A model generated the notes under the pieces. That model did not search any database. It was not told the DNA's origin and saw nothing but the letters and a program-made list of their open reading frames with translations. Below, piece after piece: positions 1 to 64,000 of a stretch of DNA of 64,000 nt. A program made the translations under genes and the position numbers. The stretch's first letter is position 1. Every line of letters begins with the position of its first letter. This stretch comes from an uncultured Clostridia bacterium. Lineage in GTDB: Bacteria > Bacillota > Clostridia > Oscillospirales > Ruminococcaceae. The DNA lies in contig CAMVNQ010000008.1 of NCBI GenBank assembly GCA_947168885.1, forward strand, positions 1-64,000, given 5' to 3'.

Positions 1-545
1 AGTATTTTTCCGAGCTCGGGGTTCTTCTTCGGCTCGGATTTTTCCTTGGGCTGATTAAGTGACTCGAACGGTGAAGCGGCGGGCTTCATGTCGCCGGCAT
101 TGTCGATCACTTTGTCAAGCTCGGGGTGCTTCGGGGTATCCTTTTTCTCCGGAGCAGGAGCCGGCTTCGGTTCTTCTTTCTTGACTTCGGGTGCGGGAGC
201 AGACTTAGGAGCCGCCGGTATATCTGACGGTTTTTCTGCTGCGGGCTTAGCTACACCGACCGACGGCATAGCATCGGACTCCGCCTTTATTTGCATCGGA
301 CCCATAGACGGTTGGTTACGGTTATAGCGCTGTGAGGGGTCAATGTGTCTTATTGCGCGCTTTTTTGCGGGTGCAGCAGGTTTGGCAGGCTGCACAGGTT
401 TGGGGGGCTGTTCGGGTCTGGGAGGCTGCGCCGGCTTGACCTCGGTCTGTGGTTTATTTCCGTTAAGGATGATCACTTCTGTGCCGCAAGCCGGGCACAC
501 TTTTGCACTGTCATCCAGTTTGTTTCCGCAATGTCTGCAAAACAT
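1..545 (-). CDS. Zinc-ribbon protein with long Pro/Lys/Ala-rich linker (C-terminus beyond window)
   Basis: The frame starts at 545 and runs off the left edge after 181 codons, so only the N-terminal part is visible. It opens with MFCRHCG and CPACG, two CxxC pairs 14 residues apart, which is the usual N-terminal zinc-ribbon layout of Firmicutes membrane or adaptor proteins. The rest of the visible part is a disordered stretch rich in Pro, Lys, Ala and Glu with repeated KPA and PAP groups, typical of a linker to a later domain. I chose the ATG at 545 because AAGGG lies about 9 bases upstream; the in-frame ATG at 569 has no SD sequence. A good promoter lies at 634-662. The function cannot be named without the missing C-terminus. 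Confidence 0.75.
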   Translation of the reverse strand, partial: MFCRHCGNKLDDSAKVCPACGTEVIILNGNKPQTEVKPAQPPRPEQPPKPVQPAKPAAPAKKRAIRHIDPSQRYNRNQPSMGPMQIKAESDAMPSVGVAKPAAEKPSDIPAAPKSAPAPEVKKEEPKPAPAPEKKDTPKHPELDKVIDNAGDMKPAASPFESLNQPKEKSEPKKNPELGKI

Positions 546-633
546 ATCCAAATTCCCTTCTTCGGACATTGTCCGAACGGTAATAGTACAGAAGGCGGTA
601 TCACACACTCCGCCGACCATAGTTATAATAAAT

Positions 634-662
634 AGTATATCATCATTGCGACGTTATGTCAA
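634..662 (-). promoter_or_regulatory. Promoter of the zinc-ribbon gene
   Basis: On the minus strand TTGACA (657-662) and TATACT (634-639) are separated by exactly 17 bases, a near-consensus vegetative promoter about 90 bases upstream of the start at 545. Confidence 0.8.
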
Positions 663-751
663 GGCAAAAACAGCACTGTTATGCGACAAAACGTCTTGCA
701 GAATTAACAAAGATTTTTTGATTTTTTGTATAATTTTCCGAGTGTGAAGCG

Positions 752-1219
752 TCAAAGTATCTTTTCCAGTCCTATTTTCTGTGGCTTCAGACCCATTTTT
801 TCATAGAAGCGCATAGCGCCTTCATTGCACGTCCAGACGTTGAGAGTAACGTTATAACAGCCCATTTCCCTCGCTTTTTCAAGGACGTACTCATATAAAG
901 ATTGCCCTATGTGCTTTCCGCGCTCGCTCTCATCAACGCACAGGTCGTCGATGTACAGTGTTTTTATGTCGGTCAGAATGTTGCTGTCAGGCTCGTGTTT
1001 CAGGATACAGAAAGCGTATCCGACGAGCTTGTTCCCGTCGAAAGCGGCATAGATCGGCCTTTGGCTGTCCGCGATGATATCTGCGAGTTCGCTGTCGGTG
1101 TATTTCTTGACACCGCCCTTGAAAATATCCGGGCGCCCCTCGTGATGCACTTCCAGCACCTGCCGAAGAAGCCTGTTGATCCCGTCTGTGTCGGCTGTTT
1201 CCGCGCGTCTTATCTCCAT
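752..1219 (-). CDS. GNAT-family N-acetyltransferase
   Basis: 155 residues, the normal length of a single-domain GNAT enzyme. The N-terminus MEIRRAETADTDGINRLL is the standard first strand and helix, IDDLCVDESERGKHIGQSL holds the acetyl-CoA pyrophosphate-binding loop (R/Q-x-x-G-x-G/A type, here RGKHIG), and VTLNVWTCNEGAMRFYEKMGL is the conserved C-terminal strand and helix. The start at 1219 follows AGGAGG at 9-base spacing, so an upstream in-frame extension is not used. It is monocistronic, with its own promoter at 1284-1312. The acceptor substrate is unknown; a small molecule or a protein N-terminus are both possible. Confidence 0.85.
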   Translation of the reverse strand: MEIRRAETADTDGINRLLRQVLEVHHEGRPDIFKGGVKKYTDSELADIIADSQRPIYAAFDGNKLVGYAFCILKHEPDSNILTDIKTLYIDDLCVDESERGKHIGQSLYEYVLEKAREMGCYNVTLNVWTCNEGAMRFYEKMGLKPQKIGLEKIL

Positions 1220-1283
1220 ATCGTTTTTACCTCCTCGTACCGGCCGCATTCCTGTGGGGATACGCGCCGTGTTATTCAAAAAC

Positions 1284-1312
1284 ATTATACGCTCTGCGCT
1301 AAATTATGTCAA
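1284..1312 (-). promoter_or_regulatory. Promoter of the GNAT gene
   Basis: Minus-strand TTGACA (1307-1312) and TATAAT (1284-1289) with a 17-base spacer. It lies back to back with the plus-strand promoter at 1337-1365, so the two genes diverge from a shared 100-bp region. Confidence 0.85.
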
Positions 1313-1336
1313 GCGCCACAATTCGACCAAAATCAT

Positions 1337-1365
1337 TTGACAAGTCGTATCTTTTAGTATATAAT
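1337..1365 (+). promoter_or_regulatory. Promoter of the solute-binding protein gene
   Basis: TTGACA (1337-1342) and TATAAT (1360-1365) with a 17-base spacer, about 80 bases upstream of the TTG start at 1446. A GC-rich hairpin follows in the leader (CCGCGG repeats around 1390-1413). Confidence 0.85.
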
Positions 1366-1445
1366 ATATATCACCTATCACTTGAAGTGTCCGCGGGTGA
1401 CATTGCCGCGGCTTTTTTACAGACAATAACATGGAGTGAAAAATC

Positions 1446-3809
1446 TTGAAAAAGTTCAGAAATATCATTGCAACCGTGATATGTGTGTCAATGCTTTCCG
1501 GGTGCTTCGGAAACGGCGGTGTGTCGTCGGACACGTCGGTCGCTGCGTCTGAGTCAACTGCACAGACCGCTGCTCCCGTTACGACGGAAGCAGCTACAGA
1601 GAGCCTGATGTCCGCAGCGGCTCTCGCGAGCGAGGACGAGCCTGACACGAAGAAGGAAGCCCGTCCGCTTATCGCGGCAGTTCCTCTGGTCGGTACTGAA
1701 TATACGCCGTTTTTGCCGGCGGACGATTTCACACGCATCGCGGACAAGCTGACCGGAGTGACGCTTATAAGCCGCACAAGAGGCGGAAACCCAGTCATGA
1801 CCGGAACGAATGTGACAACCGAGCGTTACGGAGGGAAAGCCTATACCTACAACGGCATTGCGGATGTATTGAAGAGATACGATGAAGAGAGCGATACCAC
1901 GGCGTACACCTTTTCGCTTCGCAGAGACGTAAGGTTTGCGGACGGAGAGACGCTTAACGCCGACGATATAATCTTTACGCTGTATCTGCACCTTGACCCC
2001 GCTTATTCTGGAAATCTCCCGCTTCAGGATTCGGGCATAATCGGTTCGATAAACTATCACTATGACAACTCTTCCGCCGACAACATCACAAGGGAGAAGA
2101 TAGACGAAGTTCTCGCATCGGAGGAGATAAAGCCGCTTATACGCGACAAGATAATCATACCGACGCTACGCGCGCAGTACGACGCGGTAAGGTCGATGTT
2201 CGACGACAGTTCATACTCGATCTATACATCGAAATACCCCACTCCCGTCGAGCTTTTCGCATTTTTCTACGCGATAAACCTGAGGGACGACAAAGCGGAG
2301 AAATATTCCGCGAAGGGCAAAGACGCGATAACCGTCATTTCAGAGGTCGCCGATCTTTATGACGGAAACTACCGTCAGCTCGCCAGCATAACCATGGGCG
2401 ACGAAACGGTTTTTGACGACGAGGCACTAAGCATCGCCGTAGGGTATATCGCAAAGGAAAACGGCGGTACTTCGGCGGTCGAGAGCGTTCGTTCGGCAAG
2501 CGGTATCGTTCGCAACAACCAGTATTCCGTCACAGTCACTGTGACAGGTGACGGTGCGGCGTTTGAGAAACTTCTCGGGGATATGACGATACTTCCGCTG
2601 CACTATTACGGCAGCGAGCCGCTTTATAGCTATGAGAGCTGTGTTTTCGGATTCATCAAGGGCAAGGCGGACGAGGTCATGCAGAGATTTGCCGACAAGC
2701 CGCTCGGCGCAGGTCCTTATAGATATGTCGGAACTCACAACGGCGCGGCGGAGTTCGAGGCAAATACATACTACTATAAAGGTGCGCCGCAGTCTCCGTC
2801 CCTGAGGCTTGTGGAAAAGGGATTACTGTCTGCGGCAGAGCTGATCGGTGACGGAACTGCCGATATATGTGATGACAACGGCTCCGTGGACAGCAGCACC
2901 GCAGTCGATGAAGCCAACCGTTCTATGGAGAAGATATATGCTTCAATAAGCGCTGAGCCGGGTTACGGTTACGTCGGCATCAATGCCAAGACCGTATGTA
3001 TCGGCGATTCGTTCTCGAACCAGAGCTATGCGCTGCGAAAGGCGCTCGGAACAGCTATCGCGGCTTTCCGCGATGAATCCGTAAGAAGCTATTTCGGTGC
3101 GTTCGGCAAGACCACCGATTATCCGGTCATTGAGGACGTTATCATTGACGAAAAGACCGAGGGATATGTTGTTCCTTATACGCACAACAAGAACGGCGAC
3201 CCGATATTCGCCTCCGGAATGAACGACGAAGAACGCAGCGAAGCTGTGAAAACGGCTTGTCTCGGATTTCTTGCGGACGCGGGATATACCATAACCGACG
3301 GCAAGGTGACAGCCGCGCCGTTCAACGCAAAAACCGAGTTCAGCGCACTTGTTGTCGGCGGAGGGAACGGCGGACATCCGTGCTATACAGCGTTGAAGAA
3401 AGCGTCCGGTCTGCTCCGGAGCATAGGGATAACGCTGAAAGTTACCGATCTTTCCGACGCCGGGGCTCTCTGGGAAGCACTTAACGACGGCACTAACGAG
3501 ATCTGGGCGGGCGCATGGAACACCGAAACACTCTCAACGATATATGTTGACAGCTATTACGGCGCGGATTCCACCAAGCTAAAGCTGCTTATAAGAGATG
3601 CGGAGGCTGCCTCCGGCGCGGACAGGAAGGCAGAGTTCATGAAGTGCTACGATAAGATACACAACACCTACGCGACTGAGATACCGATGTATCTCCGCAC
3701 GAGATGCACACTTTTCAGCACGCTTCGCATCGACGCCGAGACATATCCGACGGATATGTCGGACACTTACGGGTGGGTGGACGAAATAGCCAATATCCGA
3801 GTAAAGTAA
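1446..3809 (+). CDS. Lipoprotein extracellular solute-binding protein, family 5 (OppA/DppA type)
   Basis: 787 residues. A signal peptide ends in the lipobox LSGC (residues 17-20), so the protein should be lipidated and held on the outer face of the membrane. After a Ser/Thr/Ala-rich linker (20-75) comes the family 5 substrate-binding fold; [18 protein letters not shown] (about 165-182) is the characteristic motif of peptide and nickel ABC binding proteins. It is longer than the usual 500-600 residues. The start codon is TTG, preceded by GGAGTG 8 bases upstream; no ATG fits. No permease or ATPase gene is adjacent, so it must share a distant transporter or act as a sensor. The substrate is probably an oligopeptide, but that is inferred only from the family. 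Confidence 0.85.
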
Positions 3810-3871
3810 AAGCACCAATAAATGCAGAAAGCCCTGTTTTCAGCGGGGTACGGCATCGGACGGTTCATGAT

Positions 3872-4990
3872 ATGAAAACATACGTTCTTATCCTTGCGGG
3901 GGGAGAATCCCGCAGAATGGGCGGGATAAACAAGCAGTTCGCTCTTGTCGGCGGCGTTCCCGTCATAATAAAAAGTGCCCTCGCGTTTGAGAACTCGCCC
4001 GAGATCACCGATATAGTCATAGCGGCGCGCGAATGCGATATGGACAGGATACAGGCACTCTGCGCCGAGCACGGGATAACAAAGCTGCGGTGTATCGTTC
4101 CGGGAGGAAGTTCGCGCACAGATTCGGCAAGACACGCGTTCTCTGCTGCTGAAGATGCCGATATTATAATGGTACACGACGGAGCAAGACCCTATGTCAG
4201 CGGAGAACTAATCTCGCGGATTCTTCGGGACTGCATGACATACGGTGCGGCAATACCGTCGCTTCCGCTGAAAGATACCGTGAAGTTTACGGACTCGGAC
4301 GGATTTTCGGCAGGCACTCCCGACCGCGCGGCACTTTGCTCGGTACAGACACCGCAGGCGTTCCGTGCAGAGCTTTACAGAGACATGATGCTTTCGGGGA
4401 AGGAAGCGACCGACGACGCTGGACTTGCGGAACTTCTCGGGATAAAGGTGAAGCTCACCGAGGGCGATCCGGGGAATATCAAGATCACCACGGCAGACGA
4501 CCTGCCAAAGGAGGACTGCGCTATGTTTCGCATCGGTCACGGCTATGACGTGCATATCCTTGCGCCGGACAGAAAGCTCGTTATCGGCGGAGTCACGATA
4601 CCCTATGAGCTCGGGCTTCTTGGACATTCTGACGCGGACGTGCTCGTTCACGCGGTAATGGACGCTATGCTCGGGGCACTTGCGCTCGGAGATATCGGAA
4701 AGCACTTCCCCGACAGTGACCCTGCCTATAAAGGCGCGGACAGTATCGGGCTGCTGAAAAGGGTGAACGCGCTTATACGCGAAAAAGGGTATCGGGTATC
4801 GAACCTTGACTGTACGATAAACGCGGAAAGACCGAAGCTTGCGCCGTATATCATGCAGATGCGGGAGAGTATAGCGGCTGCCTGCGGGTGCGATGTTTCA
4901 TGTGTGAGCGTAAAAGCCACCACCGAAGAGGGGCTCGGGCTTGCCGGAAAGGGTATCGGAGCAGTGTGCGTATGCCTTCTGAGCAAATGA
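3872..4990 (+). CDS. ispDF: Bifunctional 2-C-methyl-D-erythritol 4-phosphate cytidylyltransferase / 2,4-cyclodiphosphate synthase
   Basis: 372 residues, joining two steps of the MEP isoprenoid pathway. Residues 1-213 are IspD, which makes CDP-methylerythritol from MEP and CTP: the nucleotide-binding N-terminus [20 protein letters not shown] at 101-107 and TPQAF at 160-164 are intact. Residues 218-372 are IspF, which cyclises the phosphorylated intermediate: GHGYDVH (223-229) and HSDADV supply metal and substrate ligands. Separate ispD and ispF genes are more common, though IspDF fusions are known. The N-terminus is placed at 3872 by homology, because the SD there is weak. The gene follows the solute-binding gene by 62 bases without a clear terminator. 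Confidence 0.93.
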
Positions 4991-4998
4991 TTACATAA

Positions 4999-5281
4999 GG
5001 GAACCTCTAAAAACCCAATTTGAGAGAAAAAGAGCTATCCACTTTATGCCGCTTTGTATGCGCGCGTCCTGCGCGCTTTTGGCGGCAATACCACGGCTTC
5101 CTGCCGTGACCGTCTACTGCGTCAAACCTCCTAACCGGGCGTGGTCTCCCCGGCAGCGGGGAGGTGTCGAGCTTGCGAGACAGAGGGGCTGACCGACAGA
5201 CCAGCCCGGCTTCGTCGGCTTTCCTTGTATCCGACGCAGCTATCTCATTTTCTCTTTTCAAAGCGGTTTTTAGAGGTACCC
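4999..5281. mobile_element. MITE-like non-autonomous element with 17-bp terminal inverted repeats
   Basis: The left end GGGAACCTCTAAAAACC (4999-5015) is the inverted complement of the right end (5265-5281) with 16 of 17 matches, and the similarity continues imperfectly inward through A/G-rich stretches (5020-5040 against 5243-5262). The 4-bp sequence ATAA flanks both ends (4995-4998 and 5282-5285), as expected for a target-site duplication. The 283-bp body is GC-rich, has hairpins (for example GCGCGC...GCGCGC near 5060) and no credible gene. It sits 8 bases after the ispDF stop. It is probably mobilised in trans by a transposase elsewhere in the genome. Confidence 0.7.
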
Positions 5282-5289
5282 ATAAAAAA

Positions 5290-5315
5290 GTGGTATCGCC
5301 AAACAGCGATACCAC
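5290..5315. terminator. Bidirectional intrinsic terminator
   Basis: A 10-bp perfect stem (GTGGTATCGC/GCGATACCAC) with a 6-base loop, flanked by AATTTTT on the right and AAAAAA on the left. It can serve ispDF (plus) and the GH130 gene (minus). Confidence 0.85.
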
Positions 5316-5336
5316 AATTTTTATACTTATTTATAC

Positions 5337-6344
5337 TTATACTGATGAGTGGTTCTTGATGTACTCAACAACTTCTTCTGCGTTGCAGAACGCCATAGAA
5401 ACGCAGGTGTCCGCGCAGCCGTAGTAGATAGCGATACGTCCGGTGTCGCCGTCGCAGAGCGCAGCACACGGGAATGTAACATTCTGTACGTCGCCTACGC
5501 ACTCGTAAAGCTCACGCGGGTTGAGGAGATACTCGGAGCAGCGGTACTTTACTTTCCACGGCTTGTCGATGTCGAGAATGCAGGCGCCGAAGCTGTAAAC
5601 AAAGCCGTTGCAGCTCTCAAGAACACCGTGATAGAACACGAGCCAGCCTTCGCTTGTCTCGATCGGGATAGGACCGGCACCGATCTTCTTGGACTCCCAG
5701 CCTCTGAGCGGAGCCATTACGTGTCTGTGCTCGCCCCAGTACTTCATATCGGGTGACTGGGATATGTACATATCGCCGAACGGTGTATGACCGCTGTCGG
5801 ACGGGCGGCTGAACATAACGTACTTGCCGTTTATCTTTCTCGGGAAGAGCACGCCGTTTCTGTTGAAAGGAAGGAATGCGTTCTCACACTGGTGGAACTC
5901 CTTGAAATCCTTTGTCCAGCCCACGCCGATAGTGGGCTTCCAGCCGTAGGCGTTGCACCAGGTTATCCAGAATCTGTCCTCGATCCATACACAGCGCGGG
6001 TCATAGCCGTACTGCCAAGGGTTGGCTTCCTTTGTCTCGGGGTCGTCGTTTATCCATTCGATGCGCTTTTCTCCGAGTTCCCAATGGATACCGTCCTTGG
6101 AGAAGCCGCTGTGGATATTCATGTTTCTTTCTCTGTCGTCGATACGGAAAACACCGGCAAACTTGTATTCGCCGCATTCAAACGGGACAACGGCGCTGTT
6201 GAAGATCGAGTTTGCAGAGGGGATAAGGTCACGCGGGATAACGGGGTTTGCGTCGTATCTCCATACGACATCCTTGCAGCCTGCGGGCTTATCCTGCCAC
6301 GGGATATTCGGGAGTGAGGGCTGGTTCAGTACTTTTACGCTCAT
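5337..6344 (-). CDS. GH130 family beta-1,4-mannooligosaccharide phosphorylase
   Basis: 335 residues of the five-bladed propeller fold of glycoside hydrolase family 130. These enzymes phosphorolyse beta-mannosides in the cytoplasm, giving alpha-mannose 1-phosphate. [19 protein letters not shown] (about 113-131) carries the conserved Asp region used for proton transfer; [19 protein letters not shown] is the conserved phosphate/substrate segment. Length and motifs match the enzymes described from Ruminococcus albus mannan use (RaMP2 type) better than the mannosylglucose phosphorylases, but that split is inference. There is no signal peptide. SD GAGGT precedes the start. It stands alone with its own promoter (6435-6463) and no mannanase or transporter neighbours. 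Confidence 0.88.
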
Positions 6345-6434
6345 GATGATACCTCTTTCTTTCTGATTCTGTCATATTTTTTATTCAGAACGCAGCCGCG
6401 CTTTTGGCCACAGACCGCATTACCTTGTATTATC

Positions 6435-6463
6435 ATTATATAATATCGACGTTCGGGTGTCAA
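6435..6463 (-). promoter_or_regulatory. Promoter of the GH130 gene
   Basis: Minus-strand TTGACA (6458-6463) and TATAAT (6435-6440), 17-base spacer, about 90 bases upstream of the start codon. Confidence 0.85.
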
Positions 6464-6692
6464 TACTAAACAGAGATAATGAGTAACAATTTTTTAGGAT
6501 TGTTTTAGGTAATTATTACCTATCAGTTACTTAAATAAAGCGCGGCGCTGCTTAAAATTAGGCGGCAATTTTGACTCATTAATTGATTAAATCGCTTAAA
6601 CTGTGGGCGAACGCAACTTATATGTAACCTGTATGTGGGTAATTTTTTATTTTTATACAAATTAGGACGCTAAAATTTGTAATTATACACTA
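6464..6692. other. AT-rich intergenic region with a perfect palindrome upstream of the pilus operon
   Basis: No coding frame is seen. The region holds the perfect 17-bp palindrome TAGGTAATTATTACCTA (6506-6522) and further GTAAC/GGTAA copies (near 6483, 6525, 6626 and 6637). It lies between two divergent promoters and could hold an operator for the pilus operon, but no regulator can be named. Confidence 0.4.
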
Positions 6693-6721
6693 TTGTGGTA
6701 TGATGAGTTTTATGATATAAT
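6693..6721 (+). promoter_or_regulatory. Probable promoter of the type IV pilus operon
   Basis: TTGTGG (6693-6698) and TATAAT (6716-6721) with a 17-base spacer. The -35 is weak, so an activator may be needed. A leader hairpin follows (CAATTGTGCG at 6733-6742 against CGCACATTG at 6772-6780), immediately before the SD of pilC. I saw no c-di-GMP riboswitch signature in the leader. Confidence 0.6.
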
Positions 6722-6813
6722 CGTATTATATACAATTGTGCGTTTAGGGGGAAGGTGCGCCCTTTTTCTGCCGCACATTGAGTAAATTCATAGATCATGA
6801 ATGGAGGGTTTAC

Positions 6814-8007
6814 ATGGCATACTATTCCTATGTTGCCACAGATGTCAACGGTTCCACGGTCAAAGGTAAGGAGTATGCGGACGATTATCTTGACCTGTCC
6901 GAAAAACTCCGGCAGAAAAATCTTTTCTGTACCGAATATACCGAGATCGAGGAAAAACAGGCAGACGCCAAGTACAAGTTCAATACCAAGGATCTTGCGT
7001 TTATCTGCCGCCAGCTTTCTTCAATGCTTACCGCAGGTATAAGCCTTGTAAGATCGCTGCACATCCTTTACACTCAGGAAGAGAAGAAAAAGGCCAAGGC
7101 TGCGCTTCTTGAGATATATGAGGATGTTCAGAAGGGTCGTTCGTTCTCGGAGGCGATACAGGCGCGACCCGGTGTATTCCCGCTGCTGTTCGTCAGCATG
7201 GTCGCCGCGGGCGAGGCTTCCGGTAACCTCGACGTCATAATGACCCGAGTTGCGGACTATTACCTCAACCAGAACAAGATCAACAACCAGATCAAGGGTG
7301 CCATTACCTACCCTATCGTTCTGCTTTTCCTGCTCGTCGCCGTATTCTTCGGTCTGTTCATATTCATCATGCCGATGTTCCGACAACTTGCCGGTGACGA
7401 TCTGCCGCCTTTGTCGGCTGCGATGTTCGCGATAAGTGACTTCCTGATACCTTACTGGTGGACGATAATCCTCGGTGTCGGCGTACTTGTCCTCGTTATC
7501 CACTTCTTACGAAAGTCTCCCGCTTTCGGACTGAAGTTCGATGAGATCAAAGTAAAGATGCCTAAGGTCGGTCCCCTCCTTACTATTATATATACGGGAC
7601 GTTTCGCAAGAACTATGGCGAACCTTTACGCTTCCGGTCTTCAGATGGTCGATTGTATCGAGAAGTCGGCAGACACTCTTAACAATCAGTACATAGCAAA
7701 CCTCTTCCACGACAGCGTCGTAGAAGACGTAAAGCACGGTGAAGCTCTTTCGGCGGCAATTACCAAGATCGGCGTGTTCCCGGGCGTTTTCACTTCGATC
7801 ATCATGGTCGGTGAGGAATCCGGTGCACTCGACGATATCCTCAATAAGTCCGCGGACTACTATGAAGATGAATCCGCTACTGCTATCGCAAAGCTTGTAG
7901 GACTTTTGGAGCCGGTAATGATCATTTTCCTCGGTGTTATGATCGGTATGATCCTCGCCGGTATCTTCCCGATACTCTACGGTGGTATGGCAAACGTCGG
8001 CAAATAA
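6814..8007 (+). CDS. pilC: Type IV pilus inner-membrane platform protein PilC (GspF family)
   Basis: 397 residues with two T2SSF repeats: the first is centred on FICRQLSSMLTAGISLVRSL and the second on FARTMANLYASGLQMVDCI. There are three hydrophobic membrane segments (about 157-190, 212-236 and 365-392), and each repeat ends in the family signature (AAGEASGNLD, VGEESGALDD). PilC is the membrane platform that couples the PilB/PilT ATPases to pilin addition and removal. The start at 6814 follows GGAGG; an upstream TTG in frame has no SD. It is the first gene of the operon, reading toward pilM-N. Confidence 0.93.
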   Translation: MAYYSYVATDVNGSTVKGKEYADDYLDLSEKLRQKNLFCTEYTEIEEKQADAKYKFNTKDLAFICRQLSSMLTAGISLVRSLHILYTQEEKKKAKAALLEIYEDVQKGRSFSEAIQARPGVFPLLFVSMVAAGEASGNLDVIMTRVADYYLNQNKINNQIKGAITYPIVLLFLLVAVFFGLFIFIMPMFRQLAGDDLPPLSAAMFAISDFLIPYWWTIILGVGVLVLVIHFLRKSPAFGLKFDEIKVKMPKVGPLLTIIYTGRFARTMANLYASGLQMVDCIEKSADTLNNQYIANLFHDSVVEDVKHGEALSAAITKIGVFPGVFTSIIMVGEESGALDDILNKSADYYEDESATAIAKLVGLLEPVMIIFLGVMIGMILAGIFPILYGGMANVGK

Positions 8008-8061
8008 GCCTGACAATAAAGACCCGGAAAGAATAAATAACTATTTTTAAAGAGGTGCTAT

Positions 8062-9603
8062 ATGTTATCAATTGATATTACCGATAAGCAGATAAGGCTT
8101 GTCAGAGGTGCGCTCAACGGCGCAAAGATCCGCGTACTTGAAGTTGAGACGCGTGATCTTACTGCAGGATGTGTAAGTAACGGTTACGTAACGGATATAC
8201 CCATGATCGCCGGTGAGATCACGGATATAATCGCTTCTAACAACATCAAGGATAAAGAGGCTATCGTCTGCATCAACTCTGGTTCGATACTCTATAAGGA
8301 CCTTACAGTCCCGAAACCGAAAAAGATCTCCAACTCCGCAGCTATCGAGTCGATGATACTCACGACAATGGGTATCACGAAAGAGTATAACATTTCATAC
8401 TCTGTTATAGGTGAGGATAAGGACGAAAACGATCAGCCTGTACTCAAGATCCTTGCTACTGCTGTTCCGCAGAGAATGGTTGACGGTTACATAAGACTGT
8501 TCACTCAGCTCGGTATCAAGCTCCAGCAGATCAACGTTTCTAACAACTGTATCACGCGTCTCATACTCAATACACCGAAGCTCGAATCTTCGATGCCCTT
8601 AATGCTCGTACAGATAGACAATGACTTCATCAATATCAACCTGTACGAAGACAATCAGCTCGTCATCTCAAGATATGTAAGAGTAGATCCCTACGATTAC
8701 AATAATGACGAGGACTATCTCAATCAGGCGGTTTACGATAACGTATTCCGTACCCTCCAGTTCACGAATCAGCGTAAGAACGCAAAGCCCCTTAAGGAGA
8801 TAATGTTCTACGGTCAGGTAAGAGACTTCATCTCCCTCTCCAATGCGGTTGCTTCGTTCAACGTTCCCTCTCATATTCTCAACATACCCAACAACATCGT
8901 TACATTCTGCGACTTCGACTTTGCGGAATACGCAAACGCGATAGGTGCGTTCTTCAAGGTAAGAAAAGACCTCGACCACGTCAACCTCCTCGACGCGGCT
9001 GCGGTAAAGGAAAAGAAGGGCACCAATATGTTCTTCGTAGGAATGGCTATCGCGGCGGTAGCTTCTATCGGCGTGGTATTCGGAGCGAAGATCGTGTGCG
9101 ACAATATTGCGTCAGACATAAAGAAGAAAGCGGACGCGGTTTATAACGACGTTCACAGTGAAGAGAACCAGAAGAAACTCGATCTTCTCGCTGAGAAGGA
9201 AGGCATCCTTCAGAGCATCTCGAAATATGCAGGCAACCTTCAGGAAGCACAGCGTCTGTTTGAAATGCAGCCCAAGGCTATCTCGGAAGTAAGAAAGATA
9301 CTTGAAGACACACTTGAAAAAGTCGATAAGAATGCTTTCTTTATGGATGAGATTGAGATGGAAGGCTACAACGTAACTGTAACGATTCGCTGCTACGATG
9401 ACGAAACGCCTACAAAGTACGTGAGAGCGCTTATAGATCAGGATTACTTCGATAACATCATTTACTCCGGATTTGCCGGTGAAGAGATCAAGGAAGAGGA
9501 CGAAGGAAAGGCTCTCAAGGTAGAAGAAAAGGCCGGCGATTACAGATACTCGTTCGTGCTGAATATGAGACTCAGAGGAGGCAACGCATATGAAGTTAAA
9601 TAA
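8062..9603 (+). CDS. pilM: PilM-PilN fusion, type IV pilus alignment subcomplex
   Basis: 513 residues. Residues 1-310 have the actin-like PilM fold (N-terminal MLSIDITDKQIRLVRG, equivalent to the nucleotide-binding start of PilM/FtsA). Then comes one membrane helix (about 318-340, FFVGMAIAAVASIGVVFGAKI), a coiled coil (345-400) and a PilN-like ferredoxin-fold C-terminus. In most species PilM is a separate cytoplasmic protein that binds the short N-terminal tail of PilN; here both appear in one chain. SD AGAGGTG precedes the ATG. Its end overlaps pilO by 14 bases, indicating coupled translation. The PilN assignment rests on topology and gene order. Confidence 0.8.
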   Translation: MLSIDITDKQIRLVRGALNGAKIRVLEVETRDLTAGCVSNGYVTDIPMIAGEITDIIASNNIKDKEAIVCINSGSILYKDLTVPKPKKISNSAAIESMILTTMGITKEYNISYSVIGEDKDENDQPVLKILATAVPQRMVDGYIRLFTQLGIKLQQINVSNNCITRLILNTPKLESSMPLMLVQIDNDFININLYEDNQLVISRYVRVDPYDYNNDEDYLNQAVYDNVFRTLQFTNQRKNAKPLKEIMFYGQVRDFISLSNAVASFNVPSHILNIPNNIVTFCDFDFAEYANAIGAFFKVRKDLDHVNLLDAAAVKEKKGTNMFFVGMAIAAVASIGVVFGAKIVCDNIASDIKKKADAVYNDVHSEENQKKLDLLAEKEGILQSISKYAGNLQEAQRLFEMQPKAISEVRKILEDTLEKVDKNAFFMDEIEMEGYNVTVTIRCYDDETPTKYVRALIDQDYFDNIIYSGFAGEEIKEEDEGKALKVEEKAGDYRYSFVLNMRLRGGNAYEVK

Positions 9604-10567
9604 GGTCGAAAAGATCATTCTGGTGGTTATACTGCTTGGTCTCATACTTGTCGGCGGCGCATTCATGTTCGTCGTACCGAGCTTTAACCAGATAGGCAAG
9701 AACGGCGAGGTTCTTTTGAAGAACCAGCAGGAAAAGGCAGAGCTTGATGACAGACTTGCCCGTCTCAACACGATAGATGCGGATATCGAAACCGAAAAGA
9801 ATTCCGCAAAAAAAGCAGAGGGCGGCTTCTATCCCGACCTTACAACCTATGAAGCTTCCGAACTTGCTATGGCATATCTCAAGAGCGCAAAGCTTGAAGC
9901 TCATGAGATAGATATCTCACAGCTTGCTACAAAGGATCTTTCGCTTGAATACTTCATCCCTGCCGAGGTAAAGTACGACCTCAAGGAAAGCGCTGCAGCA
10001 GCAAAGAGTACCAACAGCGATGATGTTCAGCTTGTTGAAGGCGAATTCATGGACGGCAACAAGAAGTACTCCATTTCAGCAACATCGGCTCTCAACGCGA
10101 CGATCAGAGACGAGAACGGCACGGAAATAGACCCAGCAAAGTACAGCGATACAATGAAGAAGGTCTATAAAGCAGCAGTCTGCAAGGCAGTTGCTACCGG
10201 CGGCATGAAGGAAACAGTAGCGTTTATCCAGGCGACTTACACAGTTAAGGGTGAATACCAGAATTACGCTAAATTCATTGACCACATTTACGGCCTCGAC
10301 AGAGCAACAATGTTCACAGCAGTAAAATACCCCGCAACAGTAACGATCAAAGAGGATAAGGATTCCGAGAATATATATATCGGCGAAAACGGAACAATAG
10401 CCCAGGGCTCTGAAGCAAACGGCAAGCAGACTATGGTAAAGCCTGACACAGTAATTGAAGAAGAGCTTACGATATTATTCCTGTGTGTTGAGCCTATGGA
10501 AGGCCTTAAGACTCTCGATGCGGATGGAACGAAAGTTGTTGTTGATCAGAGACCTATAATCTATTAA
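9590..10567 (+). CDS. pilO: PilO-like type IV pilus assembly protein
   Basis: 325 residues. A short cytoplasmic N-terminus is followed by one membrane helix (about 9-30, ILVVILLGLILVGGAFMFVV), a coiled coil (about 36-72) and an extracytoplasmic domain. This is the PilO plan, and the position directly after pilM-N agrees. It is longer than usual (about 200 residues) because of inserted polar stretches around 130-170 and 265-290. SD GGAGG lies inside the end of the preceding gene. PilO pairs with PilN to link the platform with the envelope; in a single-membrane cell it may contact peptidoglycan instead of a secretin. Confidence 0.7.
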   Translation: MKLNKVEKIILVVILLGLILVGGAFMFVVPSFNQIGKNGEVLLKNQQEKAELDDRLARLNTIDADIETEKNSAKKAEGGFYPDLTTYEASELAMAYLKSAKLEAHEIDISQLATKDLSLEYFIPAEVKYDLKESAAAAKSTNSDDVQLVEGEFMDGNKKYSISATSALNATIRDENGTEIDPAKYSDTMKKVYKAAVCKAVATGGMKETVAFIQATYTVKGEYQNYAKFIDHIYGLDRATMFTAVKYPATVTIKEDKDSENIYIGENGTIAQGSEANGKQTMVKPDTVIEEELTILFLCVEPMEGLKTLDADGTKVVVDQRPIIY

Positions 10568-10578
10568 GGAGGACGATC

Positions 10579-13206
10579 ATGCTGAAGTTTTTCTATCGGC
10601 TTAAACGGCGGCACGGTGTTGTACTGTTTGCGGTCATCGCTATAATGACCCTTCTCATAGCAATGGCGACTACAGCATATTTCACTGCGCGGGCATCGTA
10701 TCAGACCGTTGTAAGCAACTACGATTTTTCGCAGACGTACCTGTCGGCGATCTCGATAAGTGATATGCTTATCGAGGCAGTAACGCAGGATACGTCTCAT
10801 CCGGGCGCTGATAATAACTATACCGCCCTTAAAACGGCAGTCCAGAATCTCCGTGACAACAAGACCGCAGGCGCAGCGGACGCTGTGATAACCGGTTTCA
10901 CTGTTCATAACGGTGCCGCAGCGACAGATGCCAATATTCTTACAGAGGCGGCAAGCGACCCTGTTGAAGCAGGTATCTTTGACGCGGCAAAGGTCGAGAT
11001 CAGATATATCAAGAAAGAAGCCGACAAAAACCCGATTACAAATGTGGAGACAGGCCTTACAAGACACTACTTCACATTCACGACCACTGTTTATTACCGT
11101 GATACGACTATTACTGTTCAGGACACGATAATAAACAAGAACGGTACTATATCTTCGAGTGACGCGGCTCCGTTCAGCCGATTCTTCACAGGTACATCGC
11201 AGACCACAGGTGGTAAGGACGTCGGAGACAGCCGAGTTGTTATCATCGATACTAAGAATATTTCGGACGACTCCTACTTCGAGAATGGATATACGCTTAT
11301 AGGCTATAATGAGCATGCCGGCAATGCAATCGATGGTTCGCTCATTTCTTCCGGAAGTCTGGTTCTGTATCAGTTCAGCACAGCAGGTATGCCCGAGACC
11401 ACAGGAAGCAACAGAAACGACTGGTTCATAGGCAATGACCTTGTAATTACAAGAAACGCGTCCAACATCGACCTTAAGGGAAGCAACCTTTATATAGGCG
11501 GCGACCTTATCATAGGCAGAGACGGCGGCTCGAACATAATCAATGCCGCAAACATCTATGTAAGAGGCAATATCTATTACCTGAACGGCGCGTCCGGTTC
11601 CATTAACGGTAATGTTTACCTCGGCGGAAGTGTATTGGGCAATCCCGGAGAAGCAAACAACAGGATATCTCAGCTCGACGCTCTGCTCTCCAGTCAAGGT
11701 TTTACGTCAAACATATCACCATTCGGCACTGGTAACACGGGTGTATTCGGATATAACCAAGTAGGCACATGGGATGACTCGACACCCATAACTATTTCCA
11801 ACCAGGTAATCAGTTCTGACGGTCACAAGTATGAGGAAACACTTGTAGAAGGCATCACTCTCGGAGATGCGTTCGGCCAGAAGACCAAGAAATACGATTA
11901 CGCTACCTACACAGGAAAGGCGGAAACGTATGAGAATGAGCTCAACCTCAATCCGGGTGTTCTGAATATGGATACGTCGTCATTGATGACAGCATCTGAA
12001 CTGTTAGCAGATGATGGTCCAACAGGTGGTACTGGTGTGTTGACAACATCTTCAGTGTCAGGTGATGATTATCACGGAAAGGTGACAACGACGACAACGT
12101 TAACGGCAAATACAGATGGCACGGTAACCTGTGTTATTGAGAAATCCGGAGAGACAATAACACATACTTGGAATGGCGGCACTGAAACTGTCACTAATAC
12201 ACCGGTAAATTCAACTGAAACAAGCACCTATACAAAGAGCGGAAGCGAAATAACTTTCAATTATGACGACGGAAGCCAGATGACGCTTAACACGTCAACG
12301 AATACTGCGAGAGTAGACGCTCCCGAAGGTGGCGGTGCTACGATCAAAAAAGAAAATCCCTACGATAGCAACTCTAGAATTATAGTTGATGTCGATTACA
12401 CAGAGAATGGTTATCTCCTCGGCATTAACGACGTCAACAATGGTCTTATCACTTATAATTTCAACACCATGTCCGGCACGACTATGCCCGTAGTATTAAA
12501 GGCTAATGTTAAGGACGGTTCCGGTACAAAAGAAGATGCCAACGGCAACAACGCATTCTCATGGTGCGGCGACCTTACCGGACGCAGTGATGGTAAGAAG
12601 GATATCGTTCAGCTTATCCAGGGCGGCGGCGGTTACGGTAACGTAGCTTTTGAGATTGGAAACTATACCGAAACAGATGAAGGCGAGATAAAGTATGTTC
12701 CTGCTACACTCGCGGGCATCAAGTCAAACAAGATCACGACTGCAACTTATTATGAGACCGGTGAACTTATCATCGGAACAAAGGATCAGTGTGATTACCT
12801 TAAGGATAAGGATATCAAGAATAGCCCGAACCTTGAGGGAATGCTCCAGAGCGGAACAAGCTATCCGCAGGATCCTCAGTACAAGAATCACGTTATGCTG
12901 ATTTCCAACAAGGATAACGGCACAGCCATCACAGCAAATACGGCTAACGGTCGTGTACTCTGCGGTTATATCTACGCGCCCGATGGCGTTTACAAGACCT
13001 ATGATGACCAACAGAAGAAGACTATCTTCGGCGGAATGATCGTATCTATCTACGAGACAAAGATGACTTACTTCACATACGCTTCTCCTGACCCGACAGA
13101 TATCGCAAGCATACTCTCAAGTATGTCGAGTGAGGAATTCGGCGGTACGGATACCCCGACAGCGGGTGTATGGTCGCTTCAGGAAGGCAAGAACTATCTC
13201 GGTTAA
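10579..13206 (+). CDS. Large PilX/GspK-like minor pilin with repeated beta-strand surface domain
   Basis: 875 residues. The N-terminus MLKFFYRLKRRHGVVLFAVIAIM has the basic leader, HG junction and hydrophobic helix of a class III signal peptide but lacks the Glu at position +5, as do GspK-type tip pseudopilins. Residues about 225-365 are short Gly/Asn-rich beta repeats (GGDLIIGRDGGSN, NVYLGGSV) resembling a beta-solenoid. Residues about 478-610 are Thr-rich with a different base composition and may be an inserted domain. SD AAGGAGG precedes the ATG. It sits between pilO and two prepilins, suggesting a pilus-tip adhesin or initiation subunit. Function is inferred from position and N-terminus only. 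Confidence 0.65.
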   Translation: MLKFFYRLKRRHGVVLFAVIAIMTLLIAMATTAYFTARASYQTVVSNYDFSQTYLSAISISDMLIEAVTQDTSHPGADNNYTALKTAVQNLRDNKTAGAADAVITGFTVHNGAAATDANILTEAASDPVEAGIFDAAKVEIRYIKKEADKNPITNVETGLTRHYFTFTTTVYYRDTTITVQDTIINKNGTISSSDAAPFSRFFTGTSQTTGGKDVGDSRVVIIDTKNISDDSYFENGYTLIGYNEHAGNAIDGSLISSGSLVLYQFSTAGMPETTGSNRNDWFIGNDLVITRNASNIDLKGSNLYIGGDLIIGRDGGSNIINAANIYVRGNIYYLNGASGSINGNVYLGGSVLGNPGEANNRISQLDALLSSQGFTSNISPFGTGNTGVFGYNQVGTWDDSTPITISNQVISSDGHKYEETLVEGITLGDAFGQKTKKYDYATYTGKAETYENELNLNPGVLNMDTSSLMTASELLADDGPTGGTGVLTTSSVSGDDYHGKVTTTTTLTANTDGTVTCVIEKSGETITHTWNGGTETVTNTPVNSTETSTYTKSGSEITFNYDDGSQMTLNTSTNTARVDAPEGGGATIKKENPYDSNSRIIVDVDYTENGYLLGINDVNNGLITYNFNTMSGTTMPVVLKANVKDGSGTKEDANGNNAFSWCGDLTGRSDGKKDIVQLIQGGGGYGNVAFEIGNYTETDEGEIKYVPATLAGIKSNKITTATYYETGELIIGTKDQCDYLKDKDIKNSPNLEGMLQSGTSYPQDPQYKNHVMLISNKDNGTAITANTANGRVLCGYIYAPDGVYKTYDDQQKKTIFGGMIVSIYETKMTYFTYASPDPTDIASILSSMSSEEFGGTDTPTAGVWSLQEGKNYLG

Positions 13207-13259
13207 AACGGCAATCCCGTCCCGGAAGGGACGGGGACATCTGAAAGGACAGCATTGTT

Positions 13260-14516
13260 ATGAAAAAGCTAAAATTTAACATCCGCAAGGGTTTTACCCT
13301 TGTTGAATGTATCATTGCTATCGCCGTTTTTGCCATAATGACAAGTATGGTGCTCATGATAATGGCATCAACGGTAAAATTGTCCAAGAGGGCGTCGGAA
13401 TCCGAGTCCGGTCTTAACCAGCTCGTTCAGAACGTCGTTCAGGATAACTCAAACAAAACATACAGTACTCATGATTCAGAAACGCTCAATATGAAGTTTT
13501 CCGGCGCGTACAGCGCAGACTTCGCAATGAGCTACAGCAGAGTTGACGGCGCAAGAAATATGTTCAGATGCCCATCCTGTAGCTATGAATCAAACAGCAT
13601 GGAGTTCATGAGCTATATTTTTTCTAATGCCGACTATGTGGCTGCGTCTGATGCGGATAAGAAAAGGTTCAAGATAAGTCACTGGTTCGATCCGAGCGTT
13701 GCCAGCAGAAGCAATTATGTGTGTCCGGAGTGCGGAACTGCTACAAATGCCGCTTCAGTCAATATGATGTGCATATCCTGTGAGAGAACAGGCACAGCAA
13801 AGGATTCATTTATCTATGACAACATTAATGGCGGTTATTCCTGCCCTGCTTGTAACAGTGGTAAGGTCGTACAGCTTGATGCTACATCCGGTCAGCCGAT
13901 CAATCAGGACATGGTAAACACCAACTACGACTTCAAGATAAGCAGTATTCAGTCCAACGCGATCAGATATGCGCATATCGAAGAGCCTACTGCTGATGAC
14001 AGAAAGGATTTCCTGCATATTTCCGCTCCTGCTTCACCCGAAACAGATACATTCACCATGCAGCTTGACTATTCGGCGAGCACAGTAGCACAGGCGGTTG
14101 GTGTCTATACGCTTCGTATTTCGGGTATAAACAATTTTGAAAGCGGCGATATAGCTTCTGTCGTTATCTATCTTCCCGGCGGATATGTGTGCAACCTTCT
14201 TCCGACCAGCTCTACAAACGTTGCAGGTAAACCGGTCGTAGCCGGTAAACCGCTTGCATCGTGGACACAGCCTGACGAAGATGAATCCGGAAAGCGTTAT
14301 ACCAATACAAATCAGAAGTCAAAGATAAGTATAACCGGTATAGAAACAACAAACCAGAGCGATGCTATCATAAAGTTCACGCTTACGAATTACAAAAATA
14401 ACCATGATTTCGAAGACGACTTCAGCGAAGAAGGCGGTCTTATGAAGTTCTGGTTCGGACATAGCGGAAACACGATGTTATTCACGAATCCGCCTCCGGA
14501 ACCTGCGGGACCGTAA
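13260..14516 (+). CDS. Type IV prepilin with four CxxC pairs
   Basis: 418 residues. RKGFTLVECIIAIAVFAIM (9-27) is a textbook prepilin cleavage site: cut after Gly, Phe at +1, Glu at +5, hydrophobic helix. The exported part has four CxxC pairs: C104/C107, C155/C158, C171/C174 and C195/C198, with CP.C spacing typical of zinc ribbons. That is rare in a pilin, which usually has one disulfide. The remaining 220 residues are predicted beta-rich. SD AAAGGA precedes the ATG. It follows the PilX-like gene by 53 bases. It is too long for a usual major pilin (about 150 residues), so it is likely a minor pilin, though no shorter pilin gene is present here. Confidence 0.82.
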   Translation: MKKLKFNIRKGFTLVECIIAIAVFAIMTSMVLMIMASTVKLSKRASESESGLNQLVQNVVQDNSNKTYSTHDSETLNMKFSGAYSADFAMSYSRVDGARNMFRCPSCSYESNSMEFMSYIFSNADYVAASDADKKRFKISHWFDPSVASRSNYVCPECGTATNAASVNMMCISCERTGTAKDSFIYDNINGGYSCPACNSGKVVQLDATSGQPINQDMVNTNYDFKISSIQSNAIRYAHIEEPTADDRKDFLHISAPASPETDTFTMQLDYSASTVAQAVGVYTLRISGINNFESGDIASVVIYLPGGYVCNLLPTSSTNVAGKPVVAGKPLASWTQPDEDESGKRYTNTNQKSKISITGIETTNQSDAIIKFTLTNYKNNHDFEDDFSEEGGLMKFWFGHSGNTMLFTNPPPEPAGP

Positions 14517-14534
14517 GAGAGGAGGCTGCGACAG

Positions 14535-15476
14535 ATGATTAAATTTTTCAGCAGACTTAAACGCCGCAAGGGCTTCACTCTCACGGAAATGATCGTTGTT
14601 ACCGCGATAATCGGTATCATCATGGCTTCCGTAGTCGCTTTCTCGGGTCCTATGCGCAATTCCATCAAGAACACAGAAGCAAAAGCTGATGCTCTTACGA
14701 TAAATGAGGTTCTCGGAAATTATCTTGAGCACAATCTTGCTTATGCGTGCAGGATCGATGCTTTCGTGGGTTATACTTATGAGAACAGTGTTTCTGAGAT
14801 CCGTGAAGCGTATGATCCTACGGGAGGCGCCAGCAACGGTTATAAGGGATTAGCGGCCGAAGCTAACACAACCGTACGAATGTTTGTAGCGCATTTTGAT
14901 GATTCAGGCGAAAAGGGAACGATGAAGTTCTATGATGTAAAGCTCGACGGAGGCGGACTTCCGGCTCTTTCGTCCGTTACTACGAACGACAATCTCGTTT
15001 TCACTGAAGACTTTTTCGGCGACTATCAGTATTTCATGACGATAGACGATGACGACCTCGGAAAAAATACGAACTCGCGCACGAAGAAAGCGTATCTGAA
15101 CATTCGTCTTGATTCGTATAACTTCGGGCCGGATGATGCTTCCAATATGGATGAATCAACTGTACAGGGTTATTACAGATATGTTATAACAAATGGCGCC
15201 GGTACAAATCCTTTCGAGGATGCAGCAATTGTCAGCGAAAAGACAGGCAGTGAAATGATATCCTTTTCACTTGAAAATATCAAGGCTTCAGAAACGAACG
15301 TTTCCGGTATAAAGACCGATGAATTAGGAAATAAGCAGTATTACTCGAACGGAGCTCCGATTTTTGAGACATATCTGAGCGCCGGCGGTGCACAGATCCA
15401 TAAACCGTCTGCAGTAGCGCTTAACGGCAACGATCTCGTTATCCTTTACGCAGTAAAGAAGTACACAGTAGCTTAA
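14535..15476 (+). CDS. Type IV prepilin (PilE/GspG-like N-terminus)
   Basis: 313 residues. RRKGFTLTEMIVVTAIIGII gives the prepilin peptidase site (after KG), Phe +1, Glu +5 and the alpha1 assembly helix. The globular part is Asp/Asn-rich and ends with beta-strand sequence. SD GAGGAGG lies upstream. The gene is the last plus-strand member of the first pilus block and is followed by strong hairpins. It may be the major or a minor subunit; at 313 residues it is unusually large. Confidence 0.82.
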   Translation: MIKFFSRLKRRKGFTLTEMIVVTAIIGIIMASVVAFSGPMRNSIKNTEAKADALTINEVLGNYLEHNLAYACRIDAFVGYTYENSVSEIREAYDPTGGASNGYKGLAAEANTTVRMFVAHFDDSGEKGTMKFYDVKLDGGGLPALSSVTTNDNLVFTEDFFGDYQYFMTIDDDDLGKNTNSRTKKAYLNIRLDSYNFGPDDASNMDESTVQGYYRYVITNGAGTNPFEDAAIVSEKTGSEMISFSLENIKASETNVSGIKTDELGNKQYYSNGAPIFETYLSAGGAQIHKPSAVALNGNDLVILYAVKKYTVA

Positions 15477-15483
15477 AGCTGAT

Positions 15484-15548
15484 CTCCCCGTGTTCCCACG
15501 GGGAGACAGTGACCTGCGCACAGTCCGACTGTACGCAGATCACTGTCT
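15484..15548 (+). terminator. Double hairpin after the prepilin genes
   Basis: First hairpin CTCCCCGTG/CACGGGGAG (15484-15505). Immediately after it is a long imperfect hairpin, ACAGTGA-CTGCG against CGCAG-TCACTGT (about 15506-15548), with an inner ACAGT/ACTGT stem. There is no long U-run, so it may act as a terminator together with the next hairpin or as an mRNA end stabiliser. Confidence 0.5.
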
Positions 15549-15576
15549 GATTTACAGCAGAAAAGAGCATAAAAAA

Positions 15577-15596
15577 ACCGGAGATCACTCTCCGGT
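15577..15596 (-). terminator. pilD: Terminator of pilD
   Basis: Stem ACCGGAGA/TCTCCGGT with a 4-base loop. On the minus strand it is followed by TTTTTT, just after the pilD stop codon. It may also stop plus-strand transcription from the prepilin genes. Confidence 0.8.
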
Positions 15597-15612
15597 AAAA
15601 TGATTTTTCGGT

Positions 15613-16701
15613 TCAGACGATACCCGATATCCCGAGATACCACGCTATGATGAGGTCTCCGAAAAGGTATGCCGTAAGGATACCGACTGAAAGGTACGGA
15701 CCGAAAACGACCTGACGCTTACAGGTGACTTTTGTTACCTTCTCATTCGTGAGGACTATCGAGATGCCGAACTTCGACACCTCAGTCAGTTCCGCATCAA
15801 GCATAGCGTTCAGCTCGTCGATGTCGGGTGTGCCGTTCCAGCACTTTGTATCCATGCATTCGGCTTCTATGTCTGACTTTCCCTTGAAGATGCTGCCATA
15901 AATCGCTTCGGTCTTTTCGGGAAGCACATATACGTCCTTCTCCTTCTGGTTGGCATACCATTTTTCCGCTATCTCGACCGACTTTTCCTTGGCAAGCTTG
16001 TTAACGTGTCTCGGAACACTTAAAAGTTCTGCACAGCCACCAATCGCGCCGAGGATAATGCCGATACCCGCGGCAGGGATTATGTTCTTCCACCCGAGCA
16101 GAAGTCCCGCAGCAGCCATAAGCTGAACATCACCGCCGCCCATGGCTCCGAACATCGCAAGTATCCCGAACGGAACAGCGACCGCAACGGCACCGATAAG
16201 GTGATCGTACCACGGCATATCGCCGATGAATACCGACATTATCGTAGTGATGATGCCGAGAACGGTTATCACGATACTGCAGGTGTAGGGTATCTCCATA
16301 CGGTCAATGTCAACTCCGCTTGCTACAACAAGCGCCGCGATAAGTACAAACGCTATCGCAAGCCATACCGTGAGTCCGAGGAATACGAGCGAGAGCGTGA
16401 AAGCGCATGCCGTCACAAGCTCAACTATCCAGTAGCGCGGAGAGATCTTCGCTTTGCAGTAACGGCACTTTCCGCCGAGGAAGATATAGCTGAATATCGG
16501 GACAAGGTCAAGTGTCCCGAGCTGGTGTCCGCAGCTCATACAGTGACTCCTGTTATGGGCGCCGGATATGGGTTCGTGTCTCGGTACACGGATAATGACC
16601 ACGTTCAGGAAGCTTCCTATAACAGCACCGAGTGTAAACGCGAGAACAACGAAGATTACGGGATAGACGACAGGAAATGTTCCGTCGAATATATTGCTCA
16701 T
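15613..16701 (-). CDS. pilD: Prepilin peptidase/N-methyltransferase PilD (A24 family) with a C-terminal insertion
   Basis: 362 residues, about 100 more than usual. The N-terminal methylase domain has the paired cysteines C54/C57 and C79/C82. The catalytic aspartates are in GVDIDRMEIP (D131) and GGGDVQLM (D191). Seven or eight membrane segments are visible. Between the segment ending near 225 and the last one (334-355) lies a hydrophilic domain of about 100 residues (230-330) that ordinary PilD lacks. It cleaves and N-methylates the prepilins encoded just upstream. SD GGAAAG precedes the ATG. It is transcribed against the pilus genes from its own promoter (16738-16766). Confidence 0.92.
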   Translation of the reverse strand: MSNIFDGTFPVVYPVIFVVLAFTLGAVIGSFLNVVIIRVPRHEPISGAHNRSHCMSCGHQLGTLDLVPIFSYIFLGGKCRYCKAKISPRYWIVELVTACAFTLSLVFLGLTVWLAIAFVLIAALVVASGVDIDRMEIPYTCSIVITVLGIITTIMSVFIGDMPWYDHLIGAVAVAVPFGILAMFGAMGGGDVQLMAAAGLLLGWKNIIPAAGIGIILGAIGGCAELLSVPRHVNKLAKEKSVEIAEKWYANQKEKDVYVLPEKTEAIYGSIFKGKSDIEAECMDTKCWNGTPDIDELNAMLDAELTEVSKFGISIVLTNEKVTKVTCKRQVVFGPYLSVGILTAYLFGDLIIAWYLGISGIV

Positions 16702-16737
16702 TTTGCATCTTTCCTTTCAATGGATTGTCTTTAATAC

Positions 16738-16766
16738 ATTCTATCATAAATCGGACTCAATATCAA
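16738..16766 (-). promoter_or_regulatory. pilD: Promoter of pilD
   Basis: Minus-strand TTGATA (16761-16766) and TAGAAT (16738-16743), 17-base spacer, about 35 bases upstream of the start codon. Confidence 0.7.
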
Positions 16767-16841
16767 CCATAAAATGAAAAAATATCGGGCACGCCGCAAA
16801 ACTCTGTGGCTGCGCGATCAAATAAATCCGGAGGTCAGCAA

Positions 16842-18530
16842 ATGAAAAACATACCCATAGGTCAGATACTGCTTGAAAGCGGTTATATCACCAAGCAGCA
16901 TCTGGAAGACGCTCTTGTGAAGCAGAAAGAGACAGGCAAAAAGCTTGGTGATATGCTGCTCGATCTCGGCTACGTTTCCGAGACACAGCTTGCTCAGGCG
17001 CTCTCACAGAGACTGAAAGTCCCGTTTATCGACCTTACGACAACAAAGATCGAGACTGAGGCTGTCAAGAAGATACCGGAGGCGGTAGCAAAGAAGAACT
17101 GTGTTATCGCGTACAGGATCAACAACGGACGACTTTATGTAGCAACGAACGATCCGGTAAACTTCTACATTTTTGAAGAGCTGAAGATCCAGACGGGTAT
17201 GGAAATAAATGCCCAGCTCGCCACACGTTCGTCCATAACCGAGGCAATCGGCAGAGTTTACTCAGCCGCTACGGTTTCCAACGTTATGGGTGATATCGAT
17301 AAAGAGTACGATGCCAATGCCGCTCTTATGCAGGATCAGCAGAACGATTCCGAAGAGCGTATCGATAACGCGCCTGTCGTTAAGCTTGTTAACACGATCA
17401 TTGAGTCCGCTTACCGCGACAGAGCTTCCGATATTCATATAGAGCCTTTCAAGGACAGAACCAGAATACGTTACCGTATAGACGGCGAGTGCGTTGAGAA
17501 AATGGCGGTAAAGCCCGCAGTCCACAGCTCGCTCATCACCCGTATAAAGATCCTCGGCGGTATGAACATCGCCGAAAAGCGTATACCGCTTGACGGCCGT
17601 TCCTCGGCAGTTATTGACGGCGTAACGCAGGACCTTCGTATTTCGACCATACCGACCGTTTACGGCGAGAAATGCGTTATCCGACTTCTCGCGACCGGCG
17701 ACGAGAAGGCAAGAAAGATCACCGACCTCGGTATGACCGACTACAACTATGAGATGTTCAGACAGATCATACGCTGCCCCAACGGCGTTATGCTCGTTAC
17801 AGGACCTACCGGTTCGGGTAAGTCCACCACCCTGTATGCTACGCTCGGTGAGCTTTCAAAGCCGAACGTAAATATAGTTACCGCAGAAGACCCTGTCGAA
17901 AAGAAGATCGACGGCGTTAACCAGTGTCAGATGAACGAAAAGGCGGGCATGACCTTCGCCGCAGCACTTCGTTCCATCCTCCGTCAGGACCCCGATATAG
18001 TAATGGTCGGTGAGATCCGTGACGGTGAGACAGCCGATATAGCTATCCGTGCAGCGATCACAGGACACTTGGTTCTTTCGACACTGCATACGAACGATGC
18101 TGCATCGACGATCCTCCGTCTTGTTGATATGGGAGTTCAGCCTTACATGGTCGCTTCATCGCTCGTCGGCGTTATTGCACAGCGACTTGTCAAGCTTCTC
18201 TGTCCGGACTGCCGCGAGAAGATAGTTCTAGACGATCCCGCAGACTTAAAGCTTGTCGGCAAGGATCATCCGGTAGAGATATACCAGCATCACATTGGCG
18301 GCTGCCACACCTGTCACCATACGGGATTCAAGGGCAGAACCGCTATCCATGAGATCATCGTTTCGACGAACGACATCAAGGAGCTCATCGCCGCAAACGC
18401 GACCGCAGAGCAGATCGGTATTCAGGCACGCAAGAACGGTACAAGACTCCTTCGTGACAACGTTACAGACATGGTGCTCGACGGAAGAACAACCATGGAT
18501 GAGCTTGTAAAGGCAACATACTCGGTATAA
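16842..18530 (+). CDS. pilB: Type IV pilus extension ATPase PilB
   Basis: 562 residues. The N-terminal MshEN/GspE-N domain (about 1-150, GQILLESGYITKQHLEDAL) is the one that can bind c-di-GMP in some relatives. It is followed by the hexameric ATPase: Walker A GPTGSGKSTT (about 321-330), Asp box, Walker B VMVGEIRDGE (about 387-396) and His box (TLHTNDA). The zinc-binding tetracysteine motif CPDC (454-457) with CHTC (about 489-492) separates extension ATPases from PilT. The start at 16842 follows GGAGG; an upstream in-frame GTG lacks an SD. pilT follows after 23 bases. A GGDEF enzyme is encoded near 46.3 kb, so c-di-GMP control is possible but unproven. Confidence 0.95.
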   Translation: MKNIPIGQILLESGYITKQHLEDALVKQKETGKKLGDMLLDLGYVSETQLAQALSQRLKVPFIDLTTTKIETEAVKKIPEAVAKKNCVIAYRINNGRLYVATNDPVNFYIFEELKIQTGMEINAQLATRSSITEAIGRVYSAATVSNVMGDIDKEYDANAALMQDQQNDSEERIDNAPVVKLVNTIIESAYRDRASDIHIEPFKDRTRIRYRIDGECVEKMAVKPAVHSSLITRIKILGGMNIAEKRIPLDGRSSAVIDGVTQDLRISTIPTVYGEKCVIRLLATGDEKARKITDLGMTDYNYEMFRQIIRCPNGVMLVTGPTGSGKSTTLYATLGELSKPNVNIVTAEDPVEKKIDGVNQCQMNEKAGMTFAAALRSILRQDPDIVMVGEIRDGETADIAIRAAITGHLVLSTLHTNDAASTILRLVDMGVQPYMVASSLVGVIAQRLVKLLCPDCREKIVLDDPADLKLVGKDHPVEIYQHHIGGCHTCHHTGFKGRTAIHEIIVSTNDIKELIAANATAEQIGIQARKNGTRLLRDNVTDMVLDGRTTMDELVKATYSV

Positions 18531-18553
18531 TATTACAGGATTGGAGAAAAATA

Positions 18554-19633
18554 ATGAGCAACAACAACACTATCGATATCAATCAGATCCTTGATGAAAC
18601 AAGAGCAATGGGTGCTTCCGACCTTCATTTTACCGCAGGTCTTCCGCCTATCGTAAGACTTCACGGTAATATAAAGAAGGTATCGGGCTATCCGGACTGC
18701 ACAGAGCCGATAATCGTTAACGTTATCAACCAGATAACATCCATAAAGCATAAGCAGACCATTCAGAAGGGTCTTGACGCCGACTTCTCATACGTTTCCA
18801 GCTCCGGCCACAGACACCGTGTAAACGTATATAGACAGAGAGGTTACCATGCAGTAGCGATGCGTCTTCTCCGTAATGACATACCGACACTTAAAGACCT
18901 TTACCTTCCCGACATTCTCGGTGATTTCGCGCTCAAGCCCCGTGGACTTGTGCTCGTAACAGGACCTACCGGTTCCGGTAAATCGACAACTCTCGCGGCA
19001 ATGATAGACCATATCAACCGTCAGAAGAACTGCCACATCATCACTATCGAGGATCCTATCGAGTATCTGCACAACCACAAGCAGTCGATGCTCAACCAGC
19101 GTGAGATAGGCGTCGATGTTGACAGCTTCGCAGGCGCGCTCCGTGCGGCTCTTCGTGAAGACCCGGACGTTATCCTCGTCGGAGAGATGCGTGACTTTGA
19201 GACGATCAACGCGGCGGTAACCGCGGCAGAAACAGGACATCTCGTTCTTTCGACACTTCATACAACGGGTGCAGCAGATACCCTCGACCGTATCATCGAC
19301 GTTTACCCGCCTCACTCACAGGGTCAGATACGTTCTCAGCTCGCGAACTCGATGGTCGGTGTTGTATCGCAGACACTCTGTGCTACTACAGACGGCAAGG
19401 GACGTGTAGCGGCACTTGAGATAATGGCGGCAACAGACCCGATACGTGCGATGATCCGTGAAGGTAAGATATTCCAGATCCCGAGCTCTATTGCAACAGG
19501 ACGTAAAGACGGAATGTTCTCGCTTGACCAGGATCTTGCAAGACTCGTTCGTAACGGCCGTATCTCCAATGAGCTCGCGCTCTCGAGATGCCAGGATCCG
19601 TCCGAGTACAAGAGATTCTTACAGATGACATAA
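18554..19633 (+). CDS. pilT: Type IV pilus retraction ATPase PilT
   Basis: 359 residues. Walker A GPTGSGKSTT (about 138-147), Walker B ILVGEMRDFET, His box TLHTTGAADT and the PilT signature in the C-terminal domain (the AIRNLIRE-like motif appears as PIRAMIREGK). There is no tetracysteine motif, as expected for PilT. It powers filament retraction and thus twitching or DNA uptake. SD GGAG precedes the ATG. It is the last gene of the pilB-pilT pair and is followed by a strong hairpin. Confidence 0.95.
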   Translation: MSNNNTIDINQILDETRAMGASDLHFTAGLPPIVRLHGNIKKVSGYPDCTEPIIVNVINQITSIKHKQTIQKGLDADFSYVSSSGHRHRVNVYRQRGYHAVAMRLLRNDIPTLKDLYLPDILGDFALKPRGLVLVTGPTGSGKSTTLAAMIDHINRQKNCHIITIEDPIEYLHNHKQSMLNQREIGVDVDSFAGALRAALREDPDVILVGEMRDFETINAAVTAAETGHLVLSTLHTTGAADTLDRIIDVYPPHSQGQIRSQLANSMVGVVSQTLCATTDGKGRVAALEIMAATDPIRAMIREGKIFQIPSSIATGRKDGMFSLDQDLARLVRNGRISNELALSRCQDPSEYKRFLQMT

Positions 19634-19642
19634 GATTTATGA

Positions 19643-19682
19643 TTTGGGGGAAAACTTTTCTTAACAAAAGTTTTCCCCCAAA
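19643..19682 (+). terminator. 17-bp perfect hairpin after pilT
   Basis: TTTGGGGGAAAACTTTT (19643-19659) and its exact complement (19666-19682) with a 6-base loop. The run of T in the stem and CTCCTTTTC after it suit a terminator. The perfect stem and following GC-rich tail look like a dispersed intergenic repeat family as well. Confidence 0.65.
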
Positions 19683-20029
19683 CTCCTTTTCAAAAGACTT
19701 CAGGCGCTTCGCTAAGAACGGCAGACCTGAGTGAGCAGTTGCTCCGGTCGGCTTTCGGATCCAGCATCGCGCTGACGCGCCGGACAATCTGCACAAATCC
19801 ATGGCTGATTGCAAACTGCGATTGTATATTTTTACAAAAAATCATAAAAAAGCAAAATTTCTTCAAAAAACGTGTCACCTTTTGGTCCGATAAAACGTTT
19901 TATATTACAGAAGCACAAAAATGTCACCCCCTACAAATTGACATCAGCTTTATCTCATTGCCGTCCGTGTTCCGATCGGGCACGGGCGGCCCCTCCAAAA
20001 CAAATACTATGGAAAGGAAGTAAAATACT
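19683..20029. other. Intergenic region between pilT and the SLH protein gene
   Basis: No gene is supported. The first 110 bases (to about 19795) are GC-rich, with TCAGG...CCTGA and CGCG-containing short inverted repeats, and look like a continuation of the repeat element starting at the 19643 hairpin. The rest is AT-rich. TTGACA occurs at 19937-19942 without a good -10, so the promoter of the downstream gene is not fixed. Confidence 0.4.
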
Positions 20030-22192
20030 ATGAAACTCAGACGATTGGGAGCAGGAGTCCTCGCTGCGGCATTATCCGCGACCTCTGTCGGCATATGCGC
20101 TTATGCGGAGGAAGATGCAGCTATGAAGCAGGCTCTTACTTATGTCAAGCAGCGACTTGATATTCCCGAGGAGCTTACCGAGTTCCAGCACCGCACATCT
20201 ACCGAGCAGAACAACACCCGATATACATTCTCATGGAACGACAAGAATGGAAGCAAGAGCATGAATGTTCAGATAACCGGACGTGTTATCAAGAATATAA
20301 ACATTTATAAGGACTGGGACGAGGACGACTATAAAACATCATTCGCGAAGCTTTCGGACGAGAAGCTCACTGAGATCGCGAAAAAGTACATAAAGGAGAT
20401 CAACCCGACTGTCTTTGACAAGATCGAAATAGACAACGAGATCAGCATTTCCCTCTATGGTCCCGAAGCGATACTCGCATTCAGCCGCGTCGAGAACGGA
20501 ATACCTGTAACAAATCAGACCGGTTATGTCTGCATAAACAAGAATACCGGCGAACTTCTGAGATACAACTTCAACTGGATAAACGGCGCGACATTCTCCG
20601 ACGCGAAGGGCGCAATCTCACTCAAAGACGCGCAGAAAGCATACAAAAAGCTTTTCCCTGTAGAGAAGGTATATACTCTCGAATACAACTGGGAGAAGGA
20701 TGAATACATACCCCACCTTATTTATCGCCAGACCGCTGCCGGCCAGATAAACGCGTTCACCGGCGAGCTTTCGACTTTTGAGGATTACAGAAGCTATGAC
20801 ATGGAAAATGGCGACGATGATGCTGCAATGGCAGAAGATGCCGCCTTAACCAACGATGCCAACCCCGGAATGGGCGCTAAGGAAATAACGTTCACCGAAG
20901 CGGAGATTGCGAAGCTTGAAGAAGAAAGTAAGCTGATAAGCGCAGAAAAGGAGCTGAAGGATCTGCAGAAGCTCGGAATATTCTATATCCCGAAGCAGAG
21001 CGAGGTAAGCTCACAGGACTGCCGCTATGACGAGAAGAGCAAGTCCTACATCAGAAACGTGTCGTTCAACGGTGAGACCGACAGATACGTCGATCTCAAC
21101 GGTGATATTATCATTCCGCTTGAAGACGTAAAGAGAAGCAGCGATACATACAGATTCTACGGTTACTTCTCGTACAACGCGGAGACCGGCGAGCTGCTCA
21201 GCTTCAACTGCTCGTCTCCCGATGTCGGCACAAATATGGATACCGCCAAGTACACCAAGAAGGCGGACGAGATCACGAAAAAGCTTCTCGGCGATAAGGC
21301 GGAGAAGTTCGGCAAGCTTGAAAACACATATTCGAACAAGTCCTACTCGAAGTACGACCCCGAAACCGGAAAAGCTATCGGTGAGCCGCGCATCACTTCT
21401 ATGGCGTTCAACGCGAACAGGGTCGAGAACGGTATCACCTGCGTTAATGAAAGCGTATATCTCCGCATCGGCAATATCGGCTATGTAACAGATTATAATG
21501 TTCACTTCAACGCAGACATAACATATCCGAAGCCCGAAAAGATAATCTCCGCGAACAGAGCTTACGCACAGTTCTTCAAGCAGGTCGAGCTCGGACTTAA
21601 ATACCGCTGCGCGTACAAGACCGACGAAAAGAAGGTCGTAAGTGCTCTCGTTTACGCGACCAACAAGAATCTTTATATAGACGCGTTCACCGGTAAGCTC
21701 ACGACTTCCTCCGGTTCTGAGATCTTCGTTGTAGAAGACTCCGGCGACTATACCGACCTCGAAAACAGCGAGTACAAGACCTATGCCGAGAAGCTTAAGA
21801 AGTACGGCATCACCCTCATGGATAAGCAGAACAGACTTAACGGTAATGACCCTATAACAGCCCTTGATTTCAGCAACGTTATGTCCTCTGCGGGTATAAA
21901 CATACGTGCCGACGAAAAGGACAGCAAGATCATAAACGAGGACACAATTGTGACCCGTCAGCTTGCGGCTTACCTTCTTGTTTACGGCAAGTACGGCAAC
22001 GGGATCGCAGAGATGACTTCGATATTCAAGTCGAAGTTCAGCGATGTCAAGGAAGGAAGCAAGTATGTAGGTTTCATCATGATAGCAGATGAGTCGGGAC
22101 TTCTCAAGGGGAACGGCAGCAAGTTCTCTCCCAAGGCAGAGATGACCAGAGGCGAGACACTCAAGCTCATCTACGACTATCTCTCCAAATAA
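20030..22192 (+). CDS. Secreted YcdB/YcdC-domain protein with C-terminal SLH repeats
   Basis: 720 residues. It has a signal peptide (1-26, cut near AYA-EE) and then two related regions with YcdB/YcdC features: GYVCINKNTGELLRYNFNW around 165-185 and FSYNAETGELLSFNCSS around 383-400. An acidic linker is at 255-280. The C-terminal 150 residues carry S-layer homology repeats, clearest in YVGFIMIADESGLLKGNG followed by FSPKAEMTRGE, which bind secondary cell-wall polymer. The protein should therefore sit non-covalently on the cell wall. SD AAAGGAAG precedes the ATG. The biochemical role of YcdB domains is not known. Confidence 0.8.
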   Translation: MKLRRLGAGVLAAALSATSVGICAYAEEDAAMKQALTYVKQRLDIPEELTEFQHRTSTEQNNTRYTFSWNDKNGSKSMNVQITGRVIKNINIYKDWDEDDYKTSFAKLSDEKLTEIAKKYIKEINPTVFDKIEIDNEISISLYGPEAILAFSRVENGIPVTNQTGYVCINKNTGELLRYNFNWINGATFSDAKGAISLKDAQKAYKKLFPVEKVYTLEYNWEKDEYIPHLIYRQTAAGQINAFTGELSTFEDYRSYDMENGDDDAAMAEDAALTNDANPGMGAKEITFTEAEIAKLEEESKLISAEKELKDLQKLGIFYIPKQSEVSSQDCRYDEKSKSYIRNVSFNGETDRYVDLNGDIIIPLEDVKRSSDTYRFYGYFSYNAETGELLSFNCSSPDVGTNMDTAKYTKKADEITKKLLGDKAEKFGKLENTYSNKSYSKYDPETGKAIGEPRITSMAFNANRVENGITCVNESVYLRIGNIGYVTDYNVHFNADITYPKPEKIISANRAYAQFFKQVELGLKYRCAYKTDEKKVVSALVYATNKNLYIDAFTGKLTTSSGSEIFVVEDSGDYTDLENSEYKTYAEKLKKYGITLMDKQNRLNGNDPITALDFSNVMSSAGINIRADEKDSKIINEDTIVTRQLAAYLLVYGKYGNGIAEMTSIFKSKFSDVKEGSKYVGFIMIADESGLLKGNGSKFSPKAEMTRGETLKLIYDYLSK

Positions 22193-22228
22193 GCCACACC
22201 TCTCATAAAATATCTCTATCTCAACCGG

Positions 22229-22261
22229 CAGCAGCGCGGGAGCTCGTCTCCTGCGCTGCTG
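22229..22261 (+). terminator. Terminator of the SLH protein gene
   Basis: Stem CAGCAGCGC/GCGCTGCTG extended by GGAG/CTCC, followed by TCTTTAT. Confidence 0.7.
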
Positions 22262-22292
22262 TCTTTATGCCGCCGCTCTGGAATACGAAGAA

Positions 22293-22345
22293 AACCGGAA
22301 AAGCTCCGTGCACGCATTACTGTGTACTCGGAGCTTTCCCGGTTT
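22293..22345 (+). terminator. Second hairpin in the intergenic region
   Basis: AACCGGAAAAGCTCCG (22293-22308) pairs with CGGAGCTTTCCCGGTTT (22329-22345). It shares the AAAGCTCC/GGAGCTTT stem seen in terminators at 23754 and 41129. It may back up the upstream terminator. The remaining 22346-22571 is AT-rich leader without a convincing promoter. Confidence 0.5.
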
Positions 22346-22571
22346 GGATATATTTCAGAGGTTTCGGCAAATTTATCATGGAAATATCCACTAAAAGTAT
22401 AATATCATAAACAATAGCAAATGTAAATAGCAAATTAAATAAAATTTTTGTAAAGCCATGCAAATTCGTTCATATTTGAATTTAGTATGAAAATTATTGC
22501 AGGATCGGTATATTCCGGACAATTCCCGAATAAAATCAAGTAAAAGATGTTTTACGAAAGGATATATCGTT

Positions 22572-23750
22572 ATGGTAATATACACTATGACAAAAAAGCA
22601 GATACTTCGTATTACCGCGCTCGTTCTCACTGCTGTCATCGCAGTACTCATCATCATATTTGCGGTGACAGGCTCGGTGACTGCTTCCGCCCAATCCGGG
22701 AAAATGCCGGTTTGCAGTGTCGGACGCGGTGACAACAAGATAGCTCTGACTTTCAACTGTGCCTGGGACGCTTCCGATATAGAAGCACTTCTTGATACGC
22801 TCGGGAAGAATGATGCAAAAGCCACATTCTTTGTAACCGGAGAGTTCTGTGATACCCATCCCGAAGCTGTCCGCAGAATGAGTGAGGGCGGTCACTCGGT
22901 ACAGAGCTGCACAGATAAGAACATACATATCAAGGGAATTAACATAAACGACCTTATAGCCGATACTAAAGCCGTTTCGCAGAAGATAAGGACTCTGACG
23001 GGCAAGGAGCCGAAGTTCTGCCGCGCTCCGTTCGGCGACTTTGATGACAAGGCTCTGACCACGCTTGAAGGCATGGGGCTAATTCCCGTTCAGTGGTCCG
23101 TTGACAGCAAAGATCTTGATGACCCCGACGCGCTTTCGGTAAAGAAACGCGTTCTCGATAACACCGCGTCGGGGTCGATCCTCCTGTTCCATAATGAAAG
23201 CTCCGTTAACGGCGAGGCGCTCTCGCAGATCATAACCGGGCTGAAGCAGAAAGGCTTTGAGCCGGTTTGCGCCGAGGAAATCCTTTTTGCCGATAACTAC
23301 ATTATCGACGAGAACGGTGTTCAGCAGTACCGTCCAGCTGTTTCAGCCTCTCTGCCTATAATTTACGCTGAGAACAATGACGCTCTCGACGCGGCTTTCG
23401 AGAAGCTGCGCGAAAACCTCACCCTGCAGGAGATATACGACCTGTCCTCTGTTGGCAGGGTAGGCATGGTCGATAAGATCAAAGACTTTCTGAACGCACG
23501 CGAGGAATACGCTGTCCGCGAAGCTACTTACGAGGAGCTTATGGACTGCTATCTTGTGCTCGTATATGCTGCGGAGCATTACGGCTGCGGAGGAACGTAC
23601 ACCGAGCCGATGTATGAGGAGATACCGCAGATAACTCCGCCTGAGGATGACGAGGACATTCCCGTTATACCGGAAGAATACACCGACGAGCCGGACATTG
23701 GCAAAGACGGACAGACCGAAGACAAGGACGGCGCGGAAACAGTCAAATAA
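22572..23750 (+). CDS. Polysaccharide deacetylase-fold protein, catalytic residues degenerate
   Basis: 392 residues: one N-terminal membrane helix (about 13-33), an extracellular NodB/CE4 domain (55-245) and an acidic Pro-rich tail (340-392). Several fold landmarks are kept: ATFFVTGEF, RAPFGDF (motif 3, 151-157), WSVDSKD and SILLFH. But motif 1 reads TFNCAWD (N62 instead of the first Asp), and motif 2 reads SCTDKN (C113 and N117 where the two zinc-binding His should be). Without these the metal-dependent deacetylation known for CE4 enzymes is unlikely, so it may be a binding or regulatory protein of the PdaB-like branch. Start at 22572 with AAAGGA upstream. Monocistronic. Confidence 0.75.
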   Translation: MVIYTMTKKQILRITALVLTAVIAVLIIIFAVTGSVTASAQSGKMPVCSVGRGDNKIALTFNCAWDASDIEALLDTLGKNDAKATFFVTGEFCDTHPEAVRRMSEGGHSVQSCTDKNIHIKGININDLIADTKAVSQKIRTLTGKEPKFCRAPFGDFDDKALTTLEGMGLIPVQWSVDSKDLDDPDALSVKKRVLDNTASGSILLFHNESSVNGEALSQIITGLKQKGFEPVCAEEILFADNYIIDENGVQQYRPAVSASLPIIYAENNDALDAAFEKLRENLTLQEIYDLSSVGRVGMVDKIKDFLNAREEYAVREATYEELMDCYLVLVYAAEHYGCGGTYTEPMYEEIPQITPPEDDEDIPVIPEEYTDEPDIGKDGQTEDKDGAETVK

Positions 23751-23753
23751 ACA

Positions 23754-23779
23754 AAAGCTCCCGGATTTCCGGGAGCTTT
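23754..23779. terminator. Bidirectional terminator
   Basis: AAAGCTCCCGG/CCGGGAGCTTT with a 4-base loop, between the convergent deacetylase-like gene and yebC. Confidence 0.85.
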
Positions 23780-23806
23780 ACTGTTCTTTTCAAAGAGAAG
23801 GAGCTG

Positions 23807-24541
23807 TCATTCAGCATCTTCCCAGTTGTGCCATACGTTCTGGACGTCGTCGTTGTCGTCGAGAGCATCGAGGAGAAGTCCCATCTTCTTGATGTGATCT
23901 TCGTCGGTGAGTGTCGTGTATGTTGACGGTATTTTCGCGGGTTCTGCGGAAAGTACCTTGTAGCCCTTTGCTTCGAGAGCCTTGCCGACTTCGGTTACAT
24001 TATTCGGGTCGGTGGTTATCTCAACGCAGCCGTCCTCGAATGTGAAGTCGTCGCCGCCTGCTTCGAGAATGTCTTCCATAGCCTTGTCCTCGTCAATGTC
24101 CTCGTCCTCGTTATCGAGAACAACGATGCCCTTTGTCGAGAAAAGGAACGATACACAGCCGGATGTGCCGAGGTTGCCGCCGAACTTATCAAAGTAATGA
24201 CGCACTTCACCGGCAGTACGGTTGCGGTTGTCGGTAAGGCACTCAACGATGACTGCAACGCCGTTGGGACCGTATCCTTCGTAAACGCACTCTTCATAGT
24301 TCGTCTTTTCTCCGTCGCCGCTTGCCTTCTTTATAAGACGGTCGATGTTGTCGTTCGGGATATTGTTTGATTTAGCTTTCTGAACGAGCTGTGCGAGCTT
24401 TGAGTTGCTGTTCGGGTCACCGCCGCCTTCACGCACAGCTACGATGATCTCACGGCTTATCTTGGTGAAGACCTTAGCTCTTGCGCCGTCCTTTTCACCT
24501 TTTTTTCTCTTGATAGTGCTCCATTTGGAATGTCCTGACAT
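23807..24541 (-). CDS. yebC: YebC/PmpR family regulator (TACO1-like)
   Basis: 244 residues, the normal family length. The N-terminus MSGHSKWSTIKRKKGEKD and the segment NIPNDNIDRLIKKASG are diagnostic. Members have been described as DNA-binding transcription regulators and, more recently, as ribosome-associated factors that relieve stalling; the sequence does not decide between these. SD GGAGGAG precedes the ATG. It is the last gene of the minus-strand group starting at rplU or mrnC and lies 20 bases after the toroid protein gene. Confidence 0.93.
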   Translation of the reverse strand: MSGHSKWSTIKRKKGEKDGARAKVFTKISREIIVAVREGGGDPNSNSKLAQLVQKAKSNNIPNDNIDRLIKKASGDGEKTNYEECVYEGYGPNGVAVIVECLTDNRNRTAGEVRHYFDKFGGNLGTSGCVSFLFSTKGIVVLDNEDEDIDEDKAMEDILEAGGDDFTFEDGCVEITTDPNNVTEVGKALEAKGYKVLSAEPAKIPSTYTTLTDEDHIKKMGLLLDALDDNDDVQNVWHNWEDAE

Positions 24542-24561
24542 AGTTTTTCTCCTCCGTTTTG

Positions 24562-26478
24562 TTATGCAGTCTCTTTTGTATCGTTTTCTTTCGTATCATC
24601 GGCAGGTGCGTCCGCTGCGGCATCCGGATTTTCGGTGCCGTCTTCTGCGCTGCCTTCTTCACCGTTTTCTTCGCCGCCCTCGGCATCACCGGCATCGGCA
24701 TCACCGGCATCGGTCTGCGCCTCCGGTTCGGTTTTCGGACGAAGGCTTGGCGGGTTCTCTTTATATTCGATTATGGTATCGAAATTCTTCCAGAACAGAT
24801 AATATCCGTCAAGGAAGTGCTGAATATCATCGATCCTTATGCGGAAGTTATCCTCGCGTATTGCCATGCTGTTAACGACAGTCGAAGGATCCTTGAAGTA
24901 CATTGCGCACTCGGGGAACATAAAGAAGTTGAAACCGAACTCCGCACGGCGTATAGATGCCTTTACCGCCTGGACATCATCGAACGTTTCGAGATATTTG
25001 CACTCAACGCCGTCATCTATCATGCGCTGATACATCTCAAGAGAAGCATTCAGAGTTTCTGCCGCTACGTTCGAGCTGCCCTTTGAAGCGTAAGCGTTGA
25101 CGCTGAAATTATCTGCGTCTATGTTTTTGAGGCCGAACTCGTAATACCGCTCATAAGGCAGATATTTTGTTATCTCGTTGAACACATAGGACATCCAATG
25201 GCTGTGCAGTGACGCATAATCTTTCTTCACGAAGTAGTCACAAGCCTTGCTTGCGGCGGTAAGATACTTCTTGTCGCCGAGTATGCCGTAGGCTTTGAGT
25301 ATTCCGTAAGCCGCTTCACCGTCGTAGTAGATTATTATGTATTCTTCCGCGGTCTTGTATGTCTTCTTGTCAAGCGTGTGGATGTAGCTTCCGTCCTTCT
25401 TCTGCATCTTTATGATGCCGTTTGCGAGCTGACGGATAAGCGCATTATGTTTGGTGGAGCCGAACACTTCTGCATAAGTCGTAAGCGCAAGCAGCGCGAG
25501 ACCGTTGCCGCCGACATTAAGTCTGGAGCCGTCCGCCACATAAGCAGTCTGGCTGTTCTGATTATGTATGTTCTTTTTCAGATATTCTATCGCAGAGTCG
25601 ATAACAGGGACGAGACCTTCGTCGCGGCACATATCGTACTGCATGATAAGGCTCCATATCGTTCCGGCATGACGTAGTATATTATACCCCTCAAGCTCCT
25701 GATTGTCAATAGGGTAATAGCCGTAGATGAATTTTCCTTTCTTGTCGATGATACCGCTTAAGTATTCCGATGTTTTGCGTGCGAGCTCCTCGATAGTCCT
25801 GCGGTCAACGGTTATCTTTCTGCGCCCGTTGTTATGGCTTCCGTTCGCAAGCTTATGTACGTATGCTCTGTTCTCGGCAAAATACCCCTGTGTCGTGAAA
25901 AGACGGAGTGTGTCCGGTATCGAAGCGAGCTTCTTTTTTCCCATAGCCTTGAGCTCATCGTTGACCTTTTTGAGGTCGAACTCACCGGTCTCATAGTTCA
26001 GAAGGCCGCTGCTGTTTATCTGCGCTTCGAGAAGTGCGGTGCCATAGTATGAAGTGAATGCCACGCCTTTTCTCATGTTGCTGTTGCGGAGCTGCATATT
26101 ATCATCGACGAAATCGAGATACGATTTTTCCTCGTCTGAGACAACGACATCAAGCTTGAACCACTTCGGGAACATCCCCGATTTCTTAGCTTTCTCGAAA
26201 GCTTCCGTGAGTGCTTTGCTCAGGTCGGGAGACTGGGAAAGAAAGACTTTTGCTTTCTTTTTGCCGTCTGAAACGGAGATGAACACGACCGAGCGTCCGA
26301 AGTCCTTTATGGCCTTCATGGTCTCTTCATCATTTTTCAGAGCGCGCACCGTGAGATTGTACTTTGCGGTGTACTCTCTGTTGGAGACATTTGAAGCCTC
26401 CGCCGGGAGCGAGAATACGGCTCCCGCTGCGATAACAGCAGTCAGAAAGACCGAAACAAGTTTTTTGATGACAGACAT
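24562..26478 (-). CDS. Secreted alpha/alpha-toroid protein of unknown function
   Basis: 638 residues. A signal peptide (1-29, cut near AEA-SN) is followed by a globular part of about 560 residues and an acidic Glu/Asp/Ala-rich tail (590-638). Residues 230-480 contain repeated helical hairpins with motifs such as NILRHAGTIWSLIMQYDM, GGNGLALLALTTY, IKMQKKDGSY and YYDGEAAYGILKAY. This is the pattern of (alpha/alpha) toroids found in prenyltransferase/terpenoid-cyclase folds, glycan lyases and related glycosidases. I cannot identify catalytic residues. It follows mrnC by 3 bases. A role in envelope or glycan processing is plausible only because it is secreted. Confidence 0.65.
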   Translation of the reverse strand: MSVIKKLVSVFLTAVIAAGAVFSLPAEASNVSNREYTAKYNLTVRALKNDEETMKAIKDFGRSVVFISVSDGKKKAKVFLSQSPDLSKALTEAFEKAKKSGMFPKWFKLDVVVSDEEKSYLDFVDDNMQLRNSNMRKGVAFTSYYGTALLEAQINSSGLLNYETGEFDLKKVNDELKAMGKKKLASIPDTLRLFTTQGYFAENRAYVHKLANGSHNNGRRKITVDRRTIEELARKTSEYLSGIIDKKGKFIYGYYPIDNQELEGYNILRHAGTIWSLIMQYDMCRDEGLVPVIDSAIEYLKKNIHNQNSQTAYVADGSRLNVGGNGLALLALTTYAEVFGSTKHNALIRQLANGIIKMQKKDGSYIHTLDKKTYKTAEEYIIIYYDGEAAYGILKAYGILGDKKYLTAASKACDYFVKKDYASLHSHWMSYVFNEITKYLPYERYYEFGLKNIDADNFSVNAYASKGSSNVAAETLNASLEMYQRMIDDGVECKYLETFDDVQAVKASIRRAEFGFNFFMFPECAMYFKDPSTVVNSMAIREDNFRIRIDDIQHFLDGYYLFWKNFDTIIEYKENPPSLRPKTEPEAQTDAGDADAGDAEGGEENGEEGSAEDGTENPDAAADAPADDTKENDTKETA

Positions 26479-26481
26479 AAC

Positions 26482-26877
26482 TTATCCTTTCGATTGGGTG
26501 AGAATTATATTGAACAGCTCCTCTATACGCTTGTCCGCACCCGTGAGAGACAGGTAACCGAAAAGTGCTTCGACAGCCGTTGCTTTATGGTATTCGGCGG
26601 AATTGCTCGACTTGGGCGCGTTCAGCCCTGTAGCGTTTCTGCCGCGGCGGAGTATCTCCGCTTCGTCCTCGTCGAGAACGGAGGTGAGTATCTCGAAAGC
26701 TGCCGCCTGAAACGACGCTCTCGCCATTTTCACCGACATATTATGGAGCTCGCCGGACGGTCTGTCGCCGAGCTCGGTGATGTGCCTGCGGACATAAAGC
26801 TCGTACACGCTGTCGCCGTAGAATGCGAGAGTGGTCGGGCTGAGCCGCTTGGCATCGGGTCTTGATAAAATCTTCAT
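26482..26877 (-). CDS. mrnC: Mini-ribonuclease 3
   Basis: 131 residues, the normal size of this RNase III catalytic domain without a dsRNA-binding domain. LAFYGDSVYELYVRRHI contains the metal-binding Asp of the RNase III signature, EAEILRRGRNA is the conserved basic loop, and YHKATAVEALFGYL contains the second acidic catalytic residue. In Bacillus it matures 23S rRNA ends. SD AGAAGG precedes the ATG. It is separated from obg by an unusual 305-bp spacer. Confidence 0.92.
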   Translation of the reverse strand: MKILSRPDAKRLSPTTLAFYGDSVYELYVRRHITELGDRPSGELHNMSVKMARASFQAAAFEILTSVLDEDEAEILRRGRNATGLNAPKSSNSAEYHKATAVEALFGYLSLTGADKRIEELFNIILTQSKG

Positions 26878-27182
26878 ATTGCCTTCTAGTGTATGTTTTT
26901 GCGGGTTTAAGCGTCGCCCTGACCTCGTCGATGTCTTCGCTGTTTAAACCAGATGCTTGATTCTGACTTACGGTTTTGTACAGTAGCAACAAAGCCGAAG
27001 AATATATGCAACGCAGAGATGTGCGGATAGGGCAGCCGCCGTTGCAGAGATCCTAAGTCTGTACAAACTGCTGGCGGCTATTGGGTGCAGCGTCACGCTG
27101 CCGCTGGACCCATGCCGTTCCGCGGAGATTCGATACTATCTTACAAAATGGTAAGAAACTGATATGCCAGAGACTTGTGGGT
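26878..27182. other. 305-bp spacer between obg and mrnC with a gene-remnant-like frame
   Basis: The plus strand carries a stop-bounded 55-codon frame (26987-27154) with no ATG, GTG or TTG start. It reads like real protein (RAAAVAEILSLYKLLAAIG, then TLPLDP) and ends at a TAA. The minus strand has a short frame running into mrnC from 26992. Neither has an SD. Short inverted repeats (GTACAG...CTGTAC near 26978 and 27059; CAGCGTCACGCTG at 27090) suggest a former insertion or structured spacer. No function is claimed. Confidence 0.35.
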
Positions 27183-28460
27183 TTAATTAACAAAGCTGAA
27201 CTCAAAGTCGAAGATAGAGACAGTATCTTCCTCTTCTATGCCTGCTTCAAGCAGAGCGTCGATGATACCGCTGTAACGCAGCACACGCTGGAAATACTGC
27301 AGGCTTTCATAGTCGTCCATGTTGACGGTAGAAAGTATCGGCGCAAGCCAATCGGCTTCTACTGAGTAGAAGTGCGCGTCCTCTTTCTTTATCGTGAATG
27401 CGTGTTTTTCCTTTGCCTGCTGTTCAAGCTCTTCTATCGTGAGCGGCTTTGCTTCATAGCGCACTATCGGCGGTAGCTTTTCAAGTTCACCCGCTATTGC
27501 CGCGACAAGCTCCTTCGTGCCCTGTGCAGAAGCTGCAGAGATAACAAAGAACGGAAGTCCCTTGTCCGCGATGAATTTGCGGAATTCCTCGATCTGTTCG
27601 GGCGTTGCTATATCCGACTTGTTCGCCGCAACGATCTGCGGACGCTCTGAAAGTTCGGCAGAGAAGCTGGCGAGTTCATGGTTTATCTTCTCGAAGTCGT
27701 CCTTCGGGTCACGGCCTTCGCTTCCCGAAACATCGACAACGTGCACGATAAGTCGGCAGCGTTCGACGTGTCGCAGAAATGCGTGTCCGAGACCGACGCC
27801 TTCGCTCGCGCCCTCGATGAGTCCGGGTATATCTGCCATAACGAACGATTTTTCGTCGTACTTTACAACGCCGAGCACGGGTGTTATCGTTGTGAAGTGA
27901 TAGTTCGCGATCTCCGGTTTTGCAGCGCTTACAACGCTTATAAGGCTTGATTTTCCGACGTTCGGAAATCCCACGAGTCCGACGTCCGCGAGTAACTTAA
28001 GTTCAAGCGTAACGTCGAACTTCTCGCCCGGATAGCCCGGTTTTGCGAAGCGCGGTATCTGGCGCGTCGGGGTCGCGAAGTTCATATTGCCCTTGCCGCC
28101 TTTTCCGCCGCGCGCGACTATCACAGGCTCGTTGTCGGAAACGTCCGCGAGTATGCGTCCCGTTTCGGTGTCTTTGACTACCGTGCCGCGGGGCACTTTT
28201 ATAACGGTGTCGGGAGCGGACTTGCCGGAGCTGCGTCTGCTTCCTCCGGGAGCACCGTTCTGTGCCGTGTATTTTTTCTTGTATCTGAAATCTATCAGCG
28301 TTGATAAACTGTCGTCGGCCTGAAACACGATGTCTCCGCCCTTACCGCCGTTTCCGCCGTCGGGGCCTCCCGCCGCGACGTACTTTTCGCGGTGGAACGA
28401 GACAGCGCCGTTTCCGCCGTCACCAGCTTTTATTGAAATCTTAACTATATCAACAAACAT
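27183..28460 (-). CDS. obg: GTPase Obg/CgtA
   Basis: 425 residues. The N-terminal glycine-rich Obg domain (1-158, KAGDGGNGAVSFHREKYVAAGGPDGG region) is followed by the GTPase domain with G1 GFPNVGKSSL (about 168-177), G3 DIPG and G4 NKSD, and the C-terminal OCT domain (about 345-425) found in Firmicutes Obg. It acts in late 50S assembly and stress or sporulation control. It lies 8 bases after the upstream membrane-protein gene, near rpmA and rplU, the classic L21-L27-Obg neighbourhood. Confidence 0.96.
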   Translation of the reverse strand: MFVDIVKISIKAGDGGNGAVSFHREKYVAAGGPDGGNGGKGGDIVFQADDSLSTLIDFRYKKKYTAQNGAPGGSRRSSGKSAPDTVIKVPRGTVVKDTETGRILADVSDNEPVIVARGGKGGKGNMNFATPTRQIPRFAKPGYPGEKFDVTLELKLLADVGLVGFPNVGKSSLISVVSAAKPEIANYHFTTITPVLGVVKYDEKSFVMADIPGLIEGASEGVGLGHAFLRHVERCRLIVHVVDVSGSEGRDPKDDFEKINHELASFSAELSERPQIVAANKSDIATPEQIEEFRKFIADKGLPFFVISAASAQGTKELVAAIAGELEKLPPIVRYEAKPLTIEELEQQAKEKHAFTIKKEDAHFYSVEADWLAPILSTVNMDDYESLQYFQRVLRYSGIIDALLEAGIEEEDTVSIFDFEFSFVN

Positions 28461-28468
28461 ATATCCTC

Positions 28469-29176
28469 TTATCTGAAAAAGCCCGGTCTTTGTTCTCTCG
28501 AAGCGTCCTTGTTTATAAGCACAGCCTCATCCTCGTGCGCAAGACCGATACGCTCGCGGATTATATTGAACGGTGTTTCGGCGATCCCGTTCGCTTTTGA
28601 CATGGGCGTATGTATGCATCTGAACGTGAACTCGCCCATTTTGGTCTGTATCGTTACGTCAAGACATTTCGGAGCGAACAGAAACCGCCACTCTTCGCTG
28701 TATATCCCGATGATGTAGTCGTACTCGATAGTGAGCGTCTGACCGATCTTTTCGGGGTAAATAACGGTGAACTTCGTTTCATCGGCCTTGAACTTATACG
28801 TCTGCCCGGCGCGCATTGTCGTGATTATGATCAGAAACGCGATCACAGCGATAAGAAGCAGGAATATGCCGAAAGAGATACTCACAACGGCAAGACCGAA
28901 TCCTGCAAGCCCACCGCCTGCCGCAGCATCGCCGGTAAGTCCCTGCCCCGAGATAAAGCCGGTTATAAGCGATGTGAGCTGCGCCGAAGCCATACCGGGG
29001 ACATCCTTCATACGCACAACAACATATACGACGCTTATAACGGTAAGTGCAAAGACGACACCTATCGTGATGAGTCCGGCGAGGATCAGCGTTCTGGTAT
29101 TTTTGTATGCACACTTGAACGCGCCGCCTGTGCTGAAGCCGAAGCGATCCTGTATTTTATCGAATGATGTGTACAT
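28469..29176 (-). CDS. Two-helix membrane protein of unknown function, cotranscribed with obg
   Basis: 235 residues. The N-terminus is cytoplasmic; membrane segments are at about 31-53 and 95-118, separated by a Gly/Ala-rich loop (65-92). A C-terminal domain (120-235) looks like a PH-type or YcxB-type beta fold (YDYIIGIYSEEWRFLFAP). The stop is 8 bases before obg. It is inserted between rpmA and obg, where most Clostridia have none or a different gene. I do not recognise a family with confidence. Confidence 0.6.
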   Translation of the reverse strand: MYTSFDKIQDRFGFSTGGAFKCAYKNTRTLILAGLITIGVVFALTVISVVYVVVRMKDVPGMASAQLTSLITGFISGQGLTGDAAAGGGLAGFGLAVVSISFGIFLLLIAVIAFLIIITTMRAGQTYKFKADETKFTVIYPEKIGQTLTIEYDYIIGIYSEEWRFLFAPKCLDVTIQTKMGEFTFRCIHTPMSKANGIAETPFNIIRERIGLAHEDEAVLINKDASREQRPGFFR

Positions 29177-29200
29177 ATCCCCACTCCCTTATACAAAAGA

Positions 29201-29222
29201 AGGACGGAATTTCTCCCGTCCT
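29201..29222 (-). terminator. Terminator after rpmA
   Basis: AGGACGG/CCGTCCT stem with an 8-base loop; TCTTTTG follows on the minus strand. It separates the L21-Prp-L27 unit from the membrane protein/obg unit, perhaps with read-through. Confidence 0.75.
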
Positions 29223-29238
29223 GTCTTAACTGTTACGC

Positions 29239-29520
29239 TCATTCAGCGGGGTAAACACTTACCTGCTTGCGATCCTTGCCGAGACGCTCATATCTTACCT
29301 GACCGTCGATCTTGGCAAATAATGTATCATCGGAGCCTCTGCCGACATTCTTGCCGGGGTGGATGTGAGTTCCTCTCTGTCTGTAGAGGATATTGCCGGC
29401 GAGAACATACTGTCCGTCAGCTCTCTTTGCGCCGAGGCGCTGAGCGTTGGAGTCTCTGCCGTTCTTAGTGGAGCCCATACCTTTTTTATGAGCGAAGTAC
29501 TGCATACTGATTATTAACAT
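29239..29520 (-). CDS. rpmA: Ribosomal protein L27 precursor
   Basis: 93 residues. The N-terminus [16 protein letters not shown] has the short Firmicutes extension that must be removed between Phe9 and Ala10 (F-AHKKG) to give functional L27; the rest is the usual basic L27 sequence. The protease for that cleavage, Prp, is encoded by the gene just before it. Cotranscribed with rplU and prp. Confidence 0.97.
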
Positions 29521-29536
29521 ATCGATCTTCCTTTCG

Positions 29537-29875
29537 TCATTTACGGGGTCGCATCTCCCGTATGCTTACGTTTATCTTGCCTTTGCTGTCTTTAGCCAAC
29601 AGGTACATATGATTGTGGAATGACGCTATGACCTGTTTTGCGGCGATAGCCATTGCAGAATCGGGATCTTTAAGGACGAGCATTATCTTGTTGCCCTGGT
29701 CTTTAACATCTGCTTTGCAGAAGAGATAGTCCGTAATGGTATTCGCGGTGAGCATAACGGCAGAAGAAACTGCCGCACAAACTATGTCGCGGCCGAAAAC
29801 GCCCGCATCCGCGTGTCCCGAAACGGAGAACCCGACGAGACCTCCGCCGTAGCTTAAAAACTCTGCGTCTATCAT
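29537..29875 (-). CDS. prp: Ribosomal-processing cysteine protease Prp
   Basis: 112 residues. GHADAG (20-25) supplies the catalytic His and DIVCAAVSS (about 30-38) the catalytic Cys, the two hallmark motifs of Prp (YsxB). It removes the N-terminal extension of L27 and is always placed between rplU and rpmA in Firmicutes that need it. It lies 5 bases after rplU. Confidence 0.95.
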
Positions 29876-29880
29876 TGTGT

Positions 29881-30189
29881 TTACGCGTTGATAGCTTCGA
29901 TCTTTACCTTGCTGTACGGCTGTCTGTGACCCTTAGCCACTTTTTCGCCTTTCTTGGGCTTATAGGTGAATACTCTTACCTTCTTGCCCTTACCGTTCTT
30001 GATGAGTGTTGCCTTTACGGAAGCACCTGATACATAAGGAGCACCTGCGGTGATACCGCTGTCGCTGCCGATGAGGAGGACCTTATCGAATGTAACGTCG
30101 CCTTCTTCAACTCCGAGCTTCTCTACGAAGATCTCGTCGCCCTCTTTTACCTGATACTGCTTTCCGCCTGTTTCAATAATTGCGTACAT
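29881..30189 (-). CDS. rplU: Ribosomal protein L21
   Basis: 102 residues: [20 protein letters not shown] opens it and [24 protein letters not shown] is the conserved L21 end. The start at 30189 follows GAGGT; an in-frame upstream start lies in the leader. It is the first gene of the L21-Prp-L27 unit, read from the promoter at 30279-30307 through a structured leader. Confidence 0.96.
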
Positions 30190-30272
30190 TTTAATACCTC
30201 GTTTCACGATCTCGCTGCAGCCGGCGCCGTCACCCTATGTGACAGACTTAAAAAGAGCCACCTGCAAGCGGC
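30190..30272 (-). ncRNA. Probable L21 leader RNA
   Basis: The transcript leader between the rplU promoter and start codon is about 80 bases, compact and base-paired: CCGCTTGCAGGTGGC at the 5' side, then GTCAC/GTGAC and GCCGGC pairs. In Firmicutes a conserved L21 leader in this position mediates autoregulation. The assignment is by position and appearance; a covariance-model search would settle it. Confidence 0.6.
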
Positions 30273-30278
30273 TTAATT

Positions 30279-30307
30279 ATTTTACCATACCGGGCCCCTT
30301 TTGTCAA
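30279..30307 (-). promoter_or_regulatory. Promoter of rplU-prp-rpmA
   Basis: Minus-strand TTGACA (30302-30307) and TAAAAT (30279-30284), 17-base spacer. It lies directly after the stop codon of the 39-residue zinc-ribbon gene. Confidence 0.85.
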
Positions 30308-30314
30308 TAGTTTT

Positions 30315-30434
30315 TTAAGCTTTTTTTCGATTTTGTGGATTTCTGCCGTGCTTCATGGGGTATCCGCAGTGCGGACAGCTTACGGCCATGTCGCTTACAG
30401 GAAGCCTGCATTCTATGCATTCAATGAGCATCAT
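30315..30434 (-). CDS. 39-residue zinc-ribbon protein
   Basis: A short frame with a strong SD (GGGAGG, 6 bases before ATG): it reads MMLIECIECRLPVSDM and then CPHCGYPMKHG and ends in a Lys/Arg-rich tail. The two CxxC pairs 10 residues apart are those of the small zinc-ribbon proteins common in Clostridia (the ALIKCPECGKEVSD... CPHCG type), which are often this short. It lies between the terminator of the sigma/propeller gene and the rplU promoter and has no obvious promoter of its own, so read-through from the large gene is likely. Role unknown. Confidence 0.72.
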   Translation of the reverse strand: MMLIECIECRLPVSDMAVSCPHCGYPMKHGRNPQNRKKA

Positions 30435-30468
30435 TCGTTTCCTCCCTTGTCATATCGTCAATAACAAA

Positions 30469-30505
30469 GCTCCCGCTCTTCCGCGTTATACGGGAAAGCA
30501 GGAGC
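30469..30505 (-). terminator. Terminator of the sigma/propeller gene
   Basis: GCTCCCGCT pairs with AGCAGGAGC around a long loop; on the minus strand TTTGTTATT follows. It belongs to the AAAGCTCC/GGAGC terminator type seen repeatedly in this window. Confidence 0.65.
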
Positions 30506-30525
30506 CGATGCTGTTGATACTGATT

Positions 30526-33500
30526 TTATTCTTCCACGGTAAGCTCGCTCTCTGCGACCTTCGTGTCGGTTATCACGAAAAGTTTTCCGTTTCTTATCGC
30601 TGCGCAGAGCACCGATGATTTCTCGTCATAGGTGATATACTCGCCGCACACGGTGAACAGAGTACCGTCCCAGTGCAGCACCACAACACGCTCGACCTCG
30701 GAATATCCGTCGAAGTATATCGTCGGCACCGCGAAAAGCGTTCCGTCTTCGTTTGTTCCGATGAATGTCGGTAGTGTTTCGGCGGGGCTGCTCAGGTATT
30801 TAAGGTTCTCACGAGGGGTCTGCTTGTCAAGCTCGATTATCGAATAAGCGGTTTCTTTAAGTGCGCCGTTGTATTCATACATCGAGATGCGAAGTCCTGC
30901 TCTCTCACCGTCCGGAGCGGGTTCTGCGCGGAGCCCGACAAGATTGTCTCCGGCTTTTATAAGCTTGTCTGTGTAGATGTCTGTTGCCGCGATCTGCGCG
31001 CTTTCGGGGCTGTCGCCGCTCATGGCGAAACCGTAGAGCATCTTCTGACCGCCGTTCTGTTCGGTAACAACGTAAGCTGTGCCGTTATCTGACCATGCTA
31101 CCGAAGCCGCTTTCTCGTCCGGAACGGTCACAGACTTTCCGTTCTTATAAGCACATATCCCGTTTTCGGTCTGACCGATCATGCCGCCCTGTCCGATACA
31201 GTCCGCGCTGAACGCATCTCCCGCATACGCATTTGCGGAAACGATACTGAGATCTTTCGATATTTCCATGCCGTAGGTCGTTCCACCGTCCGGTACGGCA
31301 AGAGTCATCCCCTGTCCGCCGAATTTCACGAAACCGGCGTTTCCGCCGAAAACCGCGAGAGCGTCTCCGCCGACGGTATAGAGTATATTCACGGCGTTAT
31401 GCTTTGCGCCGTCTATTGCGTAAATATCGGACGCGTCTATCTCACAAAGCTTGCCGCTGCTGATGCAGTACGGGTGCTTCGAGACGGACAGACCGCTGTT
31501 GTATGCCTCTGTGTAGCCGTTTACGCTGCCTGCTGTGGCTATAGTGAGCTTTCCGTCAACTATCCCTGCGCCGGTGAATATGCCGCCGACGGAATATTCG
31601 GCTTTCTTCGACATATCCTTGCCGTAAACGAGCACCTGTGTCTCGTAAAGTTCTGTTCCCTTCGTGTCAGCCTTTCCGCAGACGATATACAGGTCGCCGT
31701 CTATCGCGGTGAAAGCGTGCATAAGTGATCCGTCCACACGGGCGGTATCCGCATCTGCTTCTGTTTCTTCTGTCGGTTCTTCCGGAGCGACGGAGTCGTC
31801 GGTGTCAGTATCGACAGTTTCTTCCGCGAGTTCGGCATCCGGCTGCTCGTCCGGCACCTGCTCGCCTATCGGAACGGCGCGGAACGTGCAGTCGTTCTGC
31901 ACCGAATAAATATACGCCGTGTCGTCCGTGAACAGCACGCTTGCGGGGGCTCCGCCGAATACTATGTCCGACGGAAAAGGCTCGGCCGACGCGCGAAGGT
32001 AGCCGATAGTGTCTGCTGCACGTATTTCCGCGGCCTCGTAGCTGCCCGCGCTCATATCGTCGTAGGATGAGAGCTTTGTGAGCGTTGCTTCTTCGGGGAC
32101 GATGTGGTGCTCGGGAACGCTTGTTTCGGTTATTTCGGCAGCGGGAGCCGTCGTTTCCTCGGTAATAGAGGTGTCGTTTGTCTCCGGCTCGTTTCTGTCG
32201 GAAGCGAAAGGCAGGTACTTCATACCCGCACTTCCTGCCGCGAGAAGAACCGCCAGCACTGCGCAAGTGATGATCTTTCCGCGATTCACGCCCTCATAGT
32301 ATTCATTGTCGTCGATGAAATATTCGTTGCCTTTATAGCGCTTTCTTCCTGTGTCCTCATCGCCGAAGCCGCCGTCATCGTCATTTTGCGCGCTCTTGTG
32401 CGGCTTTTCTGCGGGATCATCGTCTTTCGGCTCTGCTGCGGCATCTTCGGCGTGTCTGGGCTGATGCCGTTCTCTCTGGTGCTTTGCGGAAGCGCTGTTA
32501 TCATCGTCCGCGTCGTCCTTGTCGTCGAACGAGAAACTCAGATCGTCCGGCGCATAGCTGTCCATAGCGTCGCTTGCCGCATCGAGCGCAAGTCCGACGT
32601 CCGGGGCGAATCCGGCGGATCCGGAAGGTGCCTGTACGGGCTGCGCCAATCGGCTTATCCTTGGCTCATACGGTTCGGGATCGCGTACCTTCGGCTCATA
32701 AACCTTCACTTCCGAGATCTTTTTAGGCGCGTTCGGCTCAGGTTCGTTCACCTTCGGGGCATACGGCTCAGATTCGACAGCGCGTTCGGCTTCTTCGTCT
32801 GAGACGTTCTCTCCTATTGCGTAATCACTTATTATTTGTGTTACGGACACGCCGTTCTGTATCGGTGATGTGGTGATAGTTTCTTCGCTGTCACTGTTCT
32901 GTTCAAATTCCCGGAGCGGCTCGGCAGCTATCGCTTCGAGTACTTTCACGGCAGTATCGTCTTCCTGCCCGGGATTGTTTTCCTTATAAGCTTCGCCGAA
33001 CTCCGGTACAGCTTCGTCAACGGAAAATCCCTGCTCGTCATCGTTGCCGAGCGACGCAGATGCTTCATCTGTCGCTTCGTAATCCGGTATTATGCCTCCG
33101 GATACCGCATCAAACGGTCTTGTGTCGGAGACTGCCGCAGACTGCGGCGTTTCTAATTCCGTTGTTGCGAAAAGAGCACGATCGTCGTCATCAACGTCCG
33201 CGTCCTCAATGTCTTCGGGCTCATCACGACGGATGTCTATGCGTTCCGGCAAGGACTGCTTACCCGCAGCATTCGCGTTTATTGCGGCGTAGGGATCCAC
33301 CGGTTCGTAATCGTTATCGTCAAAAAGCTCATGCAGCGCGGCATGGCTCATCGGATCCACAGCATCATATCCGTCGTTGCGGGCACCTATCATTGAGCCG
33401 AGATCTATGTCCTTGATCTGCTTTTCCGGATGTCTGCGCTCATTGAGCAGCTTCTGCTGCTCGAATTTTCCGGTAGAATTCCGGAGCTGGAAGTCTGTCT

Positions 33501-34935
33501 CGTCCTCCGCGATCGAGCTTTCCTCAAATGTGAGAGGACGTTCGGGCTTGACCGACTTGTTTATACCTATCGCAAGTTCAAGATCGGTCTTTGGCTTTTC
33601 GCGGCGTTTTCTCCTGTATTTTTCACGGCGTGAACCGTCATACAGTCCCGCACGTTCAAGTGCCAGACGGTTCTCTTCCTTCGCATCGAGTACCTCGCGT
33701 CTTTCCTTTACCGCTGTAAGCAGTTTATAATAGTCGGATTCGGTGAGCGGAGATTCTTCAAGAAGCTCAATCAGGCGCTTTTTCGTAAGGCGCGGATTCT
33801 GCTCTATTTCGCGGTAGGCACTGTTGCTTATGCGGGTATTACCGATAAGACGCAGGAACTCGCGGCCTTTCATCTTTTCGGCGGAAACGACGGCGATAAA
33901 TGTTTCAGCGTTGAGCTTTATGGGTGTTTCTTCCTGTGTTTCTCCGAGTTCGCTGAAAACAAGTTCGTTGTCGTCGATACCGTCATCGGCTTCATCGTTA
34001 TCGTCATAATATTCGGGCTCTTCCTCTGTTTCCTCGTCAAATCCGGGCTTGTCGGAAGGCTCGTTGCCGGCGTTCTTGTCTTCGTCTGTCTCTTCTGCGG
34101 CGATCTTGTCGCCGGACTCGTCCGTGAGAGGCTCGTCATAGGTGAAGGCTGATTCGTCTTCACCTGACTGTTCATCCGGCTCGACAGGCTGTGAGTCAGT
34201 CGGTTCAACGGGCTGTTGCTCTTCGGACTGCTGTTCATCAGGTTGCTGCTCCGTGGGCTGCTGTTCATCCGGCTCGACAGGCTGTGAGTCAGTCGGTTCA
34301 ACGGCCTCTTGCTCTTCGGGCTGCTGCTCCGTAGGCTGTTGTTCAGCAGATAGCTGCTCTGCGGGTTTCTGTTCCTCGGGGGACGGAATATAGCTGGCCG
34401 CGGCTTCGTCGAAGCCGGTGTAACGGTCGCGCAGAGCGTCGGGCGCACGGAAAGTTCCGGCGCTGGCGCAGATGCTGCCGTAAGCTGCGCCGAGGCGCTT
34501 TTTGGCGGAACCGAGCTTGTCGGATATTGTATCTTCCGACATACCGGTAAGCACCGAGATCTCTCTTGCTCCGTAACCGAAAACGCAAGCCATGGAGAAA
34601 ACAAGTCTTTCGACATCTGGCATTTTTCCTGTATCTGCGAAAACACCGTTCGCTGTGTGTGTGATCCCGCTGGCTTTGAACTCCTTCAGTCTGTCCACTG
34701 CGTTCTTCGTGAGTTCGTGAACGAGCCACGAACGCAGGTGACGCTCGTCACGGATACGGGATATGCCTGCGTAACCGTCGTTTATTGCGGATATGACTGC
34801 GGCCTTTGCAGTCTTTTCATCTTTGAGCGCTATTATCGCTGCCGTGTACAGCCCGTCAACCGAGCTCAGGCAAAGCGATTCGTATGCGGCGCGGCTTCCC
34901 GTGCGGGCTCTGTCGAGCTTTTCCTCAAATGTCAT
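30526..34935 (-). CDS. Membrane protein with ECF-sigma-like N-terminus and extracellular propeller-like C-terminus
   Basis: 1469 residues from the ATG at 34935 (SD AGGAG). Residues 12-88 resemble sigma region 2 (LYTAAIIALKDEKTAKAA, then RDERHLRSWLVHELTKNAV) and 105-152 resemble sigma region 4 (LVFSMACVFGYGAREISVLTG, then MSEDTISDKLGSAKKRL), in the order and spacing of ECF sigma factors. A Gln/Glu/Pro repeat region (184-258), a mostly charged or disordered stretch to about 880, and one membrane helix (888-909) follow. Basic residues before the helix put the N-terminus inside and the 560-residue C-terminus outside. That part has repeated beta-strand and Gly-Asp motifs (SLMHAFTAIDGDLYIVCG, TPRENLKYL) like secreted C-terminal beta-propeller proteins. 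No separate anti-sigma gene is adjacent. Whether it drives transcription is unknown. Confidence 0.75.
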   Translation of the reverse strand: MTFEEKLDRARTGSRAAYESLCLSSVDGLYTAAIIALKDEKTAKAAVISAINDGYAGISRIRDERHLRSWLVHELTKNAVDRLKEFKASGITHTANGVFADTGKMPDVERLVFSMACVFGYGAREISVLTGMSEDTISDKLGSAKKRLGAAYGSICASAGTFRAPDALRDRYTGFDEAAASYIPSPEEQKPAEQLSAEQQPTEQQPEEQEAVEPTDSQPVEPDEQQPTEQQPDEQQSEEQQPVEPTDSQPVEPDEQSGEDESAFTYDEPLTDESGDKIAAEETDEDKNAGNEPSDKPGFDEETEEEPEYYDDNDEADDGIDDNELVFSELGETQEETPIKLNAETFIAVVSAEKMKGREFLRLIGNTRISNSAYREIEQNPRLTKKRLIELLEESPLTESDYYKLLTAVKERREVLDAKEENRLALERAGLYDGSRREKYRRKRREKPKTDLELAIGINKSVKPERPLTFEESSIAEDETDFQLRNSTGKFEQQKLLNERRHPEKQIKDIDLGSMIGARNDGYDAVDPMSHAALHELFDDNDYEPVDPYAAINANAAGKQSLPERIDIRRDEPEDIEDADVDDDDRALFATTELETPQSAAVSDTRPFDAVSGGIIPDYEATDEASASLGNDDEQGFSVDEAVPEFGEAYKENNPGQEDDTAVKVLEAIAAEPLREFEQNSDSEETITTSPIQNGVSVTQIISDYAIGENVSDEEAERAVESEPYAPKVNEPEPNAPKKISEVKVYEPKVRDPEPYEPRISRLAQPVQAPSGSAGFAPDVGLALDAASDAMDSYAPDDLSFSFDDKDDADDDNSASAKHQRERHQPRHAEDAAAEPKDDDPAEKPHKSAQNDDDGGFGDEDTGRKRYKGNEYFIDDNEYYEGVNRGKIITCAVLAVLLAAGSAGMKYLPFASDRNEPETNDTSITEETTAPAAEITETSVPEHHIVPEEATLTKLSSYDDMSAGSYEAAEIRAADTIGYLRASAEPFPSDIVFGGAPASVLFTDDTAYIYSVQNDCTFRAVPIGEQVPDEQPDAELAEETVDTDTDDSVAPEEPTEETEADADTARVDGSLMHAFTAIDGDLYIVCGKADTKGTELYETQVLVYGKDMSKKAEYSVGGIFTGAGIVDGKLTIATAGSVNGYTEAYNSGLSVSKHPYCISSGKLCEIDASDIYAIDGAKHNAVNILYTVGGDALAVFGGNAGFVKFGGQGMTLAVPDGGTTYGMEISKDLSIVSANAYAGDAFSADCIGQGGMIGQTENGICAYKNGKSVTVPDEKAASVAWSDNGTAYVVTEQNGGQKMLYGFAMSGDSPESAQIAATDIYTDKLIKAGDNLVGLRAEPAPDGERAGLRISMYEYNGALKETAYSIIELDKQTPRENLKYLSSPAETLPTFIGTNEDGTLFAVPTIYFDGYSEVERVVVLHWDGTLFTVCGEYITYDEKSSVLCAAIRNGKLFVITDTKVAESELTVEE

Positions 34936-35024
34936 CGTTTCATCTCCTGGGTATATGGGTCGGCAGAATGCCGGATAATTCATAATACAGCCAATAACGG
35001 CCGAAAAATATCAATAACTATATT

Positions 35025-35033
35025 ATTATATCA
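35025..35033 (-). promoter_or_regulatory. Extended -10 promoter of the sigma/propeller gene
   Basis: Minus-strand TGATATAAT, a TG-n-TATAAT extended -10, about 90 bases upstream of the start. No good -35 is present, as expected for extended -10 promoters. Confidence 0.55.
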
Positions 35034-35136
35034 CAGTTTACGCAAAAAGAAAAGATATTTTTTCAAAAAAACACATTTTTCGGGTCACGAAGCATCGGTA
35101 AGAACATAAAACGGTATATAATCATATAATGGAAAA

Positions 35137-35249
35137 AAGCGGAAAACACCGGAGTAGCGCGTGATGCGCGTCCGTCGGGAGTGCGTCACGCGCTCGCGAA
35201 CAGCTCCGGTGTGCCTTCTGTCCCGGGACCGGAACCGGCAATTCCGCTT
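35137..35249. other. Structured element with three nested or branched stems
   Basis: AAGCGGAA (35137-35144) closes with TTCCGCTT (35242-35249). Inside, ACACCGGAG (35146-35154) pairs with CTCCGGTGT (35204-35212) and GCGCGTGA (35157-35164) with TCACGCGC (35186-35193). A GC-rich third arm (35212-35240) contains GTCCCGGGAC. On the minus strand TTTTTT follows the closing stem, and on the plus strand TATAAT (35117-35122 and 35125-35130) precedes it. It is either an elaborate terminator for the 35322 gene or a small RNA. No coding frame fits. Confidence 0.5.
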
Positions 35250-35286
35250 TTATATAGTTTTCCGCGCAGAAGTGCGGGAATCAGAA

Positions 35287-35317
35287 AGGCAGACAGCGGA
35301 AAATCCGTCGTCTGCCT
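35287..35317 (-). terminator. Terminator of the membrane/TPR-like gene
   Basis: AGGCAGACAGCGGA pairs with TCCGTCGTCTGCCT, 5 bases after the stop codon on the minus strand, followed by TTTCTG. Confidence 0.7.
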
Positions 35318-35321
35318 TGTT

Positions 35322-36365
35322 TTATCGGGCACCTTCGTTTTTAAGGACATCATCGAGTTCCTCGATGAGCACAAGCTCAAACCGGTTCTCGCCGGCGCTT
35401 GCGGTCTTATACGCCCTGTCGAGGTAATACCGTGCCTTCTGCGGGTCATGCAGCACCGCGTAACAGTAGTATGCAAGCGCTCGTTTAGTTCCCGCGCCGG
35501 TATCTGTCGCGAGAGCAGTTCCCGCCTTGTCATAGAATTTTCTTGCGTACTCCTCGTCGGGCTCAAGCCATGAATAATAGTATATCAGCATGGCATAGGA
35601 ATTGACGCAGTTACGCATGAATTCCCCCGAACGCAGTATATCGGTAAGCTTATGCATCGGCTCGGGCAGTCTTTCGGCCTGTCCGCTCGCAAGCAGATGC
35701 GTACCGTAATAATACAGATACGTTACAGTATCCGTCGTCGAAGGCTCGTCGGGAAACTGCATCTCATCAAGCGGACGCAGATCCAGTCCCGCGGGATCGG
35801 CACCGTTTTCGAGTGCCCTTGTTATCTGCTGCACATATCCTCCGAGAGTATTCTTTTCGCCCGCGGCAGAACGGATAAGCGCTACAACGTCACCCATCAC
35901 AGCAAAATACGAGATAATGCATAAGAATGCCGCGAAGACAGCCCAGTCCGTGTCCGGCTCGAACGAAAGCTCATCCGGCGGCGGAGCAGCCAATATCGCC
36001 TCCCACGCGGGCAGCGACAGCACCGTTATTATAACCGACAGAAACGTTTTTGCAAGCAGCCTGCACAGTATAAAACGCGTATGCGACGCGCTGGGATCCG
36101 TGCTGCCGTTTCCGGTAAACGTGTATCTCACGAACGGCGCATATTTGTCGTCACCTTTGAGCCAGCGTCCGTTCACGCGCCTGAACGAGAAAAAGCCGAC
36201 CGTGATCTTGTCACATTCAAGTCCGAACATCGGGAGCACAAAGAGAAGGAACAATATGTGCAGACCCTCGAACATAACAAGTCCCAGCAGAACGCCGAGC
36301 AGAATATACAGGATCTTCCCGTTAATTATTGAATAGATCAGCGCCCTTGCGCTTCTGAACCTCAT
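35322..36365 (-). CDS. Membrane protein with TPR-like cytoplasmic domain, M50-like N-terminus
   Basis: 347 residues. Membrane segments lie at about 18-45, 102-120 and 138-160. The segment LVMFEGLHILFLLFVLPMFG has the shape of an M50 zinc-protease helix, where HExxH would sit, but reads FEGLH (first His lost). The following VGFFSFRRVNGRWLKG also resembles the region after the active site in that family. Residues 170-347 are helical hairpins (LYYYGTHLLASGQ, ALAYYCYAVLHDPQKARYYLDRAY) like TPRs. SD GGAGGAGAGG precedes the ATG. A relationship to M50 is a guess; the rest is descriptive. Confidence 0.55.
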   Translation of the reverse strand: MRFRSARALIYSIINGKILYILLGVLLGLVMFEGLHILFLLFVLPMFGLECDKITVGFFSFRRVNGRWLKGDDKYAPFVRYTFTGNGSTDPSASHTRFILCRLLAKTFLSVIITVLSLPAWEAILAAPPPDELSFEPDTDWAVFAAFLCIISYFAVMGDVVALIRSAAGEKNTLGGYVQQITRALENGADPAGLDLRPLDEMQFPDEPSTTDTVTYLYYYGTHLLASGQAERLPEPMHKLTDILRSGEFMRNCVNSYAMLIYYYSWLEPDEEYARKFYDKAGTALATDTGAGTKRALAYYCYAVLHDPQKARYYLDRAYKTASAGENRFELVLIEELDDVLKNEGAR

Positions 36366-36518
36366 ATTCCTCTCCTCCGGTCATCTTTATGAGTCTCCGA
36401 AAACTCATTATTATGGCTATCCCGCACAAATAAGGATTTTCTGTTCGGAATGACGGGATATTATGCAGGCAAGAGCAGCGATACAAAAACCGCGTGCGAC
36501 TGTTTATACGACATTGCC

Positions 36519-36671
36519 CTAAACATTTTCCTTGTCGTTTTTCCTGTTGTCAAGCATTCTGTAGATCCCGTAGCCGAACCAGAATATCCACGTCCACTGC
36601 CATGCGCCGAAAGCTATGCTGACCGCAAGATAAACGACAGCCGCACAAGTTGCTATGGTCCATTGCTTCAA
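36519..36671 (-). CDS. 50-residue membrane protein downstream of an XRE regulator
   Basis: The frame starts at a TTG (36671) with SD GAGGTG at 7-base spacing. It reads MKQWTIATCAAVVYLAVSIA, then FGAWQWTWIFWFGYGIYRML, and ends DNRKNDKENV. Two short hydrophobic segments with Trp-rich turns and a positively charged tail suggest a small two-helix membrane protein. Similar W.ITW segments occur at the C-terminus of Clostridial XRE-family membrane regulators, and here the gene follows an XRE gene by 32 bases, so the pair may be a split form of that arrangement. Confidence 0.62.
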   Translation of the reverse strand: MKQWTIATCAAVVYLAVSIAFGAWQWTWIFWFGYGIYRMLDNRKNDKENV

Positions 36672-36703
36672 GACCGTTCACCTCAATAACATGAACCGAC
36701 GCG

Positions 36704-37231
36704 TCACAGCTTTTCCGAAAGCTCGTCATAAAGGAGCACAGCCGAAGCCTTGATCTCGCGCTTTGCAAAGATGCCCTTGCCCGCATAGGAAAGGGCTTTG
36801 TTCGCGTAAGCCATACCCTCTTTCGGGTCTTTGGCGGTCTTTGCAAGTTCGAGATAAGACATGGCGAGCACTGCACAAGCCTCGTCATAGACGATATTTC
36901 CGCCTTCGGAGAGCGGAAGTGCAAGCGTGACCGATTCGGTATAATCGCCGCGCTTGAATGCATTTTTCATTTTTATGAGAGCTTCGAGATCCTTATCTGC
37001 AGCGTTCTCGCTGTCATCGAACGTTTCAAGCTCGTCCGGAAGCAGGTAATTCACGGGGAGCTGTAGCACTTTCGCGAGATATGTGAGAGTCTTTACCGAC
37101 GGGTTGGCGGTGCCGCTCTCTATCTGGCTCAGCATATTTCGCGTTATGAAATCACCAACGACATCCGCCTGCGTCATCTTCCTCGCGAGCCGCGCTTCTT
37201 TTATTCTTTTTCCGAGTTCTGCCGAGTCCAT
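36704..37231 (-). CDS. XRE-family transcriptional regulator with helical C-terminal domain
   Basis: 175 residues. Residues 6-63 are a Cro/C1 helix-turn-helix (KEARLARKMTQADVVGDF, then RNMLSQIESGTANPSVKTL). Residues 80-175 are alpha-helical and TPR-like (DEACAVLAMSYLELAKTA, GMAYANKALSYAGKG), as in regulators sensing peptides or partner proteins. The start at 37231 follows AGGAGG; an in-frame upstream extension is not used. It is followed by the 50-residue membrane protein. Targets are unknown. Confidence 0.85.
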   Translation of the reverse strand: MDSAELGKRIKEARLARKMTQADVVGDFITRNMLSQIESGTANPSVKTLTYLAKVLQLPVNYLLPDELETFDDSENAADKDLEALIKMKNAFKRGDYTESVTLALPLSEGGNIVYDEACAVLAMSYLELAKTAKDPKEGMAYANKALSYAGKGIFAKREIKASAVLLYDELSEKL

Positions 37232-37302
37232 ACTGCACACCCTCCTCTCTTCTTTTGTCGTTTTGTCGTATTTTTGCTGTATCCGCAAGGCCGGTGCAAG
37301 CG

Positions 37303-37626
37303 TTACTCCGGTCTCCTGATTATTTTTACCGCCGTACCGTAAGCCATGACCTCTGCCGCGCTCTGCATTACTGCTGATGTTGCGTATCTTACACCGATAA
37401 CGGCATCCGCGCCCTTTGCCTGTGCTTCGAAAAGCATTCTGTCGGTAGCTATCTGACGCGCGTCGTCCATCATCTGGGTATAGTGCTTGAGTTCGCCGCC
37501 GACAATGGTTTTCAGTCCCGCGCCGAAATCCTTGAAGGCGTTGACGGTCTGGATAGTACTTCCTTTAACAAGTCCGAGCACCTGTATCTCTGCGCCCGGG
37601 AGATATTCTGTTGTGACAAATAACAT
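37303..37626 (-). CDS. ybjQ: YbjQ/UPF0145 family protein
   Basis: 107 residues, a typical length. The family motifs are all present: VTTEYLPGAEIQVLGLVKG at the N-terminus and ATDRMLFEAQAKGADAVIGVRY in the middle. YbjQ proteins form pentameric rings; their function is unknown. It has its own promoter (37690-37718) and lies 70 bases upstream of the XRE gene in the same direction. Confidence 0.9.
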   Translation of the reverse strand: MLFVTTEYLPGAEIQVLGLVKGSTIQTVNAFKDFGAGLKTIVGGELKHYTQMMDDARQIATDRMLFEAQAKGADAVIGVRYATSAVMQSAAEVMAYGTAVKIIRRPE

Positions 37627-37689
37627 AATAACACACTCCTTTTCTTCTATGAAAGTGAAAGCTCTGAACGTAAATCTTATTTACTTACG

Positions 37690-37718
37690 ATTTTAACATA
37701 CAAATCCTGAAATTGCAA
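37690..37718 (-). promoter_or_regulatory. Promoter of ybjQ
   Basis: Minus-strand TTGCAA (37713-37718) and TAAAAT (37690-37695), 17-base spacer. Confidence 0.7.
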
Positions 37719-37815
37719 TAGCTTTCCGGATATTTTTTGATTTTCGGCACTTTGCTCAAATCATAGTGCGCTTCTTGTGCAGTATCACGATTTTGAAAAA
37801 TCGTTCGCGGGATTA

Positions 37816-37843
37816 TTGACAACGGCGGAAAATGTGGTATAAT
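37816..37843 (+). promoter_or_regulatory. Promoter of the NfeD/flotillin operon
   Basis: TTGACA (37816-37821) and TATAAT (37838-37843), 16-base spacer. The 150-base leader has two hairpins, the larger CTGTTC.CTCTC...GAGAGAACAG at about 37911-37949, and no coding frame with an SD before 37995. Confidence 0.8.
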
Positions 37844-37994
37844 TGTAGTAAATAGAATTTACACAACGATCCATTATCCTTTGCTGGACCGGCGGACCGG
37901 AAAGCGGCAGTCTGTTCCCTCTCCCGCTTCGGCGAGCGAGAGAACAGAAAGCATATCTGTACGGCCTCCGCTTAATAAGAAAGGAAGTGTTTAT

Positions 37995-38720
37995 ATGGAA
38001 TGGTTCACAGAATGGTGGGGCAGCCTTGATACAATGAGCCAGGTGCTCTTCTGCGTTGCGCTTCCCTCAACGGTTATACTGCTTATCCAGACTATAATGA
38101 TAATACTCGGTTTCGGCCATGACGGAGCCGGTGTGAACCCGAGCGACACCTCGGGCTTTGACGGAAGTACGGACATCGACATAAGCACAGACGTGGATAT
38201 AAGTCTTGATGCCGACGGATCGGGAGCAGACATTGATTCTTCCGGCGGAACGGAGTTCGAGACCGATGTTACCGACGTGAATTACGGTGACGGAAGCAGC
38301 CACGGCGACATCGGAACGATGAACTTTTTCACCGTCCAGGGCGTGATCACATTCTTCTGCGTTTTCGGCTGGGCGGCTCTTGTTACATACACGCTGTCGA
38401 AGATCGCAGTGCTTGCTGTAATAGTAGGACTTGTGCTCGGACTCGCGGCTATGTTCGGTGTGGCCAAGATACTTCAGCTCTCGAAGAAGCTCGCACAGAA
38501 CGGCACGCTGAATATCCGCAATCTCCTCGGCGCTTCCGGAACGGTTTATCTTGTGATACCCGCGGACGGCGAGGGAAAAGGAAAGGTAAACGTTACGAGC
38601 GGCGAAAGGCTTGTTGAGTTCGACGCGATAACCGACGAAAAAGAATCTCTTCCCGACGGAACTTCCGTAAGAGTGGTTGATATTCGCAGCGGCAATGTCC
38701 TTGTTGTCGAGAAAGTGTGA
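37995..38720 (+). CDS. NfeD-like (YuaF-type) membrane protein, flotillin partner
   Basis: 241 residues. Membrane segments are at about 16-38 and two at 118-160; between them is an Asp/Ser/Gly-rich extracellular loop (45-105) with DIDIS repeats. The C-terminal 70 residues (GTVYLVIPADGEGKGKV, then SVRVVDIRSGNVLVVEK) form the OB-fold typical of NfeD. NfeD-like proteins are encoded with flotillins and act with them in membrane microdomains, as YuaF with FloT in Bacillus. SD AAGGAAG; the start at 37995 is chosen over a longer in-frame extension that overlaps the leader. Confidence 0.85.
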   Translation: MEWFTEWWGSLDTMSQVLFCVALPSTVILLIQTIMIILGFGHDGAGVNPSDTSGFDGSTDIDISTDVDISLDADGSGADIDSSGGTEFETDVTDVNYGDGSSHGDIGTMNFFTVQGVITFFCVFGWAALVTYTLSKIAVLAVIVGLVLGLAAMFGVAKILQLSKKLAQNGTLNIRNLLGASGTVYLVIPADGEGKGKVNVTSGERLVEFDAITDEKESLPDGTSVRVVDIRSGNVLVVEKV

Positions 38721-38729
38721 CGGTGCTGT

Positions 38730-39287
38730 ATGGAATCAATTGATCTTCTTTTCTGGGGGTTTATTGCACTTGTCGTTGTCGGCGGTATCGTCTGTCTGCT
38801 AGTGTTTCTTCCGAAGGAACATGACTATGAGGACAACAAGAACGATTGTTACCGCATACAATACCGCGACGGAAACTACACGGTGTCGAAGAAGAAGCCG
38901 TCATACGGCGAGAACCGGTACTCTCTTCGTTCAAAATTCTTCTATATAAAGAAGATACCGTTTGAGATCGACGCGTTCTGCGATGAGGGAGAAGCTCCGG
39001 ACGGCAAAAGCTACCGGGCAGTCACATCGGTGAAGATGTGTTTCCCCGAAGACAGGCTTCAGACATTCGCGCCGACATTCCACGGCGTTTCTCATGAGAG
39101 TATCACCGAAACGATCGAAGAAGCTCTCGCGGCGGCAATGAAGGACGCTATCGCGAAATATGACGCGGCGGCTGGCGAGGAAGCTTTCAGGGAAGTGTTC
39201 AAGGAATGCGCTCAGAAAAAGCTTGATATCTTCGGACTGTACATAATGGCGGTCGGGAATATCAGAATAAACGAGAATGCAGTATGA
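38730..39287 (+). CDS. Single-pass membrane protein in the flotillin operon
   Basis: 185 residues: one membrane helix (about 7-28) followed by a soluble domain. The segment YRAVTSVKMCFPEDRLQTF with a following helix rich in Glu/Ala (TETIEEALAAAMKDAIAKY) recalls part of an SPFH/band-7 domain, and the gene sits between NfeD and flotillin, so it may be a truncated flotillin-like partner. The start is 9 bases after the NfeD stop. Identity beyond that is uncertain. Confidence 0.6.
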   Translation: MESIDLLFWGFIALVVVGGIVCLLVFLPKEHDYEDNKNDCYRIQYRDGNYTVSKKKPSYGENRYSLRSKFFYIKKIPFEIDAFCDEGEAPDGKSYRAVTSVKMCFPEDRLQTFAPTFHGVSHESITETIEEALAAAMKDAIAKYDAAAGEEAFREVFKECAQKKLDIFGLYIMAVGNIRINENAV

Positions 39288-39465
39288 TCGGTATGATAAA
39301 GATGAGCGACAAATGCCAAAAACAGTATGATTTCGCTGAAAAGAAATGCCCGTCTGCGGTAAAAAGCTGAAGAAAGCATATACCAAAGAAGAAACGGAAA
39401 AAATAAAAAAGAAGAAGAGGACACAATGGCCGTCCTCAACACGATGTTTTTTATGTAAACCTTGA
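39284..39465 (+). pseudogene. Frameshifted small zinc-ribbon gene
   Basis: An ATG at 39284 overlaps the preceding stop codon (ATGA). Frame one reads MSDKCQKQYDFAEKKCP and then stops at 39370. If one base is added after TGCCCG (near 39352) the reading continues as CPVCGKKLKKAYTKEETEKI and KKKKR to a stop at 39463-39465, restoring a CxxC of a zinc ribbon. It may be a disrupted gene, a programmed shift or a sequencing error. Downstream bases to 39498 hold the SD of the flotillin gene. Confidence 0.4.
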
Positions 39466-39498
39466 GACGCTGTCTCATTGAAATAAGGAGGAATTATT

Positions 39499-41112
39499 AT
39501 GGATCCTATCATCATTACCGCGATAGTTGTCGGCGCAATAGTTGTTTTCGCCCTTTTCGCGGGAATACTTTCACGTTACCGCAAATGCCCGTCCGACAAG
39601 ATACTCGTTATCTACGGTAAAGTCGGAAGCGACAAAAGCGGTCAGGCAAGAAGCGCACGATGCATCCACGGCGGCGCGGCGTTCATAGTACCTATCATTC
39701 AGTCTTATCAGTACATGGACCTTACGCCTATCTCGATCAACGTCGATCTGCGCAACGCACTTTCAAAGCAGAATATCCGTGTTGATGTACCGTCGAGCTT
39801 TACGGTCGGCATCTCTACGGAGCCCGGTGTAATGCAGAATGCGGCAGAGAGACTCCTCGGCCTCAAGATGGGTCAGGTTCAGGAGCTTGCGAAGGATATA
39901 ATCTTCGGTCAGCTTCGTCTCGTAATCGCAACAATGGAGATCGAGGAAATAAACACCGACCGTGACAAGTTCCTTATCGCGGTATCGAAGAACGTTGAGA
40001 TAGAACTCCGCAAGATCGGTCTTCGTCTCATCAACGTAAACGTAACCGATATCCGTGACGAGTCCGGATATATCGAGGCTCTTGGTAAGGAAGCTGCTGC
40101 GAAGGCTATCAACGACGCGAAGAAATCCGTTGCTGAAAAGAACCGTGACGGTGCTATCGGTGAAGCTAATGCGAACCGTGACCAGCGTATCCAGGTAGCT
40201 GCTGCGAACGCAAGCGCTATCGACGGTGAAAACGCTGCGAAGGTAGAGATCGCACAGTCCGAGGCGTCAAGAAGATTCCGCGAGGCGGAAGCTGACGCAA
40301 AGGCACAGAACAACGCGAAGATCGCTATAGCGCAGACCGGCAGAGACGGTGAGATCGGACAGGCGAACGCTATGCGCGAACAGCGTGTCGAAGTCGCAGC
40401 CGCAAACGCGAAGGCTGTTGAGGGTGAAAACGCCGCGAAGATCGCAGTTGCTCAGTCAGACGCTATGAGACGTGAAAAGGAAGCGGAAGCGTTAAAGCTC
40501 GCTACCGCAGCAGAAGCTGTACAGGCTGCAAAAGCGCGTGAGGAAGCTTACGCTGCTCAGAAGGTAGCAGAGCAGGAGCGTGCACAGCTCGAAATGGCTA
40601 CCCAGCAGGCTGACGTTATCGTAAAGGCTCAGATCGCCAAGGAACAGGCACAGATCGCAGCAGAGGCAGAAGCGGAAGTAATGCGCCGCAAGGCAAAGGG
40701 TGAAGCGGACGCTATATTCGCGAAAATGGAAGCGCAGGCAAACGGTATGCGTGAGATACTCCAGAAGCAGGCAGAAGGTATGCGTGAACTCGTCAATACG
40801 GCGGGTACGGCTGATGATGCTGTAAAACTCATACTCGCGGACAAGATGGAAGACCTTATGCGCATTCAGGTCGATGCTATCAAGAACATAAAGATAGACA
40901 AGGTAACAGTCTGGGACGGCGGCTCAAAAGGCAAGGACGGCAAAAGTTCGACCGCAGATTTCATAAGCGGTCTGTTCAAGTCGGTTCCTCCGCTTGGTGA
41001 GATGTTCGATCAGGCGGGAATGAAGCTTCCTGAGTACCTCGGTTCTCCGATAGAGATGCCGAAGGAGACGATAGCCGAAAGCACAAAAACAGAGAATACA
41101 GACGAGCTGTAA
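39499..41112 (+). CDS. floT: Flotillin (SPFH/band-7 family)
   Basis: 537 residues. It has an N-terminal membrane-embedded hydrophobic segment (about 3-25), an SPFH domain to about 205 (LLGLKMGQVQELAKDIIFGQL), then a long Glu/Ala/Lys coiled coil (205-445) with repeated units (DGAIGEANANRDQRIQVAA and DGEIGQANAMREQRVEVAA) typical of flotillins. The C-terminus (450-537) binds partners. Flotillins organise membrane microdomains, secretion and cell-wall machinery. SD AAGGAGG precedes the ATG. The NfeD-like gene upstream completes the usual pair. Confidence 0.95.
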   Translation: MDPIIITAIVVGAIVVFALFAGILSRYRKCPSDKILVIYGKVGSDKSGQARSARCIHGGAAFIVPIIQSYQYMDLTPISINVDLRNALSKQNIRVDVPSSFTVGISTEPGVMQNAAERLLGLKMGQVQELAKDIIFGQLRLVIATMEIEEINTDRDKFLIAVSKNVEIELRKIGLRLINVNVTDIRDESGYIEALGKEAAAKAINDAKKSVAEKNRDGAIGEANANRDQRIQVAAANASAIDGENAAKVEIAQSEASRRFREAEADAKAQNNAKIAIAQTGRDGEIGQANAMREQRVEVAAANAKAVEGENAAKIAVAQSDAMRREKEAEALKLATAAEAVQAAKAREEAYAAQKVAEQERAQLEMATQQADVIVKAQIAKEQAQIAAEAEAEVMRRKAKGEADAIFAKMEAQANGMREILQKQAEGMRELVNTAGTADDAVKLILADKMEDLMRIQVDAIKNIKIDKVTVWDGGSKGKDGKSSTADFISGLFKSVPPLGEMFDQAGMKLPEYLGSPIEMPKETIAESTKTENTDEL

Positions 41113-41128
41113 TGGCTTGTAAAAAGCG

Positions 41129-41156
41129 AAAGCTCCTGCCGAAAAGCGGGAGCTTT
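41129..41156 (+). terminator. Terminator of the flotillin operon
   Basis: AAAGCTCCTGC/GCGGGAGCTTT (one G-U pair) with T-rich sequence after it; same type as at 23754. Confidence 0.85.
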
Positions 41157-41333
41157 TGCTGTCTTCTGAATCCGGGAAATAGACAATAGCAACGGAAGCC
41201 GAGTATCTGGGTTGATGTAATTTTGCTACAAAAATATAAACTAAATTTAAGATAATACGCCGAATAATATGTACATATTTACCGAAATATTATTACAATA
41301 CAAGAAATGCGGCAAATATTTTAGAAAAACCTC

Positions 41334-41362
41334 TTTACAAATCGATGATCTTGTGATATTAT
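41334..41362 (+). promoter_or_regulatory. Promoter of the FecR-domain gene
   Basis: TTTACA (41334-41339) and TATTAT (41357-41362), 17-base spacer; a second -10-like TATACT-type sequence overlaps. The region 41157-41333 is AT-rich with no gene. Confidence 0.6.
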
Positions 41363-41414
41363 ACTAATATAGTGCAATTCACAAATCAACATATTTTCCG
41401 GATCGGGGGACACT

Positions 41415-43682
41415 ATGTCAAGTACAGGCAAAACAAAGAAGATCATCATAATAGCCGCGGTGGCGCTTGTTGTCATCGCAGCTGCTGTTATCGTCATCGT
41501 TATGATGCTTAACAAGGGCAACGATGGCTATATTTCCATCGGCGTCCAGGAGATCGTCGGCGATGTCACCGTAGAGAACAACGGCGACATATATAAGGCA
41601 TACCCTAATATGCATCTTACCGACGGCTTCGCTATGACAACCGCCAAGGCGAGCTTTACCCGTCTGGTGCTCGATGAGGATAAGTACGCCAAGCTTGAGG
41701 AAGAGAGCCGTGCGAAATTCGACGCAATGGGCACGGGCGGTAAATCGACATCTATCAAGCTTGAATACGGTCAGCTCACCAACGAGGTCTCCCGTCCGCT
41801 CAAACAGGGCGAGGAATACAGGGTCTCGACGCCTAATGCTGTTCTTTCCGTTATCGGTACGCTCTTTATTACAAGAGCGCGTCAGGACGAAAACGGGAAA
41901 TGGTACACAGATGTTTATACATTCGGCGGTTCGGTAGTAAGCCACCGTATTCTTCCCGACGGAACGAACGTTGATGAACAGATACTTATCAATGCGGGTT
42001 ACAAGACGACCATATATATGGACGATACGACCACGATCTACATACAGGAGGTCGATGACGAGCCCGGCGACAACGTTGATCCTATCGATATAAACGACAT
42101 CGACACCGAGATACTTGTCGAGGTCTATGCCGCAGCAAAGGCAGGTCACCAGGTATGCTTCACCACAAAAGAAATGGAAGAAGTGTTTGAAGAGCGCGGT
42201 GTCGATCTGAGCAAGTATATTTCCTACCGCACCGGTGAGCCTCTCGGAACAGCGGCGACAACAACTGCTCAGGTGCCAGAAGATACAACACCCGAAGAGA
42301 CAACGACCGAAGCAACTACGCCCGAGGAGACGACTACTGAGGATACGACTCCGGAGAACACATCGGCAGATGAAACTACTCCCGAGGAAACGACCACTAC
42401 ACCTCAGGAGACAACGACGTCAAACGATGACACGACGGTTCCGCCGACGACAACGACCACACCGGGAACCACGACCGGCGAAGTTACAACACCGTCAAAG
42501 ACGACCACCACACCGGAGACAACAACAGAGGCTACAACGACACCTGAGGAGACAACAACAGAGGCTACAACGACACCCGAGGAGGAGACAACGACAACTC
42601 CGGAGACAACAACAGAGGCTACAACAATACCCGAGGAGACAACGACAACTCCGGAAGTAACGACAACACCTGATACTCCCGATCAGACGACACCTCCGTA
42701 TACTTCACCGTGGGGCGGTAACGTAACCACGACCGAACAGACGACAGAGGAAACGACAACTACCACTACCACGAACGTGGTTACCGATCCCGATGATTCC
42801 ACTGTCTGCGAGCACGAGGTGCATAAGTACAGCAGTATCAGTTATATCTACGGTTCTGGAGGAGGCGCGTCATTCAATGCTATATATGTCTGTGCCGTAT
42901 GTAAACAGCACACAATAACAAAGCTAGTGAGTGCTTCCAGCTGTGACAGGGATTCAGATCCTAATAATTACATATTCAGTTTCCATATTCCTATGACTTA
43001 TTTTGATTCGACTACAAGCGAAACGGTATCGAAATCAGTGCCGAGGACACAAATAGTAGAAACATGCTCTCACCCGACGGCATATCGTGAAGAGAGGAAG
43101 ACGGCAGATGCTAACTGCGAGCATGGAGAGCTATATGAGGAATATTGCGCGGCGTGTGGTACAGTTACAGCTGATGAACTGGAGCGCGGAAGCAGTGACC
43201 CCAATAAGCATACTTGCTCACTTACGAACATCAGGATCGTGGAAGGTGATATGGTTTTGGCTGATATTGTCTGTGATAATTGCGGCGAAACAATCGTGCA
43301 AGAAGAAGAATGCGAAAAGGTTAAATCTTATGATTCCGCGACAGACGAGACTGTTTACAGCGTTTCTGTCAGCTATATGGGGCAAACTTTGACAGGTGAA
43401 AAACGCTTAACTCACGCACATTCTTTCTATGGCGCTACGCCGGTTATTACTTATGTAACCGGATCCGGAGTCGGTGCTGAGTTCTCTGTTACATTTGCAT
43501 GTACATATAGCGGATGTTCGGGAACACATACATTGACCGGCACTGCAACTGCCTGTGAAGATACTACAGAAGGCGGCGTAAGCGGTAAATCGTTCACTGT
43601 TGCATGGTCGGCGGATTATTCCCGCGGAATTAGTAGTGGAAGCACTACGAAGTTTGTTCCCGATGATCAGATTGCTGATTAA
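41415..43682 (+). CDS. Membrane-anchored FecR-domain protein with Thr/Glu/Pro stalk and Cys-rich ends
   Basis: 755 residues. A membrane helix at about 10-31 anchors it, with the rest outside. Residues 38-200 form a FecR-like beta domain (VQEIVGDVTVENNGDIYKAY, then GEEYRVSTPNAVLSVIGT). Residues about 280-455 are a mucin-like stalk of TTPEETTTE repeats, mirrored by a DNA tandem repeat at about 42290-42690. The C-terminal 280 residues hold Cys pairs (CAVCKQH, CAACG, CDNCGE, CEKVKSY) and Tyr-rich strands, likely small zinc-binding or disulfide domains. SD GGGGGA precedes the ATG. It may be a surface sensor or adhesin; FecR in other bacteria works with sigma factors, but none is adjacent. Confidence 0.78.
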   Translation: MSSTGKTKKIIIIAAVALVVIAAAVIVIVMMLNKGNDGYISIGVQEIVGDVTVENNGDIYKAYPNMHLTDGFAMTTAKASFTRLVLDEDKYAKLEEESRAKFDAMGTGGKSTSIKLEYGQLTNEVSRPLKQGEEYRVSTPNAVLSVIGTLFITRARQDENGKWYTDVYTFGGSVVSHRILPDGTNVDEQILINAGYKTTIYMDDTTTIYIQEVDDEPGDNVDPIDINDIDTEILVEVYAAAKAGHQVCFTTKEMEEVFEERGVDLSKYISYRTGEPLGTAATTTAQVPEDTTPEETTTEATTPEETTTEDTTPENTSADETTPEETTTTPQETTTSNDDTTVPPTTTTTPGTTTGEVTTPSKTTTTPETTTEATTTPEETTTEATTTPEEETTTTPETTTEATTIPEETTTTPEVTTTPDTPDQTTPPYTSPWGGNVTTTEQTTEETTTTTTTNVVTDPDDSTVCEHEVHKYSSISYIYGSGGGASFNAIYVCAVCKQHTITKLVSASSCDRDSDPNNYIFSFHIPMTYFDSTTSETVSKSVPRTQIVETCSHPTAYREERKTADANCEHGELYEEYCAACGTVTADELERGSSDPNKHTCSLTNIRIVEGDMVLADIVCDNCGETIVQEEECEKVKSYDSATDETVYSVSVSYMGQTLTGEKRLTHAHSFYGATPVITYVTGSGVGAEFSVTFACTYSGCSGTHTLTGTATACEDTTEGGVSGKSFTVAWSADYSRGISSGSTTKFVPDDQIAD

Positions 43683-43707
43683 TAAGCAAAAACATAGAAA
43701 ATATGAC

Positions 43708-43735
43708 GTATCAGGGAGCTTTGTCTCCTTGATAC
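43708..43735 (+). terminator. Hairpin after the FecR-domain gene
   Basis: GTATCAGGGAG/CTCCTTGATAC (one wobble) with a 6-base loop. There is no U-run, so termination may be partial and the cyclase gene may be cotranscribed. Confidence 0.5.
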
Positions 43736-43753
43736 CTGTCTGACGGAGAAAAA

Positions 43754-45580
43754 ATGAACAAATCCAAAAAGATCCGGCTTATCGCCGGAACGGTTATATG
43801 CTTTGCACTCGCGTTCGTCGTGTCGTTCACCGACTTGTTCGGCGTGCTTGACATGAACGCCAGGGATCTGCTCTATCAGCAGCCCCGCGGCGTTTCGGAC
43901 AAGATAAAAATAATCGCGATAGATGAATCGGATGAGTCCCGCGCTGCGCTCGGGAACTTCGGTTCGTGGAAGCGCGACGTTTACGCGAAAGTTATTGAGA
44001 CCCTCGGTGAATACCCGGCCGTTATCGCGATAGATGTGCTTGTGCTCGGAGAGCTCGACGCGGAGACCGACGCACGGCTCATCGAAGCGTGCAGAAACAG
44101 CGGCAGGGTAGTTATGGCGGACTACATAAACTACGTTGCGAAATATGAGATCGATGCTGACGGCACGGGCTTCATGAACTATGCCCATATCGATTCGGTA
44201 AGCGAGCCGATAACGCTCGGAAGTGCAGATCTCGGCTTCGTCAATGTCTCGGTGTCCGATGCCGACGGAAAGGTGAGAAGCATAAAACTTACCGAGGAAT
44301 ATGACGGCAGGACTATGCAGAACTTCGCTTATCGCACATATTCGCGGTACTGCGAACTCACCGGAACTCCGCAGTACACGCCTGCGCTTGACACAAAGGG
44401 CTGTATGTGGATAGATTACGCCGGTCGTGCACGCGATTACGAATATATCCCGATAACGAGCGTTCTGAACGGCTCTGTTGACCCCCGCGCCTTCCGCGAC
44501 AGCATAGTGCTTGTCGGAGCTTACGCGCTGGGACTGCGTGACGAATACGATGTTCCGGGCAGCAACGACCAGATGTTCGGTGTCGAGATCAACGCGAATA
44601 TCATTCAGGCACTTATGGACGGACGCTCGCCCGTTCCCGCGGACAGACTCGTGGCTTCACTGCTATGCGCTCTTATCGCGGCGGCAGTGTTCTTTGTCGC
44701 GGGTATTGCGAAGGTAAAGATAAGCACTCCCGTGTTCGTCGCGGCAGTTGTGCTGTGGTGCGTTGCCTGCTTCCTGCTCTGGCGGGCGGGAAGTATCATG
44801 CCTCTGATATACACTCCGATATTCGCAGCGCTCGCGTACATTGTCGAGCTCGTTATAAACTATATTGAGGAAACACTCGAAAAGAGCAGGATAATGAGCG
44901 CGTTCAGAAAATACGTCGCTCCGCAGGTAGTAGAGAATATAGCGAAAAGCGGCAATTACAAGATAAACCTCGGCGGCGAGCGCAAGCACATAGCGGTGCT
45001 TTTCGTCGATATACGCGGTTTCACCACGATGTCCGAGAGTCTTGAGCCGGAACAGGTCGTTGATATAGTAAACACCTACCTGAACCTCACGACGAACTCG
45101 ATCTTCGCGAATGAGGGAACGCTCGACAAGTTTGTCGGAGACGCGACTATGGCTGTGTTCAACGCACCGTTCGATCTTGACGACTATGTTTTCCGTGCTG
45201 TAAAGACAGCGATGGATATAGTCGCGGGAAGCGCGGCGATAGAAGAGAAATTCATGGCGAAGTACGGTAAGAGCGTGGGCTTCGGTGTCGGCGTGAACTG
45301 CGGAGATGCGGTCGTCGGCAATATGGGATGCGACTTCCGTATGGACTATACCGCTATGGGTGATACGGTCAACACTGCGGCGCGTCTCGAAGCGAATGCG
45401 AAGCGCGGACAGATACTCATAAGCAGCGAAGTATATGAGCGCCTGAAAGACCGCATCACGGTAGAACCGATAGGTGAGATACCGCTTAAAGGAAAATCCG
45501 TAGGTGTGTTCGTTTACTCGGTGACCGGACTGAAAGAGAATGCAGGCACTGCCGCAACGGCGACAGAAGAACAGAAATAA
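43754..45580 (+). CDS. CHASE2-domain adenylate cyclase (class III)
   Basis: 608 residues. A membrane helix (about 11-28) is followed by an extracellular CHASE2 domain (35-280; ARDLLYQQPRGVSDKIKIIAID start, then GSWKRDVYAKVIETL), then three membrane helices (about 296-375) and a class III cyclase domain (415-595): metal Asp in VLFVDIRGF and FVGDATMAVF, and the transition-state Asn/Arg in NTAARLE. This is the plan of bacterial CHASE2 adenylate cyclases, making cAMP from ATP in response to an external signal. Whether it makes cAMP or cGMP cannot be read securely, but cAMP is the usual product. SD GGAG precedes the ATG. Confidence 0.9.
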   Translation: MNKSKKIRLIAGTVICFALAFVVSFTDLFGVLDMNARDLLYQQPRGVSDKIKIIAIDESDESRAALGNFGSWKRDVYAKVIETLGEYPAVIAIDVLVLGELDAETDARLIEACRNSGRVVMADYINYVAKYEIDADGTGFMNYAHIDSVSEPITLGSADLGFVNVSVSDADGKVRSIKLTEEYDGRTMQNFAYRTYSRYCELTGTPQYTPALDTKGCMWIDYAGRARDYEYIPITSVLNGSVDPRAFRDSIVLVGAYALGLRDEYDVPGSNDQMFGVEINANIIQALMDGRSPVPADRLVASLLCALIAAAVFFVAGIAKVKISTPVFVAAVVLWCVACFLLWRAGSIMPLIYTPIFAALAYIVELVINYIEETLEKSRIMSAFRKYVAPQVVENIAKSGNYKINLGGERKHIAVLFVDIRGFTTMSESLEPEQVVDIVNTYLNLTTNSIFANEGTLDKFVGDATMAVFNAPFDLDDYVFRAVKTAMDIVAGSAAIEEKFMAKYGKSVGFGVGVNCGDAVVGNMGCDFRMDYTAMGDTVNTAARLEANAKRGQILISSEVYERLKDRITVEPIGEIPLKGKSVGVFVYSVTGLKENAGTAATATEEQK

Positions 45581-45586
45581 AAAATG

Positions 45587-45613
45587 ACCCGCAGACCGTG
45601 AAGATCTGCGGGT
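45587..45613. terminator. Bidirectional terminator
   Basis: ACCCGCAGA/TCTGCGGGT with a 9-base loop; TTTGTTT on the plus side and A-rich sequence on the left. Between the convergent cyclase and beta-lactamase-fold genes. Confidence 0.8.
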
Positions 45614-45618
45614 TTGTT

Positions 45619-46326
45619 TCATTTATACAGAGGGGCTGCAAGAGCGCCGGAACCTTCCGCAATGTCGAATATCGTCCCGGGTTGGTCGAGATGCATGAGA
45701 TACAGGTGTATATCAAGTCCCCTGACCTTTTCGAGAAGCTCTGAAATGCCGATATGCACACGGCTCCCGCTCGCGGAGGAGTCGGAATAAAGATATGTTC
45801 CGGCGGTGAGATAGGGCAGGAACGGTTCTATCACCGCGGTGTCGCCGGTATAGACAACGTTGTTCCCTTCGACGAGAAGATTATAGCCGAAGCATCTTCC
45901 GGCGAGCTGCGGTGTATGGATCGTCGGTATCACACCGATCAGCCACGGACGTTCCGCTTTATCAGCCGTGATAAGCTCATATCCTGCGGGGTCGCAGCCT
46001 TCTATCCGCTCTATGAGATATTTCAGATCGGCTGCAACTTCATCGGACGGAGCTATGACAGTAATTTTGCGGTGCATTATATAGAATGCGTAGTGTATGA
46101 GCGTGGCAACGCCGCCTGCGTGATCGCCGTGCGTGTGGGTTATGATCACGGTCAGATCCGCGTTCTTTACACCTGCAAGCTTATCTGCTCCGATACGGCG
46201 CATCTTAGTGAATGATGAAAGCGGAAAATCAATGAGAACGAGCTCTTTCCCGTTAACGAAAAACGCACTGTTGTTTTCGTCGGCGAATGCCGATCCTCTG
46301 CCGAGGAACTGAAGCATTTTACCCAT
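45619..46326 (-). CDS. Metallo-beta-lactamase-fold hydrolase
   Basis: 235 residues. THTHGDHAGG is the HxHxDH metal motif and VVYTGDTA and MHLDQP supply later ligands, as in RNase Z/PDE-like or ribonuclease J-type small MBL proteins. Start at 46326, one base after the stop of the GGDEF gene, so the two are translationally linked. The fold and the operon with a cyclase suggest a possible phosphodiesterase or nucleotide hydrolase, but the substrate is not shown by sequence. Confidence 0.78.
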   Translation of the reverse strand: MGKMLQFLGRGSAFADENNSAFFVNGKELVLIDFPLSSFTKMRRIGADKLAGVKNADLTVIITHTHGDHAGGVATLIHYAFYIMHRKITVIAPSDEVAADLKYLIERIEGCDPAGYELITADKAERPWLIGVIPTIHTPQLAGRCFGYNLLVEGNNVVYTGDTAVIEPFLPYLTAGTYLYSDSSASGSRVHIGISELLEKVRGLDIHLYLMHLDQPGTIFDIAEGSGALAAPLYK

Positions 46327-46327
46327 A

Positions 46328-47329
46328 TCAGAAGACCACCTTGTTTCTTCCTGTTTCCTTCGCGGTGTAGAGATGTTCGTCTGCCTTACTGATGTTTTCT
46401 TCAATGGTAAGTGCGGGGTCAAAGATGTGGCAGCCAAAGCTCATCGTAACGTTGAGCGTATTGCCGTCCGCGTTTACTTCCGTAGCAGCGATGTGCTCTC
46501 TTATCGAGTTCGCTATATTCACGCTCTCTTCGAGCTTAGTGTCGGGCATGAGCATAATGAACTCTTCGCCGCCCCACCGGTAGATGCTGTCGTTTTCACG
46601 GCATGAGCCTGCGAGTATTCCGGCTACGAACGAAAGAACATCGTCGCCGGCGTTATGTCCGTATGTATCGTTGACACGCTTGAACTTATCAATATCGCTT
46701 ATAAACATCGAGAGCGGAGTTCCCGCGTCAAGCAATTTCTGGTACTTCTTCGAGAAGTCGCTGTAGAAGCCCATTCTGTTTTTGAGTTTTGTAAGCTTGT
46801 CGTGGTGCGATTCCTCAAGGAAAGTTTCTGATTCAAGCGCAATTCCGCAGATAAGAGCGGCGAGAGAAAGCTTTCGGGTATCTTCTTCGTTAAAACCGTC
46901 GTCGCTGAACTTGTTGATTATCTGGAAAGCTCCGATATATGTACCATTCAGGTCGGCAACAGGCATTACGAGCACGGATTTTGTGACGTAGCCGGTCTTT
47001 TTATCTACCGACGGATTGAAGTCGGGGTCGCTGTACGGGTCGTTGGTTATGACGATACGCTTTTCACGCATGGCTTTGCCGACAAGTCCGGTCCCGTCGG
47101 GTATCTCTATCTTGCCGGTACCCGTTGCGGACATAGTCCATAGAGTGTTCTTTCTTTTATCCCATTTCCAGAAGCTTGCTCTGTCCGCACCGACAAGGGT
47201 CTTGCCGAGCTCTGTGAGATATGAGAACAATACCGAGTGGTCGTTGTTCTGGTTGTTGCACATATCGGTGTAAAGCCTGTCGCAGATGTCGTAGATAGCT
47301 TCAAGGTTCTTTTCGCTGTTCTGGCTCAT
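46328..47329 (-). CDS. GAF-GGDEF diguanylate cyclase
   Basis: 333 residues. A GAF sensor domain (about 20-165, with SDPDFNPSVDKKTGY in its variable loop) is followed by a GGDEF domain (175-333). The signature is GGEEF, and the inhibitory site RxxD (REND) lies exactly five residues before it, so c-di-GMP production with product inhibition is expected. SD GGAGGAT precedes the start. Promoter at 47369-47397. It is soluble, so it would sense a cytoplasmic signal. Confidence 0.92.
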   Translation of the reverse strand: MSQNSEKNLEAIYDICDRLYTDMCNNQNNDHSVLFSYLTELGKTLVGADRASFWKWDKRKNTLWTMSATGTGKIEIPDGTGLVGKAMREKRIVITNDPYSDPDFNPSVDKKTGYVTKSVLVMPVADLNGTYIGAFQIINKFSDDGFNEEDTRKLSLAALICGIALESETFLEESHHDKLTKLKNRMGFYSDFSKKYQKLLDAGTPLSMFISDIDKFKRVNDTYGHNAGDDVLSFVAGILAGSCRENDSIYRWGGEEFIMLMPDTKLEESVNIANSIREHIAATEVNADGNTLNVTMSFGCHIFDPALTIEENISKADEHLYTAKETGRNKVVF

Positions 47330-47368
47330 AATGCTGATCCTCCTGAATGTTGCCGGTCGTTTTTATTA

Positions 47369-47397
47369 ATTATACTACATTTCGGCGGGAATATCAA
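47369..47397 (-). promoter_or_regulatory. Promoter of the GGDEF-MBL operon
   Basis: Minus-strand TTGATA (47392-47397) and TATAAT (47369-47374), 17-base spacer. Confidence 0.75.
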
Positions 47398-47424
47398 GTG
47401 TTTATTTGCGGGATTGCACAAAAA

Positions 47425-47450
47425 AACAGCGCTCCTTCCGGAACGCTGTT
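47425..47450 (-). terminator. Terminator of the rpsB-tsf operon
   Basis: AACAGCG(CTCC...GGAA)CGCTGTT hairpin; on the minus strand TTTTTTT follows, 16 bases after the tsf stop. Confidence 0.85.
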
Positions 47451-47465
47451 CTTGATATCGGTAAA

Positions 47466-48386
47466 TTACTTGACCATAGAAGCAACTTCTGCTGCGAAAT
47501 CGTCTTCCTTCTTCTGGATGCCTTCGCCCTTTTCGAGACGTGCGAACTCAATTACCTTGATGTTCTTGCCTGCGTTTGCGATATACTTTGCAACTGTGAT
47601 CGAAGGATCCTTAACGAAAGGCTGATCGAGGAGGCAGATCTCTTCTGCGAACTTTCTCATTCTTCCTTCAACGATCTTCTCGAGAACGTTATCGGGCTTC
47701 GGCTTCTTGGACTCAGCGTTCTCCTTCTTTACGAGTTCAAGCTGAACTTCCTTCTCTGCGTCGATAACGGACTGGGGAACGTCGGACTGTGCAACGTACT
47801 GGGGAGCGCTTGCTGTGATCTGGAGAAGCAGATCCTTTGCAACAGCCTTTACTGCGTCGTCTGCGCCGTTGTCGGATTCGAGCTTGATGATCGAACCGAT
47901 GATCGAGCCGCCGCCGTTGTGAACGTAGCTGTAAACATCGCCTGTCATTCTTACGAAACGTCTGATCTGGATGTTCTCGCTTATTGTAGCGACTGCGTCT
48001 GTGAGGACTTCGGAGATCTTCTCGCTTGTGCCGCTTGCTGTTGTATCCTTGAGAGCGTCAACGTCCTTGACATCGTTGTCGATTATAGTCTGAAGCACTG
48101 TATCGCAGAGTGCCTTGAACTTATCGGAGTTAGCCGCGAAGTCTGTCTCGGAGTTGATCTCAACTACCGCACCGATCTTCTTTGCGTCATCTATCTTTGC
48201 AACAACAAGACCCTCTGCTGCGATTCTGCCGGCCTTCTTTGCCTGCTTTGCGAGACCCTGCTCACGAAGGTACTTTACAGCTTCGTCAACGTTGCCGTTT
48301 GTTGCTTCGAGAGCACGCTTGCAGTCCATCATACCGCAGTTTGTGAGTTCCTTGAGCTGCTTTACGTCCTGTGCTGAAATAGCCAT
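47466..48386 (-). CDS. tsf: Elongation factor Ts
   Basis: 306 residues, the normal length. AISAQDVKQLKELTNCGMMDCKRAL is the N-terminal TDVGKL-equivalent that inserts into EF-Tu to release GDP; the core domains and C-terminal helical module are intact. SD AAGAAGGAGA precedes the ATG. It follows rpsB in the standard order. Confidence 0.97.
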   Translation of the reverse strand: MAISAQDVKQLKELTNCGMMDCKRALEATNGNVDEAVKYLREQGLAKQAKKAGRIAAEGLVVAKIDDAKKIGAVVEINSETDFAANSDKFKALCDTVLQTIIDNDVKDVDALKDTTASGTSEKISEVLTDAVATISENIQIRRFVRMTGDVYSYVHNGGGSIIGSIIKLESDNGADDAVKAVAKDLLLQITASAPQYVAQSDVPQSVIDAEKEVQLELVKKENAESKKPKPDNVLEKIVEGRMRKFAEEICLLDQPFVKDPSITVAKYIANAGKNIKVIEFARLEKGEGIQKKEDDFAAEVASMVK

Positions 48387-48433
48387 TTTTATTTCTCCTT
48401 CTTAAATCTTTGATTATTGTCGTTATTTTTTAT

Positions 48434-48458
48434 TATCCCCCGCCACAGGCGGGGGATA
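48434..48458 (-). other. Hairpin between rpsB and tsf
   Basis: TATCCCCCGCC/GGCGGGGGATA with a 3-base loop. No U-run follows on the minus strand, so it is unlikely to be a full terminator; it may tune the rpsB:tsf ratio or protect mRNA ends. Confidence 0.5.
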
Positions 48459-48512
48459 TAGTGTTTCATGTTCTTGCCCGCTATAATGCGGGATAACGGT
48501 ACTTAGCGCCGA

Positions 48513-49259
48513 TTATTCAGCAGCTTCTTCGGAAGTCTCTTCCTCTGCTGCGTCCTTATCCTCAACTGCGCCTTCAGCACCCTGCTTTGCAGCGAGCACA
48601 GCGTCAGCCATAGCGCCTGCGATGAGCTTTACCGCACGGATAGCGTCGTCGTTTCCGGGGATTACGTAGTCGATCTCATCAGGGTCGCAGTTCGTATCAA
48701 CGATAGCAACTACCGGGATACCGAGCTTTCTTGCTTCTGCAACGGCGATCTTTTCCTTGCGGGGGTCAACTACGAAGAGAGCGCCGGGGAGCTTCTTCAT
48801 GTTCTTGATACCGCCGAGGAACTTTTCGAGCTTTTCGATCTCAAGACCGAGCTTGCTTACTTCCTTCTTCGGGAGAAGGTCGAAAGTGCCGTCTGTCTCC
48901 ATAGCGTGGAGCTGTTCGAGTCTCTTGATACGGTTCTGGATGGTCTTGAAGTTTGTCATCATACCGCCGAGCCAACGAGCGTTTACGAAGTGTGCGCCTG
49001 CTCTCTCAGCTTCTTCCTTGATAGAATCCGCAGCCTGCTTCTTTGTGCCTACGAAGAGGATCTCGCCGCCGTTGGAAGCAACTTCAAATACGAAGTTATA
49101 AGCCTCGTCGAGCTTCTTGACTGTCTTCTGAAGGTCGATGATGTAGATTCCGTTTCTTTCTGTGAAAATGTACGGTGCCATTTTCGGGTTCCAGCGTCTT
49201 GTCTGATGTCCGAAGTGAACACCGGCTTCAAGAAGCTGTTTCATTGATACAACTGCCAT
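48513..49259 (-). CDS. rpsB: Ribosomal protein S2
   Basis: 248 residues; [20 protein letters not shown] start, LFVGTKKQA and the acidic C-terminal tail ([16 protein letters not shown]) are standard. The start at 49259 follows AAGGAGG; an in-frame upstream extension is not used. First gene of rpsB-tsf, read from the promoter at 49397-49425 with a 135-base structured leader that has a GCAGCC...GGCTGC hairpin at its 5' end, possibly the S2 autoregulation site. Confidence 0.97.
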
Positions 49260-49396
49260 TGTGTGTATCCTCCTTAAAATTTGTTGGTTTCCTCTGCGAA
49301 CCGAACACGCCGGACAGCGCCGGAACGTTCCGCGCCGCACAGCCGTCGTTTATGGTGCGCATGTGGATTTGCAGCCGCTTTGAGGGCTGCCTAAAT

Positions 49397-49425
49397 ATTA
49401 TAGCACAGATTACATATATTTACAA
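49397..49425 (-). promoter_or_regulatory. Promoter of rpsB-tsf
   Basis: Minus-strand TTGTAA (49420-49425) and TATAAT (49397-49402), 17-base spacer. Confidence 0.75.
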
Positions 49426-49440
49426 CAATTTTCTTTTCGG

Positions 49441-49728
49441 TTATTTGAACAAATTTTTGAAAACACCGCCGTTCTTTTTTGTGCGCATAGGCATATTGCA
49501 GCTAACGAGTATTGCGTCTTCGCCGATCACTTCGATGTCGCTCCAGCATATCGTGAAGTCTTCCTCGCGCCCGAGAAGACCGAAGAGCTTTGCCTTCCCG
49601 AATATTATGAGTTTGCATATCTTTGCCGTACAGGTGTCAAACTCAACGTCGTCGGGATAACCCATTTTTACCCCGCTTTTTATGTTTATTATCTCTTTGT
49701 TCCTGATGTCGTCGAAAGTACAGATCAT
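49441..49728 (-). CDS. ylmC: YlmC/YmxH-family PRC-barrel sporulation protein
   Basis: 95 residues; FDDIRNKEIINIKSGVKMG is the family start and the rest is a PRC-barrel (VEFDTCTAKICKLIIFG). The start at 49728 follows AGGAGG, so an upstream extension is not used. The family occurs only in spore-forming Firmicutes; its role is small and unclear. The minus strand leads on to rpsB 16 bases downstream of the stop, across the rpsB promoter. Confidence 0.82.
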   Translation of the reverse strand: MICTFDDIRNKEIINIKSGVKMGYPDDVEFDTCTAKICKLIIFGKAKLFGLLGREEDFTICWSDIEVIGEDAILVSCNMPMRTKKNGGVFKNLFK

Positions 49729-49977
49729 AAGAGCCTCCTGTGACAGAAAGTATCCGTTCAATAAAATATATTCGGAAATGTCCGTATAATTCATTTTCCG
49801 CCTTTTTTACCGTGCTGTATGAATAACTGTCCGTCAAAATGTGTATAATATATAGCAAATGCCATAGTGAGGCACAATATACAGTGTTTTTATAGTATAT
49901 ATCTACCTAATCTGACACTCGCGATAATTTCTTTTTTAACAAATTGCACTAATTTGCAAAAAATTGTTTGTTTTTGC

Positions 49978-50006
49978 TTGAAATTGGAATTTATTTATGA
50001 TATAAT
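49978..50006 (+). promoter_or_regulatory. Promoter of the SCP2-domain gene
   Basis: TTGAAA (49978-49983) and TATAAT (50001-50006), 17-base spacer. The rest of 49729-49977 is AT-rich; TATAAT at about 49854 is a possible second promoter without a -35. Confidence 0.7.
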
Positions 50007-50074
50007 AACCACGATAAATCAAGCGGTGCTTTTGCCCGTTTTAAATCAATCGACCGAAAAGGAAGGAAAACAAG

Positions 50075-50614
50075 ATGGCTAAATCAGCTTACGAAAAGGT
50101 TTATGAAAGTTTAAAGAAGTCAATTCAGAAAACCGATGTTTCGAACTTCAAAGGTTCTTTCGCGTTCCAGTTTGATGTAACGGGTGATGCCGCAGGATCT
50201 TTCTATGTTGAGTTCAAAGACGGTTACACAAAATTTGTTGTAGAGAATTTCAGCTACGATGATCACACCGCTGTTTTCAAGGCAGATGCGGACACATTCA
50301 CAGCTCTTGTTGAGGGTAAGACCACTCCCGCCAAGGCTATCAAGTCCGGCAAGCTTGTTGTTGAAGACAACGAGCCCGGCTGTGCTGACATCTTCAATGC
50401 CATAGCTCCCAAGAAGGCTGCCGCTGTAAAGAAGGCTCCCGCTAAGGCTGCTGCCGAAAAGAAGCCTGCTGCAAAGAAGGCTGCTGCTCCCAAGGCTGCA
50501 AAGGCTGCTGCTCCTAAGGCTGCTCCTGCTGTAAAGACAGAGGCTAAGCCCGCTGCTCCTGCTGCAAAGCCTGCTGCTCCTGCTGCAAAGCCCGCTGCTC
50601 CCAAGAAGAAGTAA
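50075..50614 (+). CDS. SCP2-domain protein with Lys/Ala/Pro-rich tail
   Basis: 179 residues. Residues about 12-108 form an SCP2 lipid-binding fold (FAFQFDVTGDAAGSFYVEF and a hydrophobic pocket strand pattern). Residues 113-179 are a low-complexity KKAAA and PAAPAAK tail like histone H1-type or HU-tail sequences, encoded by GCTGCT repeats. SD GGAAGGA precedes the ATG. Cytoplasmic, no signal peptide. The tail would bind nucleic acid or acidic polymers. SCP2 alone is common in Clostridia; the tail is the unusual part. Promoter 49978-50006, terminator 50633-50656. Confidence 0.75.
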   Translation: MAKSAYEKVYESLKKSIQKTDVSNFKGSFAFQFDVTGDAAGSFYVEFKDGYTKFVVENFSYDDHTAVFKADADTFTALVEGKTTPAKAIKSGKLVVEDNEPGCADIFNAIAPKKAAAVKKAPAKAAAEKKPAAKKAAAPKAAKAAAPKAAPAVKTEAKPAAPAAKPAAPAAKPAAPKKK

Positions 50615-50632
50615 TTACAATAAAAAGACACT

Positions 50633-50656
50633 GCGCGTATGTGAAAACATACGCGC
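50633..50656. terminator. Bidirectional terminator
   Basis: GCGCGTATGT/ACATACGCGC with a 4-base loop; TTTTGTTTTT follows. Shared with the convergent TauE/SafE genes. Confidence 0.88.
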
Positions 50657-50664
50657 TTTTGTTT

Positions 50665-51066
50665 TTATGCCTGTGCTGATGCAGGCTTTTTCTTTGCCTG
50701 CTTTTTCTTTGTCGTTCTGCGGTGGAACAGCTCGCGGATCCCGACTGCTGTTATGAGCACCGCAAAGACTTTTCCGAGAAGCGACGGATCTATTCTGTCC
50801 GCGATCATAAGTCCCACGACAGCGCCGATCGAACCCGCCGCAGCTGCGTACGGTAACACTGAGCTGTCGATGAGACCGTTCCGTTTGTTTATCAGCATCG
50901 AAACGAGCGCTGTCGGAATAAAGAACATGAGGTTGGCGGCGCGTGCTTCCGGAGCGGAGATCCCGACCCACGAAAGGTAGAGTATCAGAACAAACCCGCC
51001 GCCGAGTCCCATTGCTCCTGCGGCACCGGCGAGAAATCCTGCCGCGAGCGGTATAAAGCCGTTCAT
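50665..51066 (-). CDS. Half-size TauE/SafE permease, second half
   Basis: 133 residues, four membrane helices, with the family motif GAAGAMGLGGGFVL (about 14-27). TauE/SafE (DUF81) exporters of sulfite or organosulfonates are normally about 260 residues with two such repeats; this gene encodes one and its neighbour the other, overlapping by 4 bases. The C-terminus is a basic cytoplasmic tail (KKKQAKKK). Confidence 0.85.
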   Translation of the reverse strand: MNGFIPLAAGFLAGAAGAMGLGGGFVLILYLSWVGISAPEARAANLMFFIPTALVSMLINKRNGLIDSSVLPYAAAAGSIGAVVGLMIADRIDPSLLGKVFAVLITAVGIRELFHRRTTKKKQAKKKPASAQA

Positions 51067-51422
51067 TGCGTTAGTATCCTCCCTCCTGACCAGATCAGAA
51101 ACACACCGAATATACGGCGAAGTAAGTCGTTATCCACTTTTTTCAGAGCTGCCGCACCGACAGAAGCTCCGAGAATGCCTGCCGGAAGCAGTTCCTTGAC
51201 AGTATCCAAAGGGAAATATCCAAGGAATATATTACCGACGGTAGATACGATGCTCAGAAAAAACATTATCGCTACGGACATAGCGTGGCATTTCTTTGCG
51301 TCGTTCCCGCCCCATTCGAGTATCGGCACCGCTGCCGAGCCTCCGCCGGAACCGAAAGCACCGTTCAGTAATCCTCCTGCGAGCCCTGCTGCCGCAGCTT
51401 GTGGCTTTGATATTTCGTTCAT
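51063..51422 (-). CDS. Half-size TauE/SafE permease, first half
   Basis: 119 residues, four membrane helices, motif GLLNGAFGSGGGSAAVP (about 18-34). Start at 51422 with GGGGGTG upstream; a longer in-frame extension lacks an SD. It overlaps the next gene by 4 bases (ATGA), so the two halves are made in equal amount and probably form a heterodimeric transporter. Confidence 0.85.
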   Translation of the reverse strand: MNEISKPQAAAAGLAGGLLNGAFGSGGGSAAVPILEWGGNDAKKCHAMSVAIMFFLSIVSTVGNIFLGYFPLDTVKELLPAGILGASVGAAALKKVDNDLLRRIFGVFLIWSGGRILTQ

Positions 51423-51553
51423 ACCGAACACCCCCAGTGAACTTGTATTTATACTATATGTATAAAACGACGAAAATTGACACAATATAACGTATTTTTG
51501 AGAAAAATAACCACAAAATCTGCAAAAAAGCCAAAAATATTCTTGTTCACATA

Positions 51554-51582
51554 TTGACAAAATGTGAATAATGCTCTATAAT
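51554..51582 (+). promoter_or_regulatory. Promoter of the polysaccharide/surface operon, with an operator-like palindrome
   Basis: TTGACA (51554-51559) and TATAAT (51577-51582), 17-base spacer. The inverted repeat TTCACAT (51546-51552) / ATGTGAA (51562-51568) straddles the -35, so a repressor could block it. The leader runs to 51644. Confidence 0.82.
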
Positions 51583-51644
51583 ATATGGTGTAATATGCCG
51601 CGGTGCGCTCTTTACGCATCACTTCTGAAAGGGGAAACTACAAC

Positions 51645-52385
51645 TTGCAGGGCTTTGATTCCATAACAAGACAGTTCATCCTCAACGAGAATACACCGTT
51701 TATTATTACCGAATCTTATTCAAAAATACGCACAAATCTGACTGCCGCACTTGAAGACAGACCGTATAAGTCTGTTGTGATAACAAGCCAGAACCGCGAT
51801 GAGGGAAAAACGACCACCGCGATAAATCTCGCTCTTATGTTCAGCAGGCTTGACAAGCGCGTTCTGCTCATAGACGCGGATCTCCGGCGCTCCGGAGTAC
51901 ACGATATGCTCCGGCTCAAGAACCGTTTCGGGCTGAGTACGGTGCTTACCGGCGAGACCGATGTGTACAGCGGTATCAGTATAAATGTCCGCAATAACTT
52001 TCACGTCATGCCTGCGGGTCCCGACACCGCCAATCCCTCCGACCTGCTCGGCGGCGCGGAAACCGAACGGCTTGTGCGGCTTCTTTACGATTACTACGAT
52101 TATATTGTTATTGATACGCCTCCGCTTTGCATCGCGAACGACTCGCTTCTCTTCGGGGGATATACCGGCGGCACGGCGCTCGTGCTACGCGAGAACAAGA
52201 CAACTCATTCCGAGCTTCAGGCTGCGCTTTCGACAATATCGCTCTCAAAAGCAAAGTTTTTCGGCGTGATAAAGACCTATTGTTCGATAAAATACGACAA
52301 GAGCAGCGATTACAAGAGCTCGATAGAAGAAAATGCCGACCTCCCCGGAGACAGAGAGGGAGAGCGTGCATATGATGATATGTGA
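51645..52385 (+). CDS. CpsD/CapB-type ATPase (bacterial tyrosine kinase family)
   Basis: 246 residues from a TTG start (51645) with AAAGGGG 10 bases upstream; an in-frame GTG farther up has no SD. Walker A is SQNRDEGKTTTAINLAL, Walker A' VLLIDADLRRSG, and Walker B YIVIDTPP; the first Gly of Walker A is replaced. The end has several Tyr (TYCSIKYDKSSDYKSS, then AYDDM) usable for autophosphorylation. CapB/CpsD usually work with a CpsC/Wzz membrane adaptor, but none is encoded here. It probably controls the EpsG-like polymerase gene that follows 4 bases later. Confidence 0.85.
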   Translation: MQGFDSITRQFILNENTPFIITESYSKIRTNLTAALEDRPYKSVVITSQNRDEGKTTTAINLALMFSRLDKRVLLIDADLRRSGVHDMLRLKNRFGLSTVLTGETDVYSGISINVRNNFHVMPAGPDTANPSDLLGGAETERLVRLLYDYYDYIVIDTPPLCIANDSLLFGGYTGGTALVLRENKTTHSELQAALSTISLSKAKFFGVIKTYCSIKYDKSSDYKSSIEENADLPGDREGERAYDDM

Positions 52386-52388
52386 ACC

Positions 52389-53468
52389 ATGATTATTCTG
52401 ATCGGTGTCCCGGTTTTTATACGCATTTTCGGCGCGATATGCGCGAAAGCGAACAGAAAGGCTTTGTTCTGCGCTGCTTTCGGCTTTTCGGTATTTGCGA
52501 TCATAGGACTCGGCTCGTTCGGCGGGCTTATCGGCGCCGATTCCGTAAGATACAGCCTTTTAAGCACGATGATCGGCGCGGTGCAGTTTGATGCGCTTGG
52601 CGGCATAGATGCGTCACCCGCCTTTCTGTTTATAATGAAGATATGCTCGGTATTCAGCACGGAATCATTTGTTTTTCCGCTCGTTATTGCTGTTATACAG
52701 GCATTGCTCGCGGGTTACGCGGTATATACGCGCTGTGATGAGCCGTATTCCGGCGCGGGAGTACTTCTCTTCTGCTTTATTCCTGCCTATTTCGCGGGTT
52801 CGCCGGCATTTACCGCAGCGCTTATCGCACTTATAGCTTCGCGCTGTATCGAAGAAAGACGTTTTTTCAGGTTTGCAGTTCTGATGCTTGTTGCAGCGCT
52901 GTTCGATATGTCGGCGCTGATACTTATACCGATATATTTTATCTTTCTCATACCGAACGTCTATATTTCAGCAGGCGCTTCGGCGATGCTTGCCGCTCTC
53001 GCGGCGGTATTCCCCGACGCCGTCACCGGAGTTTTCGGTTTTCTCGGAAGCGGGAAATGCACATCTGCGGAATTTCCGGTTCCGTGCGCTGTCATAGCCT
53101 GTGTTGCCGCACTTATCGGCGTGCTGATGTATGCCATGTTCAGGAATCGGCATAACGACTGCGAAAAGCTCGTGTCCGTGCTTTTGTGCGGAGCGGCACT
53201 TTCCGTGGCATCGGTGTTTGAACCGCGGCTTTTCGCGCTTACGCAGATGCTTCTTATGATGTCGGCACCGGTGCTTGCTTCCGAAGCTTTCGCGATAGGC
53301 GTAAAGTTCGTTGAGATAATTTTCCCGGAAAACAAAAGCACATCACGCATCGTGTTCTTTGCTGTATGTGTTCTCGCGGAAGCGGGAATATGTGCTTATC
53401 TTGTCATCGGGAACGTTTTCGGCGCGGCAGTTTATGATTCCGCGTTTTTATCGGGGGTGAACCTGTGA
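52389..53468 (+). CDS. EpsG-like polysaccharide polymerase
   Basis: 359 residues with about ten membrane helices. Gene order after a BY-kinase and the hydrophobic pattern suit an EpsG/Wzy-type polymerase of an exopolysaccharide or capsule. No glycosyltransferases are encoded beside it, so the locus is incomplete as an EPS cluster. Four-base overlap with the next gene. Confidence 0.65.
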   Translation: MIILIGVPVFIRIFGAICAKANRKALFCAAFGFSVFAIIGLGSFGGLIGADSVRYSLLSTMIGAVQFDALGGIDASPAFLFIMKICSVFSTESFVFPLVIAVIQALLAGYAVYTRCDEPYSGAGVLLFCFIPAYFAGSPAFTAALIALIASRCIEERRFFRFAVLMLVAALFDMSALILIPIYFIFLIPNVYISAGASAMLAALAAVFPDAVTGVFGFLGSGKCTSAEFPVPCAVIACVAALIGVLMYAMFRNRHNDCEKLVSVLLCGAALSVASVFEPRLFALTQMLLMMSAPVLASEAFAIGVKFVEIIFPENKSTSRIVFFAVCVLAEAGICAYLVIGNVFGAAVYDSAFLSGVNL

Positions 53469-54013
53469 TAAGCAGAACGGTGGACAGTCTCACGTCGAAT
53501 CATCCCAAAGCAGCAGAGTACTGCAGAAAACGCATCGAACTCTTCTTTGATACATCCGACGGAAAAAATATCGTCGTTTTTCTCATAGCGGGCATTGCCG
53601 CGGGCATTTTCGCCGGCTGCCCGAATGATATAATGAAATACGCCGCGCTGGGACTTACTGCGGTGGTATGGATACAGACATCTGTGCTTGCGGGATTTCT
53701 CAGGCAATGGTTTTTCCTGTTCTTTACGGCTGTTTACTTCATGCTCCCTTACATTTTTGTTATTAAGCCGGAGACCGCGGAAGCCGCGCAGGCGAGTGAG
53801 CTTCAGTATATGCTCTCCGATCTGCTGCGGACTGTACCTTTGCGCCCGATGTATCTTATCGCCGGAGACGGCGACCCGCAGCTCGTATCGACGATACTGC
53901 TGCTTGTATGTATAGTATTGTTTTTCATCGGCTTTCGTATCCGCTCGGGTGCGAAACGATCGGATTTTTATTGCAGGACAAGGCTTGAACAGCTCAAAGA
54001 GGACAGCCGGTGA
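53465..54013 (+). CDS. Integral membrane protein of the polysaccharide operon
   Basis: 182 residues, GTG start with GGGGTG upstream, overlapping the polymerase by 4 bases. Membrane segments lie at about 37-54, 61-78, 82-102 and 139-160. I do not recognise the family; its position suggests a role in polymer export or regulation. Confidence 0.6.
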   Translation: MISRTVDSLTSNHPKAAEYCRKRIELFFDTSDGKNIVVFLIAGIAAGIFAGCPNDIMKYAALGLTAVVWIQTSVLAGFLRQWFFLFFTAVYFMLPYIFVIKPETAEAAQASELQYMLSDLLRTVPLRPMYLIAGDGDPQLVSTILLLVCIVLFFIGFRIRSGAKRSDFYCRTRLEQLKEDSR

Positions 54014-54073
54014 ACGGCTGTGGGTAATGCTTTATGGCAGCCCGTATGTCTATGAAAGGACGGCATTTTAAAA

Positions 54074-56305
54074 ATGAAGTTAGGAAAGATCGTATCGTTC
54101 ATGATCACCACCGCAGCTGCGGCGGTCTGCGGAGCAGCTCTGCTCTCGGTAAGCGCCGGTGCTGTAAAAGTGCCTGCGGGTTACACTTATACTACCGACG
54201 GAGGAACGACCTTCAATGAGATAACAACTCTCGATCAGTATTTGTACCGCTATGGTCAGCTTTACGATGTGAATCATAACTATGTCGGACCTGAGAGCAG
54301 CGAACTTACACTCGACGCGAGTGACGGCGATGCGTCGCTTACCGGTGTGCAGCTCGGGTATTTATCCGGCAAGGGGCTTTCTAAAGTCATCATAGAAGTA
54401 GTGAGCGAAGGATATTCCTATAATGTTATTCTAAAGGACAAGAACGTCAACTTCTTCTCGGGAAGTACATTTACAAATGGTGCTGATTTCGGTCTTTTGG
54501 CAGATACGAGCAGCAAAGGCACATTGAAGCTTTATACGGGAAACTCCGTTTATACTTCCGGTCACCCGTTTATTATCCAGGTGTACGGTGATCTTAACGG
54601 CGATGGACTTTTCCGCAGGCTCCTGAACGAAGCTGCGGTCGATATGTCGGACAGGCTCAGAGTCTATACATACGACAATCCCGACGGCTCACAGAAGGAA
54701 AAGAACATAAAGGTCATTTACAGCAAATATGCGGACTATGATCTCAACCTTACTTTCGGCAACGGCGTAAACAATTACTACTACACGAAGTATGACAAGA
54801 ACGTGCTTCACCTCTATAATCAGTCGAACATACAGGCATACATCGAGCAGAAGGTCGCAGAGCTTTCGGGCATGACGCTTGAACAGGCTTACTACGACAG
54901 CGCGGTAAGAAGCCGTATGGAAAGTGTGAAGAAGTCTGTAATCGGCAGGTTCTTCAAATGGGATCCCGAGACCAACGACTGGGCAAAGGATGAAACGGTA
55001 TATCTGACAGCAGCCGACATAGACCCGCTTATAAATGAATATTTCGGCGGCACCGGAGCGAGCGTCAACACTACCGTCAACGCGCAGCAGCAACAACTCA
55101 GCGAGCTTATAAAAGTCCTCGTTGCTTCCGGCGATAATGACAGAATGATCGAAAACGCTCTCTATAACGTTTTCGGCTGGGATATAAACAGCGTAACGGC
55201 AAACGAGCTCAAGGCCGAGATCGTTGATACCATCACCGGCAAGCTTATCGGCGCGGGTGCGAATGCAGATAACTACAAGACCCTTGCACAGTATTTCATC
55301 AACGACTGGGCAACAGAGGAATACAGAGTATTAAAGGCAGGGTTTGAGGAAGTAAAGACTATTCTCGACAGCACTAACACCAAGTACGCTTCTCTTTCCG
55401 CAGTGATGCAGGAAGTAAGCGCGATAAGATCCTTGCTTGGCAGAAACCCCTCAACCAACGCAACTTATACGCTCGCCGAGACGATACAGCTGATAAAGAC
55501 CAACAGCAGCAGAGTGTCCTCTCTTTTAAGCTCGACGGCGACAGTCACAACCAACGATATTGCCAACATCTTAGTCGGTACGCAGACGACTGTTCCCGTT
55601 ACATATAACAACTACAACCCGGGTACCGAAACTTATGTGACAGGACAGGCTTATGCGACGAAGAGCGAGCTTACGAACTATATCAATTCCCTCAACTCGA
55701 CGATAAATGATCTCCAGAACCAGATAAACAGCTTAAAGAACAGTGTAAACAGCACCTCGAATAGCATAAGCGTTTACGACTGGATAAAGACTACTCCCTA
55801 CGGTGATGTGGATACGTTCATGAATGCAGTCGCCGATCTCGTGGCAAAGAAGATAGGAAGCGGCGAATCCGCCTATGAAATCGCGGTAAGAAACGGTTTC
55901 CAGGGCACAGAAAAGGCGTGGCTCAACTCCCTTGTTGGAGAATCCGCTTATGAGATAGCTCTCGATAACGGTTTCCAGGGCACAGAAAAGGCATGGCTCA
56001 ACTCTCTGAAGGCTGACGGTATAACGGACGATGACAAGGTAGTGTATTTCTACGAGCAGAAGTTCAACAGTGCAGCTCCCGCAGAGACTGATGACGAGGA
56101 AGTGGTCATTTCCGAAGGTGACGAAACAGTAAGCGCGATTCCGCTGAATATGACAACGGAAACGAACTTCAATGTTTCTGACACAAAGCCAACGAGCACC
56201 AGAAACCCCTCTACCGGCGTTGTCGCGGGAATACTTATACCCGCCGGCGCGGCAGCCTGCATTTTCCTTATAAAGAAGGACAAGCGCAGAAGAGGCAGAA
56301 AATAA
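54074..56305 (+). CDS. Surface protein with coiled coil, 25-residue repeats and NPSTG sorting signal
   Basis: 743 residues: signal peptide (1-30), beta-rich N-terminal region (30-195), a long region with a Ser/Asn-rich coiled coil (525-570), two 25-residue repeats (597-621 and 622-646, GESAYEIA...GFQGTEKAWLNSL) related to bacterial surface repeats, a linker, and a C-terminal NPSTG (711-715), hydrophobic span and KKDKRRRGRK tail. That is a sortase sorting signal with an NPxTG-like motif, so the protein should be covalently fixed to peptidoglycan. SD AAAGGA 14 bases upstream. Last gene of the operon. Confidence 0.8.
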   Translation: MKLGKIVSFMITTAAAAVCGAALLSVSAGAVKVPAGYTYTTDGGTTFNEITTLDQYLYRYGQLYDVNHNYVGPESSELTLDASDGDASLTGVQLGYLSGKGLSKVIIEVVSEGYSYNVILKDKNVNFFSGSTFTNGADFGLLADTSSKGTLKLYTGNSVYTSGHPFIIQVYGDLNGDGLFRRLLNEAAVDMSDRLRVYTYDNPDGSQKEKNIKVIYSKYADYDLNLTFGNGVNNYYYTKYDKNVLHLYNQSNIQAYIEQKVAELSGMTLEQAYYDSAVRSRMESVKKSVIGRFFKWDPETNDWAKDETVYLTAADIDPLINEYFGGTGASVNTTVNAQQQQLSELIKVLVASGDNDRMIENALYNVFGWDINSVTANELKAEIVDTITGKLIGAGANADNYKTLAQYFINDWATEEYRVLKAGFEEVKTILDSTNTKYASLSAVMQEVSAIRSLLGRNPSTNATYTLAETIQLIKTNSSRVSSLLSSTATVTTNDIANILVGTQTTVPVTYNNYNPGTETYVTGQAYATKSELTNYINSLNSTINDLQNQINSLKNSVNSTSNSISVYDWIKTTPYGDVDTFMNAVADLVAKKIGSGESAYEIAVRNGFQGTEKAWLNSLVGESAYEIALDNGFQGTEKAWLNSLKADGITDDDKVVYFYEQKFNSAAPAETDDEEVVISEGDETVSAIPLNMTTETNFNVSDTKPTSTRNPSTGVVAGILIPAGAAACIFLIKKDKRRRGRK

Positions 56306-56317
56306 TACAATGCAGCA

Positions 56318-56343
56318 GCCCGTCAGTCTTAAGACTGACGGGC
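56318..56343 (+). terminator. Strong terminator of the surface operon
   Basis: AGCCCGTCAGTCTT against AAGACTGACGGGCT with no loop bases to spare, followed by TTTTTT. Confidence 0.92.
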
Positions 56344-56419
56344 TTTTTTCACACTTTTTCTCCGGAAATCATATTATATTTCAGCGGGCAGATAAGACCC
56401 GCCGATCGGAGGAAACACA

Positions 56420-57277
56420 ATGAAAGACCAAAGCATTGTTTTTATAGGCGGGGATATGCGTATGCTATATGCCGCAGAAAAGCTTGCAGTCAGATACGAC
56501 TGTGCTCTTTCGGGGTTTGAAGGGCTTACAACGCGTCTGCCGTCCGCTTCTGCGGGGGCGGGATATGACATCGCTGTTCTGCCGGTATTTGCGGGAGGTG
56601 CGCAGGAAATACGCTGTCCGTTCGCAAACAGGGCTTATGATATAAATATACTCACACTGCATTTAAAGCGGGGTGGAGTCGTATTTGCGGGGAAAGTATT
56701 TCCTGGGTTCGAAAGGTTCTGCGAGGAAAACGGGTACGTGCTTTATGACTACCTTGATCGCGAGGAGCTCGCTGTGCTGAACGCGGAGCTCACAGCCGAG
56801 GGCGCGGTAAGCATAGCGATAAATGAGACGGATCGCGCTCTTCTTGGCACCCGGGTCGCCGTGCTCGGGTTCGGGAGGATAGCAAAGTTCTGCGCACAAT
56901 ATCTTTCAGCCCTCGGCGCGGACATAACCGTCTGTGCACGGAAAAAGCGCGATCTTGCATGGGCGGCGGCGCTCGGTTACGGAAACGCGGATATGAACGA
57001 TGAGCCCGAGTTCCGTGATGCGCTCGCATACGCAGACCTTGTTGTAAACACTGTTCCGGCAAAGCTCATGACCCGCGGACGCGCCGCAGTGATAAAAAAA
57101 GACGCTCTGCTCATAGAGCTTGCGTCAGTACCGTGTACCGAGGGTGACACGCCGTTTCGCGTCATAAATGCGGGAGGACTCCCAGGGAAGACGGCTCCCA
57201 TATCCGCCGGTGAGATAATTGCGGACACGATCGAAAATATCCTTACGGAAAGGAGCAATAAGAATGGAGGAGCTTAA
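56420..57277 (+). CDS. dpaA: Dipicolinate synthase subunit A
   Basis: 285 residues. A Rossmann-type dinucleotide-binding domain (VAVLGFGRIAKFCAQYL, about 145-161) follows an N-terminal domain starting SIVFIGGDMRMLYAAEKLA. With DpaB it makes dipicolinic acid from the lysine-pathway intermediate in the mother cell for spore cortex and heat resistance. SD GGAGGAA. Overlaps dpaB by 14 bases. Confidence 0.93.
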   Translation: MKDQSIVFIGGDMRMLYAAEKLAVRYDCALSGFEGLTTRLPSASAGAGYDIAVLPVFAGGAQEIRCPFANRAYDINILTLHLKRGGVVFAGKVFPGFERFCEENGYVLYDYLDREELAVLNAELTAEGAVSIAINETDRALLGTRVAVLGFGRIAKFCAQYLSALGADITVCARKKRDLAWAAALGYGNADMNDEPEFRDALAYADLVVNTVPAKLMTRGRAAVIKKDALLIELASVPCTEGDTPFRVINAGGLPGKTAPISAGEIIADTIENILTERSNKNGGA

Positions 57278-57851
57278 AGGTAAACGGGTCGGGTTTGCGA
57301 TGTGTGGTTCGTTCTGTACATTCGCATCATGCTTTACGGCTCTTGAACGGCTCATAGAGCTTGGCTGTGAGCCGGTGCCGATAATGTCGTTCAACGCTTA
57401 TGAGACAGATACGCGCTTCGGGAATGCCGCAGAACATGCTGCAAGGCTTGAACGGCTGTGCGGGAAAAAGGTGATACACACCATAGCGGAAGCCGAACCG
57501 TTAGGTCCGAAGAATATGATGGATATAATGCTTGTTGCGAACTGCACCGGAAATACCCTCGCGAAGCTAGCGGCGAGCATAACCGACACGCCCGTGACTA
57601 TGGCGGTCAAGAGCCACCTTAGAGGAAGCAAGCCCGTGGTGCTCAATATAGCGACGAATGATGCTCTCGCAGGGTCGGCGAAAAACATATTTACGCTGAT
57701 AAATTACAAGAACTACTACTTTGTGCCGCTCGCACAGGACGATCATATAAAGAAGCCGTTCTCGCTCATGAGCGATTTCTCACTCATTCCCGCCGCGCTT
57801 GTTTCGGCGCTTGGGCACAGGCAGCTTCAGCCTGTTGTCGGTACAACATAA
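57264..57851 (+). CDS. dpaB: Dipicolinate synthase subunit B
   Basis: 195 residues; FAMCGSFCTFASCFTALERL is the flavoprotein-type P-loop start of DpaB (SpoVFB), and ITDTPVTMAVKSHLRGSKPVV is conserved. Start at 57264 with AAGGAG upstream, so a longer in-frame extension is not used. Cotranscribed with dpaA. A mother-cell sigma factor (sigma-K or sigma-E) would be expected to drive the operon; I did not find a clear matching promoter. Confidence 0.93.
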   Translation: MEELKGKRVGFAMCGSFCTFASCFTALERLIELGCEPVPIMSFNAYETDTRFGNAAEHAARLERLCGKKVIHTIAEAEPLGPKNMMDIMLVANCTGNTLAKLAASITDTPVTMAVKSHLRGSKPVVLNIATNDALAGSAKNIFTLINYKNYYFVPLAQDDHIKKPFSLMSDFSLIPAALVSALGHRQLQPVVGTT

Positions 57852-57858
57852 GCAAGCT

Positions 57859-57894
57859 GCCCCCTGCATTCGGGAGTTTCCGGATGCAGGGGGC
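57859..57894 (+). terminator. Terminator of dpaAB
   Basis: GCCCCCTGCAT/ATGCAGGGGGC with a 14-base loop, followed by AAATACCTGTTATTT; a weak U-run. Confidence 0.75.
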
Positions 57895-57903
57895 AAATAC
57901 CTG

Positions 57904-58026
57904 TTATTTAATGTCTGCTGTAATCCGGTATCACAGGATTACGGGCAGTTGTTGAGGACACATTATTTAATGTCTGCTCATCAGCCAATAACTGCCAAAA
58001 GGCAGTTATTGAGGACACATTATTTA
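57904..58026. repeat. Two tandem copies of a 57-59-base hairpin repeat
   Basis: TTATTTAATGTCTGCT occurs at 57904-57919 and again at 57963-57978, and GCAGTT-TTGAGGACACATTATTTA at 57945-57969 and 58002-58026. Each copy encloses a hairpin (GTAATCC...GGATTAC; ATAACTGCC...GGCAGTTAT). The repeats touch the stop codon of the CPBP gene at 58020. Origin unknown. Confidence 0.6.
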
Positions 58027-59006
58027 TACAGCTTTATAAATGTTATAACAAGGATAACGGCAGCCGCAACCAGAAAAACGGGGTCTGCGAATATCACTGC
58101 GAGCCGTTTCGGGAGCGTTGAGCCGCCGTTGTCGTTAAGCCGGTACAGCCGCAGTATAAGCACTGCCGCCGTTATGGGTATCGCGGCGATCATTATGTAC
58201 GGCGTTGCCGATTCGATCGCAGTCAGAACGCTTTTTAAAATCGAGCCGGAAGGGTCGTTCCCGAGAGTTTCGGGGAGATAACTGCTTATCCCTGCGGTCA
58301 GATTGTTTACGATGTGGCAGATAACGCACGGCAAGACCGAGCGGCTCCTTATCGCTATCACCGCGAGGAAATATCCGAATGCGAAAGTATAAAGAAACTG
58401 AGAGAAATTGAAGTGTGAAAGTGCGAAAAGAAGCGAAGTCACAAGTGCAGCCGCGCTGTCACTGTATTTCCTCATCGGTGTGAGCAGCAGCTTACGGTAT
58501 ATAAGCTCCTCACACACCGGCGCGATAACGCAGGTGCAGACAGCGAACACGGTGAACATGAACGCGTCTTTCGGCATAGCAGAGGAAAACGCGATCTTTG
58601 TCTGCGGGACCGAAAAAAGCGTTCCGAGGAAAGCCGAGATATGCGATGTGATGTACGCTCCGGCCAGAGCGAAGGTCCAGCCCGCGACGAAAAGCAGCGG
58701 TGTTTCACCGAAGAACCGCTTGTATCCCGAAGCCGCGGGTTCTGTTTTACAGTCGCGGAAAATGAACGCATATACCGTTATCGGGAAAGCGTAGGCACAG
58801 ATCTCGTTGAAGAACATAAAGATCAGATACCCTGAGTCTGTGCTTCTGTCTGCAAGCTCTGCCGCGTTCGGGAAAAACGATATGATCGCCGAAACGAGAA
58901 ATGACAGCAAATACGCGAAGACGTAGTTGTTCGCGATAAGTGCTATCGCCGCAATACCGTATCTGCGCGCAAGCCCTTTCTCTGTGATGCTTTCAGGTGT
59001 GCTCAC
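58020..59006 (-). CDS. CPBP-family intramembrane glutamic protease
   Basis: 328 residues, about eight membrane segments, with the family motif EELIYRKLL (two Glu and an Arg) and the later FSQFLYTFAFGYFLAVI region where a conserved aromatic/His site would sit. CPBP proteases (Rce1 type) cut membrane or prenylated substrates. GTG start at 59006, overlapping the previous gene by 4 bases. Confidence 0.85.
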   Translation of the reverse strand: MSTPESITEKGLARRYGIAAIALIANNYVFAYLLSFLVSAIISFFPNAAELADRSTDSGYLIFMFFNEICAYAFPITVYAFIFRDCKTEPAASGYKRFFGETPLLFVAGWTFALAGAYITSHISAFLGTLFSVPQTKIAFSSAMPKDAFMFTVFAVCTCVIAPVCEELIYRKLLLTPMRKYSDSAAALVTSLLFALSHFNFSQFLYTFAFGYFLAVIAIRSRSVLPCVICHIVNNLTAGISSYLPETLGNDPSGSILKSVLTAIESATPYIMIAAIPITAAVLILRLYRLNDNGGSTLPKRLAVIFADPVFLVAAAVILVITFIKLYK

Positions 59007-60085
59007 CCTGCGTCACCGCCGTATATGATCGATGTTATCAGCGACCGTGAAAAACCGCCGTAGGTATCTATTATCATAAGCATCGAAATAATTGCGGGAA
59101 CGGTACAGAGAAGTATGCCGACTTTTCTGCCGTTTTTTACTTCTCCCCAGACTTTCGGTGTCCGGTAACGCTTTATCTGCCTTATTTTCATTATTGCCGT
59201 GATAAAGCCGACAAAAATGAGGATAAGCACGCTTACCATGAAGATGCCGTAAAACGCGACCCATATCATGTCGCTGTCGGGTATCTCCGCCTGATCGCCG
59301 TGAAGAATGAACCGCTGTACGCTGTCCGTGTTCATAAGCAGTACCGTCACCGCGGCGATGCCGTTGGTTATCATGTGTATGATCGTTGTCGGGAAGATAG
59401 AATTTGTTACATTTGCGATATATCCGAGTGCTATACCGAACGCTGTTGTATAGAAGCACTGCTGGAAATTGCCGTGGAATATGCCGAACAGGATACCGCT
59501 CACGAAAATGGACAAGCCGTTTCCGTAGGGTTTGAGCTCATTGAGGATCAGCCCGCGGAACATGAATTCCTCGAATATGGGCGCTATCACAACGAGCAGG
59601 AATGCCGTCATCAGCGCGCCGCCCATACCGTATGACGTTTCGTCGGCAACTGTGTTGAGCTGCTTGGAAAAGTCAAATATGCTCGTTAAGAAATAAGTCA
59701 CGACTATTGTTATAAGATTGAAGATATGTGCGAAGCCGTACACCGCGGTGAAGTTGCCTATGGCGCGGGTGTTGCTCTTCGGTATAGTATAGAAGCTCTT
59801 TATGCTTCGCCCTTCATTTCCGATATATCTGAACATGAATGCTCCGATGACGGACGGAAGTATCTGAAGGAACAAAGCGGACATCGAGAGCTGGGTGATA
59901 TAATTAACGGTCGCGTCCGCGCGCGCGCTGTCCATTGCTTTGTCAACAAGCGTTATGACGATCACAGCAGCATAACGCAGCAGGAATATCAGCATTACGT
60001 ATGACCCGATCAGCAGTGCGGTCTTTTTGTACGCGGGAAGGATCGGGTCTTCCCGCATTCCGGTATTTATCGTTTCTTCCGGCAT
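59003..60085 (-). CDS. CPBP-family intramembrane glutamic protease
   Basis: 360 residues with about eight membrane segments; EEFMFRGLI motif followed by FGIFHGNFQQCFYTTAFGIALGYI, which includes the conserved His. SD GGAGGT precedes the ATG. Tandem paralogue of the next gene; bacterial CPBP pairs are found in bacteriocin or surface-protein neighbourhoods, but none is here. Confidence 0.88.
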   Translation of the reverse strand: MPEETINTGMREDPILPAYKKTALLIGSYVMLIFLLRYAAVIVITLVDKAMDSARADATVNYITQLSMSALFLQILPSVIGAFMFRYIGNEGRSIKSFYTIPKSNTRAIGNFTAVYGFAHIFNLITIVVTYFLTSIFDFSKQLNTVADETSYGMGGALMTAFLLVVIAPIFEEFMFRGLILNELKPYGNGLSIFVSGILFGIFHGNFQQCFYTTAFGIALGYIANVTNSIFPTTIIHMITNGIAAVTVLLMNTDSVQRFILHGDQAEIPDSDMIWVAFYGIFMVSVLILIFVGFITAIMKIRQIKRYRTPKVWGEVKNGRKVGILLCTVPAIISMLMIIDTYGGFSRSLITSIIYGGDAG

Positions 60086-60149
60086 TTTTTACCTCCGAGG
60101 AATGACAATGATTATATAAGAGATTTTCCGAACGACAGGACGTCTTAAA

Positions 60150-60197
60150 GAAGGTTTCCAAAGCGCTGCAAGGACGCAGCGCATAAAAGAAACCTTC
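60150..60197 (-). terminator. Terminator of glmU
   Basis: GAAGGTTTC...GAAACCTTC outer stem and GCGCTGC/GCAGCGC inner stem, just after the glmU stop, followed by TTTAAG on the minus strand. Confidence 0.8.
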
Positions 60198-60201
60198 GGA
60201 A

Positions 60202-61590
60202 TCATGCTTTTTTTATTCTCTGGAAATTCTTTTCCCAGTTTTCTACGATCTTTGTCTGTGCGCGCTCAACGGCAAGACTGTCCGGCGGCACGTCGCTCGT
60301 TATCGTCGAACCCGCGCCTGTGCAGGCGTTTTCTCCTATCTCGACGGGTGCGATAAGGTTCGTGTTACAGCCTATGAAAGCATAGTCACCTATCTTTGTA
60401 CGGTATTTCTTAACGCCGTCATAGTTTGCGGTGACACATCCGCAGCCGAAGTTCACGCCTTTGCCGACATCGCTGTCGCCGAGATAAGTAAGGTGTGCCA
60501 CTGCCGTGTTCACGCCGATCTCCGAGTTCTTTATCTCCACGAAATCGCCGATCTTGACACCGTCGTGGAGCACTGTACCCGGTCGGAGCTGGACGAACGG
60601 ACCGGCTTTCACGCGGTCGCTGATACGGGATTCATAAGCCTGAACAGAATTGAGCGTTACGCTGTTGCCTATCTTACAGTTTTCGATGAGCGTGTTCGGC
60701 CCTATGACGCATTTCTCGCCTATGACGGTATCGCCGCGGATTATCGTTCCGGGGAGTATGGATGTATCACGTCCGATCTTCACGTTTCTGCCGATGATGA
60801 TGCCGTCGGTGGAAACGAACTCGACACCCTCGTCGAGGAGACGTTCGATAACGTTCATCTTCGCGATGATGTTCAGGCGAAGAAGGTCGGAACGGCTGTT
60901 TGCGGCGAGAACTATGTCGGTGTTTCCGGCGGAATATGTTCCTGCTTTGCCGCCGCCGGAAATTATGAGGCTTACGGTGTCGGTGAGGTAGTATTCGCCC
61001 GCCGCGTTGTCACAGCCGAGTCCGTCAAGCGCTTTGAGCAGCACATCCGAGCGGAACCATGCGATGCCGGAATTGACCTCTGTGATGCCGAGCTGTACGA
61101 GAGAACAGTCTTTCTGCTCGACAATGGCGGAAAAGTTTCCGGTGTCGCTGCGTATTATCCTGCCGTAGTCGGTTGGATCGGGAAGGTCTGCGGTAACGAC
61201 GGTGACATCATTTCTGCGGTGGATATGTTCGTTGAGTGCGGCGGTTATGGTGTCGCCGTCGATGAACGGCGCGTCTCCGTTGAGCACAAGGACATTCTCG
61301 CTGTCTGCGATGAGCTCCTTTGCCTGAATTACGGCGTGACCTGTGCCTTTGCGTTCGGGCTGGACAAAAGTCAGATTGCTGCCTCTTTCGCCGAGGTAGT
61401 CTTTTACAGCACCCGAGCTGCTGGCGATAACGACACCTGTGCAGTCTTCGGGTATGCCCGCGTCATTGACGCTGTCGAGCACCCAGCCGAGTATCGGGTC
61501 GCCGAGGACTTTACACATTACTTTCGGGACAGACGATCTCATTCTTCTTTCGTCGCCTGCCGCGAGTATTATAGCGCAATAGCTGTTCAT
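60202..61590 (-). CDS. glmU: Bifunctional UDP-N-acetylglucosamine pyrophosphorylase / glucosamine-1-phosphate N-acetyltransferase
   Basis: 462 residues, normal length. The N-terminal uridyltransferase domain has LAAGDERRMRSSVPKVM (the usual GxGTRMxS is DERRMRS here, with the Gly-rich loop changed) and NGDAPFIDGDT; the C-terminal half is a left-handed beta-helix (VIGEKCVIGPNTLIENCKIG, FVEIKNSEIG). It makes UDP-GlcNAc for peptidoglycan and other envelope polymers. The SD GAGGAG is 13 bases from the ATG. Promoter at 61660-61688 and a perfect inverted repeat at 61636-61655 lie upstream. Confidence 0.93.
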   Translation of the reverse strand: MNSYCAIILAAGDERRMRSSVPKVMCKVLGDPILGWVLDSVNDAGIPEDCTGVVIASSSGAVKDYLGERGSNLTFVQPERKGTGHAVIQAKELIADSENVLVLNGDAPFIDGDTITAALNEHIHRRNDVTVVTADLPDPTDYGRIIRSDTGNFSAIVEQKDCSLVQLGITEVNSGIAWFRSDVLLKALDGLGCDNAAGEYYLTDTVSLIISGGGKAGTYSAGNTDIVLAANSRSDLLRLNIIAKMNVIERLLDEGVEFVSTDGIIIGRNVKIGRDTSILPGTIIRGDTVIGEKCVIGPNTLIENCKIGNSVTLNSVQAYESRISDRVKAGPFVQLRPGTVLHDGVKIGDFVEIKNSEIGVNTAVAHLTYLGDSDVGKGVNFGCGCVTANYDGVKKYRTKIGDYAFIGCNTNLIAPVEIGENACTGAGSTITSDVPPDSLAVERAQTKIVENWEKNFQRIKKA

Positions 61591-61635
61591 TTTTATATCA
61601 AGTCTCCTCTCGTTATACGGATTGAAAACGTACTG

Positions 61636-61655
61636 ACAGTTGAAAGATCAACTGT
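61636..61655. promoter_or_regulatory. Inverted repeat in the glmU leader
   Basis: ACAGTTGA-AAGA-TCAACTGT, 8-bp arms around 4 bases, downstream of the glmU promoter. It could be an operator or a 5'-mRNA hairpin. Confidence 0.4.
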
Positions 61656-61659
61656 TACC

Positions 61660-61688
61660 ATTATCGCACATTTTGCGGAAATAATCAA
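61660..61688 (-). promoter_or_regulatory. Promoter of glmU
   Basis: Minus-strand TTGATT (61683-61688) and GATAAT (61660-61665), 17-base spacer. Confidence 0.65.
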
Positions 61689-61697
61689 TAGGTTTTG

Positions 61698-61726
61698 TTG
61701 ATTTTATTGTCGGTTTGTGATATACT
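61698..61726 (+). promoter_or_regulatory. Promoter of addB
   Basis: TTGATT (61698-61703) and TATACT (61721-61726), 17-base spacer; divergent from the glmU promoter. The leader to 61830 has no other gene. Confidence 0.65.
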
Positions 61727-61830
61727 TGAAAAAAGTGCGCAGATCAGCTGTGATAAGCTCGAAAACAGGAAGCGTGCGTCTGTTTGTGCAGTATTGCCAT
61801 AACATCAAACCCACTGCGGGAGGAACATAA

Positions 61831-64000
61831 ATGCTCAGAATTATATGTGGAGAAGCCGGAACAGGAAAATCGGCCCTTCTCCGCGAAAAGCTCAGAAACG
61901 CCGCCTTGAGCGGAAAAAAGACCGTCTATCTCGTCCCGGACCAGTTCTCGTTCGAGGCTGAAAAGCTGATATACAAGAGCGTTCCGCATGAGTTTTCGCG
62001 CAACTGTCGGGTCACCGCGTTCTCGCGTGAGGCGCAGAACATACTGCATCTTTACGGTGAGACCAAAGAGTACGCCGACGACATCGCAAAGCGCGTCGTT
62101 ATCCGTCTCGCGCTTGAGGAAGCGAAACGTTCCGGCGAGCTTGAATACTATCACGGACAGGTGCAGAAGCAAGGGTTTCCCGAGTTCGCGCTCGGTATGA
62201 TAAGAGATATGCGCGGCGCGGGAATGTCACCGTCCGCACTTCGCGGAATGATCGCGGCAGACGATACCATGAGCGAGCCGCTTACCAGAAAACTGAGCGA
62301 CATAGCGGTGATCTATTCTGCTTACGACCGGATACTTACGCAGAACTTTGATGACAAGCTCGACGATATACGCCGTGCGGCAGAGATAATACTGCGAACC
62401 GATATTTTTGACAACACCGAGATATTTATAGACGAATTTGACAGCTTTTCCGGAGACCAGCAAGGCTTCATAAAAGCCCTGATCGACAAGGCGGATAATG
62501 TCACTATAGCTCTGACCTGCGACTATCCGGAGCGGAAAGAGCGTAAATTCGAAGCTGTGTGCAGGCTCATAGACCGCATAGCAGGGGATAGTGCGCCTGA
62601 GGTCACGGTCTGCGGTACGGTGTATCGAAGACCGAAAACACTGCGTGTCATAGAAGCCCGCGACCGCTGGCAGGAGTGCGACTGGATATGCGCCGAGATA
62701 CGTGCTCTTACCGACAGCGGCGTTCGATGCCGCGAGATAGCCGTTATTGCGCCCGACGCGGGGAGCACCCGTATTCTCGACAGTGCTCTCCGGCGCTATG
62801 AAATACCTGCGTTTGCCGACATTCCCGAGCCTCTAATGACAAGGTCGTTCGTGCGGTTCTGTATCTACACTCTGAAGGCGCTCTCGTTTCAGACCGAGGA
62901 CTTACTGCGCTATATCAAGAGCGGATTCGTGCGCGGCGCGGACAAAAAGCTTATAACAAACGAATATATCGACCTGCTTGAAATGCTGTGCCGGCAGTAC
63001 GACCTTCGCAGGAAAGACTGGCTTAAGCCCTTCCCGGCCGAACTTGACGGGCTTGGTCTGCTAAAAGGCAGGGGTGTGAAGCGCGATGAGCTTGAGACTG
63101 TCCGGAAAAGTATCATTGACCCGCTTACAGAGCTTAAAAGCGCGCTTGACGACGCAGACGGCGCGGAAATGACAAAGCTTCTCTGCGATTTCGTCTGCAA
63201 CACTATGGACGTGCGTAACGCGCTCTACGGAAAGTGCGTCATAAAGCACAGCGAAACCGGCAAGCCTATATACGACCCGCGTCTCCTTGACGAGTACAGC
63301 GGGCTCTGGGACGATACCATGACCGTGTTTGAATCCGCGTTCAAGGCGCTTCACGGGCATAAAATATCGCTCGACGAGTTTACCCGGATCCTTTCGGACG
63401 TTTTTACGGTGACAACTATCGCAAAGCCGCCGCAGACGCTTGACGCTGTGACTGTCGGCGATTCGTCAAGAAGCCGCTTTGTCGGCGTGAAGCATCTGTT
63501 CATTTGTGGGTTCAGCCGAGGTGTCATGCCGCCGCCCGCTAAAGTCTCCGATGTGTTCACTCCGTCAGAGAGTGAGCAGCTCACAAGGCTCGGCGTTCCA
63601 GTCGTTTCGGACAGGCTGTCGCGCTATTCACAGGAGCTCTTTACGGTGTATCGATGTGTGAATATCCCGTCGGAGAGTCTCTATATCACCTATCCGATAA
63701 TGAAGGAGGACGGCGGTATCCTTGAGCCGTCACCGGACATCGCGGAGATAAAAGAAGCCTACGGAGCGTCGGTCGAGGGCGCTGACAACTTCGGCGCAGA
63801 GCATTACTGCCGGACGGAAAGCTCGGCAGAACGCTATCTCGCTCATATTTACCGTGACCCGTCCAGACTTGCGGAACGAAAAGTGCTGATGAACGCAGTC
63901 CCGGGATGGTACGCGGCGATGCTGCGCTCGGCGTCGGGAGAAAAGCCCGACCGTGACCGCCACAGACTTCCGGAGGATAAAGCGGCAAAACTGCTCACTC
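61831..64000 (+). CDS. addB: ATP-dependent helicase/nuclease subunit B (AddB), N-terminal part
   Basis: The frame begins MLRIICGEAGTGKSALLREKL at 61831 (SD GGGAGG) and stays open for 723 codons to the window end; the C-terminal nuclease domain with its 4Fe-4S cysteines is outside. GEAGTGKS is the Walker A-like motif of AddB, VYLVPDQFSFEAEKLIYK and EIFIDEFDSFSGDQQ match conserved AddB stretches. AddAB unwinds and resects DNA double-strand ends for recombination; addA would be expected just after the window. Confidence 0.9.
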   Translation, partial: MLRIICGEAGTGKSALLREKLRNAALSGKKTVYLVPDQFSFEAEKLIYKSVPHEFSRNCRVTAFSREAQNILHLYGETKEYADDIAKRVVIRLALEEAKRSGELEYYHGQVQKQGFPEFALGMIRDMRGAGMSPSALRGMIAADDTMSEPLTRKLSDIAVIYSAYDRILTQNFDDKLDDIRRAAEIILRTDIFDNTEIFIDEFDSFSGDQQGFIKALIDKADNVTIALTCDYPERKERKFEAVCRLIDRIAGDSAPEVTVCGTVYRRPKTLRVIEARDRWQECDWICAEIRALTDSGVRCREIAVIAPDAGSTRILDSALRRYEIPAFADIPEPLMTRSFVRFCIYTLKALSFQTEDLLRYIKSGFVRGADKKLITNEYIDLLEMLCRQYDLRRKDWLKPFPAELDGLGLLKGRGVKRDELETVRKSIIDPLTELKSALDDADGAEMTKLLCDFVCNTMDVRNALYGKCVIKHSETGKPIYDPRLLDEYSGLWDDTMTVFESAFKALHGHKISLDEFTRILSDVFTVTTIAKPPQTLDAVTVGDSSRSRFVGVKHLFICGFSRGVMPPPAKVSDVFTPSESEQLTRLGVPVVSDRLSRYSQELFTVYRCVNIPSESLYITYPIMKEDGGILEPSPDIAEIKEAYGASVEGADNFGAEHYCRTESSAERYLAHIYRDPSRLAERKVLMNAVPGWYAAMLRSASGEKPDRDRHRLPEDKAAKLLT

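Follow-up and report, generated by a model that had tools for sequence, protein, structure and literature searches.

A zinc-ribbon-like, probably metal-bound eight-cysteine module in a lineage-specific modular type IV prepilin of Clostridia

The locus described here raises the question of what holds together an exported pilin domain that carries eight cysteines in four CxxC pairs, and of what such a domain does on a pilus. In this study, we analysed a window of 64,000 nucleotides (positions 1 to 64,000 of the forward strand of contig CAMVNQ010000008.1) from an uncultured Clostridia bacterium of the Ruminococcaceae, in which the open reading frame at 13260-14516 had been described, from the sequence alone, as a prepilin with four zinc-ribbon-like cysteine pairs. 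That initial annotation was exact in reading frame, coordinates and the eight cysteine positions (104/107, 155/158, 171/174 and 195/198). It had given the spacing of all pairs as CP.C; three of them do read CPxC, whereas the third is CISC.

The reading frame encodes 418 amino acids (13260-14513, forward strand; stop codon at 14514-14516) and has syntenic homologues at 17 module-bearing loci. The class III signal peptide noted earlier was recovered by two profiles, Pfam N_methyl (PF07963; 28.6 bits over residues 9-32, cut-off 21.2) and TIGR02532 (28 bits, cut-off 16.3). The leader peptide, MKKLKFNIRKG (13260-13292), was assigned from the N_methyl match, from conserved residues and from the presence of a leader peptidase gene in the operon; G11, F12, T13, L14 and E16 are invariant in an alignment of 18 homologues. 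Cleavage is expected after G11, so that the mature protein would begin with FTLVE and carry Glu5 (E16). DSSP of the predicted full-length model, together with a profile match to module-less pilins, placed an N-terminal helix, the putative assembly stalk of the pilin, at residues 14-60 (13299-13439), with low pLDDT past residue 36, and strands of the same model defined a beta-rich C-terminal pilin body at residues 228-410 (13941-14489). The full-length model (mean pLDDT 70, pTM 0.48) thus has a helix and a strand-rich C-terminal part; a fold search with it against the PDB returned noise only and no pilin match. With the full profile as query, a sequence search of the PDB returned zinc fingers and, over the helix only, geopilin domain 1 proteins. 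On these sequence features, the protein is classed with the modular minor type IV pilins and is made as a class III prepilin.

Its cysteines lie at positions 17, 104, 107, 155, 158, 171, 174, 195, 198 and 311. When ten cysteines were placed randomly in a protein of this length, at least four CxxC pairs arose in 4 of 100,000 trials. Cys17 (codon 13308-13310), in the sequence FTLVEC of the hydrophobic helix, is kept in nearly all homologues with or without the module and is Val in one.

The eight paired cysteines belong to a module at residues 93-210 (13536-13889), which was predicted to fold alone. The knuckles are C104-P-S-C107 (13569-13580), with short strands on both flanks, C155-P-E-C158 (13722-13733), C171-I-S-C174 (13770-13781) and C195-P-A-C198 (13842-13853). 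Conservation of all eight cysteines in related pilus operons had been suggested as a check, and across the 18 homologues they are kept in 143 of 144 alignment cells: seven never vary, and C158 occurs in 17 of the 18, the exception being a relative that reads CPADSSH at knuckle 2 and keeps the partner cysteine. Poor conservation of the pairs, which had been named as a result that would refute the idea, was thus not observed. A 19th homologue also has all four CxxC pairs. Since mean pairwise identity in the module is only about 33%, the pairs are not a product of chance. Besides the cysteines, of which seven are strictly kept, the module has only two invariant residues, a Gly and a Pro, and such strict conservation of eight ligands in an otherwise variable module points to a structural role. 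The spacing of knuckle 1 ranges from 2 to 14 residues among relatives; in knuckles 2-4 two residues separate the cysteines throughout, except in the altered knuckle 2 of the CPADSSH relative. Substitutions in the module favour silent changes: in the closest pairs, dN was 0.24-0.51 against dS of at least 1.0, a range near saturation for dS.

AlphaFold2 predicted the module alone (residues 93-210) with a mean pLDDT of 89.4 and a pTM of 0.79, and placed each knuckle between two short strands in the manner of a zinc-ribbon knuckle. The full-length model is at its best within the module and poor elsewhere; strands at residues 73-78 and 88-93 precede the module and strands within 252-410 follow it, and the module therefore reads as an insertion. 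The predicted arrangement is that of a compact unit of about 110 residues, inserted after the N-terminal helix and its first pair of strands and ahead of the C-terminal beta body. A fold search of the module against the PDB gave no significant match (best E 0.16), and no parent fold is therefore named; many of the loose matches were zinc proteins. Loose sequence matches of the module were likewise mostly zinc-binding proteins (TFIIB, IS1595 and DZR ribbons, RPB12, eL43). Among the Pfam zinc-ribbon models none exceeded its curated cut-off, the best for the window protein being Zn_Ribbon_TF at 26.2 bits against 29, and many of the loose Pfam ribbon matches cover C155-C174. Conservation and the predicted strands together give the arrangement of a zinc ribbon, in which each putative metal site would draw on two conserved CxxC knuckles set between beta-strands, and so bear out the initial description of an exported pilin with a zinc-ribbon-like module. 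Because neither a Pfam cut-off nor PDB significance was reached, the term is used here on the strength of local motifs, conservation and the predicted secondary structure.

The gene lies in a complete type IV pilus operon, between two other prepilin genes. On the forward strand upstream are a PilC/GspF-type platform protein (6778-8007; T2SSF, E=6.8e-56, syntenic), a PilM-like protein (8062-9603; PilM_2, E=3.4e-5, 23.4 bits, under the cut-off of 27), an inner-membrane assembly protein that is PilN/PilO-like by position (9590-10567; named from synteny, with no Pfam match) and an 875-residue GspK-like prepilin (10579-13206). This last protein had no match in Pfam or NCBIfam; its N-terminus, RRHG-VVLFAVIAIM, lacks Glu5, and position 5 is never acidic in those relatives that have a complete N-terminus. 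Those relatives are 809-1015 amino acids long and only moderately alike; PilB is more than 90% identical. Downstream of the module pilin, a 313-residue prepilin with Glu5 (14535-15476, forward; N_methyl 31.6 bits) adjoins it in all 17 module loci. It is followed by the prepilin peptidase PilD (15613-16701, reverse; A24_N_bact and Peptidase_A24), the PilB extension ATPase (16806-18530, forward; T2SSE E=7.5e-129, MshEN) and a PilT-like retraction ATPase (18554-19633, forward; T2SSE E=4.2e-48, with the name taken from position and length). The order is the same in the related loci whose flanks were covered. In every related locus that was compared, whether from a module-bearing or a module-less lineage, pilD is read from the other strand and separates the prepilin genes from pilB. 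Further prepilins with Glu5, probably the major pilins, are located elsewhere in the genome; at L119:5574-6308 and 6765-8995, such prepilins adjoin a gene that by eye resembles a LytTR-type response regulator.

Within the genus, 19 of the 71 genomes encode a module-bearing homologue; the named records are mostly assemblies labelled Ruminiclostridium, Ruminococcus or unclassified Clostridia, and the stated sources of several carriers are rumen, omasum, abomasum, cecum or rectum, with deer and goats as hosts. A phylum sample of 399 genomes contained no carrier in other genera at E 1e-9, and an order sample of 394 genomes gave, outside the genus, only N-terminal or local matches among the matches listed. 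A single branch of the PilB tree, with support 100/99, separates all 17 module-bearing sequences from the others; in the loci beyond it, the same operon slot holds a shorter prepilin that has neither the module nor any CxxC pair. Module-bearing and module-less pilins match each other by profile at 99.5% probability over residues 1-84 only, and the likeness of their C-terminal bodies was judged by eye. Residues 93-210 have an independent predicted fold and are absent from the same-slot pilins of the sister lineages, in keeping with a modular pilin. By sequence comparison, the module is restricted to one lineage of the genus and present in every species found there, which suggests a working part at the pilus tip, and the module pilin is a real, conserved, lineage-specific variant of the modular type IV pilins.

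The reading that we prefer, with a probability of roughly 0.6, is that the protein belongs to the tip-priming complex as a modular minor pilin, and that its inserted module would be stapled by two structural metal sites and would make contacts at the tip or with a ligand. Pilus assembly is started by tip complexes of minor pilins, with a pilin lacking Glu5 as the cap (PMC10191384), and modular pilins display binding domains on pili (PMC8179133). It is on account of the cap-like neighbour without Glu5 and of this precedent that the protein is taken as the modular pilin of a tip complex. In the proposed mechanism, two four-cysteine metal sites, most likely of zinc, would do the work of disulphides in holding the module together, and the site probably formed by C104/C107 and C195/C198 would staple its two ends at the junction with the pilin body. 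The module pilin, the GspK-like subunit without Glu5, which is the probable cap, and the downstream prepilin would form the complex that starts pilus assembly, and this complex would finish at the pilus tip. There the module may pack on the GspK-like subunit, or it may contact surfaces, a fibre or other cells; contact with the cap subunit is nearly as likely as contact with a surface.

The same metal-stapled structure could instead serve assembly only, by docking onto either the GspK-like subunit or the assembly machine, and have no external ligand; the two accounts differ in role alone. The module is kept in all species of the lineage in the same operon slot, and a comparison of the window with L031, the nearest relative, gives 41-45% identity for the three prepilins against 97% for PilB, with the GspK-like (41%) and downstream (44%) prepilins diverging as fast as the module pilin, which is what is expected of co-evolving partners. 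Against it, the same operon occurs in the sister lineages in a form that lacks the module, which is thus dispensable for assembly as such, and we consider a purely structural role possible but less probable than a role in contact. A narrower proposal, that a metal-clasped double ribbon, a fold familiar mainly from proteins inside the cell, forms the extracellular binding head of the tip subunit and replaces disulphides in an anaerobe, is advanced here tentatively and appears somewhat unlikely in that specific form.

As to what holds the module together, sequence and model point very probably to two metal ions, and the metal is probably zinc. Single-cysteine conservation, the CxxC spacing fixed in predicted turns and the one loss of a single cysteine fit metal ligands. 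One of the two putative sites is probably formed by C155/C158 and C171/C174, which are favoured because many of the sub-cut-off Pfam ribbon matches span C155-C174, and the second, by elimination, by C104/C107 and C195/C198. In two Lactococcus membrane proteins, zinc binding has been demonstrated for a CX2CX10CX2C motif, which is similar to the CX2CX12CX2C at the centre of the module (PMC4628341).

Four ordinary disulphides, either as vicinal CxxC bonds or as crosslinks, would be natural in an exported domain; they would also agree with the tolerance of 2 to 14 residues in the first pair, and disulphides are present in Gram-negative pilins (PMC4834066). The earlier statement that pilins usually carry one disulphide holds for the Gram-negative proteins but not for PilA1, the major pilin of Clostridioides difficile, which has no cysteine (PMC4834066). 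DsbB and VKOR were found in none of 20 congeneric genomes and DsbA in none of 12, while control genomes were positive, and metal is therefore likelier than disulphides; the earlier suggestion that metal serves folding under anaerobic conditions fits such an organism. Three of the four pairs have exactly two residues between the cysteines, in predicted hairpin turns, and the CPADSSH relative, which has lost one cysteine of knuckle 2 and kept its partner, looks like a ligand swap rather than a broken bond. The other exported prepilins of the operon contain few cysteines, and obligate anaerobes tend to exclude cysteine from exported proteins (PMC12453122). This is a tendency and no rule here, since a predicted polysaccharide deacetylase-like protein has 2.2% cysteine in a count over the proteins of the window. 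Taken together, disulphides are an improbable explanation of the eight cysteines.

Roles in metal capture or redox had also been suggested, and neither found support; conserved ligands in a variable module point to a structural role. Eight thiolates on an exported protein could in principle capture metal or sense zinc on the pilus; however, the ligands are fixed and, like those of structural sites, lie in predicted hairpin turns, the operon holds pilus genes only and a minor pilin is too scarce to scavenge, which makes such a device very improbable. Rubredoxin-like iron sites, with the pilin taking part in surface electron transfer, are highly improbable, since the local rubredoxin match (E=0.019) covers ten residues and is under the cut-off, the operon gives no hint of electron transfer and a few-copy tip subunit could not make a conducting chain, although four-cysteine CxxC sites are able to hold iron.

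Comparison with known systems showed likenesses on both the pilin and the ribbon side. Streptococcus sanguinis PilB and PilC are, like the 418-residue protein, large minor pilins encoded with tip-complex subunits (PMC8179133, PMC10191384), but in them a linker joins a vWA or lectin domain to the C-terminal end, whereas the metal-ribbon-like module of the present protein is an insert, with the helix side before it and the beta body after it. GspK of type II secretion is also a tip-complex minor pilin, with an extra domain within the pilin body and not at its end (PMC8179133); its insert is alpha-helical and it lacks Glu5, whereas the module pilin has Glu5 (E16) and it is the neighbour at 10579-13206 that is GspK-like. 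The zinc ribbons of TFIIB, DZR, RPB12 and eL43 share CPxCG-type knuckles, 9 to 37 residues between the central pairs and short strands on both sides; unlike the exported module, they are intracellular. The arrangement of four knuckles with a helical insert matched no PDB counterpart in the fold search, and a pilin with a zinc-ribbon-like module was not found in the open-licence literature searched. PilJ of C. difficile also comes from a Gram-positive anaerobe and is a minor pilin whose head is enlarged and unusual, and its crystal structure reportedly contains a metal site. A weak PilJ_Pilin match was obtained over residues 44-98 (E=0.067). PilJ differs in having a dual pilin fold (PMC4471445).

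If metal is confirmed, the module would represent a route to a rigid extracellular domain in an anaerobe that apparently has no disulphide pathway, and the eight cysteines would provide a handle for testing binding by the pilus tips of gut and rumen bacteria.

Two further reading frames of the window were noted. Directly 3' of the pilus genes, 20030-22192 encodes an exported protein of 720 amino acids with YcdB/YcdC repeats (DUF4901) and an SLH domain, and the open reading frame at 3704-4990 resembles, by eye, an IspD-IspF fusion.
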